NCBI GenBank assembly: GCA_032622095.1
Contig: CP136065.1
Span: forward strand, 96,605,343-96,669,342
DNA: 64,000 bases
From: Siphonodentalium dalli
Taxonomy: Eukaryota > Mollusca > Scaphopoda > Gadilida > Siphonodentaliidae
Direction of reading: 5' to 3'
The notes under the pieces were generated by a model. It ran no database searches. It was not told the origin of the DNA and worked only from the letters and a program-made list of their open reading frames with translations. The translations under genes were made by a program, and so were the position numbers. Shown in pieces: positions 1-64,000 of the stretch (position 1 is the stretch's first letter; each line of letters starts with the position of its first letter).

Positions 1-2289
1 ACTCTACTATTATTCGGAGGGATTTCATCTTCCTGATGTGTCCTGTCAAAATTCACAAATATTCGGTAAAAAATATCGGCAAATGAAATTTTCCTGCATA
101 ATTTCCGGTGTTGGATATACACAGTGACTACGGGTACGACAAACGTTTCCTACTCCGCCCGGGGGACAGTCAACAACGCCCCCCCCCCACCGGAGCCATC
201 TATATGGCACGAGCCCGCTATCCTATATTTGAGGTTGGTGTCAATTATGGTATAATATTATTAATAAATATCAGGTATGTCAGGTATTTAGCTTTTGCTG
301 AGGATTGTTTTCCTCAGGTTGAGTTCTTGCATGAGACTGGAGCTACATGTTCGGGATAAGGTAAGGTCAGCGAGGTACTGGAGTCTTTGTTTGATATATG
401 GGACATATGCAGATAAATGGAGGGCCCGAATGGCGATAGCATTACATGTCCTGTCATCGGACATAACGGTAAGTGTGTTCTTTTAAGTCGTTTACTACGT
501 TATTCTAGTGAATATTCTTAAGCTCCCGGGGTGGTGGGTCCCCAAACCTGAAAAACACAAAATGTCCACCCTGTATCCGTAATTTTTGTCCTGACCCCCA
601 CCCCCTGATCCAGTCCTGATAACTTTTATATAAAAGTCATATTGGAGTCATATTGGATTCGAGTCCAATATGACTTTCGGTAGTCCATTATATGGATCAT
701 AATGGGTAATAAAATTTGCTTGAATCATTCCATATGGATATATCATGATTGTATTATATAGTCAGCCGTATGGACTCGATTCGTTACTTTTTAACAATGT
801 TTGACTTCTTTTTTACATGTTATATCGTGAGGTTTTAAGTGGATAATTTGAAATGAACCGGGAATAAACTAATCGATCCCTAATACACACGAATCGTGTG
901 GAGGATATGAGACAAGATGCAGCTACGACGAAGGCTTACATAAATAAGTAGCAAATGGACTGGGAGAGAAGATGGTTATTAGTAGGGTAATATATGTACA
1001 GCTTTAAATCATACAAGCGATTGTTCGTGGAGTGTTCAGCTGTATGTGATCATTTATCATGTAACAGAAGCACAAGCTCTGGGTTCTGAATGTGTTTGTG
1101 GTCCATGACATTGTGGCCGGAATTTGGAACATATAATTCGTTAATTTAATATATAAATAGGGGGTCGCCGAACAGTAATCAATGGCATACTAATACAGTT
1201 GCCAATATGAAATGTCCAACGTTGGCCCACCTATATGATCATCTGAGAACGGCCCACCGTCGGGTAGCAAATGATGCCACAACAAGGGGCTGATGTCAAA
1301 ACGCCAATGGCCCACGTTAAGCAGACAACTTTGACCCAACGAACCGTGGGGCAGTTGGCCAACACTGCCTTGATTCCTGGGTTGCATGTAGAAATGCATT
1401 TTAAAATAGTCCTCATTTCCATGATAATCCACCCAACCAGTGGGGTGAGATCCAATAAGTACACATTTACGATCCGAGGAGATGGAAGGGGTTGGATTGG
1501 CTGTATTGAAATGTGCATACGAACAAACGTCGTCTATAAAAATATGCTAACATAATGGATAACAGCGCGCGCGTGTGTGCCAATGCAAGGCCAAAACATC
1601 AACATAACACTTACTTTGCCGTTGCCATCATCGTTCGTGAACTCTGTAACCTTTTCACTCATCACTCCGTACTGGGCGAAAAATTATTTCCACAGAATCG
1701 GCACCACAATCCGTCGTTCGATTCCAAATCCCCTAACTGCCGACAGTCGTCCCGGGTTTCGTGCACATTGTATGCAGGAAACGATTAAGTACTAATGGCC
1801 TCAGTTGTTTCGTTAGAAATTATTCCAGGAAATAGATGAGCTGACAAACGCTACACAAACTTCACAGCATGACACCAGTAACCAGGTTATACCCAGGGGC
1901 AACCATAATGGTGTATTGAGTCTAAACAGCTAAATCTCCCTGTGATTCCTATATAATGATCTATAGTTCTAAACCTGAAATCAATGGTAATACAGAAAAT
2001 GAAACATCTTCTTAATGAAAGATTGCAATTAGTGTTGAGAAGATACTCGTGTTTATTATAATGACGGGCATTGATTGTGATGTCCATAGAGGCTACTTAT
2101 GCAAAATTATATGATGTTGAGGAAATTCATACCGACTGGAGCACGTGTATTTCCACGTCGTGTCCGACGATCCAGTTATGCGTAGGGATGTGTATATGAT
2201 TATCCTGCCATACTCGTCTCAAATAAAATATTTTTTACTCCTGAAGCCGAAGAAATAGTAATTTTAGGGGCGATAAATCTGATTATATA
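1..2289. other. Non-coding stretch, nothing recognised
   Basis: No reading frame here has recognisable domains, and frames on both strands are short and overlap each other. There is a run of C near 180-191 and a short local inverted repeat near 640-690. I see no RNA gene and no clear mobile element. Confidence 0.5.
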
Positions 2290-2900
2290 TCTTTAACATG
2301 TTATTAATCATAACATAATAACAACATTCGGCTGTGGGTGATCAATATCATATAAAAGTTTAACATGTTATGTATAGAGGATCTCACATGAGTTTCTATT
2401 TTATACGGAATTTATCAACCGAGTTCACTAAATTCGATTTGAGCCGAGGTTTACCGAGGCTCAAATAGAATTTAGTGGACGAGGTTGATAAATTACGTAT
2501 AAAATAGAACGAGTTTGAGATACTTTTTATCACATGGTCATATAATCGCTTAAATTTTATCGAAAACAACAATAATTAACAGACAGAGAACTTTGTCCCA
2601 AAGAGCAGCGTGACGTCATTGCACGCGACGATATTACACGTGTCTATTACGCTCGAATATTACATAGGAAAATAGTACTAATCATGTGATAAAATGTTAT
2701 TAATCACAACATGTGGTTTTGTGTGATACAAATGATGATATAATGATGAATAACATCTTATAAAAGTTTAACATGTGATCACAACATGTGGTTCTGGGTG
2801 ATAAATATCATGATAGATATGATGTATAACATGGTAAATAACATGTTTTAATATGTTATATTTAACACCCAAATCCGCATGTTGTGATTAATGACATGTT
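2290..2900. repeat. AT-rich repeat with recurring AACATGTTAT/ACAACATGTGG motifs
   Basis: The stretch is built from repeated variants of AACATGTTAT, ACAACATGTGG and ATAAAAGTTTAACATG in both orientations. It is split by the hairpin element at 2372-2693, so it served as that element's insertion target. No coding potential. Confidence 0.55.
2372..2693. mobile_element. Palindromic MITE, family P1, copy 1
   Basis: The left half folds into a long hairpin: the arm beginning GAGTTTCTATTTTATAC (about 2390) pairs with the arm ending GTATAAAATAGAACGAG (about 2510), around a short loop rich in GAGCCGAGG. The element is bounded by a direct repeat ATGTTAT at 2365-2371 and 2694-2700, which reads as a 7 bp target site duplication. 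A second copy, over 90% alike by eye, lies at 31521-31843, so this is a dispersed family. No protein is encoded. Confidence 0.75.
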
Positions 2901-3054
2901 CAAATTTTACAAGGTGGTTACCCAGCTCAAAGAGATGATACGGGCTGAGGACCAGCTTAAAGCGATTACACGGGCTGAGGCAGAGGAACGGTGTGTTTTT
3001 TTCCATGTAAATCCATGTTCGACTATCAAGTTATGCGGAATGAGCCTATTTATC

Positions 3055-3088
3055 CGTCCCTCCCTCCCTCCCTGTCTCTCTCTCACTC
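3055..3088. repeat. (TCCC)n/(CT)n microsatellite
   Basis: Simple pyrimidine repeat: repeats of TCCC followed by CT dinucleotides. Confidence 0.9.
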
Positions 3089-3118
3089 TTTATATATATC
3101 TCTTCATATCTCTCGCCC

Positions 3119-3860
3119 TGCTCTGAATTCTTCTTCTCTGGTGTAAACATTATTTATTTTGTAGCTTGTATTTATTTGTATTTTGGTTGGACTCTACACC
3201 TATAGCACTATAAATATTTGTGATACTATATATGCTTTTAAATTGCAATCGAAACCTACAACTTGACATGTGAAGTTCATCATTAACACTAAATCCATGG
3301 AACTGTTCCGTTTGTCGAGTTTCCGTGATATAAATTATTGGCTTATATATGAATGTTTACTAAATACATCAAATTAAAGTATAGTTTCATCTGAAATAGA
3401 TGCGACGTTTGATCCAGCAATCGAATTTAAAATTAAACTCTAGATCGGGCAATGCATATTGAATTCTAGTCGTCTGTTATGTGGCGTGTTAAAACTTATT
3501 CTTAGCCGATTACCGTGGTTACATCAAAGCGAAATTTCCGGTCAAATACGTACATGCAGTTATCTCTAATCTGCAAAGATCATCCCTACGTTCCCTAGAT
3601 CATGCCATGGATATCTACTCATCTATATACGCCCGTAGGGATTATATTCCACCAGTATAAAACCTGGGAACGTTTTGATGTTGTGACCCGGGGGGGGGGG
3701 GGGGGTCTGCAAACAAAAAAATCCTTATACAGGCCGGGGTGGGCGAGTTCATAGGTAAAACAAAACACGTTTTTTCCAGTGTTTGCATTATTTTTCCTTT
3801 CGGCTTTTCTTCACATAATTACAAGGTAATTACCCAATATGGTGATTGTTTGATTGTGTT
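3119..3860. other. Non-coding; contains a G16 run
   Basis: No gene or dispersed repeat recognised. A homopolymer of about 16 G lies at 3690-3705; its exact length may be an assembly estimate. Confidence 0.5.
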
Positions 3861-4014
3861 ATATAAGGATTAACTGTAATGTGGACTGTTTTTATGGAGA
3901 TGTAACCGTGAGGTAAGTGGTCATAACTTATGACCACTTACCTCACGGTTATGACCACTTACCTCACGGTTACATCTCCATAAAAACAGTCCACATGACA
4001 GTTAATCCTTATAT
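3861..4014. repeat. Near-perfect inverted repeat (hairpin element)
   Basis: The arm starting ATATAAGGATTAACTGT (3861) is the reverse complement of the arm ending ACAGTTAATCCTTATAT (about 4014). The arms are about 65-70 bp. Near the centre the motif TGACCACTTACCTCACGG is present twice in tandem on one side. It looks like a palindromic MITE; no target duplication was identified. Confidence 0.8.
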
Positions 4015-5628
4015 TTATATACATTTAGCGAAAAAGCCACTTTTGTAAATGTATTTAAATCGAAAAGTGTATCGTGACAAAACCAGCCCAAAATATCCCA
4101 TAGCACCCTTGGCAAAAGTTAACAGGAACAATTGAAACCCGATGATTTATTAAGTCAATCCTGCGCGAATCCAAATGCGCCCAAAACATTACGCGTTCGT
4201 CTTTCCAAACCCAAGTGACGTATCGATGTTGTTATGATCTTGCAGTTATACGCTGTTGCGCATTCACCGAGAAATAACTGCAACTACCCACGTGGGCGCC
4301 GACCAATCAGAATGATTAGTGATAATAACACTTAGTATGTAAATATGATCTATATAACATATATGGCAAACTAAATACTAGATACAGGTCCCAGTGATTG
4401 ACAATGCATTGCAAATGTTGGCATGAACGGGTCCAGTACATTTACCGATTGAGCTAAATGTCTCAGTCAACAATACTAAATAGGCTCGGTATTTCTTATC
4501 TACAATCATCCGATGGGAATTGAAGTGCGCGTCACCATGCAATGTCAATTGCTCGAAAGGTCAGACGCACGTTTTGTCAAAATGTCCTAGTATTTCAAAA
4601 TGGATTTTCTCAAAATCTATCAGGAATATCTTTATGATATTTGATGCAAGCGATTATTGTGACATAATAATTAAGAACCATCGACCAAGTGGATATTATA
4701 ACCTCATTTACATTACTTTTATGGCATGAACATTATCTCAAATTTCACTGTTTTCTGGTACCAAGAACTTCTGTAAAATATATTTTTTTCCAAAAGTGCA
4801 GTTCATATATCCATGATATCATATCTCAAGATCATGCGAGAAGACTAAATTATTCTTTATTTGTGAAATTTAATGATTATTTTCATTAAGAAAGGCAACT
4901 ACCCATAATTAAGTTTCTATATTTGAGGATTTTCATGCCATGCCTGTTGATCAATGAAAAATTGGGCTGTGATGAGTTGGGGCTCATGGTTCATAACAAA
5001 GTTAAAACTGACAACCATATCTCTTAACACTGTGGCCTAATTCCTTTTGATGGCTCTCTGCTTGAGTGGACCACACTGCATATCAACATCTGTTTTCATT
5101 GGGCTGGAATACTTGTGACTGCTTTGTTCTTCGTTATAATGTCGGTATGATACCATATTATGCAATTAAATATCTAACTCATTATAATACAAATGAATCA
5201 TTCTCTGATAGAGCTAAGACAATAATCTATTTGGTTATTGGAGTTTTGTGTGAAATTATTAATTATCCTAGCAGTTCTTGGTACCGAAAGGGACAAAAAA
5301 TTAAATAAAAGTTTCAACCTCTCAAATGTATTAAAATCCATTGTTTCTGTTGTCTCTTAATAATTGCTCAGATTCTACTTACAATGAAGATGATGATATG
5401 TGAAATTCAAGATTTGTTGCCAGATAGATCCAGATAAATTCTTTGTTGAAAATCTCGTGCCATTTTTGGCTGGATTTATGCAAAACGTGCGTCTCTCCCT
5501 TAATTTTGAAATATCGCCAATTGTTTGCATTTTGCAATTTTAACGTCAAATTGTTTTCGAACCCTTTTACTGCTGCAGGGTGATATAACTGCTTATATCT
5601 TCTATTATATATTTTTGGAAGATCTGTG
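4015..5628. other. Non-coding stretch, nothing recognised
   Basis: AT-rich DNA. On the minus strand near 4440-4460 there is a weak tRNA box A-like string (TTAGCTCAATCGG) without a convincing box B. No reading frame with domain signatures. Confidence 0.45.
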
Positions 5629-6345
5629 TGTGTGCGTGTGGTGTGTGTGTGTGTCTGTCTGTTCGCGATGGACTCGAAAACGGCTGAGCCGATTTCGATG
5701 AAACTTGGTATGTGAGGCTACTTTCGGCCGTGGAGTGGCATGGGCCTGTTAATTTGCCCGAGCGACGTGATCTTGAAATCGGGTTATTTCAAGGTCAAAC
5801 GCCCGAATATCACGGGATTTCGATGAAACTTGGTATGTGGGGGTACTTTCGGCCGGGGAGTGGCATGGGCCTATTAATTTGCCCGTGCGACGTGACATTG
5901 ACCTTGAAATCGGGTCATTTCAAGGTCAAACGCCCGAATATCACGGGATTTTGATAAAAATTAGTGTCTAGGGATACTTTCGTATGGGGAGTCTCATAAG
6001 CCTATTAATTTGCCCGTGCGACGTGACCTTGAAATCGGGTCAATTCAATGTCAAATCGCAAATGTTGATGGGATTTCCACGAAATTTGATACATAGGGTT
6101 ACTTTTGTCCACTGAGTGTTTTGGACGGGTCAAATCGTGACCCCGGTCGACCTGACCTTGACCTTCAAAATGATCAATTCAAGGTCAAATCGGGTAAAAC
6201 CGGATGGATTTCGACGGGTACTTTTGTCCGGGCAGTGTTTTGGACGGGTCAAATCGTGACCCCACCTGACCTTCACCTTCAAAATGGACAATTCAAGATC
6301 AAATCGCGCAATTCGCCGAAAATCAGAGGGGAAACAGCCCGGACG
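5629..6345 (+). repeat. (GT)n followed by a tandem array of ~126 bp units
   Basis: A GT-rich microsatellite (about 5629-5660) leads into at least five diverged units of 125-131 bp. Each carries GATTTCGATGAAACTTGGTA-like, TAATTTGCCCG and AAATCGGGTCATTTCAAGG segments; unit starts fall near 5691, 5816, 5947, 6070 and 6200. The first two units are most alike and divergence grows rightward. Short frames cross it, but the repeat period changes and stops occur, so I do not call a gene. Confidence 0.75.
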
Positions 6346-6976
6346 AAGTCGGGTCCACATGCTAGTGTACATATATGCGGGGTTATTTATGTTCCATTAC
6401 GTCGCTCGGGCACATTTATCACGATTGAGACATTCAGCACGTTCAGTCGATGTGCTGGACCCGATGAACAACAAGATTAAACAACAATAATCTGCCGCTG
6501 AAAAAAAACAAAAAATTAGCCCTGTGTCTGCAAATTTTTCCCTGACAAGCCCCCCCCCCCCCCCACCGTTGTGACAGGGAAGTTTGTAACATTAAAAAAT
6601 GCAGATGCAGTGCAGGTAATATATTTCGAAGTTATACATGTATATAATACCAGTTTCTTAATAATGTATGTCACTATGGTTGAGGCTCACAACTCGAAAT
6701 TGCACGATTTAAGAGATCATGACTTTGCCAGAGAGGGTCTCAGAAAAAGTCCAGACACAGGGAAGGGTGGGTTGGTGGTTCGTTGTCGCTAAGATATGTG
6801 ATGCAAATTTTCTCCAATCAATATATTTATCAAATATTAATTAGCAAACATTAAGATATTGGAATTATATCACTTAGTTTTGTATTGTGATTACCTGTTG
6901 CATCATGTCTGAGTTTGATATGCCCATATTAGTTACTGGTAGTGTGACCCGGCGTTGCCGAGGTTAAAGGGATATT
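6346..6976. other. Non-coding stretch
   Basis: No gene recognised. A C-run lies near 6550-6563. Confidence 0.45.
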
Positions 6977-7832
6977 ACATATGTACCTGACCAAAGGCGG
7001 ACTGGGCCAAAAAACCGGCCCGGGACATGAGTATAATACCGGCCCACCTGCCGAGGCGCGGAACGCCGAGTGGGGAAGGATCTCTAGCTGTTCGGGGGTG
7101 TCCACCTTGGGAAATTACAACTGCACCCCCCCCTTGAATCAGAATCAGACCAAATACATGTTTTTGCATAATTCAATTTGCACCCCTTGCACCACAGTGC
7201 TCTGGCCTAATATCCTATATATTCACAAACCATGGTTCTATATATTCCCGGTATGAGACCATTCAGATATTTTTACCTGAAAAATTGCATAAATTCGAAC
7301 ATCTAGCGGTCTAACTCCAGACAAATGCACACGGCTATACGGACAAGAGACCAGGACACACCGGGCTGTCCACGGTTGTTCGGCCCGGGGTGAGAAAATT
7401 TTGAAAACTATACCAGAAAATCGCTAATCCTAGCATCTAGACTGGCCTCAACTGAAGCGTTCCTATTGTGTTGGAAATTTCAATTGGGGGAGGGTCCGGG
7501 AGAGGTGCGTGAGAATTGTTTTGGGATTTACAGCTGGGAGTTACCGTTAAAATCTCGAGATTAACGGGGTCGTTACGTGGTGTTATATGATGCTGACAAG
7601 TTCATTTAATGACAAAATTACGATTAGCCAACACATGTGGCGGCCCACGTCGGTTTCATTTACGGCCCAACCACATATACCCCCCCCCCCCCCAACCGTA
7701 AAAAAAACATCGGATTCTCGCTTGATAGAAAATCACGTGGAATCACAATTTTTCCGGCCACCGGCCCATCGGGAATTTACCCGGTCTCCCGATCGGCCAG
7801 TCCGCCTCTGTTCCTGACCCCGGTACAGCTCT
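6977..7832. mobile_element. Possible inverted-repeat-bounded element
   Basis: AGGCGGACTGGGCC near 6996 on the plus strand is matched in inverted orientation by GGCCAGTCCGCCT near 7795, each next to a CTGACC/GGTCAGG-like edge. The interior includes GGCCC-rich segments and a C-run near 7680. The inverted ends are short and imperfect and no target duplication is evident, so this is tentative. Confidence 0.35.
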
Positions 7833-9174
7833 GCCAACTTTGAACGACACCATTGTACTCATGGGAATGAAATTACATGCATGTAAATCTAATTTGGTAA
7901 TAATTCTGATAAAATATTTTATCCCGGAATTCTGGTGCCCTCCTGTCCCCATATAGCCATGTCTGTAAATTTCACTTTTCGCCAAGTGTATATTATACCG
8001 GTACTATACATGTAGTCCAGATGTGTAGCTATTGAGTTAAAGCTAATTCAAGCAACAATTCAGGTCATTTCATTTCAAAGGCACGGGTATTAAATTATAT
8101 TATTGAGCATATATTCCTCCCTCAATACTATTACATGCACTTCAGGCAGTGGCTGTCACGGTCTTATTCTTTGTCAGTATTTCTGCTAGTCGATATTCAA
8201 GTCAACAAACATATGCCAGCAGTTCTAATCATGCTACATATATAAATCATCAACCCATTGTGAATGACAAAACGTGACATTTGCATTCCAACATTATAAA
8301 ATTATAACAGAATATTTTCAAATTTCATCTATAGCTAGCTTGCCCTCTGAGCCTTTTACACCAGTTGGTTACCAAAACCATTTTATTTTGTATAGGATGG
8401 TGACCACAAATACGCATTCACGGACATACTGCTCAGTCCATTAGGATGCTACATGGAATGCATTGGCCAACACACTTATAGTATGTGTACATGGTTCATT
8501 AATAAGATTATATACCTATACATATCTTTATATATTCACTCAGAAGTATTTCAATGTTGGCAAAAAGATGGGAAGCAGATAAATATGGAAACTGTTTTTT
8601 ATAATATTGCTTCCGATGATGCTACTACCATCCCACTGTTTTGGGACCCGAGTTAATTTTGTACCTCTGCCTAACCGTACCAAACGATCAACTGCTTTCG
8701 AGAGAGAGAAAGGAAACAAAAGTTATGCTGGTATATGTTGGAATTTGCTAAATAATAATTGTTATAAAGAACAAGGCTGATATAATCTTGTTTCATATTA
8801 TCTTATTTAGTTATTTTGTTGGGGGTGGGTCCCAAAAATTTGGCATAGAAAAACAAATTGCAAATAGGGTGGGGATGGGTGGTCAGGTAGCGGAAATATT
8901 TTTTTTCGACCTGTCTGCAAATTTTGTCACGCCCCTGTTCATACAAATTAAAGTCTTCCCGTTGCATATAATTACAACTACTTTAGCTTTCACTTAAATG
9001 CGTGAATTTGATTGGTCAATGCCGTTAGATACGATTGGTAGCGACAATCTATATCAGCCGAGGGATATGTCGTTTACCGCATCACAACGCGCAGTGATAC
9101 TTTTCCGTTAAAAGAACAGATGAAGTCCAGACACATGAATCACTTGGCAAAAAAAGTTTGTGTTTTTAATATAG
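7833..9174. other. Non-coding stretch upstream of the LTR element
   Basis: No convincing gene, RNA or repeat seen. Confidence 0.45.
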
Positions 9175-9396
9175 TGTTGTGAAATGGACCACATAAATAA
9201 TGCTCAGGATGTATACTGATGTTTATGCTGCAAAACCGGAAGTGAAGCGTTTTCTGGCACTTGGAATTCAAACTTGAAGCTGATAGAGACGTTCTCATCA
9301 ATTTAAGCTGTCCAAGTCATCACAAACTAGGTAATTATACGTTATATAGTTAAAATAACCATATACTTACCTTCCCGAAGTGTTATAAACACTTCA
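9175..9396 (+). repeat. 5' LTR
   Basis: Begins TGTTGTGAAATGG and ends CTTCA, fitting TG...CA. The start was set by alignment to the right copy, the end by the 1-base spacer before the primer site. An AG|GTAATT donor-like string at 9330/9331 lies inside it. The LTR is only about 222 bp. Confidence 0.88.
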
Positions 9397-9397
9397 T

Positions 9398-9409
9398 TGG
9401 TGTCAGAAG
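9398..9409 (+). promoter_or_regulatory. Primer binding site, tRNA-Leu type
   Basis: TGGTGTCAGAAG directly follows the 5' LTR and matches the complement of a metazoan tRNA-Leu 3' end (…CTTCTGACA plus CCA) over 12 bases. Its position fixes the LTR edge. Confidence 0.8.
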
Positions 9410-9719
9410 CAAAGAAGCAAGCCGAGATAGTGATTTTTCTGTGTTTAAATTTTGATGAAGACAGATTTAAACGCTAGTCATTTTTGTGGCAATCGGTATT
9501 ACTGAATGCCTTAGTATATCAATGTATTATCGCCTTTCATCACCGGCATTACTGGAGATGAAATTATAAAAATTCTGCCATTCCTGACAAGAATCGTAAA
9601 ACAAATTTCAACACAAACTATTTTCCGCCTATTTTTTTCGTCACAACTACCATAATTAATCGGTATTCCCGAATAAGTGGTACGATATAAGTAACGAAAG
9701 ATAACAAGTGTTAGTGAAG

Positions 9720-10997
9720 ATGTCTACTTTAAATATAAATGAAGCAACGCTCGACGAGTTGCAACAACTGAAGGATATTGGACCGGTTCGAGCAAAAGCT
9801 ATTGTGAAGAGGATGAAAGAGAAGAATGGTAAATTGAACTGGGAAGAAATAAAGGGCATAACTGAGATACCATTTCCTATATGGGAATCTTTGATAAAAA
9901 GGAAGATTATTTCTTTCGAGTCCGACAAGACGGGCGAAATCAAAATTTCAGACCTGATGGGTGAAATTCGCGAAAGGAAGAATGAAAGACAGGAACACCT
10001 GAATAAGCTAGAGGTTCTGTACACTAATATTCAGGACAGCCGTGATCGATTGGACCACACAATAGCTGAACTGGAAGAGGCAAAGGAAAGCAACCACATA
10101 CTGAGAGAAGAATTGAAGAATATTAGAAAAGACAGAGAGAGTGAATCAGAATACCGAAGAAAAAAAGAAACCGACTTAAGGCATGACATAGAGATACAAC
10201 AAAGGCTGAATGACCAACTGACTGGATCAATGTTTAGATTAAAACATCCAATCATCAGTGATCAAGATGACAATCGTTCTCAAACGCACGACCAAGCACG
10301 AAGTCATTTTTCAGGATCGCTTGTGGACTCACTTGCACCAGGGGCAATCTATGGCAATGCTGAGCCAAATGCCCGTAGTACACCAAGGGACAAGGACCCG
10401 AAAGACCGATCAGAAAGGAGTTTGAATGCTACGGGATCACATTACAAAGGTCCATTACCTCCGAAAATGTCATACTTCGACGGCAAACATGATTGGAGGA
10501 GCTTCCATACTCAGTTTGACTTCATCGCCGATAAATATGGCTGGTCGTTAGAGGAGCGCCTAGATAGATTTGTCGAATCCCTACGTGACAAGGCTTTAAA
10601 GTTTTACTGCACATGTCCTCCTTCAGTACAACATGATTATGGAAAGTTGATGGAAAAGTTTGGACAAAGATTAGGTCGTAAGGAGCTACCACACACAATC
10701 AGGCGACAGCTACAGGATGTACGTCAAAACGTGGATGAATCATTTGATGAATTTGCTGAAAGGGTACAGGATCTGGCATATGAAGGCTATGCTAATGCCA
10801 CTCCCGAAATGATAGAGACAGTTTCTATTGATGCATTCTTCAAAGGCCTACAAGACAAACGTGCAACCTACTCAGCAATGGAACGAAATCCTATGACACT
10901 TGACACCGCGATACAATTGGTGAACAGTTCAATGCTGAACTACAGGATGCTGGTTGGTCAGAGGAAAACAGATGTAAGGAAAGTCACTTTTTTTTAA
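9720..10997 (+). CDS. gag: Gag: HhH domain, coiled coil and capsid region
   Basis: The first ATG of the open frame is at 9720; upstream in-frame codons have no ATG. Counting from that Met, residues about 4-61 form a ComEA-like helix-hairpin-helix domain (LNINEATLDELQQLKDIGPV and following), residues about 75-165 are a charged heptad-rich coiled coil, and residues about 250-415 resemble a Gypsy capsid region (YFDGKHDWRSFHTQFDFIAD start). The frame stops at TAA (10995-10997) right after eight T, and the same frame continues downstream through the zinc knuckle. The stop is therefore either a nonsense mutation or a read-through point separating capsid from nucleocapsid. Gag would package the element's RNA in cytoplasmic particles. 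The HhH at a Gag N-terminus is unusual and could bind DNA non-specifically; that role is inference. Confidence 0.88.
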   Translation: MSTLNINEATLDELQQLKDIGPVRAKAIVKRMKEKNGKLNWEEIKGITEIPFPIWESLIKRKIISFESDKTGEIKISDLMGEIRERKNERQEHLNKLEVLYTNIQDSRDRLDHTIAELEEAKESNHILREELKNIRKDRESESEYRRKKETDLRHDIEIQQRLNDQLTGSMFRLKHPIISDQDDNRSQTHDQARSHFSGSLVDSLAPGAIYGNAEPNARSTPRDKDPKDRSERSLNATGSHYKGPLPPKMSYFDGKHDWRSFHTQFDFIADKYGWSLEERLDRFVESLRDKALKFYCTCPPSVQHDYGKLMEKFGQRLGRKELPHTIRRQLQDVRQNVDESFDEFAERVQDLAYEGYANATPEMIETVSIDAFFKGLQDKRATYSAMERNPMTLDTAIQLVNSSMLNYRMLVGQRKTDVRKVTFF

Positions 10998-11336
10998 AGT
11001 GATTTTGAAGATGACACACATTCCCTGATCCGCCCGATCAACAGTGAACCATCGAACACAAGTGATATTCAGCAGGAATTGAGCTCATTGACGGGAGGAA
11101 TGAAGGCGATGTCAGATAACTTTTCTCAGAAATTTGACAAATTAATTTCTATTTTATCCGAGAAACCCAGGGGCAGAAGTTACACAACACCTCCTCCAAG
11201 TCCTTGGAAGTTTGTCTGTTTCACCTGCGGTGAAGAGGGCCATTTCATTAAAAAATTTGTGAAGCGGACTACAGGGCCAAAATCTCCACCAAAAAAACCC
11301 CATATGAAGTCTTTAAACTTCAGCGGGTTGGATTAG
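10998..11336 (+). pseudogene. gag: Gag C-terminal part with degenerate zinc knuckle
   Basis: Same frame as the upstream Gag, past the TAA at 10995. It encodes an acidic linker, a proline-rich stretch and a CCHC-type knuckle CFTCGEEGHFIKKF (about 11218-11259) in which the last Cys is Phe, so zinc binding is probably impaired. The frame ends at TAG 11334-11336. A run of seven A at 11291-11297, read as A|AAA|AAA in the Gag frame, sits just where a -1 slip would enter the Pol frame, which is open and similar to family sequence from that point. This is the likely Gag-Pol junction. Confidence 0.75.
11291..11297 (+). promoter_or_regulatory. Candidate -1 ribosomal frameshift site (A AAA AAA)
   Basis: In the Gag frame the codons are CCA AAA AAA CCC. 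The heptamer A|AAA|AAA fits the X XXY YYZ slippery rule, and Pol lies in the -1 frame beginning immediately after it. I did not establish a downstream pseudoknot. Function is inferred. Confidence 0.5.
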
Positions 11337-11878
11337 AAGACCGCAACCCAACCCAGTACACAACCAAACACGTCGGTCAAATGCACGAGGAGCTATGTAA
11401 GTCACAACACTATCTGGATTGTGATGATGCCAAAGACGAAGCTGAAGGCATAGCTGTAGGAAAACATCCAATTATGGGACCAGCCTTGAATGAAATACAA
11501 CTTTACTCACAGAAACAGGAACCTATGAACATTGTGTTGGAGGTGACTGTCAATGGAACTTCTGTTGTTGCTATTGTGGACACGGCTGCTCAAGTCACAG
11601 TGATGAGTGAACAGTTTATGTCTAAGGTGGCGCAGCCAATAGAGCTCAAAGAACATCTCATACTGAGGGGAGCTGGAAAATCCAACCAAATTAGATCGAG
11701 GCATGCTTACGGAGTGAAGTTCAAAACAGGAAAGACTGAGACCACCATGACTATCGTGGTTGCATAAATCCGCGACGCAGTTATCCTAGGCATCGATTTT
11801 CTAAGACAAAACTGTGCTATCATCGACTTCCCAAATTCATCCATTAATCTCAATGGAGAGCAACTACATGCTACAATT
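11303..11878 (+). CDS. pol: Pol protease (retropepsin), interrupted
   Basis: The -1 frame is open from at least 11303, before the first ATG at 11381. The aspartic protease core AIVDTAAQVTVMS has its catalytic Asp at 11579-11581. An in-frame TAA at 11765 breaks the frame, and immediately after it the same frame carries VILGIDFL, the conserved C-terminal retropepsin element. The stop therefore cuts inside the protease fold rather than marking its end. The protease would process Gag-Pol during particle maturation. Confidence 0.85.
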
Positions 11879-13444
11879 ATGAGAAACCCGGTGGGAAGGA
11901 CAGAGATTTGTGAGGTAACTATAGCAACAAAATGTAGTATACCGCCAGAATCATCTACAACAATACCTGTCGAAATGACGACAAATCTTGGACCTAATGC
12001 GATGATGCAGCCATTGAATAATGGAAGTGTCTGGCTACCTAGGATGCTCATCAAAGGTGACGAACAGAAACAGCATGTTCTGATAACAAATTGGGGCAGA
12101 GACACTGTTACTATTGGAAAAGGTGATGTTCTTGGCTATGCCGAAGAGGTAGATCTGGATCCAGCTAATGGATGTCAAGACCCAATATCACCAAAGCCGT
12201 TCAGTGTGATGGGTGTAAAGACTCAATATGTGGACATAGACATTCCAAATCATCTTCAGCATCTGTATGGTGCATCGATCAACCATCTTAAAACTTTTGA
12301 AGCAGCAGCATTGAAGATGTTGCTGAATGATTTCCAGGACATATTTGCAAGGGACGAGATGGATCTTGGGTCGTTTGATATCATTCAACATCGAATTTAT
12401 ACTGGAGACCACCCGCCTGTCAGACACAAACTTAGGAGGACACCAATAGGTTTCGAACAGGAAGAGAAGAAACACTTAGATATGATGCTGGATAGAGATG
12501 TCATTATGCCATCCTCTTCTGCCTGGGCTGCCTCGCCTGTATTGGTTAGGAAACGAGATGGATCCTTGAGGTACTGTATCGACTATAGGGGCTTGAATGA
12601 GAAAACAAGGAAAGATGCATTTCCCATTCCCAATATCGAGGAGTGCTTGAATGCCTTACATAACAACTTCTTCATGAGCAGAGTCGATTTATGCAGTGGA
12701 TACTGGCAGGCCAGGATCCATCCTGAAGACTGTCACAAGACGGCCTTCATAACAAAGTATGGGCTGTTCGAGCATGCACGATTAGCTTTCGGCCTTTGCA
12801 ATGCTCCAGCGACCTTCCAGCGTATCATTCAGTTTGTCCTCCAGGGTTTGACCTGGAAAGAATGCCTGGCGTACATCGATGACGTCATCGTGCTCGGCAC
12901 GGACTTTGACTCACATTTAGAGAATCTGAGACAGGTATTCCAAGGGTTCAGAGACCATAATCTGAAGTTGAAGCCACAGAAATGCTATCTGTTTCAGAAA
13001 GAAGTGAGTTTCTTGGGGAAGACCATTAATTCAGATGGAGTGTCCATATCTCAAGATAAGATCGAAGTGGTGAACAACTGGCCCTGCCCAACCACTAAGA
13101 AGGAGCTGCAGTCTTTTTTAGGATTTGCAAATTACCATCGAGATTTTGTGAGGAATTTTGCAGCGATTGCAGCACCTTTACATGAGCTAACTGGGAAATC
13201 ACAGACATTTGACTGGACAGCAGTGCATCAGGGAGCATATGAGGAACTTAAGAGACAATTAGGGAGCTCGGTATCTCTGAACTTCCCTAACCCAGATGGA
13301 AAATTTGTGCTGGACACTGATGCAACGGACTTATCTGTGGCTGCGGCACTGTCTCAGATCCAAGATGGCCAGGAAAAGGTAATCAGTTATGCTAGTCGTG
13401 TTTTGACTGGATACCAGCGACGGTACTGCACGACAAGGAAATAA
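11879..13444 (+). CDS. pol: Pol reverse transcriptase and N-terminal RNase H
   Basis: Same frame as the protease. RT signatures in order: LVRKRDGSLRYCIDYRGLN (near 12545), the SRVDLCSGYWQ Asp motif (near 12680), LAFGLCNAPATFQ (near 12785) and the catalytic YIDD box at 12872-12883. The connection contains SFLGFANYHRDFV, followed by RNase H with VLDTDATDLSVAAAL. The frame ends at TAA 13442-13444, inside a normally conserved RNase H motif next to YCTTRK, and resumes in the same frame. The enzyme copies element RNA to DNA in particles. Apart from that stop the RT domain looks intact. Confidence 0.93.
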   Translation: MRNPVGRTEICEVTIATKCSIPPESSTTIPVEMTTNLGPNAMMQPLNNGSVWLPRMLIKGDEQKQHVLITNWGRDTVTIGKGDVLGYAEEVDLDPANGCQDPISPKPFSVMGVKTQYVDIDIPNHLQHLYGASINHLKTFEAAALKMLLNDFQDIFARDEMDLGSFDIIQHRIYTGDHPPVRHKLRRTPIGFEQEEKKHLDMMLDRDVIMPSSSAWAASPVLVRKRDGSLRYCIDYRGLNEKTRKDAFPIPNIEECLNALHNNFFMSRVDLCSGYWQARIHPEDCHKTAFITKYGLFEHARLAFGLCNAPATFQRIIQFVLQGLTWKECLAYIDDVIVLGTDFDSHLENLRQVFQGFRDHNLKLKPQKCYLFQKEVSFLGKTINSDGVSISQDKIEVVNNWPCPTTKKELQSFLGFANYHRDFVRNFAAIAAPLHELTGKSQTFDWTAVHQGAYEELKRQLGSSVSLNFPNPDGKFVLDTDATDLSVAAALSQIQDGQEKVISYASRVLTGYQRRYCTTRK

Positions 13445-14950
13445 TTGTTGGCCATTATAACCTTCGTTAGACAATTTCGGACTTATCTACTGGGGAGGCA
13501 ATTCTTGATTCGTACAGATCACCACAGTCTAACGTGGCTAATGAGATTCAAGAATATACAAGGGCAGCGATGGATCGAAGAACTGGCCCAGTATGACATG
13601 ACGATTGTACACAGACCCGGCAAGGAACACTTAAATGCTGATCCTTTGTCCAGAATTCCGGACACTATACCAAGCTGTAATTGCTATTTTGCAGGATGTA
13701 ACCTGGAAGATCTACCATGTGGAGGATGCAAATTTTGCGAGAGAGCGCACACTCATTGGGCCCGTTTTGAAGCAGATGTGGATGATGTGGTACCACTAGC
13801 ACTGAGAAGTCTCGAGAAATTTGCAAGTTGTGAGATGTACAACCGAGAGTTAGATGTGAGTTCAGTTGCAGACATCCCTGATCGAGAAGACAGCTTGGCC
13901 AATTGGTTGGAAAGTGTGCCCAGAGAGACTCTGAAATCCAGACAGCATGATGATCATGACCTGAAGACTGTATGGGATATGCTGAAGGGTGAGAAAATAG
14001 ACGTCAATCATGCCAGCCCAGCAATTAAACACTGGAGCTTATGCTTGCCCCAATTGCAGGATTTAGATGGAATCATATTCTACAAATGGGTTGAAGAAGG
14101 TGGCTATCGTCAATTGCTGGTAGTCCCACGAAACATGGTCCCCGAAATATTGAATCACTGCCATAGCACTCGGTCCGGAGGGCATTTCGGTATTCAAAAG
14201 ACAGTGGCACGGGTGAAGCAACACTTCATATGGTACAAAGTATCTCAGGACCGTGAAGACTTTGTGAAAGCCTGCAAGATGTGTAACCTGAACAAAAAGG
14301 CAAACAGGAAGTCCAAAGCCAATCTCGGCCAGTACCATGTGGGGTACCCTCTGGAGAGGATCCACATCGATATATTGGGACCACTAACTGAAACCACTCA
14401 ATGCAACAAGTATGTGCTGATGATTGTAGACCAATTCTCAAAATGGTTGGAGTGTTTTCCTATCCCCAATCAGAACGCAGAAACTATCTCCAGGACTTTG
14501 GTTGACAACTTCATATCTCGTTTCGGATGTCCGCTCCAAATCCATAGTGACCAGGGCCGGAATTTTGATGGCAATCTATTTAAGCAATTGTGTGAACTTC
14601 TTGAAATTGCCAAGACAAGGACCACTCCCTACCACCCATGTTCAAACGGACAGGTTGAGAGGTACAATAGGGTGCTACTTCAGGCCATCCGATGCTCACT
14701 TGAAGGGAAACAGAATGAGTGGGACATACATATACCCCAATTAGCAGGAGCGATTAGAGCAACAGTCAACAGACAGACTGGGTATACTGCAAATTACTTG
14801 ATGCTCGGCAGGGAAGTTTTGCAACCAGTCAACATCCTACTTGGCACATCTGTTATGAACTCAGAGAAGGAGACCCCAGCCCAATACATCATGGACTTGA
14901 GGGATTCTATGGCGAAAGCACACTATCTGGCACGAGAGTCACCGAAATAA
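13445..14950 (+). CDS. pol: Pol RNase H end and integrase
   Basis: In the same frame after the 13442 stop. The rest of RNase H includes FLIRTDHHSLTWLM and NADPLSRIP. The integrase zinc-binding HHCC module spans about 14155-14285 (HCHSTRSGGH … CKMC). The catalytic triad has Asp at 14369-14371, Asp at 14549-14551 and Glu at 14657-14659, giving the expected D,D-35-E spacing. The frame closes at TAA 14948-14950 but continues in frame into the integrase C-terminus. Integrase would insert the DNA copy into the nucleus; all core catalytic residues are present. Confidence 0.93.
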   Translation: MLAIITFVRQFRTYLLGRQFLIRTDHHSLTWLMRFKNIQGQRWIEELAQYDMTIVHRPGKEHLNADPLSRIPDTIPSCNCYFAGCNLEDLPCGGCKFCERAHTHWARFEADVDDVVPLALRSLEKFASCEMYNRELDVSSVADIPDREDSLANWLESVPRETLKSRQHDDHDLKTVWDMLKGEKIDVNHASPAIKHWSLCLPQLQDLDGIIFYKWVEEGGYRQLLVVPRNMVPEILNHCHSTRSGGHFGIQKTVARVKQHFIWYKVSQDREDFVKACKMCNLNKKANRKSKANLGQYHVGYPLERIHIDILGPLTETTQCNKYVLMIVDQFSKWLECFPIPNQNAETISRTLVDNFISRFGCPLQIHSDQGRNFDGNLFKQLCELLEIAKTRTTPYHPCSNGQVERYNRVLLQAIRCSLEGKQNEWDIHIPQLAGAIRATVNRQTGYTANYLMLGREVLQPVNILLGTSVMNSEKETPAQYIMDLRDSMAKAHYLARESPK

Positions 14951-15571
14951 TCACAGAGGAGGCAAAAACGCGACTATGAGGTTAGGCTCAACAACAGTTA
15001 CTTCTGGGTTGGTGATATTGTGTATCTGTTGAACTCAGCCACAAAAGTGGGTCAGAGCTCCAAACTACAGCCCCCCTGAAAAGGTCCGTATTTGGTTACG
15101 AAGATGTTGTCTCCAGTGCTGGTCAGAATAAATATAGGAAGTCCGAAAGGGTTGTTCACCATGATCGGCTGAAGATATGCAGTGATGGGGTGGTGCCCAT
15201 TTGGCTGAAGAGACTACGCCACAAGTATGTGTTTGAGCAGGATGATTACACTTGGCAGTGGTATGCAGACAACCAAGGCTATTAAGCACTCAGATGAGTT
15301 GGGTACCATATATCCAGAAGAATCAGACACAAGGACAGCTGTTGAAGATGGTAATCATACCGATATTATCCCCGAGCCGGTATCACCGGATCTGGGTCCA
15401 ATACAACAATCCGGCAGTCAGTGCAATGCCGCCGGGATCACGGATAATGATCGATTAGCTATCCCTACACCGGTATCTCCGGAGCTGGGTTGTATGCCAC
15501 ATTTTAGTAATGTCACCAGAAAGAGATCCATCAAACGACCTCAACATCTGGATGCCTATGAATTGTATTAG
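14951..15571 (+). pseudogene. pol: Pol integrase C-terminus (GPY/F module) and tail, broken
   Basis: After the TAA at 14948 the frame still reads a basic SQRRQKRDYEVRLN stretch and a GPY/F-like KGPY module, with TGA at 15077 where the family usually has Trp. Near 15130 the similarity shifts to another frame (a HHDRLKICSDG-like segment) until about 15285. It then returns to the original frame for a tail rich in Pro and Ser with two PVSP(D/E)LG repeats, ending in a basic KRSIKRP stretch at 15571. No chromodomain is seen. Confidence 0.7.
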
Positions 15572-15621
15572 ACTTAGTTAGATGGTGATGCGATTTGTAA
15601 ATAAATGTATATTAATCATAA

Positions 15622-16395
15622 ATGTTTGTCTTTTTCTTATCAGTAGACATGGACGAAGCTCTTTTCATCCCTGACTATGATGATACTTCTTCTGATAAAC
15701 TGGATCGGGACGAAGCTTTGGTCATCTCTGGTTATGACGATATTTATTCAGATGATAAATTGGGCATGGACAAAGCCCTATTCACCCCGGTTTATGATGA
15801 TATATCATCTGATGATAAAGAAAATGAACCAACCTATGAAGAAGGTCCTACTTCATCCTCCAAGGGAGTGCGGTGTCCGGTTTGCCTAAACACATATGTA
15901 CACTTGAAGCGACATGTGATATCGGCTCACCTTCCCTGGTTCTTTGCTCATCAAACTGCCTGCTGGATATGTAACAAACAATACGTCCAGCTGAATCTTC
16001 TCCAGCAGCATGTATTAAGAGCGCATCCAACAACATATCCTGCTTGTGACACATTTAATGACGACCAAATAATGCCATGGTGTAGAAGGATGCTAGGCTG
16101 GTTCTTTAAACTTAGGAGTATGGTGTCTAAGGATCCAATCGTAAATGTCCGGAAACAGGAATCTATCGACGCTGAATTGAGTCTCATTCTTGTAAGAATA
16201 GCTACAGAAGAGTTTGCAGAAATGTTCGGTGTTGACAAAATTCCTGCATCTATGTTCCATTGGCGCACGGCAATGGTCTCTTCTCAACATCACCAATTTC
16301 GTTCCAGCACATCCTCTGGTGGACGGCCACTTCCATCTGGACATGTTGATGGTGAGGCATGGGGTTACCCAGCTAGGCAGCTTTCAACATTCTAA
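15622..16395 (+). CDS. Extra ORF, part 1: acidic repeats and two C2H2 zinc fingers
   Basis: An ATG at 15622 or, in the same frame, 15649; the second begins the repeat pattern and directly follows a splice-acceptor-like TTTTTCTTATCAG. Residues about 10-66 contain three imperfect ~20-residue acidic repeats (DEAL…YDD…SDDKL). Finger 1 uses C85, C88, H98, H103; finger 2 uses C114, C117, H130, H135. The region to about residue 219 has no family I recognise. From about 16280 this frame loses plausibility while the TatD frame in +1 takes over, so a single-base frameshift probably splits one ZnF-TatD protein. Zinc fingers could target DNA or RNA; that is inference. Confidence 0.72.
   Translation: MFVFFLSVDMDEALFIPDYDDTSSDKLDRDEALVISGYDDIYSDDKLGMDKALFTPVYDDISSDDKENEPTYEEGPTSSSKGVRCPVCLNTYVHLKRHVISAHLPWFFAHQTACWICNKQYVQLNLLQQHVLRAHPTTYPACDTFNDDQIMPWCRRMLGWFFKLRSMVSKDPIVNVRKQESIDAELSLILVRIATEEFAEMFGVDKIPASMFHWRTAMVSSQHHQFRSSTSSGGRPLPSGHVDGEAWGYPARQLSTF
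15629..15643 (+). promoter_or_regulatory. Candidate 3' splice site ahead of the extra ORF
   Basis: A pyrimidine-rich stretch ending CAG sits just before ATG 15649. With the donor-like AG|GTAATT in the 5' LTR (9330/9331) it could make a subgenomic mRNA, as env-bearing Gypsy elements do. Inferred from motif only. Confidence 0.35.
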
Positions 16396-17107
16396 TGACA
16401 ATGACCTTCGTCTAGCCGTTGCAAACTTTTGCTGGCCCCGTCATTGGGACAAAGCAGGTCGAAATCGGGAGGAGAATGTTGTATCCACTATTGGCCTGCA
16501 CCCACGAGTTGTCGGATTCGAAAATGGAAGGAAAATGGATAGATTTCTTTGTGATTTGGAAGAGAGAATTGACAATGGTGCATTCGTGGCGATCGGTGAG
16601 TGTGGCTTGGACTACAGTGGTGAACCGGGTCCAAAGGAAATTGCGTCACAGAAGCATATCTTCGAGAGGCAACTGAGAATGGCTGATACCCGGAACCTAC
16701 CAGTTGTGATTCATTGCAGAGGAGCTGGTTTGGTTTGGGATGATTGTGTGAACATAATGAAATCCAATCTTTACAGGCATCATGAAATATACTTTCATTG
16801 CTTTACTGGATCTGTTGAGATGTATACTAGGCTCTCCAGTCATTTTCACCATATTTTCTTTGGACTCTCACCGCTGATCACCAGAAGGAGTGATGCCCTG
16901 GTCTCACTAGTGAGAACAATGAATGTCAATCACATGATCACAGAAACTGATTCACCATATCTGAAGCCACAGGGAACCGAGGAATACAGCACCCCATTTT
17001 CTGTGAGACATGTAGTCAACGAGGTAGCCAACATTAAGAATCTTCCTGCATCTATAGTATGTGCCATATCTCTTAAAAATGTACATGCTCTTTTCCGGCG
17101 GGAGTAA
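16214..17107 (+). CDS. Extra ORF, part 2: TatD-family metal-dependent hydrolase
   Basis: The open frame begins with a non-ATG codon; the first ATG comes after the first metal motif, so this is best read as the C-terminal part of the upstream zinc-finger frame after a frameshift. TatD signatures are all present and in order (numbering from 16214): the HxH in VDGHFHLD (H39, H41), IGLHP (93-97), IGECGLDY with E129, VVIHCRG with H167, FHCFTGS with H195 and ITETDSPYL with D246. These are the metal ligands of the TatD TIM-barrel amidohydrolase fold, whose members act as 3'-5' exonucleases/DNases. Its place between integrase and the polypurine tract shows it belongs to the retrotransposon. Whether it helps replication, trims DNA ends or counters host defence cannot be told from sequence. 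Confidence 0.87.
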   Translation: MQKCSVLTKFLHLCSIGARQWSLLNITNFVPAHPLVDGHFHLDMLMVRHGVTQLGSFQHSNDNDLRLAVANFCWPRHWDKAGRNREENVVSTIGLHPRVVGFENGRKMDRFLCDLEERIDNGAFVAIGECGLDYSGEPGPKEIASQKHIFERQLRMADTRNLPVVIHCRGAGLVWDDCVNIMKSNLYRHHEIYFHCFTGSVEMYTRLSSHFHHIFFGLSPLITRRSDALVSLVRTMNVNHMITETDSPYLKPQGTEEYSTPFSVRHVVNEVANIKNLPASIVCAISLKNVHALFRRE

Positions 17108-17534
17108 AATCGTCAGAGGGATCTATGTTTTTAACTTGCACTGTTGGAGGACTTATGTTTTTAGATGAACTGTTTTTGCACCTGACACTTTCATGTGTAC
17201 CTGAACATGAAATAGCTGATAACCGACATAGCAGACTCACATGGATCAACTCAACACAGGAGTGACATTTTGTACCCGGTATCTCTGGGTTGCAAAATGT
17301 CGATAGACATCAGAGTAATGACAGGATGATCCTCTGAATTGAGTATATATGGCCAAGGATCAGTTCCATCCTCAGATTATGGCAAGAATTGTGACCACAT
17401 GTTCTTGTGTTTGGTGGGTTTTCGTGTGCACATGTCCCGATGTCGCGGGGACAATGGTGAATCCTCGTACGTGTGTCCCGGTATCTCTGGGATGATTTTG
17501 TAGTTTCTGGGAGATGCTTCCAAACAAAACAAAT
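17108..17534 (+). other. 3' untranslated region of the LTR element
   Basis: Non-coding DNA between the TatD stop and the polypurine tract; no further domain found on either strand. Confidence 0.6.
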
Positions 17535-17548
17535 AAAGCGGAGGGAAG
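17535..17548 (+). promoter_or_regulatory. Polypurine tract
   Basis: AAGCGGAGGGAAG directly abuts the 3' LTR start (TGTTGTG), the expected place for plus-strand priming. Confidence 0.75.
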
Positions 17549-17798
17549 TGTTGTGAAATGGACCACATAAATAATGCTCTGGATGTGTACTGATGTTTAT
17601 GCTGCAAAACCGGAAGTGAAGCGTTTTCTGGCACTTGGAATTCAAACTTGAAGCTGATAGAGACGTTCTCATCAATTCAAACTTGAAGCTGATAGAGACG
17701 TTCTCATCAATTTAAGCTGTCCAAGTCATCACAAACTAGGTAATTATACGTTATATAGTTAAAATAACCATATACTTACCTTCCCGAAAGTTTCTTCA
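17549..17798 (+). repeat. 3' LTR, with internal 35 bp tandem duplication
   Basis: Matches the 5' LTR with about two substitutions over the shared part. The segment starting ATTCAAACTTGAAGC occurs twice in tandem (17640-17674 and 17675-17709) but once in the 5' LTR. The last few bases differ from the left copy, so the end is approximate. Confidence 0.85.
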
Positions 17799-17843
17799 TA
17801 ACACTAGTTTAATCACCAACTAATTTGCGCATTGTCGTAATTA

Positions 17844-18013
17844 TAAGCAATCACCGTCGTTTTCGATGCATCTGTCGGCGTATACTAGTAGAAGTGTCTG
17901 ATGCCGAACTACATACTTTGTATAATTTCGCTTCGGAAATTATACAGTATATGTGATTCGGCATCAGACACTTCTATACGCCGACAGATGCGTCTAAAAC
18001 GACGTTGATTGCA
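17844..18013. repeat. Inverted repeat (hairpin) next to the LTR element
   Basis: The arm from about 17847 (GCAATCACCGTCGTTTT) pairs with the arm ending AAAACGACGTTGATTGC near 18013. The arms are about 75 bp with few mismatches, around TAATTTCGCTTCGGAAATTA. Likely a palindromic MITE. Confidence 0.8.
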
Positions 18014-18097
18014 TATATATAAATTACATTGATGGCCGATACGTCATGGTCTGATACAGTCCGACGTGTGACTCGGGGAATGCATATGTCGATGCTA

Positions 18098-18590
18098 CAG
18101 TACCAGTCAAAAGAAGTGGTATATTAAGCACGCGAATTTCGCAATAATATTGCAAGTGGAAACGCTTATAAGCGCGCCGTTTGTGATATTATGGCAATAA
18201 TTTGCGCTTAATATCGCAATAGTTTGCGCTTGATATTCCGACATCTTGCGCTCAAAATTGTGACATTTAAATCAAAATATTGCCTCTAGATCAGCTATAT
18301 TGTTTATTTAATAAATAGAGATGTTTTAAATATGTATATAATTCTAATTGTAAATGCTATATGTACACTATATATATGCACAGTATTTATCTAATATAAA
18401 TATAACACTATCGACTCTCTATGAAATTTAGCGCGCTTAGTATCGCTATATTTTGCGTCCAATATCGCAATAATAAGCGCGACAGATTTTTGATATTGCG
18501 CTATAATCGCCCTTTTTAGAAATTAAGCGCGCTCAATATCGCAATAAAGGCGCGCCTTGAGCAATATACCACTTCTTCTGACTGGTACTA
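18098..18590. mobile_element. TIR element (493 bp), TA target duplication
   Basis: Ends CAGTACCAGTCAAAAGAAG and CTTCTTCTGACTGGTACTA are inverted repeats of about 28 bp with two or three mismatches, flanked by TA on both sides (18096-18097, 18591-18592). The interior holds many degenerate AATATCGCAATAA and AAGCGCG motifs in inverted orientation in the two halves. A non-autonomous DNA element, perhaps Tc1/mariner-like by its TA duplication. Confidence 0.75.
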
Positions 18591-18592
18591 TA

Positions 18593-20055
18593 CATCCGCC
18601 CAATATATATTTGCATGTGGGATCAAAACTTCCGATAGCACCGAAGGTCACGCATGAACGTAACGACAGATGGGGGAATTGGAAATGTTATGCCTCACGC
18701 AACATTTGTTGAAAAATTGTACACCACATATACGTTGAAATTGTTCTCATTGTTTGATTTTCCAACCTGTTATTATTGGGACGGTTGTTGTTTTTAGATC
18801 AACAGTAGCATATTTGTTCTGCTTTTCGTCAAATTTTGGTCTGAAATGGCTGTCAGGTAAAAAATACCAAAAGTTGGAAAGTTTGAGGGGCAGTTGAAAA
18901 ATTCCAACCCAAAAGTGTTTTTCTGTGTACATGGGTACGTGCTTGGTCTGGTTCAAGGGGGTGCGCATTTGGAAATTTCAAGGTGTATACCCCCAACGGG
19001 GACCCTCTAGCCACGTCCCTGATGTCGATCCACTAACCGGCTGAGTTATCTGTCTGTTTAGTGCCTCGGCTCGGTGTGTATAATTGAGAGAAATCTATTC
19101 CTCGCATGATATGGGCTCATGATTACGCGGAACATGAATCGCCAAATTAATTAGAGATACAAATAACAATTACATATTATGTCTGTTTGCCTAAAGGTCG
19201 TTGCGATTGTTAGTACAAGTAATTCGGTCACCAATTGAATGCAGACGGTGCCACACTTTGCGTTTACCATTGCATGCAAATGGCTGATATATACGATGGA
19301 ATAACTCAGGCCAAACAAATATCATGAATAAATCTCCCAATGTTGATTGTGGTACCCGGATTTGGGTACACAAGGACTCATGACCTGTGGTCGTTTTATT
19401 GAACTTATTATTTGAAAAAATCCCATAGGACTAGTCATCAATGAGTATTTACCATATATAACGGGTTAAAACACGACGGATTTTAGCCGAGACATTTATT
19501 GGATTAATTCGTCAGATGTTACGTTTTGGGGAAAATGATGTCTGTCCACCAACGCACCATGCATGTTATTCTGTGGATATAATAAATCCATGTGCTTATA
19601 ACTATTGGCCTTCCCCTGATTTGTAATGGTATTATTGAAGATACGTTTTATCAACAGTTTTGCTAGTGAGAAATCGATTTCCGTTGCCTTTGAAGACACG
19701 GTGTGCGGAGTAGCAATATATTTGTGTGTTCGCTGCCGACATTAATATTGGTGTTTATTATATGCAATAACTTGTTATATAATGCTTTGATGATAAAGAT
19801 GCCCCCATGCGATTTAGCACCATACAAGAGGATAAACATGAGTTAGTGGTTTATAATTTCACCATAAGCTGTCAATCTACGGAGTAACATAAAACCATTG
19901 GTTGTAGTCCAGGAGATATTGGTCGACCTCTGCACCCCCCCCCCCCCCAGGACTTAACTTCACCCCACTAATTTTCTTCCTTAAGGTCTCCTCTAATTTT
20001 TTTCACTTGTTAACAAGAAAAAAAAGTGGCCGCAGAGACTCCAGACAAGATGGCG
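18593..20055. other. Non-coding; one MITE fragment and a C-run
   Basis: 19393-19470 resembles the right part of the TTAA element at 39926-40188 (GAACTTATTATTTGAA … AATGAGTATTTACC), so it is a fragment of that family. A C-run lies near 19936-19948. No gene recognised. Confidence 0.5.
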
Positions 20056-23000
20056 TCCATCATGGCGGCCATTTTTTTTAAATAAACCAGGTCTCTTTGA
20101 TCGCCATTATAGTAAAGATGATAGCACATGCGGTCTTGTTTTCCGCTCGATTCGTTATGCTAATATACAACCCTTACAAAGTAGCCAAAAATCCGACACC
20201 AGAATCCAATATGGCGGCCAAGATGGCCGCCGAAATGTGAAAATATGCTATTTTTCTGACATGTTACCACCTTTCGTTTGTCTCTGTGGGAAAATGTTAC
20301 AATTTTTGCGTCATGTTATACATTTACCATATAGAGGAGTCATTGGCGAACATATGGGGACCATAATATGCATTCATTGCGGGATATTTTTGTCCGATAT
20401 CACGTTTTCACAAATGCCGGTATCATAGGTCAAAGCCGTATCTCCGTTAATAACGCGATGTTATGTTTCGAATCAATGAATGTTATTGCTATTATAACAA
20501 CACCCATGCATATATATTTGCAGGAGATACTCGAGCTAGGATTCCTCTTATACCTGAGTTGAGGAATATTTACCCAAATCCAAGATGGCGGCCAAAATGG
20601 CCACCAGAAATAAAAAATCGCCGAAAATCGCTGATTTTAACATCAGTGAGCATTATTGTCATGACAACTCCACACCTGCTTACTATTGTAAGTTGGGAAC
20701 ACTTAGGCGAAGAACTTTCCTTGTATCATATCCAAATAAAAGTCCCCCAAATCCAAAATGGCGGACATATTTTGAAAAATTACCGAAATTCCCTCATATT
20801 CACATCATTGGGCATTATTATCGAGACAACTCCATCCATGCGTACAGTTGAGTTGGAAATACCGAGGTGAAGTAATTACCTTACATCTCATGCAAGAAAT
20901 GGTTTTCCAAATCAAAGATGGCGGCCAAAATGGCGACCGAAATTTGAAAACAAGTCTACATTCCTTTACTTTCTTATGATGGGCGTTATTGTTTCGCGAT
21001 TTCTATCCACCATTACATGTTGATATGGAATAGTGACATGAAGTATTCATTAGGGTTTGGCAATTGATACTCACAGCCAAGATCGCTGCTAAATTGGCGG
21101 CTAGAAATTGAAAAGAAATCGATATTTTCACATATTAATTTCAACTTTTTGTCATAATATCGGTATGTATGGACGAAACTGTACATAAACCATCTACTAG
21201 TTCAACCTAAAGGTATCAAAACGCATAACATAGCTCGTATCCTTCTGGAAAGATGAAACACCACCATTAATATCGCGATGTGGCATTTCGAAATCCAGTC
21301 TCCACTTAGCGCCGATAATGGCCGTAAGCGTAGGTGCGCCGAATAGTTATATCAGAACAATTACCTGATAACAGATTCTGATTTGCCACGTCACGTCCAT
21401 AATTATCTGGACCAGCTTCCATTTCTTTGTCTGACAAATCTAGGTTGCTCACACCGACAAAGTATTCACCACTTCCTGGGAGTAGGGTCCCTCTAATCAT
21501 AACGTTTCAAACAATTCATTTTCCGGTGTCTAGCTTACAGAAGGTCATCTCTATGTATGTGTCCCATACCCCATGGGATAACGACATGTACACCTGGCGA
21601 ACTAGTTATCTAGTCACTTCTCAATAGATGGTTCGTCAACTCACAAACTCAGCGAACGCATTGGCATATGTGGAAAACTTCGACAGTGTTTCGAAGGTTG
21701 CTAGCTGTCTCATTCCCTTGGACAGATGTCTGTCTGCTAAGGAGAAGACCCTAGTGTACAGACTACCCACACTTCTTGACCATTATCCGAAGCAAACTGT
21801 GTGACGCCCCGCAGTTGTCTCGTCGAATATCTCCCAGCAGAGAAGAACAATGCTCGCGGTGCTAGTTTGTGGACATGCGCCATGATAGAGGGAATGAAAT
21901 GGGCCACTGTATACACCACCCCTACACCTGGTGCATGTTTAAGATATCGAATGTCATGCGTGTCGGTTTTATTTGGTGTGGTAAGGTTGTATTCCACATC
22001 CGTTTCGAAGCCTTTCTGATTCAACTACGTACACTTTTGTCTGGATAATAATATGCTAGCCTCCCTCAAAACAGTCGGATGGACTAAACTATAATGTCTT
22101 TATAGCATGAATGTATGCGTGTTTTGTTATCCTCTCTCGGGGTTAGTGTCAGTATGTGGGCGGTATTATTCAAGAAAATGTCAGGAACTGTGGTGCATTT
22201 ATTTCACTATGTATTTAAAGAACAATTTACAGTCTCGATGGCAATGGCTGTGGCCGTGGGGGAACGCGACCTTTATGATCATATAGCTTTATATATATAT
22301 AACTTTAGAATATAGTAGTTAATGTCTCATGCATGAAAATGGTCGCATTGGTGATGTTACCAAGAAATCACTTGGTGTACCAACGTTTGTTGAACTGAAT
22401 GCAAGAGCTCATCAACGTAACATTCCTCTGGATGTTCTTCGCGTTGAACATTTCACCCTTTTGTTGATGGCATTTGTACTTTCTTGAACCATACCACCCA
22501 ACGTGAGTATGACATATCAACCAACTATCAAAGGTATCGCCTTTAAGACAACACCCCAGTCTTGGTGGGGTTTATACAGCAGTAGCCAATGGCATACTCC
22601 TGGTCCAGTTGTTTAAGAACGGCTTCCAAACGGATGGGAACATACAATCTTAGCATACAAGGAAAGCAAAGCCACACATGAGATCCTGTCTGAATCTAAA
22701 ACATAACAAAATAAGGGGCGGTGCAGTCATGGTCCAATTTCATTTCCACTATCATGACACATACCTACAAACGAGCACCGTGTGTATTGTTATCATCTGC
22801 TTGGATCTGTTCGGTGAGACGATTGCTGGACGCCAACAAGCTTGTTCTTATGACCATGTTCAAGGAGTTTGGGTATAGTATGCATTATGGTCTTCTACGC
22901 CTTAGCAGAAATGCATCCGTCAAATGTCGGGCTTTCAGCATTCGAAGCCATATACAGAAGTTGTCCGGGTACGTCAGTGCATTAGATGAGTATGTGAATT

Positions 23001-24706
23001 GATGAACAATATATTGAGAAGTGGCTGTTTGGGAAGATCACCAGGTGTACACGTTGTTATCCCCATTAGGTCACCAAAGCTGACAATACGCAGATAGATA
23101 GGTCATTCTGAAAGCTAGTATATACGAATCGACCGAATACCTTTATAGTGTATCGCACAAGATGACGCATATACCCCATATGTAGCATCTGAATTATACC
23201 ATAAGCTATACCACGAATGAAGCTCGCTAAGAATTCCAAGCTTTCGGCATATGTATTGTTTGAAACATTCCGATTAGTGGCACACTCCTACAAAGAAGAG
23301 TAGTGAACTGTTGTTGTGAGTGAGATAGATTAATCTGACGAAGAGACGGAAACGAGACTAGATAATGCTGAATGTGGCAATTCAGAATAAGCTCAGGTAC
23401 TGTTGTTTTGATTCTTGGAAGTCATAATATGACTATTCGGCGCACCTATATACGGTTACGGCCAGTATGAGCCCTTAGTGGAGAATGGATTTTGAAATGC
23501 CACATTGCGATTGTGGGTTTTCATCCTTCCAAAAGGCTACGACTTACATTGGAACTAATATATGGCTTATATTATGTACCGTTTCGTTTATACAAATCAA
23601 TATTATGACAAAAAGTTGAAATTAGTATGTGATAATATCGGCTTCTTTTCAATTTCTGCCCGCCAGTTTGGCCGCCATATTGACTGTGGGTATCACTTGC
23701 CAAACCCTAATGGATAATTCATACATATCAACATGTAATGGTGAGTAGAAATCGCGAAACAATAACGCCCATCCTAAGAAAGTAAAGGAATGTAGGCTGT
23801 TTTCAAATTTCGGTCGCCATTTTGGCCGCCATCTTTGATTTGGAAAACCATTTCTTGCATGAGATGTAAGGTAATTACTTCACCTCAGTATTTCCAACTC
23901 AACTGTACGCATGGATGGAGTTGTCTCGACAATAATGCTTAATGATGTGAATATGAGGGAATTTCGGTGATTTTTCAAAATATGTCCACCATTGTGGGCG
24001 CCATTTTGGATTAGGGGGACTTTTATTTGGATATGGTACAAGGAAAGTTCTTCACCTAAGTGTTCCCAACTTACAATAGTAAGCAGGTGTGGAGTTATCA
24101 TGACAATAATGCTCACTGATGTTAAAATCAGCGATTTTCGGCGATTTTTTATTTCTGGTGGCCATTTTGGCCGCCATCTACGATTTGGGTAAATATTCCT
24201 CAACTCAGGTATAAGAGGAATCCTAGCTCGAGTATCTCCTGCAAATATATATGCATGGGTGTTGTTATAATAGCAATAACAATCATTGATTCGAAACATA
24301 ACATCGCGTTATTAACGGAGATTCGGCTTTGACCTATGATACCGGCATTTGGGAAAACGTGATATCGGACAAAAATATCCAGCAATGAATGCATATTATG
24401 GTCCCCATATGTTCGCCAATGACTCCTCTATATGATAAATGTATAATATGACGCAAAAATTGTAACATTTTCCCACAGAGACAAACGAAAGGTGGTAACA
24501 TGTCAGAAAAATAGCATATTTTCACATTTCGGCGGCCATCTTGGCCGCCATATTTAATTCTGGTGTCGGATTTTTGGCAAATTTGTAAGGGTTGTATATT
24601 AGCATAACGAATCGAGCGGAAAACAAGACCGCATGTGCTATCATCTTTACTATAATGGCGATCAAAGAGACCTGGTGCATTTAAAAAAAATGGCCGCCAC
24701 GATGGA
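20056..24706. repeat. Giant inverted repeat (~4.65 kb palindrome)
   Basis: TCCATC…GGCGGCCATTTTTTTTAAA at 20056 is mirrored by TTTAAAAAAAATGGCCGCC…GATGGA ending at 24706, and similarity continues inward along the whole length, centred near 22380. The outer ~1 kb of each arm is very alike (roughly 95% by eye). The inner part is clearly homologous but diverged, with matched landmarks such as TGCGCCGAATAGT (about 21336) against ACTATTCGGCGCA (about 23430), and GGAATGAAATGGGCC (about 21892) against GGTCCAATTTCATTTCC (about 22730). No protein domain is recognised inside. It could be a fold-back transposon, or an inverted duplication of a tandem repeat. Confidence 0.85.
20200..21110. repeat. Degenerate ~165-185 bp units with AAGATGGCGGCC motif (left arm)
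   Basis: Variants of AAGATGGCGGCCAAAATGGC followed by GAAATTTGAAAA recur near 20212, 20582, 20756, 20918 and 21082. The spacing is about 162-185 bp, with one double step. The right arm carries the same series in reverse. So each arm is itself an old tandem array. Confidence 0.65.
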
Positions 24707-25905
24707 CAAATGAGCTTTCTTTTTATTCTGTCCCTATTCGAGTTCCAAAAAAAATTGTAAAGAAGTGATTCGAACTGTTTAATAAATGCGTTTCCAGGAT
24801 CTGGTAATGCTATGAATAGGTGCGTAAGTTTAGGTAGTATAAGAGATTTGATCACTGGTATTCTTCCGATTGGTGTTAATAGTCTATGTTTCCATGTTTC
24901 GATCATACGGTTTATGTCCACTAATTTTGTATCATAGTTGTGACTCATCTTGCCTAGGTCTGTATTGAACTGAATACCCAATAAATCGAAGGTAGGAGAA
25001 AAGTTTAGATTTAGATCGGGACAAATACAATCTTTCCGATATGTATGTGATCCTATCCACGACGCCTGACATTTGCTAGGGTTGATCCGTAAGCCAGATA
25101 TGTCTGCAAAGAAGTCTAATACTTTATAAGCTTCTCGTAAACTATTTTCACTACCATCTAAGATGAATGTCGCGTCGTCTGCGTACTGTGTTATTTTGTA
25201 TTCCTGATTGCCGAGGGTTATTCCTGCCATATTTCCATTTTGCTTCACCAAGAGAGATAAAATGTCTGCGCATATCAAAACAATATACGGCGAGACAGGG
25301 TCACCTTGTCGACAGCCTCGAGAAAGACTGAAGCTCCTCGAGATGTGGCCATTTATCAGAATTGAGGAATTAATATTGTTGCAAAAAATTGTAATCCATC
25401 TCTTTAGTGATTCACCAAAATTGAACATATCTAAACATTTCATGATGAATTTCCATGATACGGAATCAAATGCTTTTTCAAAATCTACTAAAAGTAAAAG
25501 ACCCGGTTTGTTTTGCAATTTACTTCTGAATATAATATCATAAACCAATCTAGTGTTATCGCCTACGTATCGGCCTTTGAGAAATCCGCTTTGGTCTTCG
25601 CTAATTATGTGAGGTAGAACGCGTTTAAGTCGCTCTGCTATACATGACGATGCTAGTTTGTATGAGACATTCAGTAAGGTGATCGGCCTCCAGTTTTTAA
25701 GAAGGTGTCGTTCCTTGTCTTTTTTGGGGATAATTGTTATCAGGCCTTGTTTTTGTGTTATGGAAAGCTCACCATCAACGAGGGATTCATTTAGCGATTC
25801 ACACAGGAGTTGACCCAGGTCAGACCAGAAAAATTTCCAGAACTCATAAGGATAGCCATCTAAGCCGGAAGATTTTTCGTTTTTTGATTTGTTAGTGCCA
25901 TCGTT
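24707..25905 (-). pseudogene. LINE reverse transcriptase fragment, L1/Tx1-like
   Basis: Reading down the minus strand: KSSGLDGYPYEFWKFF (about 25890), IIPKKDK…NWRPITLLN, a QSGFLKGR motif, LLLVDFEKAFDSVSW, GCRQGDPVSPYIVLICADIL and the catalytic QYADDATFIL near 25170. These are RT motifs of the L1/Tx1 clade. The 5' endonuclease region is missing. A frame break near 25890 separates the upstream linker, and the 3' end stops abruptly at the edge of the giant inverted repeat (24706), into which the frame runs on as unrelated sequence. A dead, truncated element. Confidence 0.85.
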
Positions 25906-25989
25906 AGTTCACCTAGAGTTATGGGGCCTTCTGTTTCGTTATGTTGGTGATCTTTGTCTTTATCGTGGTGAGTAGCTGGTTTCGTATTT

Positions 25990-26515
25990 AGAGCTCTTGG
26001 ATTGTTAGGCTGTTGTCTAGTCTGACCAGTGTCAGATTTCTGAGTTCCATCAGTCGTTGTTTGCTGCATCGTGGAGAACTTGAGGTCTTTGGTTGGTGTC
26101 CACGCTGGCTGATGGAGTGCGATCCGGAGGGCTTCGTGCTATGTAGTTTGTCGATGTAGGTCGTCCGAGCTGCATGCTATGAGGATGGCGGTGCCTACTT
26201 CGTGACTGGACGGACGAAGATCTGGTAGAGGTTGGGCTGTTGGTTCCCCAGAGGTCTGGCTGTTGGTTCCACAGTCTGTGCACCGGAGACATCTTAGTGG
26301 GTCGGTTCTTGCATGTTCTGGCTTTGTTGGCAATCTTCTTGATGTGTAGGTTGAAGATCATTCGTTGTTCTAATATGATTCCTAGTAGGATCGCTTGGTC
26401 AGATGGTTGAATTGTCTCGTTGCCGATCTTGATGTTGATGGACTGTATTTTCTTTCTTCTGTGGAATAGGATGAGTTGGGTTTTCTTGGTGTTGAGTTTG
26501 ATTCAACTACAGTTG
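25990..26515 (-). pseudogene. Second LINE remnant: RT C-terminus, Jockey/CR1-like
   Basis: On the minus strand: KLNTKKTQLILFHRRKK, AILLGIILEQRMIFNLHIKK and, in another frame, ALRIALHQPAWTPTKDLK. This is the usual C-terminal RT-to-end pattern of Jockey/CR1-type LINEs. Frame changes and a stop interrupt it. It abuts the L1/Tx1-like fragment in the same orientation but belongs to a different clade, so one inserted into or next to the other. Confidence 0.65.
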
Positions 26516-27427
26516 AATTCTACCAAGAACACACACGAAGCTTCTGCGGTGGACGGACTGCATGATCAGTGAGTGCACCCTGTCCACTAGCTAATTAACA
26601 GAGACGAATGTATGCACTTAGTCGGATTTCTTATGTCGAAAAATATGGTCGCGCATTTTCGGAATGTTAAAAGCAATATGACAACGGTTTCTATACCACC
26701 AGTGTGTCTATTTTCAGAATCTACCTGTTTCCAGCTTGATATTTTAGTGGAAACAGGTTTGTGTGAGGCTTTTGTTTGTGTACCCCTCTATTTTCCCCGT
26801 CCACCTGGTAATAACAACATGCTATTACGCATAGCTAGTTCGGTAAGTGGCTTTCTTTGTTGCTGGAAATCGAAAAACAGGGAGAGATCTTGCCACAAAT
26901 TGCATAATTACATATCTTAATGTGGAATTTTATCATAAAATCATCATATGAATTGTATTTATGACTGCATTTTCAATTTTCTTTCCCAAATATTAAGGTA
27001 TTGTATATTCTTAAAATCAGCTACATCACAGATAGACGGACATGAACAATCTACAAGGATATCCTGATCATATGGCACAAACAAAACTCCGATACATCGA
27101 TTTTTGGTAAAGATATCGCAGAAAAGCTAACCCTACCCCGAACCATCGCTGATATCAAGTCTTTTGGTCGAACAAAAAACGGTCGCGCAATTTCGGAATG
27201 TCAAACACGACGTACCAACGGTTTATTTACCAATAGCGTGTCTACTTTCAGAGTATACCTGTGTCCAGTTGAAATTTTATTGGAAAAGCATTTTTGGACT
27301 CTTTTAAGAATTTAAAGAGCGTTTACTTATTATACAAATATTAATCGTCATAACTAACCTTCTGGTGGACTGTGTGAGTTGAAATTAACAAAAGTATCAA
27401 ATATGGCGGTCTACTTTCAGAGTCTAC
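26516..27427. repeat. Dispersed repeat copies (GGTCGCGCAATTTCGGAATG family)
   Basis: About 26630-26770 and 27165-27295 share ATGTCGAA…GGTCGCGCA, TTTCGGAATGT and CTACTTTCAGAGTCTACCTG segments. A third copy is at 39776-39910. No coding content. The family is not one I can name. Confidence 0.6.
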
Positions 27428-27587
27428 CTGTTTCCAGTCTGACATTTTAGTGGAAACAAATTGTTTTAAGAGTTTAAAGAGCGTTTCCTGGTTATAAAAA
27501 ATATTAACTGTTTCCAGTCTGACATTTTAGTGGAAACAAATTGTTTTAAGAGTTTAAAGAGCGTTTCCTGGTTATAAAAAATATTAA
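27428..27587. repeat. Tandem duplication, 80 bp x 2
   Basis: CTGTTTCCAGTCTGACATTT … AAAAAATATTAA occurs twice, at 27428 and 27508, virtually identical. It lies inside the dispersed repeat of the previous entry. Confidence 0.85.
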
Positions 27588-29967
27588 CTAACACGATTAG
27601 CCTTATCATGAATTCTGCGAGTTGAAATTATGCACATATATCAAGTATAACCTGGTATAACTCTGAAATGTATTTTTGAGAATATTGGTGTCAGATAAGT
27701 CTCCGCGGGTACAGTACTGCAGTTGCGATCAAAATGTAACGTTGAACCCAATAGAGAGTTTGACAATTTACTCAAATGTTCACAGTGATGGAACTTAATG
27801 GCTATCATATATGCATGGCTCTTACATGTAATCTACTGTAACTATATGCGATTTTTCAAAATTAACTTGCAATATAGTCAGGCCACCAGATACAGTAATT
27901 GATCAAAAATGTGGTTCACATTAATTATATACACCACACTCACGTGCTACAGTGACAATGTCCACTATTCTGCAAATGTAATGTTTATCAAGACTAAAGT
28001 TTAAGGATGTCGTTTCAAATTGATTGATGGTGTTTTTTTCATCAATTGACAAAATTAATGTTTATTGTCAGGACGAATGTCAGGACGAATTTATGTACCG
28101 CATAATACGGAGTTGTGTGGTAAAAAATCTGCAAGTCATATTTATGTAAGTGTCAGTCACTGTTTGTTAAAAAATTTCGGTCATGTAGAATGTTTTATAT
28201 TTTCATGCCAAGCTATGGTGCTTGTGGATCATTCTGTTTTAGTAATAAATTTGGAGAAACCCGACCAACATCAATGTAACAACTACAACAACTCATATAT
28301 GCCAATGATATGTTTAGCCATACATGTGAATAGGGTGGTATTGTTTCAAATTTTTAAATGTTATCATGTCCATATGTATTGCTAAAAAGTGCTGGGCATA
28401 GATTAGTTGTTGTTCTATAAATCCTGGTCGGGTTTACCCAAATTGGGAGTTGAAATTATGTTAATCTGATGATAAAGAAGACACTTTCTCCGTCCACTCA
28501 ATACATCCCCCGAGATACATGTTTAACATACTAAATTAACACCTTAGTCAACATAACAATTCACTTCCTCAAATCCTTTGCCACAAGAATAAAAATAAAT
28601 TGTCAGAGATGTCTTGACACTTTCTAAGAGAGAATTTATTTATAAGGAGACATATATGTACATTGTGTGCTTGGTCTTATATAGTAAAACACATTAAGAT
28701 GCAAGTGACACAGTGCGTGGACAAAGCTTAAAAAGACTTGCATATGAATCACGATTAATGGGATAGAATAATAATGACACGTGTTGTCAATTTCACCATG
28801 TCTATACTACAAAATTAAAGTAATAAATTCTATATTTATGTTATGTGTGAGAACTGTGGGTTCTAACAAGAACAATGACTTTGTTGTATTATTATATGTG
28901 ATAAAGTTTACTATAATGCTCTCATTTTGCGACAAGTATACGTGCCTTTACTGGACGGACAATTGTCGATTGTACAGCATTGTTTATATTGTGAGGAGAT
29001 GGTTCAAGATATCTTAGTCTGACATGATAATGGTGCGACAAGATCGCGAAGAGATAGGAAGTTGTGCATGGCGGTTTCGTGAATACCACTTATTGATACT
29101 AGCAAAGTTGAAGAAGATAGTTGAGGGGACCCTTCCACCATCCTTCATAATGTATCATGACTCCACCTGTTGTGAACAAACCATCGACTTAGCTTAATGG
29201 ATCGTTCTATACTTAGGCTTTGAACCGTGACTTCCTATGGCGATCAACCATCTGGGTCGTGACCCATTGATCATTATAAGATCGAGAAACTTAGCCTATA
29301 CGGGCAACTACCGGGAATTGACTGGAAATTGCAATTATAGCTTATATCGTCGTAATTCAACACCAGTGTTTGCATTTCCGATGCAGTTGATACCCAAATA
29401 TGAAATTTGAGATATACCTGACCATCAGAGTGAACCAAATGTCTTATTTAAGGTTAGCAACAGTTGATAATCAAATACCACAATGGTGTACTAATCATTC
29501 ATTTGTACTTTGCTTAATTTAGTCAGTGTCTAATCACATGGTGCTAGTTTTGTTCCAATTTGGGCACATGTATGTCTAAAACTGTGCAGGCACGTTCTAC
29601 ATATATAGGTCACTGATCATTATAGGATCGGGAGACTTTGTCACCCGATAGCGCCTTAGAAACGGTTTTACTAAGCACCTACTCGGAAAATGAAGAAAAA
29701 TACAATTATAGTTGATATCTATTTTACCCATTAAGCCCTACTTTAGTGGAAATTCGAATTTACAGCTATACATGAAGCGTGAAGATTAATTGTGGTTAGA
29801 ATATTGATGGTGAATGTTGGGTTTCAGTCGCTGTACTGAAGTTCGCCAAATGTAACTGGCGTGGTAAGTGTGAAAGCAAAGCCGATACTCCTTTAGTAAA
29901 GATCTCAGCTGCACTGAAATGTCCATTTGTCAGTAGCACAAATCATGCGAAAACACAGAATATCCCA
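27588..29967. other. Non-coding stretch, nothing recognised
   Basis: AT-rich DNA without recognisable coding, RNA or repeat structure. Confidence 0.45.
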
Positions 29968-29969
29968 GT

Positions 29970-31450
29970 GTATGTGGGATAGACTCAGATGGAGTTAATA
30001 GAGACCTTTCGCATCCTCACGTTTACGATTACGAATACCTATTCGTAGTCGTAAGTCTATCCGTATGACCAAAAAGTCCTTTCGCAAAACGACTACGCGT
30101 AAGAGTTTTGACGAACACGTACCATCATTATTTCGTACCACTTTTAGAACTTAAAGCGTGTGCTTGGTATACAGTCCCTTAATACTTCACTTATCGTCTC
30201 GTTTGCAACAATGCGATAATCATGACCTGTTTATTGTCAATAATTGACCAGTCACAACCTACGACCCGGGATTCTCGTGATATATTGTGGCAATACAGGT
30301 ATAAATGCCAGGTCATATGTGGTGGAAATTCAGTCCGTTGTTATCATGGATAACCTGATAGACGTTATGCTGATGGGGGTCATTATTGAAAAGGGGTTCC
30401 TGAATTTGGACCTCGCATCCATCACGACTCCACCACTTTAAGACCCTTCTAGTCCGCGATTTGATTTCAATGCGATTTCGGCTTCACATGCCCATCACCT
30501 CTTTGGGTTTAGGAAATCCGACATAAGTTTGATGTGCTCGCTGATGTGCATCACTTCTGATTTGGTACTACCAAATCGAAACAAAGTCGACACGGTAGAA
30601 GCGATGTGCATCAAGTGGCTTTTTTGTGTCAGATATTTGACAAACCGGCAAAATTTCGTTGAACAAAATATTGATAAATAACAGGTTTTGGGCAATTTTA
30701 TACTATAGTTGACTGTGGTTATATAGCATTAATTTTGGGCAATTACTCGATTCTGATAACAGAAGCGGCATTTCAAAAAAAATTGTTGTTGTTGGAATCT
30801 GGTGATATGGGGACATCTAATCGGATTGAGTACCTTTAAATGCCGCATTTGTGCGAGTTGTATTTTTTAAATTTAAAATAAATGCAAAGAACAAACCTAA
30901 CAGAGACTGCTGATCTCTGGTGATGTCGGTGGGTGTGCCAAATATTCTTTTAGTAACACCAAATCCATGTCAGTCGTGTATTTTTTGGCGACTAGTTTCA
31001 TAGTGCACTTCTATTACTGCAGAGTTTTGTATCGCAGCCAGCGATGACTATCCGTTGTGAATAGTGATCTTATTTCGCGGGAAGCTCGAGATTCACGACG
31101 AGTAGAGTGATTGCCAATCTAAACAGCACACCGAGGTCGTAGCTCAATGCAACTGGATGGTTTACATGATATACATATAGTCTCGAACGGAGTAAAATAA
31201 TATATTGCCGAAAATAAATTTCAGGTGTTATTTGAGCTTATTACAAACCATGAAATCGTAACCGTTCTTACGGATAGTAAAATACGACGATTAGAAAGTA
31301 CACAAATGTTGGTGACGTAGTACCCTATCCGTAATCGTAAACTTGAGTTTTGCGAAAGGTCTCTAATGACTATGAACTAACATCTATACCTGTGTATGTG
31401 GGATAGACTCCGATGGAGTTAATGACTATGAACTAACATCTATACCTGTG
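29970..31450. repeat. 56 bp tandem duplication, first copy split by a DNA element
   Basis: The unit TGTATGTGGGATAGACT…GATGGAGTTAATGACTATG… appears whole at 31393-31448. The unit before it is interrupted after GTTAAT (29999) by the element at 30000-31363 and resumes at 31364. The intact neighbour thus records the pre-insertion site. Confidence 0.85.
30000..31363. mobile_element. Non-autonomous DNA element (1.36 kb) with TAAT target duplication
   Basis: Left end AGAGACCTTTCGCA and right end TGCGAAAGGTCTC are inverted repeats; similarity extends further as TTACGATTACG/CGTAATCGTAA. TAAT flanks both sides (29996-29999 and 31364-31367), and the intact 31393 tandem copy shows a single TAAT. There is no ORF with domains. 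I cannot assign the superfamily with confidence. Confidence 0.8.
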
Positions 31451-31520
31451 CATGTGTGATACTACATCCCGTTATGATCAACGATGTGGCTTAAAAACTA
31501 GTCAGTGGACAACACGACGA

Positions 31521-31843
31521 ACATAGAGGATCTCAAACGAGTTACTATTTTATACGGAATTTATCAACCGAGTTCACTAAATTCGATTTGAGCAGAGGTT
31601 TACCGAGGCTCAAATAGAATTTAGTGGACGAGGTTGATAAATTACGTATAAAATAGAACGAGTTTGAGATACTTTTTATCACATGATCATATAATCGCTA
31701 AAATTTTATCGAAAAGAACAATAATTAACAGCCAGCGAACTTTGTTACAAAGAGCAGCGTGACGTCATTGCACGCGGCGATATTACACGTGTCTATTACG
31801 CTCGAATATTACATTGGAAAATAGTGCTAATCATGTGATAAAA
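31521..31843. mobile_element. Palindromic MITE, family P1, copy 2
   Basis: Second copy of the 2372-2693 element, in the same orientation: ATAGAGGATCTCA at the left, the same long hairpin, and ATCATGTGATAAAA at the right. No clear target duplication here. Confidence 0.75.
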
Positions 31844-32089
31844 TTATCTAATAAAACAATAATTTAATATGTAATCACATCGTGAAACGTCAGTCTTGTT
31901 GGGAATATTTTCGTTTGACTCAAACTGCATATTATCGAAATTACAAAACCATTCGACACTTACTTTCGTCATTTACTGTATCTTGAGGCATAACTATATC
32001 GTATATTGAAACTATTAAATCACGGGTAGTTACAGTGGGTCAAACACGAGTGTTAATCTTCAAATATAGTTGCACAGGGTCGCCAATAA

Positions 32090-32570
32090 GTGATATTACA
32101 ATCAACGTTTGAGCATAACACGAAATTCTCCATAGGGTTCAGTGTTAAATTTTGATCGCAACTGTAGGCAGCAAGAATCATCTGATCACATCCAATCTTT
32201 TTAAAGCTATGTCTGTGTTTCATACTTAGTATTTTTTTAGGAATATCAGTACGCGCATATCATCATACGCAAAATGGCGCCATTTATCCAAAATACTAGA
32301 ATCTCCATAGGGCTCTGTGTTAAATTTTGATCGCAACCGTAGCGAGCAAGAATGAACTGATCACATCAAAATTTTCAAAAATACACGGAAGGGTCATAGC
32401 TAGTAGTTTTGAGAACTTTCAAATCGCACCGATCGCCATACGGCACCATCTATCGTTTTCTGCAATTACGAAACGCTCTCTAAATTAGGTTGACCCCGAT
32501 TTAGACCGACCCGCTAAAATTCAAGAATGGAAACAAGTCAATCCTGAAAACACACCTACTATGCATACAT
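32090..32570. repeat. Dispersed repeat with internal duplication (CTCCATAGGG family)
   Basis: Two diverged units each contain TCTCCATAGGG, TTAAATTTTGATCGCAAC and GGCACCATC or GGCGCCATTTATC. A related copy is at 40193-40560, where the same tail AGAATGGAAACAAGTCAATC also occurs. Non-coding. Confidence 0.65.
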
Positions 32571-33357
32571 AATCCGTTTTCAGATCGCTGTTAACAAACC
32601 AAAAATGCAAAATGACATAAGGAATCCGACTAACTTGATATAGATAATTCTATGTTTGAGTTACAGCGTCCTTTTCATCTTATAGGACAATGTGACATTT
32701 TCGTCGGAAAAATCTTAGTTTTATGCTAGTTTTACTTCTACCTTCCATTTATGGTGGTTTTCCTGTGAAATGACGGATTAAATTAAAAATTACGCTTGTT
32801 TCGATTAAGGTTATTTTTTAGTTATTTCTTTATATAAATAGTTATAGTTAACTATAGTAATTTCTTAAATAATCCTGGACCACTTCTATTGACATTGTTC
32901 AAAGATAAAGTACTGGACGTGTAGTATATGGTCGATTATCGACATTTTACCGCCTTGTAAATTGCAAGTGTAGACCGTGTATAGTATTGGCCCCTGCCTT
33001 TTGCATGTGCTCAATTATCTAGGCTTAGCCTTGTAGATTGTTCCGACTTTTAGCAAATATCTATAGTCTCTATAATATGCATATATAGCATTCTTACAAG
33101 CTATAGACGACTTATGAATTTGAAAAGTTTATTTTATGTTTAATATATCATAATTTATTTTAACATTTTAAAAACTTACAAGACTGTTGAAGTTCCCAGT
33201 CTTTTTTGTTGACTTTCAGTATTGTTATGCATTGTTATGCATTGAGATAATTTTAGTTAAAATATGAATTTTAACAGCTTTTTATGTTAAAATCTATTGT
33301 TTTAGGTTTCAGTCAGCTATTCTATTAGCGTTTTGACCATGTACATTGGAAAGTCTA

Positions 33358-33485
33358 AGAAACATATATAGGTTGTTATACCTTATGGCCCATATGAGGC
33401 ATGATTGCGATGAATGGAACTAGAAACATATATAGGTTGTTAAACCTCACGGCCCATATGAGGCATGATTGCGATGAATGGAACT
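33358..33485. repeat. Tandem duplication, 64 bp x 2
   Basis: AGAAACATATATAGGTTGTT … GATGAATGGAACT is present at 33358 and again at 33422. Confidence 0.85.
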
Positions 33486-33609
33486 CCAAATATGTATATA
33501 TGTGGTAATGATAGAATATATAAGGTGTTTATGTTGCAGTTAAGCCATGTTTAATACTGTTACAGACATCATAATTGGCTTTTTAAAGTCATAAATAAAA
33601 TATTACATT

Positions 33610-33634
33610 GGGGGGGGGGGGGGGGGGGGGGGGG
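33610..33634. repeat. G25 homopolymer
   Basis: A run of about 25 G; a C-rich run follows near 33691. The length may not be exact. Confidence 0.85.
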
Positions 33635-33635
33635 T

Positions 33636-34653
33636 AAAAAAAGTTATTTTGGCTTTGGCAGTTTCGAACACCAACTCACAAGGCATACACCCCCCCCCAC
33701 CCACTGTTTGACAGTGGAATAATAACACGGACAAAAGTATGGTATGTTTTCATTATAATATGAATATGTACAAAAAACAAAACCTCACAAAGAACATGAT
33801 ATTAATCCTAAATCGGCCTCAAACATGTTGATATCAGAATCTGGGAGCAATGCTAATCTGAAATGACAGAGATTATCTATGGCTGAGCTTATAATAAAAC
33901 AATGTATAATATTGAATGTTATTTGTTCGTTGCAATTATGCCTGACATATCGATGAGTAGTCCAAGTTTTCCAAGTAGGTAGTGAAATTGGTAGGGATAA
34001 TACTGGTTTATGTCGTAGTATGGTTACCTTACTCTTCTATAGCAGACTTTAAGTGTAAATCATCCGCATATCTAAAACTACAAATAACGCAATAAAATGT
34101 CACAATTGTGAAATTAACCTAATTTATTCCATAAAAAACTTATTATTTGTTCTGAAATCCACATGAGTTGTCAACTTAAAGTATTAATTTAATGCGAAAA
34201 ATATATTTTATCCCAATGTTAACATAATTTCATTTGACCTCGCAAACTTCCCAACAGTTCAGGTATTCTATAGACCTAAACAAACAGATCAAATGTGACT
34301 TACTCCTAATTACACAGCATATTCTGTGTGCAATTTAACATAGGCAGTTAGATTATAATGCGTCACCTTTACTGTATGATATAACTCTTTACAATAGCAA
34401 TATCATTCAAATTTGTATCGATTTCTATGATAAAGTCGATTAAATTTGCAAAACAATCCTGCCATTAGATCTGGTCGTAAAGTCCACTATAGCAGTGTAA
34501 GTGTACTGTACTTCGATGTAAATCAGCATTATCCCTACCGATTTCGGCAGCTGGTTTATGTTGAAGGAAACATGGGGCAGAAACTTGAATAGAAAGGAGG
34601 GTTCTTATATAAGGACACAATACCAGTAGCTACTACATGAATGTCCCTTGTTA
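33636..34653. other. Non-coding stretch
   Basis: AT-rich; nothing recognised. Confidence 0.45.
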
Positions 34654-34864
34654 CAGTAATTCCCTAAATAATCGACGCTTAACCACAAAATAATTATGGG
34701 AAATTTTCAGGATTTAGTCGGAAATATGGCTTGTTGTCATTCATCGGAAAGCTCCCCATGAGAGCTTTCCGATGAATGGCAACAAGCCATATTTCCGACA
34801 AAATCCTGAAAAATTACCCTTAATTCTGCTGTGGTTAAGGAGTCGATTATTTAGGGCATTACTG
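34654..34864. mobile_element. Hairpin MITE, family CAGTAATG, full copy
   Basis: CAGTAATTCCC … GGGCATTACTG, flanked by TA. Both halves are near-perfect reverse complements, carrying GGATTTAGTCGGAAATATGG and its mirror. The TA duplication and short CAGT end suggest a Tc1/mariner-type non-autonomous element. Other copies: 44839, 52766, 53586, 57630. Confidence 0.85.
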
Positions 34865-35082
34865 TACATCAGTTGAAGCATGTCTAATTATATAGGTCTT
34901 GTCTTGTGAGGCACAATCAGTTGTCCGGAGATGACATGACAAGTGCAGTCTTTTCTGGATTCTTGCCCACAAATCCAAATGACATTAGTGTGTCAGTTCC
35001 TCTTGTAATTGAAGTAAAAACTAACTGAATGGTTCAGGTTTTTTCGTTTATAACGAAAATACCTTACAGCCATCAGGCCAGT

Positions 35083-35380
35083 TTAACCCTTTCTATACTA
35101 AATGGATTCTCCCACCAAGTGAAGAAAGTGTACAATGTAATGGTCTAGTATTGATTTTCAGGTATATAGGTAAATATAAGCAGACAACAGATAATAAAAG
35201 TGCAGATGGAGTCCTATTTATTGAGGGAAATGTTCAGATAATAAGTTCAACAAACGACCTGTGGTTTGCATCGGCCGAACAATATTTACCTTAACCTAGT
35301 AAGCCAGTGCATTCTCTTTTATATGCGAGGCTCCATATGGAAGACTCGCATATATAAGAGAATGCATTGGCACAGGGTTT
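35083..35380. mobile_element. Fragments of two TTAA-flanked MITE families
   Basis: 35083-35262 matches the left two-thirds of the 39926-40188 element (TTAACCCTTTCTATACT start). 35298-35380 is a small hairpin (GCATTCTCTTTTATATGCGA against its mirror) shared with the CCCTTTCATGA family at 37.4, 40.6, 41.4 and 45.1 kb. Confidence 0.6.
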
Positions 35381-35422
35381 CTGCAACATTTCAGGAAGCT
35401 CCAATTATGGAAGGGTTCACCT

Positions 35423-36502
35423 AGTATTCTCTTGCTTTTGTCATGTTTCCGGGAACAGAATAGATCAATTTGTATATAGATGCTGGTTATACCCAGCTTG
35501 TGATATTGGTTGGTATATAGATGCTGGTTATACACAGCTTGTGATATTGGTTGGTATGTAGATGCTGGTTGTACCCACCTTGTGATATTGGTTGATATGT
35601 AGATGCTGGTTATACCCAGCTTGTGATATTGGTTGGCATGTAGATGCTGGTTATACCCAGCTTGTGATATTGGTTGGTATGTAGATACTGGTTATACACA
35701 GCTTGTGATATTGGTGTGTATATAGATCCTGGTTATACCCAGCTTGTGATATTGGTTGGTATGTAGATGCTGGTTGTACCCAGCTTGTGATATTGGTTGG
35801 TATATAGATGCTGGTTATACCCAGCTTGTGATATTGGTTGGTGTATATATGCTGGTTATACCCAGCTTGTGATATTGGTTGGTGTATAGATGCTGGTTAT
35901 ACCCAGCTTGTGATATTGGTTGGTGTATATATGCTGGTTATACCCAGCTTGTGATATTGGTTGGTATATAGATGCTGGTTATACCCAGCTTGTGATATTG
36001 GTTGGTGTATATATGCTGGTTATACCCAGCTTGTGATATTGGTTGGTGTATAGATCCTGGTTATACCCAGCTTGTGATATTGGTTGGTATATAGATCCTG
36101 GTTATACCCAGCTTGTGATATTGGTTGGTATATAGATGCTGGTTATACCCAGCTTGTGATATTGGTTGGTATATAGATCCTGGTTATACCCAGCTTGTGA
36201 TATTGGTTGGTATGTAGATGCTGGTTGTACCCAGCTTGTGATATTGGTTGGTATATAGATGCTGGTTATACCCAGCTTGTGATATTGGTTGGTGTATATA
36301 TGCTGGTTATACCCAGCTTGTGATATTGGTTGGTGTATAGATGCTGGTTATACCCAGCTTGTGATATTGGTTGGTGTATAGATGCTGGTTATACCCAGCT
36401 TGTGATATTGGTGTGTATATAGGTGCTGGTTTTCCCAGCAGATATTTTATCAGTCTATTCTGATCCCAGAAACATGGCAAACGAAAGAGAATACTAGGTT
36501 TA
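35423..36502. mobile_element. Inverted-repeat cassette enclosing the minisatellite
   Basis: CCTAGTATTCTCTTGC…GAACAGAATAG at 35423-35464 is the reverse complement of CTATTCTGATC…GAGAATACTAGG at about 36455-36502, and the 41 bp array lies exactly between. A related short hairpin without any array is at 37375-37451. This resembles bivalve elements whose cores are tandem arrays; no transposase is present. Confidence 0.6.
35471..36440. repeat. 41 bp minisatellite, ~23 copies
   Basis: The unit GCTGGTTATACCCAGCTTGT plus GATATTGGTTGGTATATAGAT repeats about 23-24 times with few substitutions. Variants alternate (TATATAGATG, TGTATAGATG, TGTATATATG, TATAGATCC) in blocks, suggesting higher-order duplication. 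Each unit contains the small palindrome GCTGGTTATACCCAGC. The period is not a multiple of three, so it is not coding. Confidence 0.95.
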
Positions 36503-37068
36503 AATTGATTGATTGGGGTTTAATGTTGCTTTCAGCAACTAAGGCCATATCATAACATTGCCAGTTTTAGCAGAGGAATAAATCCACACTTACGGCTAAT
36601 CTAACAGTGAATGGCTGATAAACTCGTTGACCATGCGCGGCAAACCACCAGCCATCGGTGAGTAACTGGCAATTCCAACAGATAACGATTTAGAGTTACA
36701 AAGTCAATGATGGAAACAAGCCTTGAAATAGGGTGTCTGTCATTTGCAGAATGAGGTCCCCAGAGGGTGAATTTAGTGATGCTACCCCGCATAGCGGGCT
36801 AGCATCACCAAATTCACTATCTGGGGACCTCATTCTGCTTACAACTCAGCAGAATGAGGTTCCCAGAGTGTGAATTTGGTGATGCTAGCCCGCTATGCGG
36901 GGTAGCATCACTAAATTCACCCTCTGGGGACCTCATTCTTCAAATGACAGGCACCCTATTTCAAGGCTTGGATGGAAACATCTGGATTTGGAACCTCATC
37001 GCCAGCGCTGGCGGGAGAGATGGCATTGAGTTGAACCACTAACCGACTGAGCCACCGAGGCCTCAGGT
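36503..37068 (-). mobile_element. tRNA-headed SINE, split by a MITE
   Basis: On the minus strand the head at about 37063-37033 reads TGGCTCAGTCGGTTAGTGG (box A-like) and GGTTCCAAATCC at 36995-36984 fits box B, at tRNA-like spacing. The body continues after the 36717-36970 insertion through AACTGGCAA… and ends near TTGATTGATTGGGG (plus-strand view). It is probably one of the tRNA-derived SINE families of molluscs; the exact family is not verified. Confidence 0.5.
36717..36970. mobile_element. hAT-like palindromic MITE, compact copy, 8 bp TSD
   Basis: CAAGCCTTGAAATAGGG and CCCTATTTCAAGGCTTG form the ends. The flanks GATGGAAA at 36709-36716 and 36971-36978 are an exact 8 bp target duplication, the length typical of hAT elements. 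The interior contains two inverted modules of GAGGTCCCCAGAGGGTGAAT / TAGTGATGCTA. It is inserted in the SINE above. Confidence 0.8.
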
Positions 37069-37374
37069 ATAAATTCACCTGCAAATATATGATGCTGTGC
37101 CCCATAGTGTGACCATAGGTTCACTAACCATGAGTGGATATGATGCACCTCAAGAGTCTAGACAATTAATTTTGAAATGATATATTATTCAATGAATTGG
37201 AATCCTCCTGCACTTGTATTATCTTATTATCAGTCTGTCATCTGCAGAATTTTCCTGAGCACCCCTCCAAATTAATAATACAACAGTCCAATGTATACTT
37301 TTACAACTGAGCGGGAGAATATATTTAGTAAAGAAAGGGCTAAAGGGAATCATAATCTTTAAGCCTCAAATTGA

Positions 37375-37451
37375 ACCTAGTAATCTCTGCATTTTGTCAT
37401 GTTCCTTGGATAAAATCCAAGAAACCTAACAAAAGCAGAGAATACCAGGTT
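37375..37451. repeat. Short hairpin related to the minisatellite cassette
   Basis: CCTAGTAATCTCTGC…CCTTGGA pairs with TCCAAG…GCAGAGAATACCAGG. It matches the inverted ends at 35423 and 36502 but has no minisatellite inside. Confidence 0.6.
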
Positions 37452-37685
37452 TAATCCTTTCATGATGGGAGCAGTGCCAGTGCATTCTCTTATATATGGG
37501 AGTCTCCCATTGGGAGCCTCACATACAATGTATATAAGAGAATGCACTGGCTTACAAGATCAAGATAAATATTGTTAGGCCAATATAATGTATTCTCTTA
37601 TACATGTGAGGCTCCATATAGACTGCATTGGCACATGGTTTTCGCAAAATTTCAGGAAGATCCAGTTAGGGAAGGTTTAAATTCA
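37448..37685. mobile_element. CCCTTTCATGA-family MITE, eroded copy
   Basis: Starts TTTAATCCTTTCATGATGGG and ends near AAGATCCAGTTAGGGAAGG. It contains the paired GTGCATTCTC / GAGAATGCAC hairpin twice. TTAA ends are degraded. Confidence 0.65.
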
Positions 37686-37918
37686 ACTGTAGATATATGA
37701 TGTCATGCCCCATAGATTGACCATAGGCCTACTAGCCATGAGCAGGTCTTAAAATCCATCAGATGTTGTGAGAATCAACAGGGAATAAATACTTTTTACG
37801 AGAATCATGATTCTGATTCTCGTTGGATTTTTTTTATGAGTGAATGCGATGCACCTTGTGACACCATTTAAAAGTCTTTATATCATATATTATTCAATTG
37901 TGAAACAATACACTGCAT

Positions 37919-38263
37919 CAAACCCTGCAAATAGTGTGTATGCCATTTTCAGAATGAGATACCCAGAGGGTGAATTTAGAGATGCTATCATGGACAGTGG
38001 GCTAGCATCACCAATTCACCCTCCAGGGACCTCATTATATCCCACAATTAGCAGAAGATAAGACACATAATTGAGGTGACTAATGGGTGAGCATCAGCAA
38101 CTTCAACTGGGGAATTTCAATCGGATAATAGGTCTCCAATAGCATTTGAGGCCCAAGCAGAATGAGGTTCCCACATGGTGAATTTGGTGATGCTAGACTG
38201 CCATTAAACTCACCCTCTGGGGACCTCATTCTGCAATTGACAGACACACTATTTGCAGGCTTG
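37919..38263 (-). mobile_element. hAT-like MITE, longer copy, reverse orientation
   Basis: Ends CAAACCCTGCAAATAGTG and CACTATTTGCAGGCTTG. The central module is the reverse complement of that in the 55390-55823 copy. Flanks CACTGCAT and ACCCTGCAT are similar but not a clean duplication. Confidence 0.7.
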
Positions 38264-38454
38264 ACCCTGCATTCATATTAAAGTTTTTAGTTAAAATGGT
38301 GTACTCAAGACAAAACTGTTGAGCCTGGTTTCGATCGTGTGCCAGGCGTGATGTACTAGGTGTAAGTTTAGGCTTGAATGTTATTAGTCACTTTAACTCT
38401 AAACAGTTTGCAGGATATTTGATGGAAGGCAGGGTCACAACTGCAAAAATTAAG

Positions 38455-38645
38455 GCTATATTATGATATGATACAACTAACGATACATGATCAACAATAC
38501 ATTACATATCACGATACACTAAATTAGTGTACCCAAATCAATACCACCTGTATAATGATACACATGACATGAAATGATACGCATATTGTTTGAAAGTGTA
38601 TCGTGATACATTGAATTCATGATGAATCATTACAGCCCTAACAAA
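38455..38645. mobile_element. MITE-like repeat ending AGCCCTAAC (GTATCGTGATAC family)
   Basis: Contains many GTATCGTGATAC-like palindromes and ends ATCATTACAGCCCTAAC. Related copies lie around 53530-53760 and 58187-58918. Confidence 0.55.
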
Positions 38646-39289
38646 AACAATTTGATGATACAACGAGAGGCCGATCATGATCGGCAGATGTTAACCCATC
38701 CCTTGGCGATAGTAAATTACTATGATCGGAATCATAAATGAGAGCTTTGGTGTTGAATTATAGAGTATACTGTTATGTACTATTATAGACAAATGTACAT
38801 AACACAAATTATTGGAATTTATGGGTCACTCGCATTTATATAAGAGAATGCACTGGTACAGGATCTGTAATGCTTCACCACCACAGCCTTGGGTTAAATG
38901 TGAAAGGTGACCTATAGATCAAGATAAGCCACCTCACTGCTGACCCATTAATATCAATTATATAGCAGAGCTGTCAGCAAATCACAGGAATTGTTTATGT
39001 AGAGCGATATCTTCAGCTGTGCAAGGCAGCAAAGATGATCAAGTCTACTGTTAATATCATATGAGGTGTATTGTTGAATCTTTATTTTAAATTAGATACC
39101 ATAGCTTTCTTTATCAGATTATCTGCACATTGGCATAAGAGACATCAGAAAATAATATAGCCTTATCAATAGCGAAGTAGTCCAAAGGCATGGGATGGAA
39201 TTGGTGATTTGGATTTAATGTCGCTCCAAACAAATTTACCAGTACATAACACAAAGATTTTGGACCGATTTAAACAAATTTGGTGTGGT

Positions 39290-39650
39290 GACTCGGGGTA
39301 CCCTTGGCAGAGTTATAATGGTGTTAATTTTTCAAATTTTTTTAATTTAAAAAAAAAATTAGTTTTTAATTATTTAAAAAATATATATTTTATTATATAT
39401 TTTTTTTCATTTTCGAAAAAGGGCCATAACTCAGTTAAAAATAGTCCGATCAAACCCATATTCGAACTTGATTTTGTGCAGAGTAATTCATATACAAAAT
39501 TTGGTTCCGATCAGATAGAAAATATTTGAGTTATCGCACCATGCGTAAAGTGTCTACGGACAGACGGATGGTACGACAGACGGACGGACGCACGACGAGT
39601 AGTCGATCCGGAACACTATGTTTACCATACTATGGTGTGGGTAAACATAA
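39290..39650. repeat. Single GGGCCATAACTC-type unit with GACGGACGG tail
   Basis: GGGCCATAACTCAGTTAAAA … CATATTCGAACTTG … GACAGACGGACGG matches one unit of the 51.7-52.5 kb array. The left flank is highly A/T-rich. Confidence 0.6.
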
Positions 39651-39775
39651 AAATCGGACTTGGCACTGAAAGGGTTAAACCTCTTTGAAACAAGAAGAAA
39701 CAATGGATCTGTCATATGACAGAAGATAAAATCAATTCACAAAACTATGCAGGAAAGAGCACTCTACTAATAGTC

Positions 39776-40560
39776 AAGTTCCTTATGTCGAAGAGACTGG
39801 TCGCGCAATTTTGAAATGTTAAAAGCGATCTAAGAACAGATTCTATATCAACAGTAATGCCAATGGTCCAGTATGTCTACTTTCAGAGTCTTCATGTTTC
39901 CTGTAATTCAATTTGTGCATATTAACCCTTTCTATACTGAATGGATTCTCCCATTCAGTTATAAAAGTAAACATTGGAATGGTCTATTATTCATCTCGTG
40001 GAGTTTCTGGGAAAAATAAGCAGACAAATAATAAAAGTGCTGAAGGAGTACTATTTATTGAAGGGAAATGTTCAGATAACAAGTTCAACAAATGACTTTT
40101 AATATGGTTGTTTGTTGAACTTATTATTTGAACATTTCCTAAGAAAACTATTTGTTAATGAGTATTTGCCAATTTGGTATAGAAAGGTTTAACATATGCA
40201 TAATGGCACCATTTATCTAAAATATGAGATTCTCCATAGGGTTCAATGTAAAAATTTTGATTGCAACTATGGCCAGCAAGAATCAACTGATTGCACTGGT
40301 CACATCCAAATTTTCAATAATATGTCTGAGGATCATATAGTCATACTCAAATTTCAAATTGCTCTGTTCATCATATGGCAAATGGCGCCATCTATCATTT
40401 TCTAAAAATACCAAAAAAAAAACACTCTCTAAATTATGTGGACCCCATCTTAGGCCGACCCTCCAAAATTCAAGAATGGAAACAAGTCAATCTTGCAAAT
40501 AGACCTACTGGACATAGAAATTTTATTTTCACATCACAAACTGTGAAATGACATGAACTG
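39776..40560. repeat. Dispersed repeat interrupted by a TTAA element
   Basis: The left part (39776-39921) matches the 26.6 and 27.2 kb copies; the right part (40193-40560) matches 32.1-32.57 kb. The 39926-40188 MITE separates them, so one longer repeat unit was split. Confidence 0.6.
39926..40188. mobile_element. TTAA-flanked MITE, CCCTTTCTATAC family, complete
   Basis: CCCTTTCTATACTGAATGG and CCAATTTGGTATAGAAAGGT are imperfect inverted ends, flanked by TTAA on both sides (39922-39925, 40189-40192). A TTAA target and CCCTTT end fit the piggyBac superfamily. Inside, GTTGAACTTATTATTTGAAC mirrors TTCAGATAACAAGTTCAAC. Confidence 0.8.
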
Positions 40561-40574
40561 AATCCTAATATTAA

Positions 40575-40829
40575 CCCTTTCATGAAGGGAGCTGCGCTGG
40601 TGCATCATTAAAGACCCTGTGACAGCACATTATCATATATATATGAGTCTCTCGTAGGGAGCCTTGCATATATTAGAGAATGCACTGGCTTACAAGATCA
40701 AGGTAAATATTGTTAAGCAAATGCATTCTGTTATATATGTGAGGCGCCCTATGGCTGACTCGCATATATAAGAGAATGCATTGGCACAGGTTTTTCGCAA
40801 AATTTCAGGAAGCTCCAGTCATGAAAGGG
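40575..40829. mobile_element. TTAA-flanked MITE, CCCTTTCATGA family, complete
   Basis: CCCTTTCATGAAGGGAGCT … AGCTCCAGTCATGAAAGGG, flanked by TTAA (40571-40574, 40830-40833). The interior has two hairpins with CATATATNAGAGAATGCA. A piggyBac-like non-autonomous element. Confidence 0.82.
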
Positions 40830-41447
40830 TTAACTGTTGTCTCTCTTCCTCATCTTTGATACAGATCATTCGTAGAAATAAATAGCAGAACACAATGCGC
40901 ATCTTAATCGAGATTCTTTTATCCAATGAGCTGTGGACGGTGCAAGGACATATTTTGCGAGAGTGAAGCTTGAGCGAAATGTAACTATGCGCCATCTGCA
41001 ACGAGTTTGATTAAAGATTCTCGATAAAGAGGCAAGTTGTGTTTAGTATTTATTCTACACCGTTGTGTAAAATAAGTTCAATCCATGACTGTCACCTTCA
41101 TTGATACTATAGCTACATGTACCTTTATTGTGATTTAAGTCTGATGAATAATCACCAATGATCGGGGCATCACCAAAAGTGGATCATTGACGTAATGTAC
41201 ATCATCGTCCTTGGTAACAATGTCAACAAGATTAGTTCTGGCTTGTATTCCGCTGGAGTTATACAATAATATGTATTCAATGGTGGGATTCCGTTGAATA
41301 CATGTGGCTCACGTCAATCATGGTCAATGGGTGTGGAATAAAGTAATAATACTATGTCAGAAACACCAGCAAAAAGCACTCTCAGTAGAAATTGTTATTT
41401 AAAGTTTTTCGCCACACATTTAATAAAAAAAAAAAAAAAATGTTTAA

Positions 41448-41692
41448 CCCATCCATGACTGGAGCTTCCTGGAGATTTGCCAAACCCTGTGCCAATGCAT
41501 TCTCTTTTATATCCGAGTCTCTCACAGGTAGACTCACATATATAAGAGAATAAACAATATTTACCTTGACCTTGTAAGCCAGTGCATTCTCTTATATATG
41601 TGAAGCTCCCTATGGGAGACTCACATATATAAGAGAATGCACTGACACAGGATCTTTAATGCTGCAGCAGCGCAGCTCCCGTCATGAAAGGG
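41448..41692. mobile_element. TTAA-flanked MITE, CCCTTTCATGA family, complete
   Basis: CCCATCCATGACTGGAGCT … AGCTCCCGTCATGAAAGGG with TTAA at 41444-41447 and 41693-41696. Same interior hairpins as the 40575 copy but in reverse orientation. Confidence 0.82.
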
Positions 41693-41696
41693 TTAA

Positions 41697-42928
41697 AAAT
41701 ACAACCCTACTAAAGCAGTAATACTGTGAGTCTGGATATACTGGTACTAGTATGACAGCAGGCCCTAAGAGATTTCTGATTTCACAGTAAAAAAATCAAT
41801 GATATATTAAATTGTTAAGATTAATGACCATAATGTAGCAAAGAAGTGTCACAGTAAGGAGTAAATGTTTGTGATTTTAAAGGGACATGGCTAAATCGAA
41901 CCCCAATATTATGTATACATAATTTGGTAAGAGGTATTTCAAAACATACCTACATGAAAGATTTCCAAACAAACTCGTTGAAATAGCTTTAAACAAATGT
42001 GATTTGATTCTGAAATTTTTCGGTGAATTTGAAATTGTCTTGTCACGTAAATTAATGCACCAAAATGCAAAGTTTGTCAGATTGCAACTGTTATGGTACT
42101 ACGTAATTTTTATGATTAAAATGAAGAGAAAGCAGTGCATGGAGTTAGAATAGTTTCCAGTTATAATGCAATATACATGTACCTCTTCCGGACAGTAGCA
42201 CATTATATCATAAATTCATTTTCATTATAATTACCATGTTGTTTGCACCGTTCACAGAGCATACAAGTGAATTTTGCACTAATCCATGGTTCAAATTCAT
42301 TCATTTGTTGCATATATTCTGTTAAGTATAATAGGAGATGGTCCCATAAATGGCTGGATTTAGTGTACAGTACCCATTTAAGATATTGAAAACCATTATC
42401 TGTTTGTATAATCGCAGGAGTGTTTTAACATTCAAAGTAATATGATGACCATTTGTTGTAATTTCCAAGAAATTTGGAGCCCTAAAACCCTCTAGAATAT
42501 AAATGTTACCACCTCAAGTTCTCTCACGCAGGTAACTGGTATCAAAAGATGGTCACAGCCAAAATATTGTTGGTGATGAAATCATTAATGGTATGTTGTT
42601 AGCTCTTCAAAATATTGATCGTAATATTGTTATACATAAATAGCAAACTGGAAGACCATGCAAAATCATATTGTAACTACCATATAAATATAAATAACTG
42701 TATTCCATTATTCAGTATTTCTGCTATCAAAGCACAGCCAATAGAAGAAAATTCAAATGACCATAGTGTGTACAGGTCAACATAATTTTATTTTTCTGGG
42801 CTGTGACTTCTATTTCAAATTGATGAGGGAGGCCGATATTTGCATTTATTTATCTCTGACAAATTATTTTTGTGAGTGGGTAGGCATTTCTATAAATTTA
42901 TAGAAGGTATAAATTAATGGCGTCTCTT
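41697..42928. other. Non-coding stretch
   Basis: Nothing recognised beyond AT-rich DNA. Confidence 0.45.
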
Positions 42929-43031
42929 ATTCAGTAGACACCTAATATGGCAAATATACTGAATCATATACTGAAAATTATTCAGTAGACACCTAATATG
43001 GCAAATATACTGAATCATATACTGAAAACTG
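42929..43031. repeat. Tandem duplication, 51 bp x 2
   Basis: ATTCAGTAGACACCTAATAT … ATACTGAAAA occurs at 42929 and 42980, identical. Confidence 0.9.
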
Positions 43032-43739
43032 CTGGCCATCACATTTATCAAGTATTTCAAATTCACAGTTTAAATAGTACTGAAAGTTGTGTGGATAAAT
43101 ATTAATCATGAGGTCCTGGATAAGAATAAATAATGCTTCAATTAAGTTTAAGATGTTGTAACCAAAAAGATTGAAGGTAAGTTTACTATAATGCAGTGAA
43201 TGCACTGCATGGCCTTTTTGGTCACAACTGCTTAAACTTAATCAAAACAAGAGTTATTTAAATAGATTAGGCTGCAACTTGGATAGTCTCTTCAACATCA
43301 AATCAGTATCAAGCATGCCCATAGCTACATTTATACTCTTGAGTGCCAAGTAGCAGTACATGGTTGAATAATAGTACAGGGTGGGCAAAACTAAAAAACA
43401 GAAAAGGATGGAATAACAGTGCTTTAGAATTTTCATTCGCGACATGGCTAGAGTTACGGTATTAATGTTACAAACTGATCCACTCTGTACAGTACTATTA
43501 TTCTTATAGATATAAAAGTGCAGTGTTTTCGTTTTGGTTATGATGTAATTTGTTTCCCCAATCTCGATATTCACACCACAGTTTTTTCACTCCCAACAGT
43601 GTCCCATTGAATATTTTTGGATTGTTTCACAGATTTTCACAGCCAAAAATACGTACAGGGCGAAATAACAACCATACATGTGGGAAATTCATCTAGACAT
43701 TGATAAGCGTACCAGTATGCTTATTTGGTATTCAAGAGT

Positions 43740-43745
43740 TTTATT
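43740..43745 (-). terminator. Candidate polyadenylation signal of the CBX-like gene
   Basis: AATAAA on the minus strand, about 300 bases past the stop codon at 44048. Position is reasonable; motif only. Confidence 0.4.
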
Positions 43746-44047
43746 ATTATTCAACTACTGCTTGAAATTGTAAAATAAACTAGTTGTCTGTACCAATCAG
43801 GTTTAAGTTCTCACAATTCATACATTTGAAATACTTTAGTGTAGATACAAGAAGCCATTTTGGACAAAGTGCCTGCACCAATTGTAGCTATAACTGAAAT
43901 CATAAAACAACAGCCAATGGAAATGCAAAACTGGCCTATCTAAAAAAAAAAACAAGTTGACCATAGACATGGAAAATCGAGAACAACCTATAATAAATAT
44001 GCCAGCACTGGAAATAAAGACTAGGCAGACTATGACCAACACACGCG

Positions 44048-44815
44048 TTAACCCTCAGAATCCCGGTCTCTAAAGAACCCAGAATCAGAGGGGCTTTCTC
44101 TAATCGTTATGGTAACCCTGTCTCCGGAAGTCACATCTGTGATAGAAACATTGTCAAGCGTTGGTTTAATTTCTGGTGGCGGCGACCAGTAATTCTTCTT
44201 AATCTCATAAGGATTTGGCAAACTAGATTTCCGTTTTTCAGCTATTTTCACTTTCAACAATTCAGTCGATATCTTCAGCTTGCGTTCTTTTTTCAGAGCT
44301 TTGTTTTTAATATGAAGAGCTCTGATATCTGCGAGTCGTTTCCTCTTTAAAAGAGTTTTCTCAGCGAGAGTTTCAGCATCTAAAGGAATTTTCACTTTAT
44401 TTTTCGAACCTTTTGGCCTTCCTGGCCCAGGCCTTCCAGTAACAGGCCTCAGAGCTGTCATAATTGAACGGTCTGGAATAGGATTTTTCCTCGGTCTACC
44501 CACAGGCCGTTTCATTTTGGAAGGACCTAATGTATCTAGAACACGTAGTGGTTTTATCTTGAGAGAATAACTCCTCTTAGTTACAGAAATCGGAATTAAC
44601 TTGTTTGTTTTAACAGGCATTACCGGTATCGCTTTAACAGTTTGAGTTTTCTCCGGTTTCTCCAGAATAACAGCTTCTTGAGTCTTCTTTGGTATAACAG
44701 CTGCTGAGGATGTTGAGGGTCGCGAATCAATGGACAACACACTGTCTGACTTATCTGCTTCCTCCGATTCTTGTTCATGTTCACTTTCCGATCCAGTTTC
44801 TACTTTTGGGGGCTC
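44048..44815 (-). CDS. Polycomb CBX-type protein, last coding exon
   Basis: The minus-strand exon begins after TTTAATTTTTTTCAG and reads EPPKVETGSESEHE… in phase 0, matching the phase left by the 52955-53027 exon. It encodes 255 residues: an acidic Ser/Glu stretch, two AT-hooks (KRPVGRPRKNP and GRPGPGRPKGSKNK), a Lys-rich helix segment, and a C-terminal NVSITDVTSGDRVTITIRES followed by GFFRDRD. That tail is the Pc/C-box by which Polycomb CBX proteins join PRC1 by binding RING1. With the chromodomain exons upstream the protein would bind methylated H3K27 on chromatin. The long AT-hook-bearing linker recalls CBX2. TAA stop at 44048-44050. Confidence 0.9.
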   Translation of the reverse strand, partial: EPPKVETGSESEHEQESEEADKSDSVLSIDSRPSTSSAAVIPKKTQEAVILEKPEKTQTVKAIPVMPVKTNKLIPISVTKRSYSLKIKPLRVLDTLGPSKMKRPVGRPRKNPIPDRSIMTALRPVTGRPGPGRPKGSKNKVKIPLDAETLAEKTLLKRKRLADIRALHIKNKALKKERKLKISTELLKVKIAEKRKSSLPNPYEIKKNYWSPPPEIKPTLDNVSITDVTSGDRVTITIRESPSDSGFFRDRDSEG

Positions 44816-44838
44816 CTGAAAAAAATTAAATTGATATA

Positions 44839-45051
44839 TAGTAATGCCCCAAATAATCGACTCCTTAACCACAGCAGAATTATGGGTAATTTTTCAGGAT
44901 TTAGACGGAAATATGGCTTGTTGCCATTCATCGGAAAGCTCTCACTGAGAGCTTTCTGATGAATGGCAACAAGCCATATTTCCAACTAAATCCTGAAAAA
45001 TTACCCATAATTCTGCTGTGGTTAAGGAGTCGATTACTTTGGGCATTACTG
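44839..45051. mobile_element. CAGTAATG hairpin MITE, full copy, by a splice site
   Basis: TAGTAATGCCCC … GGGCATTACTG, flanked by TA, with near-perfect 95 bp arms. It ends about 20 bases upstream (minus strand) of the AG acceptor of the CBX last exon, so it supplies or borders the branch-point region. Confidence 0.85.
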
Positions 45052-45073
45052 TACATGTATGCAGCCCTATTAA

Positions 45074-45335
45074 CCCTTTGATGATGGGAGCTGCACTGGT
45101 GCAGCATTAAAGATCATTTGCCAGTGTGTTCTCTTATACCGGAATGTGTGAGTCTCCCATAGGGAGCCTCACATATATTAGAGAATGCACTGGCTTACAA
45201 GGTAAATGTAAATATTGTTAGGCCAATGCATTCTATTATATATGTGAGGCTCCCTATGGGAGACTCGCATATATAACAGAATGCATTGGCACAGGGTTTT
45301 CGCAAAATTTCAGGAAGCTCCAGTCATTGAAGGGT
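45074..45335. mobile_element. CCCTTTCATGA-family MITE in CBX intron
   Basis: CCCTTTGATGATGGGAGCT … AGCTCCAGTCATTGAAGGG. TTAA on the left (45070-45073); the right TTAA is eroded to TAAA. Confidence 0.75.
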
Positions 45336-46397
45336 AAAATAGCAGAAATTTGCCTTGGGCAAGAAATTGCCTAGGCCAGAAATTTTCCTTGGATAAAAAA
45401 CGTAGGATCTGCATATTTGCATGTTCTACACATATCACTTCAATTTACAATTGAAATTGGTCTATTATTATATCAGACGTTGATTGGGTATGGCTTAAAA
45501 TTGTTGACTATCAAGATAGTAGCTTTGTTATCTCAGTATTCCTTGGATTTCAACAAATTACAATGAATTTTTGCTGTCTGGTAACTTCCACCAATGTCTG
45601 CAGCAATTTGTTTCAATTTAACACAAAACATTGACAGGTTCTGAAATTTGCTTTGAATAGCAGACAAAATAAATTTTTTGCTGGTGTTAGCCGATGCTAA
45701 TTAACAAGACTGGGTAATTTTTCAATTTGGTTATATTTTGGTGATAAAAATTGATGAATTTATACATGATCATCTCTGATGTTTCCGAAGAATTATTGTA
45801 TGCATTTCTGTATGTTGTCATGTGTGATGATACTTTTATTTCAATGTTCTGATTTCATTTTTGAGGCGAACATCAATTAAGGCATGTGAAATTGATGTCA
45901 TTCCATTCCACACACATGTGTGAATTGGCTTGAAAGAGATGACAAGGGCTGAGGCAGAGGAATGGTGTCTTTTAAGCAACAGATGTGTAATAAAATGATA
46001 AAATTCATTATTATCCATCCCTTAACTAACACTATTTCTGATTGGGCAAAAGCTGTCACATAGGCAATTCCACGACGGAGAATGAAATTTGTGAAAAAAT
46101 TAAATCTTGAATATTGACTAAAGAGTTTGAAAATCTGAAAGTTATGGGTATTCAAGTTATTGAAAACAGTTTTTCTCTGTCATATTCCTCATTTTAGTGA
46201 TGAAAGCATATGCCGTTGTTAACCCACATGTGCTACTAAAATATATGCCCAAAGTGGCTTGTAAGAAATTGAGCAAATGGTAACAATTATTTTAGATTGG
46301 CCTGTAGTATTTCAGTCTTTAAATAGGTTGATGCATGCTATAACACATCTTGGGTCTATATTCCTGTGCCTCATGCCCAATTGGGAAAAATCATTTT
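45336..46397. other. Intronic DNA of the CBX-like gene
   Basis: No exon recognised. 45925-45965 shares AAAGAGATGACAAGGGCTGA…GGCAGAGGAA with 2930-2995, a small dispersed repeat. Confidence 0.5.
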
Positions 46398-48180
46398 TTA
46401 GAAATCTAATGTCAATCACGAAAATACTACCATTGTTGTTATAAAAAATCAGCGTAGGTTGTAAGGTAAATGGCAGCATATCAGAGGGATAGTAAATACG
46501 AGACAATGCAGCGTGGATTGTAAGGTAAATGGCAGCATATCATAGGGATAGTAAATACAAGACAACGCAGTGTAGGTTGTAAGGTAAATATAATAACCAT
46601 ATCTTAGATACACTCAATATACCTGAGCCTGAATGTCTGTGTTCAAAATAGGCACCATTCGATGTCTAAGTTGACGGCTAGCAAGAGTTGAAATATGTAA
46701 TGTCAGTCCCACAAAATGTCAGTCACGGCATGTAATGTCAGTCACGTTTTGCAATTTGTACCTATTCTGGTAGATGACATAAAAATCTTGTAAGAAAACA
46801 TACTAGTAATTGGATTTGTAAATATATGCAGTTGCATATAGGTGCAACTACTACTGGTAAATTTTAATACTGTTCTCATGATGTATGTGAGCATTGAATG
46901 TATGAAAAACATACTTTTGGGTCCAAAACTCATCAAATGCTTTCTAACAACACTCAAGAATTCAGTTTCTGAACATTTATTTCCAAGAGTGACAGCAATT
47001 TCATCAATGAGAAAGAGAAAGTAGGTAATTTACCCTTCCTAATTGCACGAATCAGGTTGGTTACCATTTGGGCAATGAGCAACTTGATCCCTACAATGAG
47101 GCTGAATTAATTCATAGATACAGTGACAACTAGCAATTGTGCATCGTGGTGCACAGTGCATCGAAGCATAAACATTGCGATGTGCATTGCAATGTGAACT
47201 TCTGCATTGTTACAGACCTAACTACAAGTGGGCTGATAATTATCAGCTTGGTTATATATTCGGAAATTCATGTCCCCAGGTATAATGAAAAGTGTGCTCA
47301 GACTTTTGTTGTGGCCAATGAGTTGTTCAACTTCTACGAGAAAGTCCACAGTATTATACTATCATTTTTCTCGGGAGGCTGCCATACAATGAAATGTAGA
47401 ACTAACATTTTGTTCTTTTTTTTTCATAGGTTAATGTTAGGCACAAATTCAGTAACATAATATCAGACACAGACAGATTAGTCTGTCCATAAAAATGTTT
47501 TTAAATACCAACTAAAATAATTGAAAAAGGTGTTCATATTAAAGTATTTGAATGTCAAAAAACTTAAATTTTAAATCCAGTTAACATGTATCTTGAATAA
47601 AATTGTGTAATGTCAGTCACGCTTACATTAGTCAATGTCATGTTCATGTGCTGAATATGGTAATAAAATATATTAAATGTATTTAAACACCATAAAATAT
47701 GATTGGTATGGAAATAATTACTCATTTGGATCAGAAACTGTTGTATATATTTGATATATTTCATAGCGTAATGTCAGTCACGAAATTAGTGTAATGTCAG
47801 TCATGCATAATTTGGACAACAAAAAATATTTCATGTTAGTTCTAAGCTTAAATTTTGCTTTTACATTATCTTGAAATACATGTATCTACCACGAAAAATT
47901 AACAAAGAAAATCATATGAGTTTCTGTAAATTTAAGACAAATTTAATTTGAAAACAAGTTGGTACTGTGCCTTGATATTTTTATGTAATGTCAGTCACGC
48001 AAACATTGAACGATGCCATTTTATCATCGCTTGACTAAACTCAGAATAATGCACATTTTTGGGTGCACCCTGGCACAAGCCAACATCACACATAGAAATA
48101 AGATTATTTATTTAGAAATGTTGCTCTATTCATCACAATGAATCTGGAAAAAGTTCTTTTAATGTAATGTCAGTCACGTG
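46398..48180. repeat. Interspersed GTAATGTCAGTCACG motif cluster
   Basis: The 13-15 base motif (G)TAATGTCAGTCACG or a one-to-two base variant occurs near 46408, 46698, 46715, 46732, 47607, 47768, 47791, 47985 and 48163, always on the plus strand, with irregular spacing and unrelated DNA between. It is inside the large CBX intron. Confidence 0.7.
46452..46590. repeat. Tandem repeat, ~65 bp, 2.3 copies
   Basis: GGTTGTAAGGTAAATGGCAG … GGGATAGTAAATAC is repeated with a few substitutions and a third partial unit. Confidence 0.8.
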
Positions 48181-48535
48181 AAATTGCCCACATGATAATC
48201 TGGGAAAGTCGTATTTGACTCCCGAAAGTCATACTGAACTCAATCGAGTCAATATGACTTTTTTCTCGAGTCTCCGTGATGTCACAAAGTAACTCTATTT
48301 GCCAAATGAATCAGTGAAATTGTGATGCGTACAAAATAATCTGGTGGATTTAGCAGACGTTTCACTTTTGCATTGTGTTTTTTTTTTCACTTCCGTGTTT
48401 ACTGTTCCAAATCACGCTTGATGATGATCAAATACAGGCTTTTATAGAGAATCAAGAGATGACAAATACAAAAATAACCACAAAATGTTTTTCCCAAAAT
48501 TTGTATAAACATACAGATGGATAATAAAAATGTCA

Positions 48536-48688
48536 TTACACAGTGTTGTGTACAGTATGTGTTTTTATTGTACTCGTCCAAGTTGTGGTGAAAAATCATT
48601 GGACTCGACACTGCGTGTCTCGTACAATATGACTTTCCACCACAACCTGGACTCGTACAAGAAAAAACATACTGTACACAACATTTTA
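48536..48688. repeat. Inverted repeat (hairpin)
   Basis: TGTTGTGTACAGTATGTGTT… at about 48542 pairs with AACATACTGTACACAACA ending about 48684; the arms of about 60 bp include GTACTCGTCCA. Probably a palindromic MITE. Confidence 0.75.
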
Positions 48689-49339
48689 TAATAACTTTAT
48701 ATTATAATTCAAAAAAATCTGTCATGTAATACCATGATTATGTGGTTTTTAAATTTCATTTTGGTTTGGTTTCTGTACGGTTTTTGTAGAAAAACCAGGT
48801 TTTGGTTATGGTTTTACTCAATACACCAATGACTATATGCATAGAGCAGATGGTATAATATATGACATAATATTTCCAGCCATTTTCCAGTGATTTCCAT
48901 AATCTATGCGTCAGTATGTGCCATTATCGCCCATATGACACCCAAATGTTCCAAACTGAAAATGCTATAGTGGTGGCAAATAGCCGCTGACAAAAGCAAA
49001 TGCTAACCACACATCTTGGAAAAGCGACATTCAGTGACCAGATGTGTTGGTTAATTGAATCCGGAAGAATAGGTTTTATAGAATATATCGGTTGCAGTTT
49101 GCTTTTGAAATAAAACCGAGAAACTGTAAAACTCCATCACTATAATACCATCTTACAACTTATATATACATGTACAAGTGAAGATATACAAGAAATGTTA
49201 TTAATGTGAAAGAGGGGAAAATGATTGTACTTACCGGTACAAAGTATCTATTGGAGTGCAGCTTGCAGATAAGAATAGAGAATATATTTGTTAGTATAAA
49301 TGATTATGAAGAGTAATTAGTAAAATAAAAAAGACAGTC

Positions 49340-49610
49340 AATGACTGATGAGATGCCCACCTGACTGCAAAGACTGAGAAGACTGGGACTCTGAAGACCA
49401 CAGCAGTCAGAACTTGACAAAATCACTTCCAATTCCAATTCCAATTCCAATTCCAATTCCAACTGCCCTCCAAGCTCATATCCAGTCCAAACTTCCCGAG
49501 TTCTAAAATTCCTTCTGCACATGATATCTCCCTTAGATTTGAATTTCATAACTGATATCTCAATCTTTCTAAATTTTGGAAATTTCCAACCTGACATGCT
49601 ACTATTTAGC
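49340..49610. repeat. Dispersed repeat with (TTCCAA)n core, copy 1
   Basis: GACTGCAAAGACTGAGAAG… ACTGGGACTCTG…CAGTCAGAACTT is shared with 54845-54910. A (CCAATT)n stretch of about five units lies at 49427-49460. Confidence 0.65.
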
Positions 49611-49659
49611 TCAACTTGACAAAGTCAAGTTTGAGCTATAGTTATGTGTTGGAGTCAAT

Positions 49660-50880
49660 CAACAATTTCCTTTGGCACACCTTACAGGCCATATCCCTCA
49701 TCTGATCGTCACAAGTCTTGATATGGATCTTCGGAGTGACCTAGATGGGATCCGTCAATTTTTTCCGAAATTCGTCAAAAAACATGGCTGACATCAGCCA
49801 TCTTGGATTAAAATTTTTAATCCATTGGCACACCCTGCAGCCCGCATTTATTGGAGAAATATTTTAAACATTTATGGGCATGTCTATGGTAGATGGGAGC
49901 TATCAGATTTAAACAATTTTCGATAAAAGACATGGCCACCAGCAACCATCTTGGATTTTACTCTTTGCATGACGAAATCCTTTGGCACACCCTACAGGCC
50001 ATATCCCTCATCCAATTTTCACCAATCTTCATATGGATCTTCGGGGTGACTTCTAGATGGAAGCCATCAATTTTTTCCGAATTTCTTTGAAAAACATGGC
50101 CGCCAGCAAACTTCATATGATCTTCAGGGTGAGAACTACATGAGAGCCATCAATTTTTCCAAATATGGCTGCTGCTTGGATTTCACTCTTTGCATTCCTA
50201 ATTCATTCATCACATCCTAAAGGCCACATCCCTAATTTGATCATCACCAAATTTCATGTGGATCGGGCTGACACCTAGATGGGAGTCAAAATTTGTTAAA
50301 ATCATGGCTGCCAGCAACCATCTTGCTTTTCAAATTTGAATCCATTTGCACCACTTGCAGCGCACATTTATAAGAATTTTTTTTTTTAAATTTACAGGCA
50401 TGTTTAGGATCATTTCCAGATGGGAGCTATCAAATTTTAATGATTTTTTTATGAAAAACATTACTGCTGGCAGCCATATGGTATATTACTCTTTGCATTA
50501 ATAAATCCTTGGACACGTCCTACAGACCACATCCCTCATCCATTGTCACCCTGCGGCCCGCATTTATCAGAGAAATGTTTTGAAAATTTACAGGCATGTT
50601 TAGGATCACCTATAGATGTGAGCTATCAAATTTGAATGATTTGTGATAAAAAAAACATGGATGCCAGCAATCATTGGATTTTACTCTTTGCATGACTAAA
50701 TCCTTTGGCACACCCTACAGACCACATCCTTCATCCGATCATCACAAAAGCTCATATGGATGTTCTGAGTGACCATTTGATGGGAGTCACCCAATTTGAC
50801 AAATTTCGTAGAAGAAGATATTAGCCACCTGATCTCACCCCTATTTGATCTGGTTACAGCTATTTGAATAAATTTGAATC
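49660..50880. repeat. Degenerate ~155-160 bp tandem array
   Basis: CCTTTGGCACACCCTACAGG and CAGCCATCTTGGAT variants recur near 49672, 49826, 49984, 50210, 50347, 50511 and 50707, with intervening AACATGGCCGCCAGCAA strings. An old, diverged array; short frames across it are not conserved. Confidence 0.7.
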
Positions 50881-51350
50881 CCAATCACCAAAGAACCATC
50901 CTTGTCATTGTATATCCCCTGCATACACCTGTGCCTAATACACAACCTTCATGCATGTCACCACTGGCATGGTTTTATTACATACCCAATGTGATCTATA
51001 GGTGCAAATAATATTATATTGAATGAAAATGTGTTGTCCTAGGAGGCCGATAATGTTGAAGACATTTTTACAACGTCAACTCTATGAAGAAGCTCTTCAC
51101 TATTATGAGACATACCTATATTATAAGTTTGTTCAATTAAATGGAGTAAATTCAATGAAAAGTTTGGTATACTGCAAGTCATTTTTCCAGGTAAACATAC
51201 CGGTAGAACATCAGTGATGTCGACAGGTAATGTTATCGGAATCGCTTGTTGTACCGCATTGTACTCCTCATTGTATCTGACATTAGATCACAAAAATCAT
51301 TTGATAATGTCAACCATAAGGTCCATTTCTCACACATGTGCAGTTGTATA

Positions 51351-52755
51351 CAGGCCTTGAAATAGTGAACTGAAGTGTGTCTGTCATTTGCAGGATGATG
51401 TTACCAGAGGGTGAATTTAGTGACGCTATCCTGCACAGCGGGCTAGCATCACCAAATTCACCCTCTGGGAACCTCCTTCTAAGGCCTCAAAAGCTATAGG
51501 AGACCTAGGATCAGATTGAAGTTTCCCAGTTGATATTAATCCATTAGTCACGGTAAGTTACCTCGATTATGCATTTTATCTTCTGCAAATTATGGGATAT
51601 ACCGTAGAAACTGACCATAAGTGGAACAAGAGCTACGCTGGGCGTGCAATATACGCCCTCTCTTGGGTCGGCGGAAACTGGTAAAAAAGGGGCATAACTC
51701 TGGTAAAAATTGGCGGACGGAACTCCAATTTGAACTTGACCTGTGTTTTGGTGGGAGAAAGTAATATACCAAATTATCATTGAATCCGATAAGCTCCAGT
51801 AAAGTTATCATCCGGACAACAAATTTCAGGGATTTTCTAAGTCAAATTATGTCAAATAAGGGGCATAACTCCGGTGAACTCTGGACGGAACCCAAATTCG
51901 AACTTGAGCTGTCTTTTCTCCTAATAAACCCACATACCAAATTTGATTGAAATCGGTTCACTCTAACTAAAGTTATCATCCGGACAACAAATTTCAGGGA
52001 TTTTCTAAGTCAAATTACGTCAAAAAAGGGGCCATAACTCTCGCAAAAATTATCGGATTAAAACGAAATTCGGACTTGAGCTGTATTTTGATATATGTAA
52101 TCCACAAAAAAACGGGTTTTGCGTATAAACATTCCAAAATCGAGTTATCATCCGGAAACCAAAAAACATAAGAAAAACAGAATTTTCTGAGTCGAAAAAG
52201 GGGCATAACTCTGCCAAAAATGGTCGGACAGAACCCAAGTTCGAACTTGACCTGTGTTTTGGTGGGAGAAAGTAATATACCAAATTTGGATTCATTCCGA
52301 TAAACTATACTAAAGTTATCATCCGGACAACAAATTTCAAGGATTTTCTAAGTCAAAAAACGTTAAATAAGGGGCATAACTCCGGTGAAAATTGGCGGGC
52401 GGAACCCAAATTCGAACTTGAACTTACTTTTCGGCTAATAAACCCACATACCAAATTTTACTAATTTTGGTTCACTCTAACTAAAGTTATCATCCGACAA
52501 CAGGTTAACGGACGGACACCCGGACGGACAGACCAATACTATAATACGGACTTTTTTTCAAAAGGGCGTATAAAAAGTAACTAAAAACAATGTTAATTTG
52601 AGACTATAGATACATGTAGTTCCCAGAAGATGAGGCCTAAGAGGTCACCAGAGGGTGAATTTAGTGACGCTAGCCCACTGTGCAGGATAGTGCCACTAAA
52701 TTCACCCTCTGGGGACCTCATTCTGCAAATGACAAGACACACTGATTCAAGCTTG
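51351..52755. mobile_element. hAT-like MITE carrying an internal tandem array
   Basis: Ends CAGGCCTTGAAATAG and TGATTCAAGCTTG, flanked by GTTGTATA and GTTGTAAC (6 of 8 bases). The outer parts match the 55390-55823 copy closely. The middle is interrupted between about 51603 and 52570 by the GGGGCATAACTC array. Confidence 0.7.
51603..52570. repeat. ~170 bp tandem array (GGGGCATAACTC), 5 units, inserted
   Basis: GGGGCATAACTC recurs near 51689, 51856, 52029 (as GGGGCCATAACTC), 52201 and 52371. Each unit also has CCAAATTCGAACTTGA and AAAGTTATCATCCGGACAAC. The array closes with GGACGGACACCCGGACGG and an A/T tail. Compared with the uninterrupted copy at 55608, it is a clean insertion into the MITE. 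Confidence 0.85.
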
Positions 52756-52765
52756 GTTGTAACTA

Positions 52766-52892
52766 CAGTAATGCTCTAAGTAATCGACTCGTTACCACAG
52801 CAGAATTATGGGTAACTTTTCAGGATTTAGTCGGAAATATGGCTTGTTGCCATTCATCGGAAAGCTCTCGCCGATTACTTGGAGCATTACTG
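52766..52892. mobile_element. CAGTAATG MITE, right arm deleted
   Basis: CAGTAATGCTCTAAG … GGAGCATTACTG with TA flanks. It keeps the left hairpin arm but lacks most of the right one. It lies about 60 bases downstream (minus strand) of the CBX AT-hook exon. Confidence 0.85.
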
Positions 52893-52954
52893 TATTTATT
52901 CACTTTGATGAACAGCTGTTCATCATCAGATTGCCTCTGTGAGGCTTTACTTAC

Positions 52955-53027
52955 AGATAAGCTGAGATTCTTCGGTTTTCTACCACGCCTTTTAGGAACT
53001 CTGCTGTTAGGTTCATCTTCAGGGTGG
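52955..53027 (-). CDS. CBX-type protein, AT-hook exon
   Basis: A 73-base minus-strand exon between acceptor TTTCTGTTACAG and donor GTAAGT. It reads HPEDEPNSRV then KRRGRKPKNLSLS, an AT-hook-like basic stretch that sits where CBX proteins have their KKRGPKPK segment directly after the chromodomain. The incoming phase (two bases from the 58025-58090 exon plus one here) and outgoing phase 0 fit both neighbours. Confidence 0.85.
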
Positions 53028-53585
53028 CTGTAACAGAAAATGGTAAATACTAATGAAAATGGATCATCTTGGTGCGACCAGGAAGCTGCCCTCGTAATTA
53101 GCCACTGCAAATGGTATGGGTGTATCAAGCTTACATGTCTATTATTACTAGTTTAATATATGTATTTGACTCATCTACATGTAGCTAACAATTAATTAGA
53201 CATGGCTCGTTTGAACCACATAATTATGTATACAAAGTTTGGTAAGATCTATCTCAAAACATGAGGGAGATTTCTGAACAAATTTGTTGATATACCGCTG
53301 AAAATATGTGTTTTTCTTCTTATATTTTTCGATAAATGCGTCTTTATGAAACATATCAACATGCTAATAGAAATGTAGTTCAGGTATTTATCAACCTATT
53401 TTGATACTGGGAAAAATTCAAAAATGAATAGTGTAAGGTATATTTTAATTAGAAATTAACTCTATCTCCAATGATAAACATGTTGATTCTGACAATTCTG
53501 GTGGTAAATAATTTCAGAGCATTAATTTAGTGTTTCATGATATGTATCGTATCGTTGATCATGTTTCCTTGCATGACCAAGTGTA

Positions 53586-53730
53586 CAGTAATGCCCAAAG
53601 TAATTGATCACTTAACCACAGCCATGAGAGCTTTCCGATGAATGGCAACAAGCCATATTTCCGACTAAATCCTGAAAAATTACCCATAATTCTGCTGTGG
53701 TTAAGTGGTCAATTACTTTGGGCATTACTG
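53586..53730. mobile_element. CAGTAATG MITE, left arm deleted, in a GTATCG repeat
   Basis: CAGTAATGCCC … GGGCATTACTG flanked by TA. It keeps the right hairpin arm only. The host repeat reads CCAAGTG|TA…TA|TCGTTACAGCCC, and the related copy near 58897 (CCAAGTGTATCATTGCAGCCC) shows the empty site. Confidence 0.88.
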
Positions 53731-53993
53731 TATCGTTACAGCCCTATCATTTCATGCAATTCTAAAGAAATTCTGTACATAGAAGAAAACTACCAATTTG
53801 AATGGCTGAGGAAGTAAGGTACTAGCAATAATACTTCTCTACGAGTACAACTCAATCCACCCCAAAACAGGGCATAACTTAATTGGACCACACAGAAATT
53901 TCAAATTGACTCACATCATTTTCAAAGTTTGACCCGCTGATGTAATGAAAGAAAATAAAAAGAAAGTATGATTTAAAGTACAGCTACTAGTAC

Positions 53994-54425
53994 ATGTATG
54001 CTCTAATTAATCGACCCGTCTTAACGACATTGACCACCGCTTATTACTGTGTTATTCGACCGCGTTGATGCGATCAGCATTATCATCAACAGAGAGTGTG
54101 TATATTTCTGGCATGGTGTGACGCTGCATTGATGATGCAATTGTGAATATCGGTCAGTGACCAACTTCGAATGTTGATTAAACAAACAAATTTATTAACT
54201 GTTAAATTATAAACTGGACTGCATGGGTGTAAGGCGGCCATGCGAAAATTTAATGCAGAGTACGGTGGTCGCAAAAAATGATCACTATTACTCCAGTAAA
54301 TTACCCACGGATACATGTACCTAATGTCAATCACTTGACTGTGGTTGAATCGCTGTATAACTGCTATCATTAACAACCTACGGTACAACCTTGTAAAAGG
54401 GGTCAATTAATTAGATCATAGCTGT
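53994..54425. mobile_element. Longer TIR element related to the CAGTAATG MITEs
   Basis: Left end ATGCTCTAATTAATCGACCC, right end GGGGTCAATTAATTAGATCAT in inverted orientation. The interior is unrelated and has no recognised domain. End positions approximate. Confidence 0.5.
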
Positions 54426-54829
54426 AAGTGGAACACTCCACTGGGGTGATCAAATGAAAATAGATAATAAATAGGGCCCTGGGAATATTCAAGAATTGAT
54501 TCAATGTCGATATCGCCGGTGTGATTCAGACTCAGTGTCGACACAGAATCAAATCAAATATTTTTTAATATCCAATTTGTCGCCATAATTGACACATGTT
54601 TGCAAATTTTGTGCAGTCATGAATTATGCATCCACCATATTTGATGCAACATGCATATTGCCTTAAATTTTCAGAGGTTGTCTCATTTAGATACTGTCAA
54701 AAAGCGCACAGGATCCGGAGACAAACTGTTTTATACATATCCATTCCCTGAAACATTTTAGTTTCAATACCAAAACTTTTTAATTGGTAATTACTAAAAC
54801 TTTATCTGAATATATAAATTACAAGACAG

Positions 54830-55150
54830 TGAATGACTGTGGGGTCGCTCACCAGACTGCAAAGACTGATAAGACTGGGACTCTGGATACCACAACAGTC
54901 AGAACTTTTAAACAAGTAGATCTAAACAGGATATGTGGCTAGAGAGACTTCACGTATGTAGATTGGTGAAAATCCATCTTGAAATTACCAACTGTACACT
55001 ACTGATCACCCCCCTCCTCCAGCTCAACAAGTCCCCTCCCGACCGGGCTCCAGACTCCCAAGTCTTAGGTTGGAATTTCACAACCGACACCTCAAACTTT
55101 CTCAATTGTTGTAAATTTCATACCAAATATAAGCAAAATAGGCCATTTGA
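54830..55150. repeat. Dispersed repeat, copy 2 of the 49340 family
   Basis: Shares GACTGCAAAGACTGATAAG, ACTGGGACTCTGGA and downstream segments with 49340-49610. Confidence 0.6.
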
Positions 55151-55389
55151 TTCTTGCATAGTCTGCATAGAAGACATATCTTGAATTACTATGGAGAGAA
55201 AGAGTAATGTAGCTGGACTTGCACCTACTTGACCTTGTGACCCTGATTGAACACAATCACCACAGGAGCCTCAATATTAAATACCATGAGCTAAATAGAA
55301 CTGGTGGTTCTTTCAAAGAACACTTTTCAAGTTTGCCAAATATGTTCTAGTGAAGTGGTGGATGTGGGAGTGTTAAATGTCCTGTTGAA

Positions 55390-55823
55390 CAAGCCTGCAA
55401 ATAGCGTGTCTGTCATTTGCAGAATGAGGTCCCCAGAGTGACGCTATCCCGCATAGCAGGCTAGCATCACTAAATTCACCCTCTGGGAACCTCAGTCTGC
55501 TAAGGCCCTCAACTGCTATGGAAGACCTAGGATCAGATTGAAGTTCCCCAGTTGAAGTTCGTGATGTTCACCCATTGGGCACCTCAATTATGAAATTTAT
55601 CTTCTGCAAATTAGGGGATATAGAAACTTCCTAGAAGGGAAATGTAACTAAAAACAATGTTAATTTGATACTAGAGATACTTCCCAGAAGATGAGGTCTA
55701 AGCAGAATGAGGTTTCCAGTGGGTGAATTTGGTGATGCTAGCCCACTGTGCGGGATAGCATCACTAAATTCACCCTCTGGGGACCTGATTCTGCAAAAGA
55801 CAGACATGCTATTTGCAGGCTTC
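55390..55823. mobile_element. hAT-like MITE, uninterrupted reference copy
   Basis: CAAGCCTGCAAATAGCG … CTATTTGCAGGCTTC. It has both GAGGTCCCCAGAG/TAGCATCACTAAATTC modules and the central GACCTAGGATCAGATTGAAG segment. Serves as the empty-site comparison for 51351-52755. Confidence 0.78.
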
Positions 55824-57629
55824 AAGTCTGAGGCTTGCTGTTGAAAGATTTGAACAATACATAAGATAGATTGTTGGATGTAATTGGGAATTAATGACCT
55901 CTAGCAGATGGCCAGAGAATGTTTAGAGATATGTCAGATTTCACTTGACATGCATTGGCTTACATACAGTTGGAACCAAAAGTAATACTTCTTATTAATG
56001 ATTCTCTGTCAAATATTTGAGTAAATATTATATTTGGGACCAGGGAATGCAAAACAATAGCAGCATTGTATTACTTATATTCTGCAGCCCAGTTGTCAGA
56101 CTAATTAATTATCTTGTCAGTGACAAATGTACTGCACAATACTGTCTCTTAAAATGAATATGCCATTGCAGTTTGAAGACCATCGCATCACACATTTTAG
56201 CAGTTTTTACTGATTATTGCTGTACTGGCAGTGGGTGTGGAATGTTTTAAATTTTATTGCATGAGCTTGGTGCTAATCGGTCATCTATATATCATAAAAC
56301 ACTCCCTGTCCTTATAACAAGGTCACCTGTGGTTTGGTGGGATTTGGCAATGGTCTCTAAACTGATTGTGGCTCTGGGTAAACCTGGGGATGTCTACTCT
56401 AATTATGGGTACTTTTAAATTACCACAGAGATGTCAATAGTCAATATCATTTAAAGGCAGGGACCTGACTACAGTGCATGGGGTGATGGGGTTGGAATGG
56501 GGTGGGGGCCGATGTGGGGTTATGGTTTTGGTGTGTCTAAAAAAAAGAAAGAAAAAAGATCAAACGTTTAAATGAAAAAAATATTTATATAAATGTTGAT
56601 TTTTTTTCATTTTTCATTTTTTTTTTTAAATTGAGCAAAGATTTCAATTTAATTTAATTTTTTTATGAGTTACGTCCCTGTCTCTGCCCTATTTGACCCA
56701 GTGACCCCATTTGAACAAAACTGAACCCCAGTCACCCAATGAACCTCCATACCTAATATTAGCTAAATCGGCCCAAATTACAATGGAGGAATAGAGTTAT
56801 GGTCCTGGTTTCGCAACTAATAGACCTAGAGACATCATTTGAACAAATCTGAGTGTGAATCACCCAGGGAACATCCACACCAAATATGAACCCATTTGGC
56901 CTTATGGTACTGGAGAAGAAGATGATTCTTGACGGACGGACAGACGGACGGATGGACGACGGACGAGGAGTGATGACTATAGCTCCACCGGAGACTTCGT
57001 CTCAGGTGAGCTAATAAAACCAGAGTATCACACATGTGATGTTACCGTATTGTCTTTCAAAATACGCACATAAATTTCCCAATGCCTTTAATATATACAT
57101 GTAATAACAAACTCATGACCGACTTGAGAACCTATGCTATTGCAACGGCAGTTAGTCAATTCGATTTGAGATTCAATTTGATATCGACATCGGCTTCCCG
57201 AATCAATATCGGATTTTTAATCATCGGATAAGTGCAGATAAGCAGGCCCCTAAGAATAAAGTAGTTATTTTCATAAATGTGATATCAAGACCAGCAACGT
57301 CATTATTATATACATGTACAAATTATATGCAGGTATTTTCACTAGCGGAATTGCCATTTGGTAATTTTTTATCGGTCATAAATACATGTACATGCCGAAT
57401 TAATGAGTAAATACTTACAATTGTGTGTACATGTAGTTCAGACCGTGTGTGTTAATTATGAAAATGTACGGTAGGCATGTTTGGTCGCTAAAATTACAGG
57501 TAGTTGAATGCGACTTACTTTCAGTGGGCTAAGTTGCTGGTACCAATCAGTCTGATTCAGTGACATAAGTACATTTGGGGAACACCCCTAGGCCATGGCT
57601 GTTCTGTATCCTGGTGGAATATATATATA
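55824..57629. other. Intronic DNA with a degraded GACGGACGG-tailed repeat
   Basis: 56640-57010 carries CAATGGAGGAATAGAGTTATGG, CACACCAAATATGAACCC and GACGGACGGACAGACGG, the style of the dispersed units at 39.3 and 52 kb. No exon recognised. Confidence 0.5.
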
Positions 57630-57842
57630 CAGTAATGCTCTAATTAATCGACCTCTTAACCAAAGCAAAATTATGGGTAACTTTTCAGGATTTAGTCGAA
57701 AATATGGCTTGTTGCCATTCATCAGAAAGCTCTCAGGGAGAGCTTTCCGATGAATGGCAACAAGCCATATTTCCGACTAAATCCTGAAAAGTTACCCATA
57801 ATTCTGCTTTGGTTAAAAGGTCGATTAATTAGAGCATTACTG
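57630..57842. mobile_element. CAGTAATG hairpin MITE, full copy
   Basis: CAGTAATGCTCTAATTAATC … TTAGAGCATTACTG, flanked by TA; both arms complete. It lies about 180 bases downstream (minus strand) of the second chromodomain exon. Confidence 0.88.
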
Positions 57843-58024
57843 TATATATATTTGTTCTAGTTCCATGACAACAATATTCAATAACACTGACTCTGTATAG
57901 ATATAGTTGGGGACTCAATAATTAAGTGGGCCTTTAAAATCAAATGGCAGAACTGCTGTTGGTGGCAATATTATAAGTTTTACCAATGATCATTATTATA
58001 GTCCTACTATTATTATATTCCTAC

Positions 58025-58090
58025 CTTGATTTATATTGGGCTATCAATCTTCCATCCAGAATATTCTCTTCAGGTTCCCATGTGTTGAAT
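58025..58090 (-). CDS. CBX-type protein, chromodomain exon (C-terminal half)
   Basis: A 66-base minus-strand exon after acceptor TTCATTGCAG and before donor GTAGGA. Joined in phase to the 60554-60597 exon it gives FNTWEPEENILDGRLIAQY, the chromodomain end with the third aromatic-cage region (TWEPEENIL). It leaves two bases that combine with the AT-hook exon. This matches the Polycomb/CBX class rather than HP1 by the ILDGRLIAQY ending. Confidence 0.92.
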
Positions 58091-58186
58091 CTGCAATGAA
58101 GCATGTGCCTATTATTAACATTTGTCACAGGTACAAAACAAACAAGAGGTTGAACCACGGGCGCTGAGACACCTCTATTACTGCTG

Positions 58187-58918
58187 CAACGATTCATCGT
58201 GAATTCAATGTATAGCGATACACTTTCAAACGATGTGCGTATCGTATTGTGTCATGTGTATAGTGATACAGGAAATCAAGTAATGTCTGAAGATGGGATA
58301 GTGTAAAATAAGCAAATTCCTGCAACTATCTCTCAAGTTTACATGTACGTGTATACTATGGCTGAATAGGTCATTGTCGCATGGTTTCTGGCAAAAAGAC
58401 ACCCAGGATCTCTTAAACTGTCAAAAAGAACCCAGGATATCAAAGTCTCACCAAACAACGGGAATGTTGTTTAGTCGTCTGCTATTAATATTGGTCCAAC
58501 TATCAAGGATGCGGAATTGCGCTGTCAGTCAGACTCAAAACCGAATTAAATTTCGTTGATATTTCACTCCGATCACAAACAAATAATTATCATAATATTC
58601 ATAGCAGACGACTAAACAAAATTCCCGTTGTTTGGCGAGACTTTGAGATCCTGGGTGTCTTTTTGACAGTTTACGAGATCCTGGGTGTCTTTTTGCCAGA
58701 AACCATGCGACAATGACCTATTCAACTATACTATGTATATTTGACTCATATAGCCAACAGTTAAACTCCATATTTTAACTCTACCTCCAGTTATAAACTT
58801 GTTGTTTCTGATAATTCAGGCGGTATTAATTTGGAAACACTAATTTAGTGTATCGTAATATGTATCGTATCGTTGACCATGTATCATATCATGACCAAGT
58901 GTATCATTGCAGCCCTAA
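58187..58918. mobile_element. GTATCG-type repeat split by a hairpin element
   Basis: Left part ATTCATCGTGAATTCAATGTAT…, right part GTATCATTGCAGCCC, as in the 38455-38645 copy; the 58354-58734 palindrome sits in the middle. Confidence 0.55.
58354..58734. repeat. Inverted repeat, ~380 bp palindrome
   Basis: GGTCATTGTCGCATGGTTTC on the left is mirrored by GAAACCATGCGACAATGACC on the right; the arms are about 130 bp. The right arm holds GATCCTGGGTGTCTTTTTG twice, its mirror on the left is slightly degraded. Probably a palindromic MITE. Confidence 0.85.
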
Positions 58919-58959
58919 CCCCCAAGGTGAAAATTTAAATATGGGCAGGTCGGAAACCA

Positions 58960-59460
58960 AAGTGAAAATATGATGAAAGAGCACATTACTTGACAATTCT
59001 AACAAACGACGGATGGAAATCCAACATTTTCAAATAAGGTAAGATGGATAACTCTTGAACGGACAATGTGAACATCGTCAATGAATCCTCTCTTGAAAGC
59101 ACTCATGATGCCAAACCTGTATACCAAAATTCATTGAGATCCGATAACCCAAGGTTGAGATATAAGAGCGGACGGATGGAAATCCAACATTTTCAGATAA
59201 ACAAAGAGGGATAATTCTTGATAGGAAAATGTGCACATCAATGAACCCTCTTTTGAAAGCCCTGATGACAAACCTGCATACCAAATTTCATCGAGATGCA
59301 ATCACCCATGGTTGAGATATATGAGTGGACGGCTGCATGTAATCCAGTATACCCCCATTATTTGGGATGAGGGTATAATTAACATGTGTCTGAAATATGT
59401 ATACAAGTTAATCATGAAGGAGAACCGAAATGTGAGAGGACGGATCCAGTGAAATCTTCT
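58960..59460. repeat. Degenerate tandem repeat, ~155 bp
   Basis: GGACGGATGGAAATCCAACA and AAACCTGTATACCAAA / AAACCTGCATACCAAA recur at about 59010, 59170 and 59270-59430. Non-coding. Confidence 0.6.
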
Positions 59461-60553
59461 CGACAAGGAGATGATTAACATTAATGTCACAAACAGGAAG
59501 TCTGTCATAAACTGGTAATATGGTGTCAAAAACCCGGCCCATCACATAGTGATAATTGATAGTAGGTATGGTACGATACAATAAGGTTTATTGTCCCTGG
59601 GATTTATTATGACAGTGTAACTCATCAATTGTGAGTGGAATAAAAGTAAAATCTAGCCTTCCAATATGGCCTCCTGTTCCCAAAACATTTTTATCATCTG
59701 TTTTTTCCCCAAATTATTTGTCAAAATTGAATGGGATGACAAACTTGATATACAATGTAGAGTAACAAATATTAAAAGCAGTCTTAAATTCTTAATATGT
59801 CAGAAACTTATAAGTGCCTGGTTCTTACCAACATTCTTGAGATATAATCTGCCTGTCCACTTTTGTAGCTATGGTACCCACATGTGGATGGGTGGCAAGC
59901 TAAGCTTCTTGTCTCATGGAAATACATGTACCACAACAACAGAGTAATTGAAGTACTAGTAAATTACAATGGTGACATGTGTCAAAACTGACCACAGAAC
60001 TTACATGTACTGTTTTTGGTTACACATACTTGCAACATACTTGAAACCACGGCAAGCATGTCATTCGACAATAAAGGTTAGTTTTTTAAGACAGTTTGGT
60101 GACAAGTTTGGTCCAATTCAATTGGTTACGCAGATCGAGTTTGTTGGTTACAACGAGTGTCACAGCAACATCTATGAACACTCAAACTAAAAAACAATAC
60201 ATGTATTTATATACCGGTAGGAGCCTGTAGAAGTAATAGTAGTCTACCCCACATACACATGGATCACTTGTAGCTGAGACTGACTATACATGTATGTTGG
60301 CTTGGCTCAGCAACACTACGGTTTCATAGGTTAAATAAGGTGGTAGTAAGACAGTCTAGCCTCACTATGCCACCCCCTCGAATATACAATACAATATCTG
60401 TAAAATGTGTTATGTATTAATATTTGTATATTGAAATAAAATATCCTATCCTAAATAAACTAACAGTGCAAAATTTTGCAACCTACTTAACAAAATAAAG
60501 TGGGAATCTGTTTTAACATGCCAGCTATGAATAATAATCACTATTAAACTCAC
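59461..60553. other. Intronic DNA
   Basis: No exon or known repeat recognised between the two chromodomain exons here. Confidence 0.45.
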
Positions 60554-60597
60554 TTGGATGACCAGCCTTTCCACTTGACAAAATACTCTATTCTATT
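60554..60597 (-). CDS. CBX-type protein, chromodomain exon (central part)
   Basis: A 44-base minus-strand exon between acceptor TTTCTTTTTCAG and donor GTGAGT. It reads NRIEYFVKWKGWSSK when joined to the next exon, the diagnostic chromodomain core (EYxVKWKGW) containing aromatic-cage residues. It begins in phase 0. The upstream exon with the start codon and the first chromodomain strand was not found and probably lies beyond the right edge. Confidence 0.93.
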
Positions 60598-60900
60598 CTG
60601 AAAAAGAAATATATGGTAAGTTAACATGCTATAGATCTACCTGATAGACTACGTCAATATCAAAATTTGCATGTGCACAAAATATAGATGAAGGGACAGA
60701 AAACAATTACAGAGGATCCCAATTATTAAAAACATATCCTGTTTATAACCACATACCGGAGTGATGCATTGACACGGAAGACGTGGTCAAAACATAACTA
60801 CATATACAATGACAATGTGCGCCCAAAATGGGCCAAATATTGGAAACCCAGACATAAACATACCTGTTTATTACCATAAATGTCTCTTGCACCAAGGCTA

Positions 60901-61068
60901 CTCTCAGATGCCTAATAATCGTGATGGCCTAATAATAGTGATGGGTGTGGATTTATACTGAAATTAAAATAGTGATGGCGATTTCACTGTCTCAGTGCCA
61001 AATAATAGTGATTGTTGGGAATCATCTCCAAAATTAATATTCATTCTGACACTATTATTAGGCACCAG
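60901..61068 (-). mobile_element. CTCTCAG-ended MITE, copy 1, end truncated
   Basis: CTCTCAGATGCCTAATAATC … ATTATTAGGCACC. Reverse complement of the 62094-62263 copy; its far end lacks the last bases. TA precedes it. Confidence 0.7.
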
Positions 61069-62093
61069 AAAGTATGTGATTAAGAGGGATTATTAAACTG
61101 TATTTCCATACAAAAAAAAGAAGACACGCTCTAGAACAGAAAATGTTGAAGTTGCCCCAATGGCGTTTTCGAACCTCCATACAAAATAGTGCAAATTTCA
61201 TGAGTCTTTCAATTTTGTAAACAGTGCGCTATTTGCTGCTATCTACAAGTTAAAATTAGACACACTATTATGTGTATTAGTACTGTGCGGTTTACCAATT
61301 TCTCAATTTGCTTTTGGTTTCATATCAAAACCAAAACCTAAACCGATAGGTCACCAAAAAAAACAATAGGTCACCAGTAAGCCAACGCACCATGTCGTGC
61401 TTCCATCGGCTGCTATTTCCTGATGACAACAAACATGTCTCAAAAATTAATTGATTGTATAACATATCTATTTATAATCTATTCAAAGTTTCTTTTTGGC
61501 ATACAACACATCCACGTGGTTGTGGGGATCCATACAGGGGTATTAAAACTTACTGAGTTCCTATCATCCGATTTGACTAGTAACACAGATTTATATGCCC
61601 GACTATGCCGCGTTTACATTTCTTAAAAATTTGGAGCTACATGTACCTATATTATAGTATTTAATTTAATTGCAAAATGGTTAAATCTACAAGCATCTAG
61701 CATTGCACATGGCACATGCCCCAGCAGAGCTTCTGTAGTAATGTAGCTACCTTGACCTAGGATCGAATCTAACGGTTCCTTATTTACGCCGAATATACAT
61801 CATCTGGTGCATAATTATTGGATTATTTTTCCATCAAAATATTTATCCAAAATAGTCAGTGGCTCACAAAGCCATGACCAGCATGATATTTCATTTGTTT
61901 TCCATTTATTGACACACGCACAAGTGGTAATTCTAAGGTAGAACTTCGTCATACAGATAATAGTTATAAACGGCTGAGGACAACACTAAAAGGGACACTT
62001 ATTTTGAGAATATGTGTAGGTTCTACACCTACGGACCCTACATTTTAACCCTAGTTGAAACCCTGGTTTGGGTTAAATTTTACATAGCCAGTA
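61069..62093. other. Non-coding stretch
   Basis: Nothing recognised; lies between two inverted copies of the CTCTCAG MITE. Confidence 0.45.
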
Positions 62094-62263
62094 CTCTCAG
62101 CCTCTCAGGTGCCTAATAATAGTATCAGCATGCTTATTAATTTTGGAGAAAATTCCTAATGATCACTATTATTTGGCATTGAGACATTGAGTGAAACTGC
62201 CATCACTATTATTATTTTCAGCATAAATCACCATCCATCACTATTATTAGGCCCACCTGAGAG
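62094..62263 (+). mobile_element. CTCTCAG-ended MITE, copy 2, complete
   Basis: CTCTCAGCCTCTCAGGTGCC … GGCCCACCTGAGAG, 170 bp, with TA on both sides (62092-62093, 62264-62265). Internally repeats ACTATTATT(A/T) motifs. Confidence 0.75.
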
Positions 62264-62365
62264 TACAATCTTTCACTGGAGAGGGCTAGTATGATACATC
62301 ATTACATGGCCTTGTTGACTCCCGAAAAAATAAAAACTACGGGTGCGATGCCATACTATTACTGG

Positions 62366-62568
62366 TGTAGCAGTCGCATTGTAAATATAGAAGGCCGATG
62401 ACTTCTCTGATCGAGAGGTCTAGATCTCTTGGTCACGGTCGTTAGACGCTTTGTGTGATCACCGAAGTTAAGCAACTTTGAGCTTGGTTAATCCTTGGAT
62501 GGGTGACCAGCTTGGGATTCCGGGTGCTGCCAACTTTCAGTGCGACTCCCCTCTCTCGTTCTGTTACA
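62366..62568 (+). repeat. TRIM 5' LTR
   Basis: TGTAGCAGTCGCATTG … CGTTCTGTTACA. Differs from the right LTR by roughly 15 substitutions or small indels, so the insertion is older than the Gypsy copy. Confidence 0.85.
62418..62537 (+). other. 5S rRNA-like sequence inside the TRIM LTR
   Basis: Exactly 120 bases from GTCTAG to CAACTTT. The 3' two-thirds follow animal 5S rRNA closely: GATCACCGAAGTTAAGCAAC (box A), TTGGATGGGTGACC (intermediate element and box C), GGGTGCTG near the end. The 5' third is diverged but starts at the right distance. The internal RNA polymerase III promoter elements are therefore recognisable. A host 5S gene is unlikely because of its LTR context and divergence. Confidence 0.82.
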
Positions 62569-62569
62569 C

Positions 62570-62583
62570 TGGGGGCTCGTCCG
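62570..62583 (+). promoter_or_regulatory. TRIM primer binding site, tRNA-Pro type
   Basis: TGGGGGCTCGTCCG, one base after the LTR end, matches the complement of a tRNA-Pro 3' end over 14 bases. Confidence 0.8.
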
Positions 62584-62669
62584 CTCCTCGGAGTCTGTGT
62601 CATGATGCGACCGCTCTGGGGGAGACTCGGGTGAGATTCGGTGAATCTCAAAAAGAACGGGGGGAGTAG

Positions 62670-62882
62670 TGTAGCAGTCACATTGTAAATATAGAAGGCC
62701 GATGACTTCTCGATCAGAGAGGTCTAGATCTCTTGGTCACAGTTGTTAAGACGCTTTGTGTGATCACCAAAGTTAAGCAACGTTGAGCTCGGTTAGTCCT
62801 TGGATGGGTGACCGGCTTGGGATTCCGGGTGCTGCCAACTTTCGGTGTGACTCCCGCACTTCTCTCTCTCTCGTTCTGTTAA
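62670..62882 (+). repeat. TRIM 3' LTR with second 5S-like copy
   Basis: TGTAGCAGTCACATTG … CTCGTTCTGTTAA. Its 5S-like part keeps GATCACCAAAGTTAAGCAAC and TTGGATGGGTGACC. A CT-repeat near 62862-62872 makes it slightly longer than the left LTR. Confidence 0.83.
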
Positions 62883-63643
62883 ACTAGTAGTAGTATTAGT
62901 ACTCTTGTGGCCCGAATAGCAGAAAGGACCGAAATAGTAGTACAGGGTGGACAAATGGGCAAATTTCAATAATAGTACAGACCAGAGTAGAAGTACAGAG
63001 GATGGACAAACTTTACACATCTTTATAAAAGTGTTGATTTGTTTAATTTCAAATTCCAAACGAGCGAGTGTACAGATTTGTTTTGGCGAGCGACCAGTTA
63101 GGTTTTATGCTAAGTCTATAATTGATTCCTGGAAATAATTTTATATGGAGTGAAATTATGCCGGAATATAATTTACGCGAAAAAAACTATGTTTACTAGA
63201 AACTCAAACTTGCTTGGTACTTACACTTGTGGCCACTGCCTACTAACACCAGTAATGGTGTTTATATAAAGTATTCAATTGATAGAAACTGAAACACCTC
63301 CACTTGCTTTACATTGGTAGAAAAGTTTGTAAAACTTCAACAGACTCAGAGAAGAATATTTACAATATTTGCTTTTGGTCGGGCCTAACAAAAAAAGACG
63401 TTTGTTTCCGCTAACCTGACTGACCCTATTTAAAAGCGCCGAGTCTAAACTTTTTATTGCGATCGAAAAACTGACTTAAAAAAAATAATGGTATCTGAAT
63501 GTTTCACGCATTTAACAGAGATAAAAGCACGGCTGTCGCTTCCGGTAGAAATACCCACATACTATAAATAGATACGTATCTCCCATTGAAAACAGCCGGT
63601 GCTTTGGAAAGTAAACATAATTCACACCACAACAACAGCAACA
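62883..63643. other. Non-coding stretch
   Basis: Nothing recognised. A donor-like GTAAGT on the minus strand at 63219-63224 was tested as a CBX first exon and does not read as chromodomain. Confidence 0.45.
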
Positions 63644-64000
63644 ATGGCTACCTCCGTAGGCCAGCACGTTGTTGTGACTATCTATCTGGACTAATGTGTC
63701 CACTGCGGAAGCAAAAAAGAGATCAGATCGATAGACAACGAAGCCAAAATTGAAGAACTCTTCTTTTTAATCCACCCGAATAAGACTGACTTCAGTAAGG
63801 TTAAAGTGAGGTGCCGTACATCGGCGGAGTCAGCGCCGTTCGACATAAATGTTGAAATGAAAGTTAAGGAGTTGTCAGCATTCAACATAAACCATATTGA
63901 GTTTGTTTGCGGTGATAGAGAGATCATGGAAAAACAGATCGAACATGATACTATGGAAATCACCACACAGCGGAATGCATTTGATATTCTTATGAAGAAA
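63644..64000 (+). pseudogene. Unrecognised partial ORF with early in-frame stop
   Basis: ATG at 63644 opens a frame (MATSVGQHVVVTIYLD) that meets TAA at 63692. The same frame then stays open to the window edge, reading CVHCGSKKEIRSIDNEAKIE and onward with balanced, protein-like composition, including a CxxC at its start and a later C. The preserved frame after the stop suggests a pseudogene, a sequencing error, or a downstream start outside what I can see. I do not recognise the family; the protein is cut by the window edge. Confidence 0.5.

Follow-up and report, generated by a model that had tools for sequence, protein, structure and literature searches.

A short element with a 5S rRNA-like unit in each of its long terminal repeats (LTRs) raises the question of whether a miniature retrotransposon of an animal carries a promoter taken from a 5S gene, and whether it is the first of its design in animals. 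The element lies in the window, the whole 64-kb stretch of DNA that was analyzed. Judged by its sequence, it is a genuine, multicopy terminal-repeat retrotransposon in miniature (TRIM) with a 5S promoter and a primer site for tRNA-Pro; elements of this kind have been described in plants and nemerteans.

Anatomy of the Element

The window copy has two LTRs, a primer-binding site (PBS) after the 5' LTR, a polypurine tract (PPT) before the 3' LTR, a size below 1 kb, and no protein, as is characteristic of TRIMs (table 1); no open reading frame (ORF) of at least 150 aa is listed inside it. The initial annotation had proposed a 517-bp LTR-PBS-PPT-LTR structure. The LTR alignment, PBS, and PPT uphold the structure, but the length is one base more. 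The LTRs flank an interior of 101 bp and are identical at 191 of 202 aligned bases, with 9 transitions, 2 transversions, and 13 gap columns (K80 of 0.057). At 9 of the 11 substitutions between them, one LTR copy has a CpG. This bias fits the decay of a methylated, old insertion, and the window copy is probably of that kind. Self-comparison found no second copy of the element within the 64-kb window. Elsewhere, the window has a Polycomb CBX-type exon, a mark of an animal genome, and, at 35472-36439, a 41-bp tandem repeat of 23.6 copies with 94% matches.

Table 1. Coordinates of the element and its parts in the window (Pro, proline; host 5S, 5S gene of the same genome).
Feature	Positions	Strand	Basis or match
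Whole element, TRIM, 518 bp	62366..62883	+	LTR alignment, same-genome copies
5' LTR, starts TGTAGCAG, ends CTGTTACA, 203 bp	62366..62568	+	
3' LTR, starts TGTAGCAG, ends CTGTTAAA, 214 bp	62670..62883	+	
Left target-duplication half, CTGG (imperfect, 3/4)	62362..62365	not assigned	
Right target-duplication half, CTAG	62884..62887	not assigned	
TATA-like motif, 5' LTR, 32 bases ahead of 5S-like unit	62386..62389	+	
TATA-like motif, 3' LTR, 32 bases ahead of 5S-like unit	62690..62693	+	
5S-like unit, 5' LTR, 120 bp, recognizable from about 5S position 35	62418..62537	+	
5S-like unit, 3' LTR, 121 bp	62722..62842	+	ungapped vs human 5S
Box A, 5' LTR	62466..62480	+	13/15 vs host 5S
Box C, 5' LTR	62496..62513	+	17/18 vs host 5S, gapped
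Box A, 3' LTR	62771..62785	+	14/15 vs host 5S
Box C, 3' LTR	62801..62818	+	16/18 vs host 5S
tRNA-Pro PBS, 14 nt, one base past 5' LTR	62570..62583	+	
PPT ahead of 3' LTR, purines 18/20	62650..62669	+	

The 5S-like Part of the LTRs

Likeness to 5S is confined to the promoter part of the gene. In ungapped alignment to human 5S, the unit of the 3' LTR agrees at 5 of 5 bases over positions 1-5, 5 of 29 over 6-34, 10 of 15 over 35-49, 51 of 64 over 50-113, 0 of 4 over 114-117, and 4 of 4 over 118-121. The agreement over positions 6-34 is at chance level; a separate gapped comparison of positions 1-34 gave 19-23 of 34, a figure inflated by gaps, and the ungapped count was preferred. The GTCTA that starts the unit of the 3' LTR is in register with 5S position 1, which may be chance, and GTCTA was absent from the subfamily B heads that were examined (see below). 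When human 5S 35-113 was scanned without gaps across the window, the two LTR units were the best places (61/79 and 60/79) and the next best had 38 matches. Their local alignment scores of 67 and 69 exceed shuffle maxima of 27 and 33 (1000 shuffles each). The Rfam 5S model finds both units, at 25.0 and 19.3 bits, under its gathering score of 38; at gathering scores, Rfam had no match in the whole window.

Only the part from about 5S 35 to 113, which includes box A, the intermediate element (IE), and box C, is thus recognizable, so that "full-length," as the units were first described, is true of their size alone. The accompanying claim of a 120-base unit with intact motifs holds for size (120 and 121 bp) but not for the boxes, which are imperfect relative to the host 5S gene (box A 13-14/15, IE 4-5/6, box C 16-17/18). 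The host reference is a gene from locus L066, and in gapped alignment to it, IE agrees at 4 of 6 bases in the 5' LTR and 5 of 6 in the 3' LTR. Compared with a published box pattern, the LTRs are near without being exact (box A 11/12 and 10/12, box C 12/13 in both), and 18 nt separate box A from box C in both. Five LTRs were compared across two subfamilies, and all place TATA at position 21 of the LTR and box A at 102-103. In four Donax bivalves, a TATA-like motif is described at about -28 of 5S genes (PMC6204057). By sequence alone, the LTRs have the Pol III-type promoter sequence, derived from a small-RNA gene, that characterizes TRIMs of the TRIMp3 type.

We rejected the possibility that the units encode functional 5S rRNA, given Rfam scores below gathering and folding of the unit of the 3' LTR no better than that of shuffles (z of -0.06). 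Host 5S genes score far higher, with 47 places at 104-118 bits (47 of 95474 Rfam 5S candidate places were scored). Within that scored set, they form arrays on contigs C2 and C9, with additional occurrences on C2, C6, and C9 (loci L066-L073).

Copies, Target Duplications, and Arrays

The element belongs to a dispersed family. Across the genome (2.23 Gb in nine contigs), a search in which 40 of the 2027 candidates were scored gave 53 element matches, distributed over all nine contigs. We examined 39 loci, 30 from a search with the whole element and 9 from a search with a 17-nt primer site; some overlap or share flanks, and the copies represent nearest relatives chosen by likeness to the whole element and not a random sample. 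Two LTRs are present in 26 loci, three in 7, four in 4, and one in 2. Element size ranges from 508 to 548 bp in the 30 loci of the whole-element search. K80 between LTRs is 0.006-0.104, with a median of 0.051, in the 22 loci with two usable LTRs (0.052 for the window copy in this comparison). Exact DNA patterns of the element had no match in viral_contigs or genome_contigs, which says little because both collections consist of viral, bacterial, and archaeal sequences.

Target duplications of 4-6 bp had been suggested as a check, and the family has them at 4 bp. Considering only distinct insertions in which both ends and two or more LTRs were found (27 in all), the 4-bp duplication is perfect in 13, and no insertion has a perfect one of 3, 5, or 6 bp. 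The other 14 lack a perfect duplication according to a script that locates LTR ends by their motifs and overlooks some of them; in L005 and L019, which are outside the 13, the duplication is 4/4 when ends are set by alignment. Short target duplications of constant size are thus a feature of the family, and that of the window's own copy is imperfect. A perfect 4-bp duplication also bounds two arrays, L028 with three LTRs and L058 with four, which indicates that arrays formed after integration.

These data bear on two simpler explanations. The two 5S-like units lie ~305 bp apart and tandem arrays are known among host 5S genes, as would be expected if the locus consisted of two degenerate 5S genes in tandem, separated by a spacer. 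The repeat, however, reaches past the 5S part on both sides to TG...CA ends, the tRNA-Pro PBS and purine tract sit at the two inner junctions, and copies are dispersed on all nine contigs with perfect 4-bp duplications in 13 of 27. We consider a tandem pair extremely improbable, and for the copies examined, LTR anatomy, dispersal, and duplications rule out tandem 5S pseudogenes. Small size and a 5S-derived promoter would also fit a SINE3-type element that a LINE had mobilized and whose LTR-like flanks arose by chance. Two LTRs, a PBS, a PPT, and constant 4-bp duplications are not features of SINEs, making this reading very improbable; a single 5S-headed unit with a LINE-like tail is ruled out for the copies examined. 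A SINE3 may nonetheless have been the source of the 5S core.

A Second Subfamily with a Closer Match to Host 5S

A second subfamily (B) is closer to the host 5S gene than is the window's subfamily (A). The 17-nt primer site TGGGGGCTCGTCCGGGA is found at 42 places in the genome, 30 of which were made into loci. When the upstream 260 bases of 15 of those 30 were compared with host 5S, the 5S core was present in nine and absent in six. The nine represent fewer insertions because L045/L046 and L051/L052 share flanks and L055/L056 are one array. The longest exact stretch shared with host 5S spans positions 42-93 in L045/L046, 37-87 in L051/L052, and 41-77 in L061. It is 17 to 27 bases long in four loci similar to the window's subfamily (L044, L055, L056, and L058) and 20 and 16 bases in the window copy. 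Except in L045/L046 and L051/L052, the exact match in the nine loci ends inside the control region.

In the 5' LTRs of three subfamily B insertions, box A (15/15) and IE (6/6) are identical to host 5S, and the three subfamily B LTRs compared have TATA at position 21 and box A at position 103 of the LTR. None of the nine loci compared with host 5S has all boxes perfect in both LTRs. L051/L052 have insertions within box C, and the 5S core is absent from the 3' LTR of L045/L046. The LTRs of L051 are 98.6% alike and CACC is on both sides of the element, which suggests recent movement.

The LTR head in subfamily B resembles a tRNA 5' end with an A-box-like stretch, agreeing with the 5' end of host tRNA-Pro at 14 of 17 bases. 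Using five host tRNA predictions, a match as good was obtained in 9 of 500 shuffles for subfamily B and in 310 of 500 for the window's subfamily. Sequence likeness is thus suggestive of a tRNA-like head in subfamily B only. The LTR head may be a composite of a TATA-like motif, then (in B) a tRNA-like 5' end, and then the 5S control region.

Primer Site and Candidate Mobilizer

The PBS, TGGGGGCTCGTCCG, occurs exactly only once in the window. A host tRNA-Pro gene predicts TGGGGGCTCGTCCGGGATT; of these 19 letters, the element matches the first 14 contiguously and 15 overall. The same letters are contained in a published reverse primer for the 3' end of human tRNA-Pro and in the published proline primer site of murine leukemia virus. 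The exact 14-mer is present in 16 of 27 copies. Assignment of the primer to tRNA-Pro, as first proposed, therefore agrees with both the host gene and published proline primer sequences. Among the first 100 of 266 places listed for tRNA-Pro genes, these genes occupy stretches of ~31 and ~151 kb (C3:244762463-244793586 and C3:245487107-245637861) in a repeat of about 1.41 kb. Locus L033 also has tRNA-Gly genes and is a tandem tRNA array.

An autonomous element sharing the primer site and LTR ends had been anticipated, and L077 has both. It is a Gypsy-type element with a tRNA-Pro primer site, reverse transcriptase (RT), RNase H, and integrase in order and above Pfam cut-offs, protease matches just under the cut-offs, and a zinc knuckle in the reading frame that lies upstream. 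Its LTR begins with TGTAATAG and ends with GGTTACA. The LTRs of L077 are identical over 1084 bp; its target duplication is unreadable because the final 28 bp of its 3' LTR were not recovered. L077 and the TRIM share only the primer site and short LTR ends, with no longer stretch of LTR in common. A tRNA-Pro Gypsy element is a candidate partner. The 4-bp duplications fit a Gypsy partner because animal Helenus elements have duplications of this size and are tied to Gypsy (PMC10886601).

The Gypsy element in the window itself (9173-17788) was rejected as a partner, as it contains no tRNA-Pro site at three or fewer mismatches. Its LTRs (9173-9379 and 17547-17788) are 84.7% alike. Inside them and downstream of the integrase are an ORF at 15622-16395 with a weak C2H2 match below the Pfam cut-off and an overlapping ORF at 16214-17107 with a complete TatD_DNase domain (160.6 bits). 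A literature search for TatD together with LTR retrotransposons and Gypsy found nothing. Named relatives of this TatD are distant and include TATDN2 of fish and mammals and, at 30%, a TatD of Mytilus coruscus. Those of the RT are distant too and come from Haliotis, Trichinella, a goby, and records assigned to Sedimenticola, Thiodiazotropha, and a deltaproteobacterium. Sedimenticola and Thiodiazotropha are symbionts of clams. Searches with three window proteins turned up no close relative from an identified species; the host is probably a mollusc. Locus L075 (C4:146584400-146594300) has a tRNA-Pro primer site, 700-bp LTRs that are 99.7% alike, and an interior of ~1.4 kb, and is apparently another recent, non-autonomous LTR element.

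Putative Promoter Function and a Proposed Model for Mobility

If the 5S core functions as a promoter, it could be better conserved than its surroundings. Across 60 LTRs of 27 loci, non-CpG diversity is 0.092 in 5S 50-97 versus 0.055 in the rest (p of 0.045), which is in the wrong direction. The core is not better kept than the rest within subfamily A, and there is thus no direct support from conservation for promoter function in that subfamily. Neutral decay after insertion can explain the pattern. The sense strand of the window copy has no TTTT, which is also missing in 13% of shuffles, in 6% of window tiles, and in 20 of 27 copies (the other seven have at least one). Absence of TTTT allows read-through of the 5' LTR, proves nothing, and is weak evidence.

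The lack of additional conservation in the core would also be expected if the 5S part were an inert passenger and the TRIM depended on Pol II transcription starting at the TATA-like motif, the position of which is constant in the five LTRs compared. Against this, resemblance to host 5S remains close at box A, at IE, and over most of box C in two subfamilies that have diverged, while nothing of the 5S region ahead of position 35 can be recognized in the window copy. We regard an inert core as unlikely. The family is very probably composed of non-autonomous LTR retrotransposons of the TRIMp3 type, which we infer to rely on Pol III for transcription and on a tRNA-Pro Gypsy element for mobilization in trans.

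For such an element, TFIIIA and TFIIIC would bind the 5S-derived box A-IE-box C within the 5' LTR, and the TATA-like motif 32 bases upstream would help position Pol III. The polymerase would read past the 5' LTR, which in the window copy lacks TTTT, through the interior, and into the 3' LTR. The TRIM RNA would be taken into particles of the Gypsy element, where tRNA-Pro would prime minus-strand synthesis, the LTR repeats would enable the strand jump, and the purine tract would prime the plus strand. Insertion of the product by the Gypsy integrase would generate the 4-bp duplication. Unequal exchange between LTRs could later yield the arrays.

Comparison with Known Systems

Cassandra is a plant TRIM with 5S sequence in its LTRs (PMC10853983, PMC7215508). 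Like Cassandra, the family described here has a 5S-derived promoter in both LTRs, arrays of LTRs and interiors, and no coding capacity, and the 18-nt gap between box A and box C is the same in the published Cassandra query and the window LTRs (PMC7215508). The two differ in host, which here is an animal, in the PBS, which is TGGTATCAGAGC in Cassandra (PMC7215508) versus the tRNA-Pro site TGGGGGCTCGTCCG, and in the end of the 5S part, which here is CTTTC without a run of four Ts.

Ajax, a TRIM of 421-434 bp reported from two nemerteans, has the promoter part of 5S in its LTR (Kojima 2024, PMC10886601). The expectation that the window element would be the first of this design in an animal is therefore overturned; the design has been known in nemerteans since 2024, and the element is a further example. 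The search that revealed Ajax is described as beginning in Notospermus and extending to Lineus (PMC10886601), and that study thus does not exclude other phyla. Among the matches listed in literature on 5S or TRIM elements, with subscription papers mostly outside its range, there was no further animal 5S TRIM. Ajax and the present family are both animal TRIMs that have a PBS and a PPT and whose LTR contains box A, IE, and box C of 5S together with a diverged 5' part. By its description, Ajax is set apart by a tRNA-Leu primer in place of tRNA-Pro, a 5-bp duplication (0 of 27 insertions here), and a size below the 508-548 bp of 30 loci here (PMC10886601).

The family could be a divergent branch of Ajax and not a separate capture of the 5S promoter. 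The design is the same, the size is similar (421 and 434 bp for Ajax), and in both, likeness to 5S is confined to the promoter part. The reported tRNA-Leu primer and 5-bp duplication of Ajax, compared with tRNA-Pro and 4 bp, make common descent rather improbable in our view.

Two other types of animal TRIM share features with the family. Helenus has a tRNA-derived LTR promoter, compared with the 5S-derived one here; animal Helenus elements have the same 4-bp duplications and tie to Gypsy, those of bivalves include elements with tRNA-Pro primers, and one Helenus-tied Gypsy element, from oyster, uses tRNA-Pro (PMC10886601). The biv-TRIM of bivalves has arrays and LTRs of 202-218 bp and is described as having no identified canonical PBS, in which it differs (PMC6934838). 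Its published primers (at most 11/20) and internal motif TGATCCCAAAGGAC (at most 9/14) have no good match in the element, and we rejected biv-TRIM as its identity (PMC6934838). The forward primer was compared with the sense strand of the element and both primers with both window strands, where the best match was 14/20.

It is tempting to view the family as a third case in which a TRIM independently captured a 5S promoter, this time in another animal lineage, driven by tRNA-Pro Gypsy elements and with a core that follows the host 5S gene, and we offer this tentatively, as a reading with somewhat less than an even chance. If plants, nemerteans, and this animal share the 5S-in-LTR design, promoter capture by miniature LTR elements would represent a recurrent route. 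TRIMs with 5S promoters could also be the origin of some of the stray 5S-like sequence scattered in animal genomes; the Rfam 5S model, applied loosely as a first look at this genome, gave 95474 candidate places, only 47 of them scored. The family provides a case for asking which tRNA-Pro Gypsy element moves the TRIM and whether, as has been suggested for Cassandra, LTR cores keep pace with the 5S gene of the host. In design, the element is like both Cassandra and Ajax, yet it differs from each in a defining feature: the primer site and, for Ajax, also the size of the target duplication.
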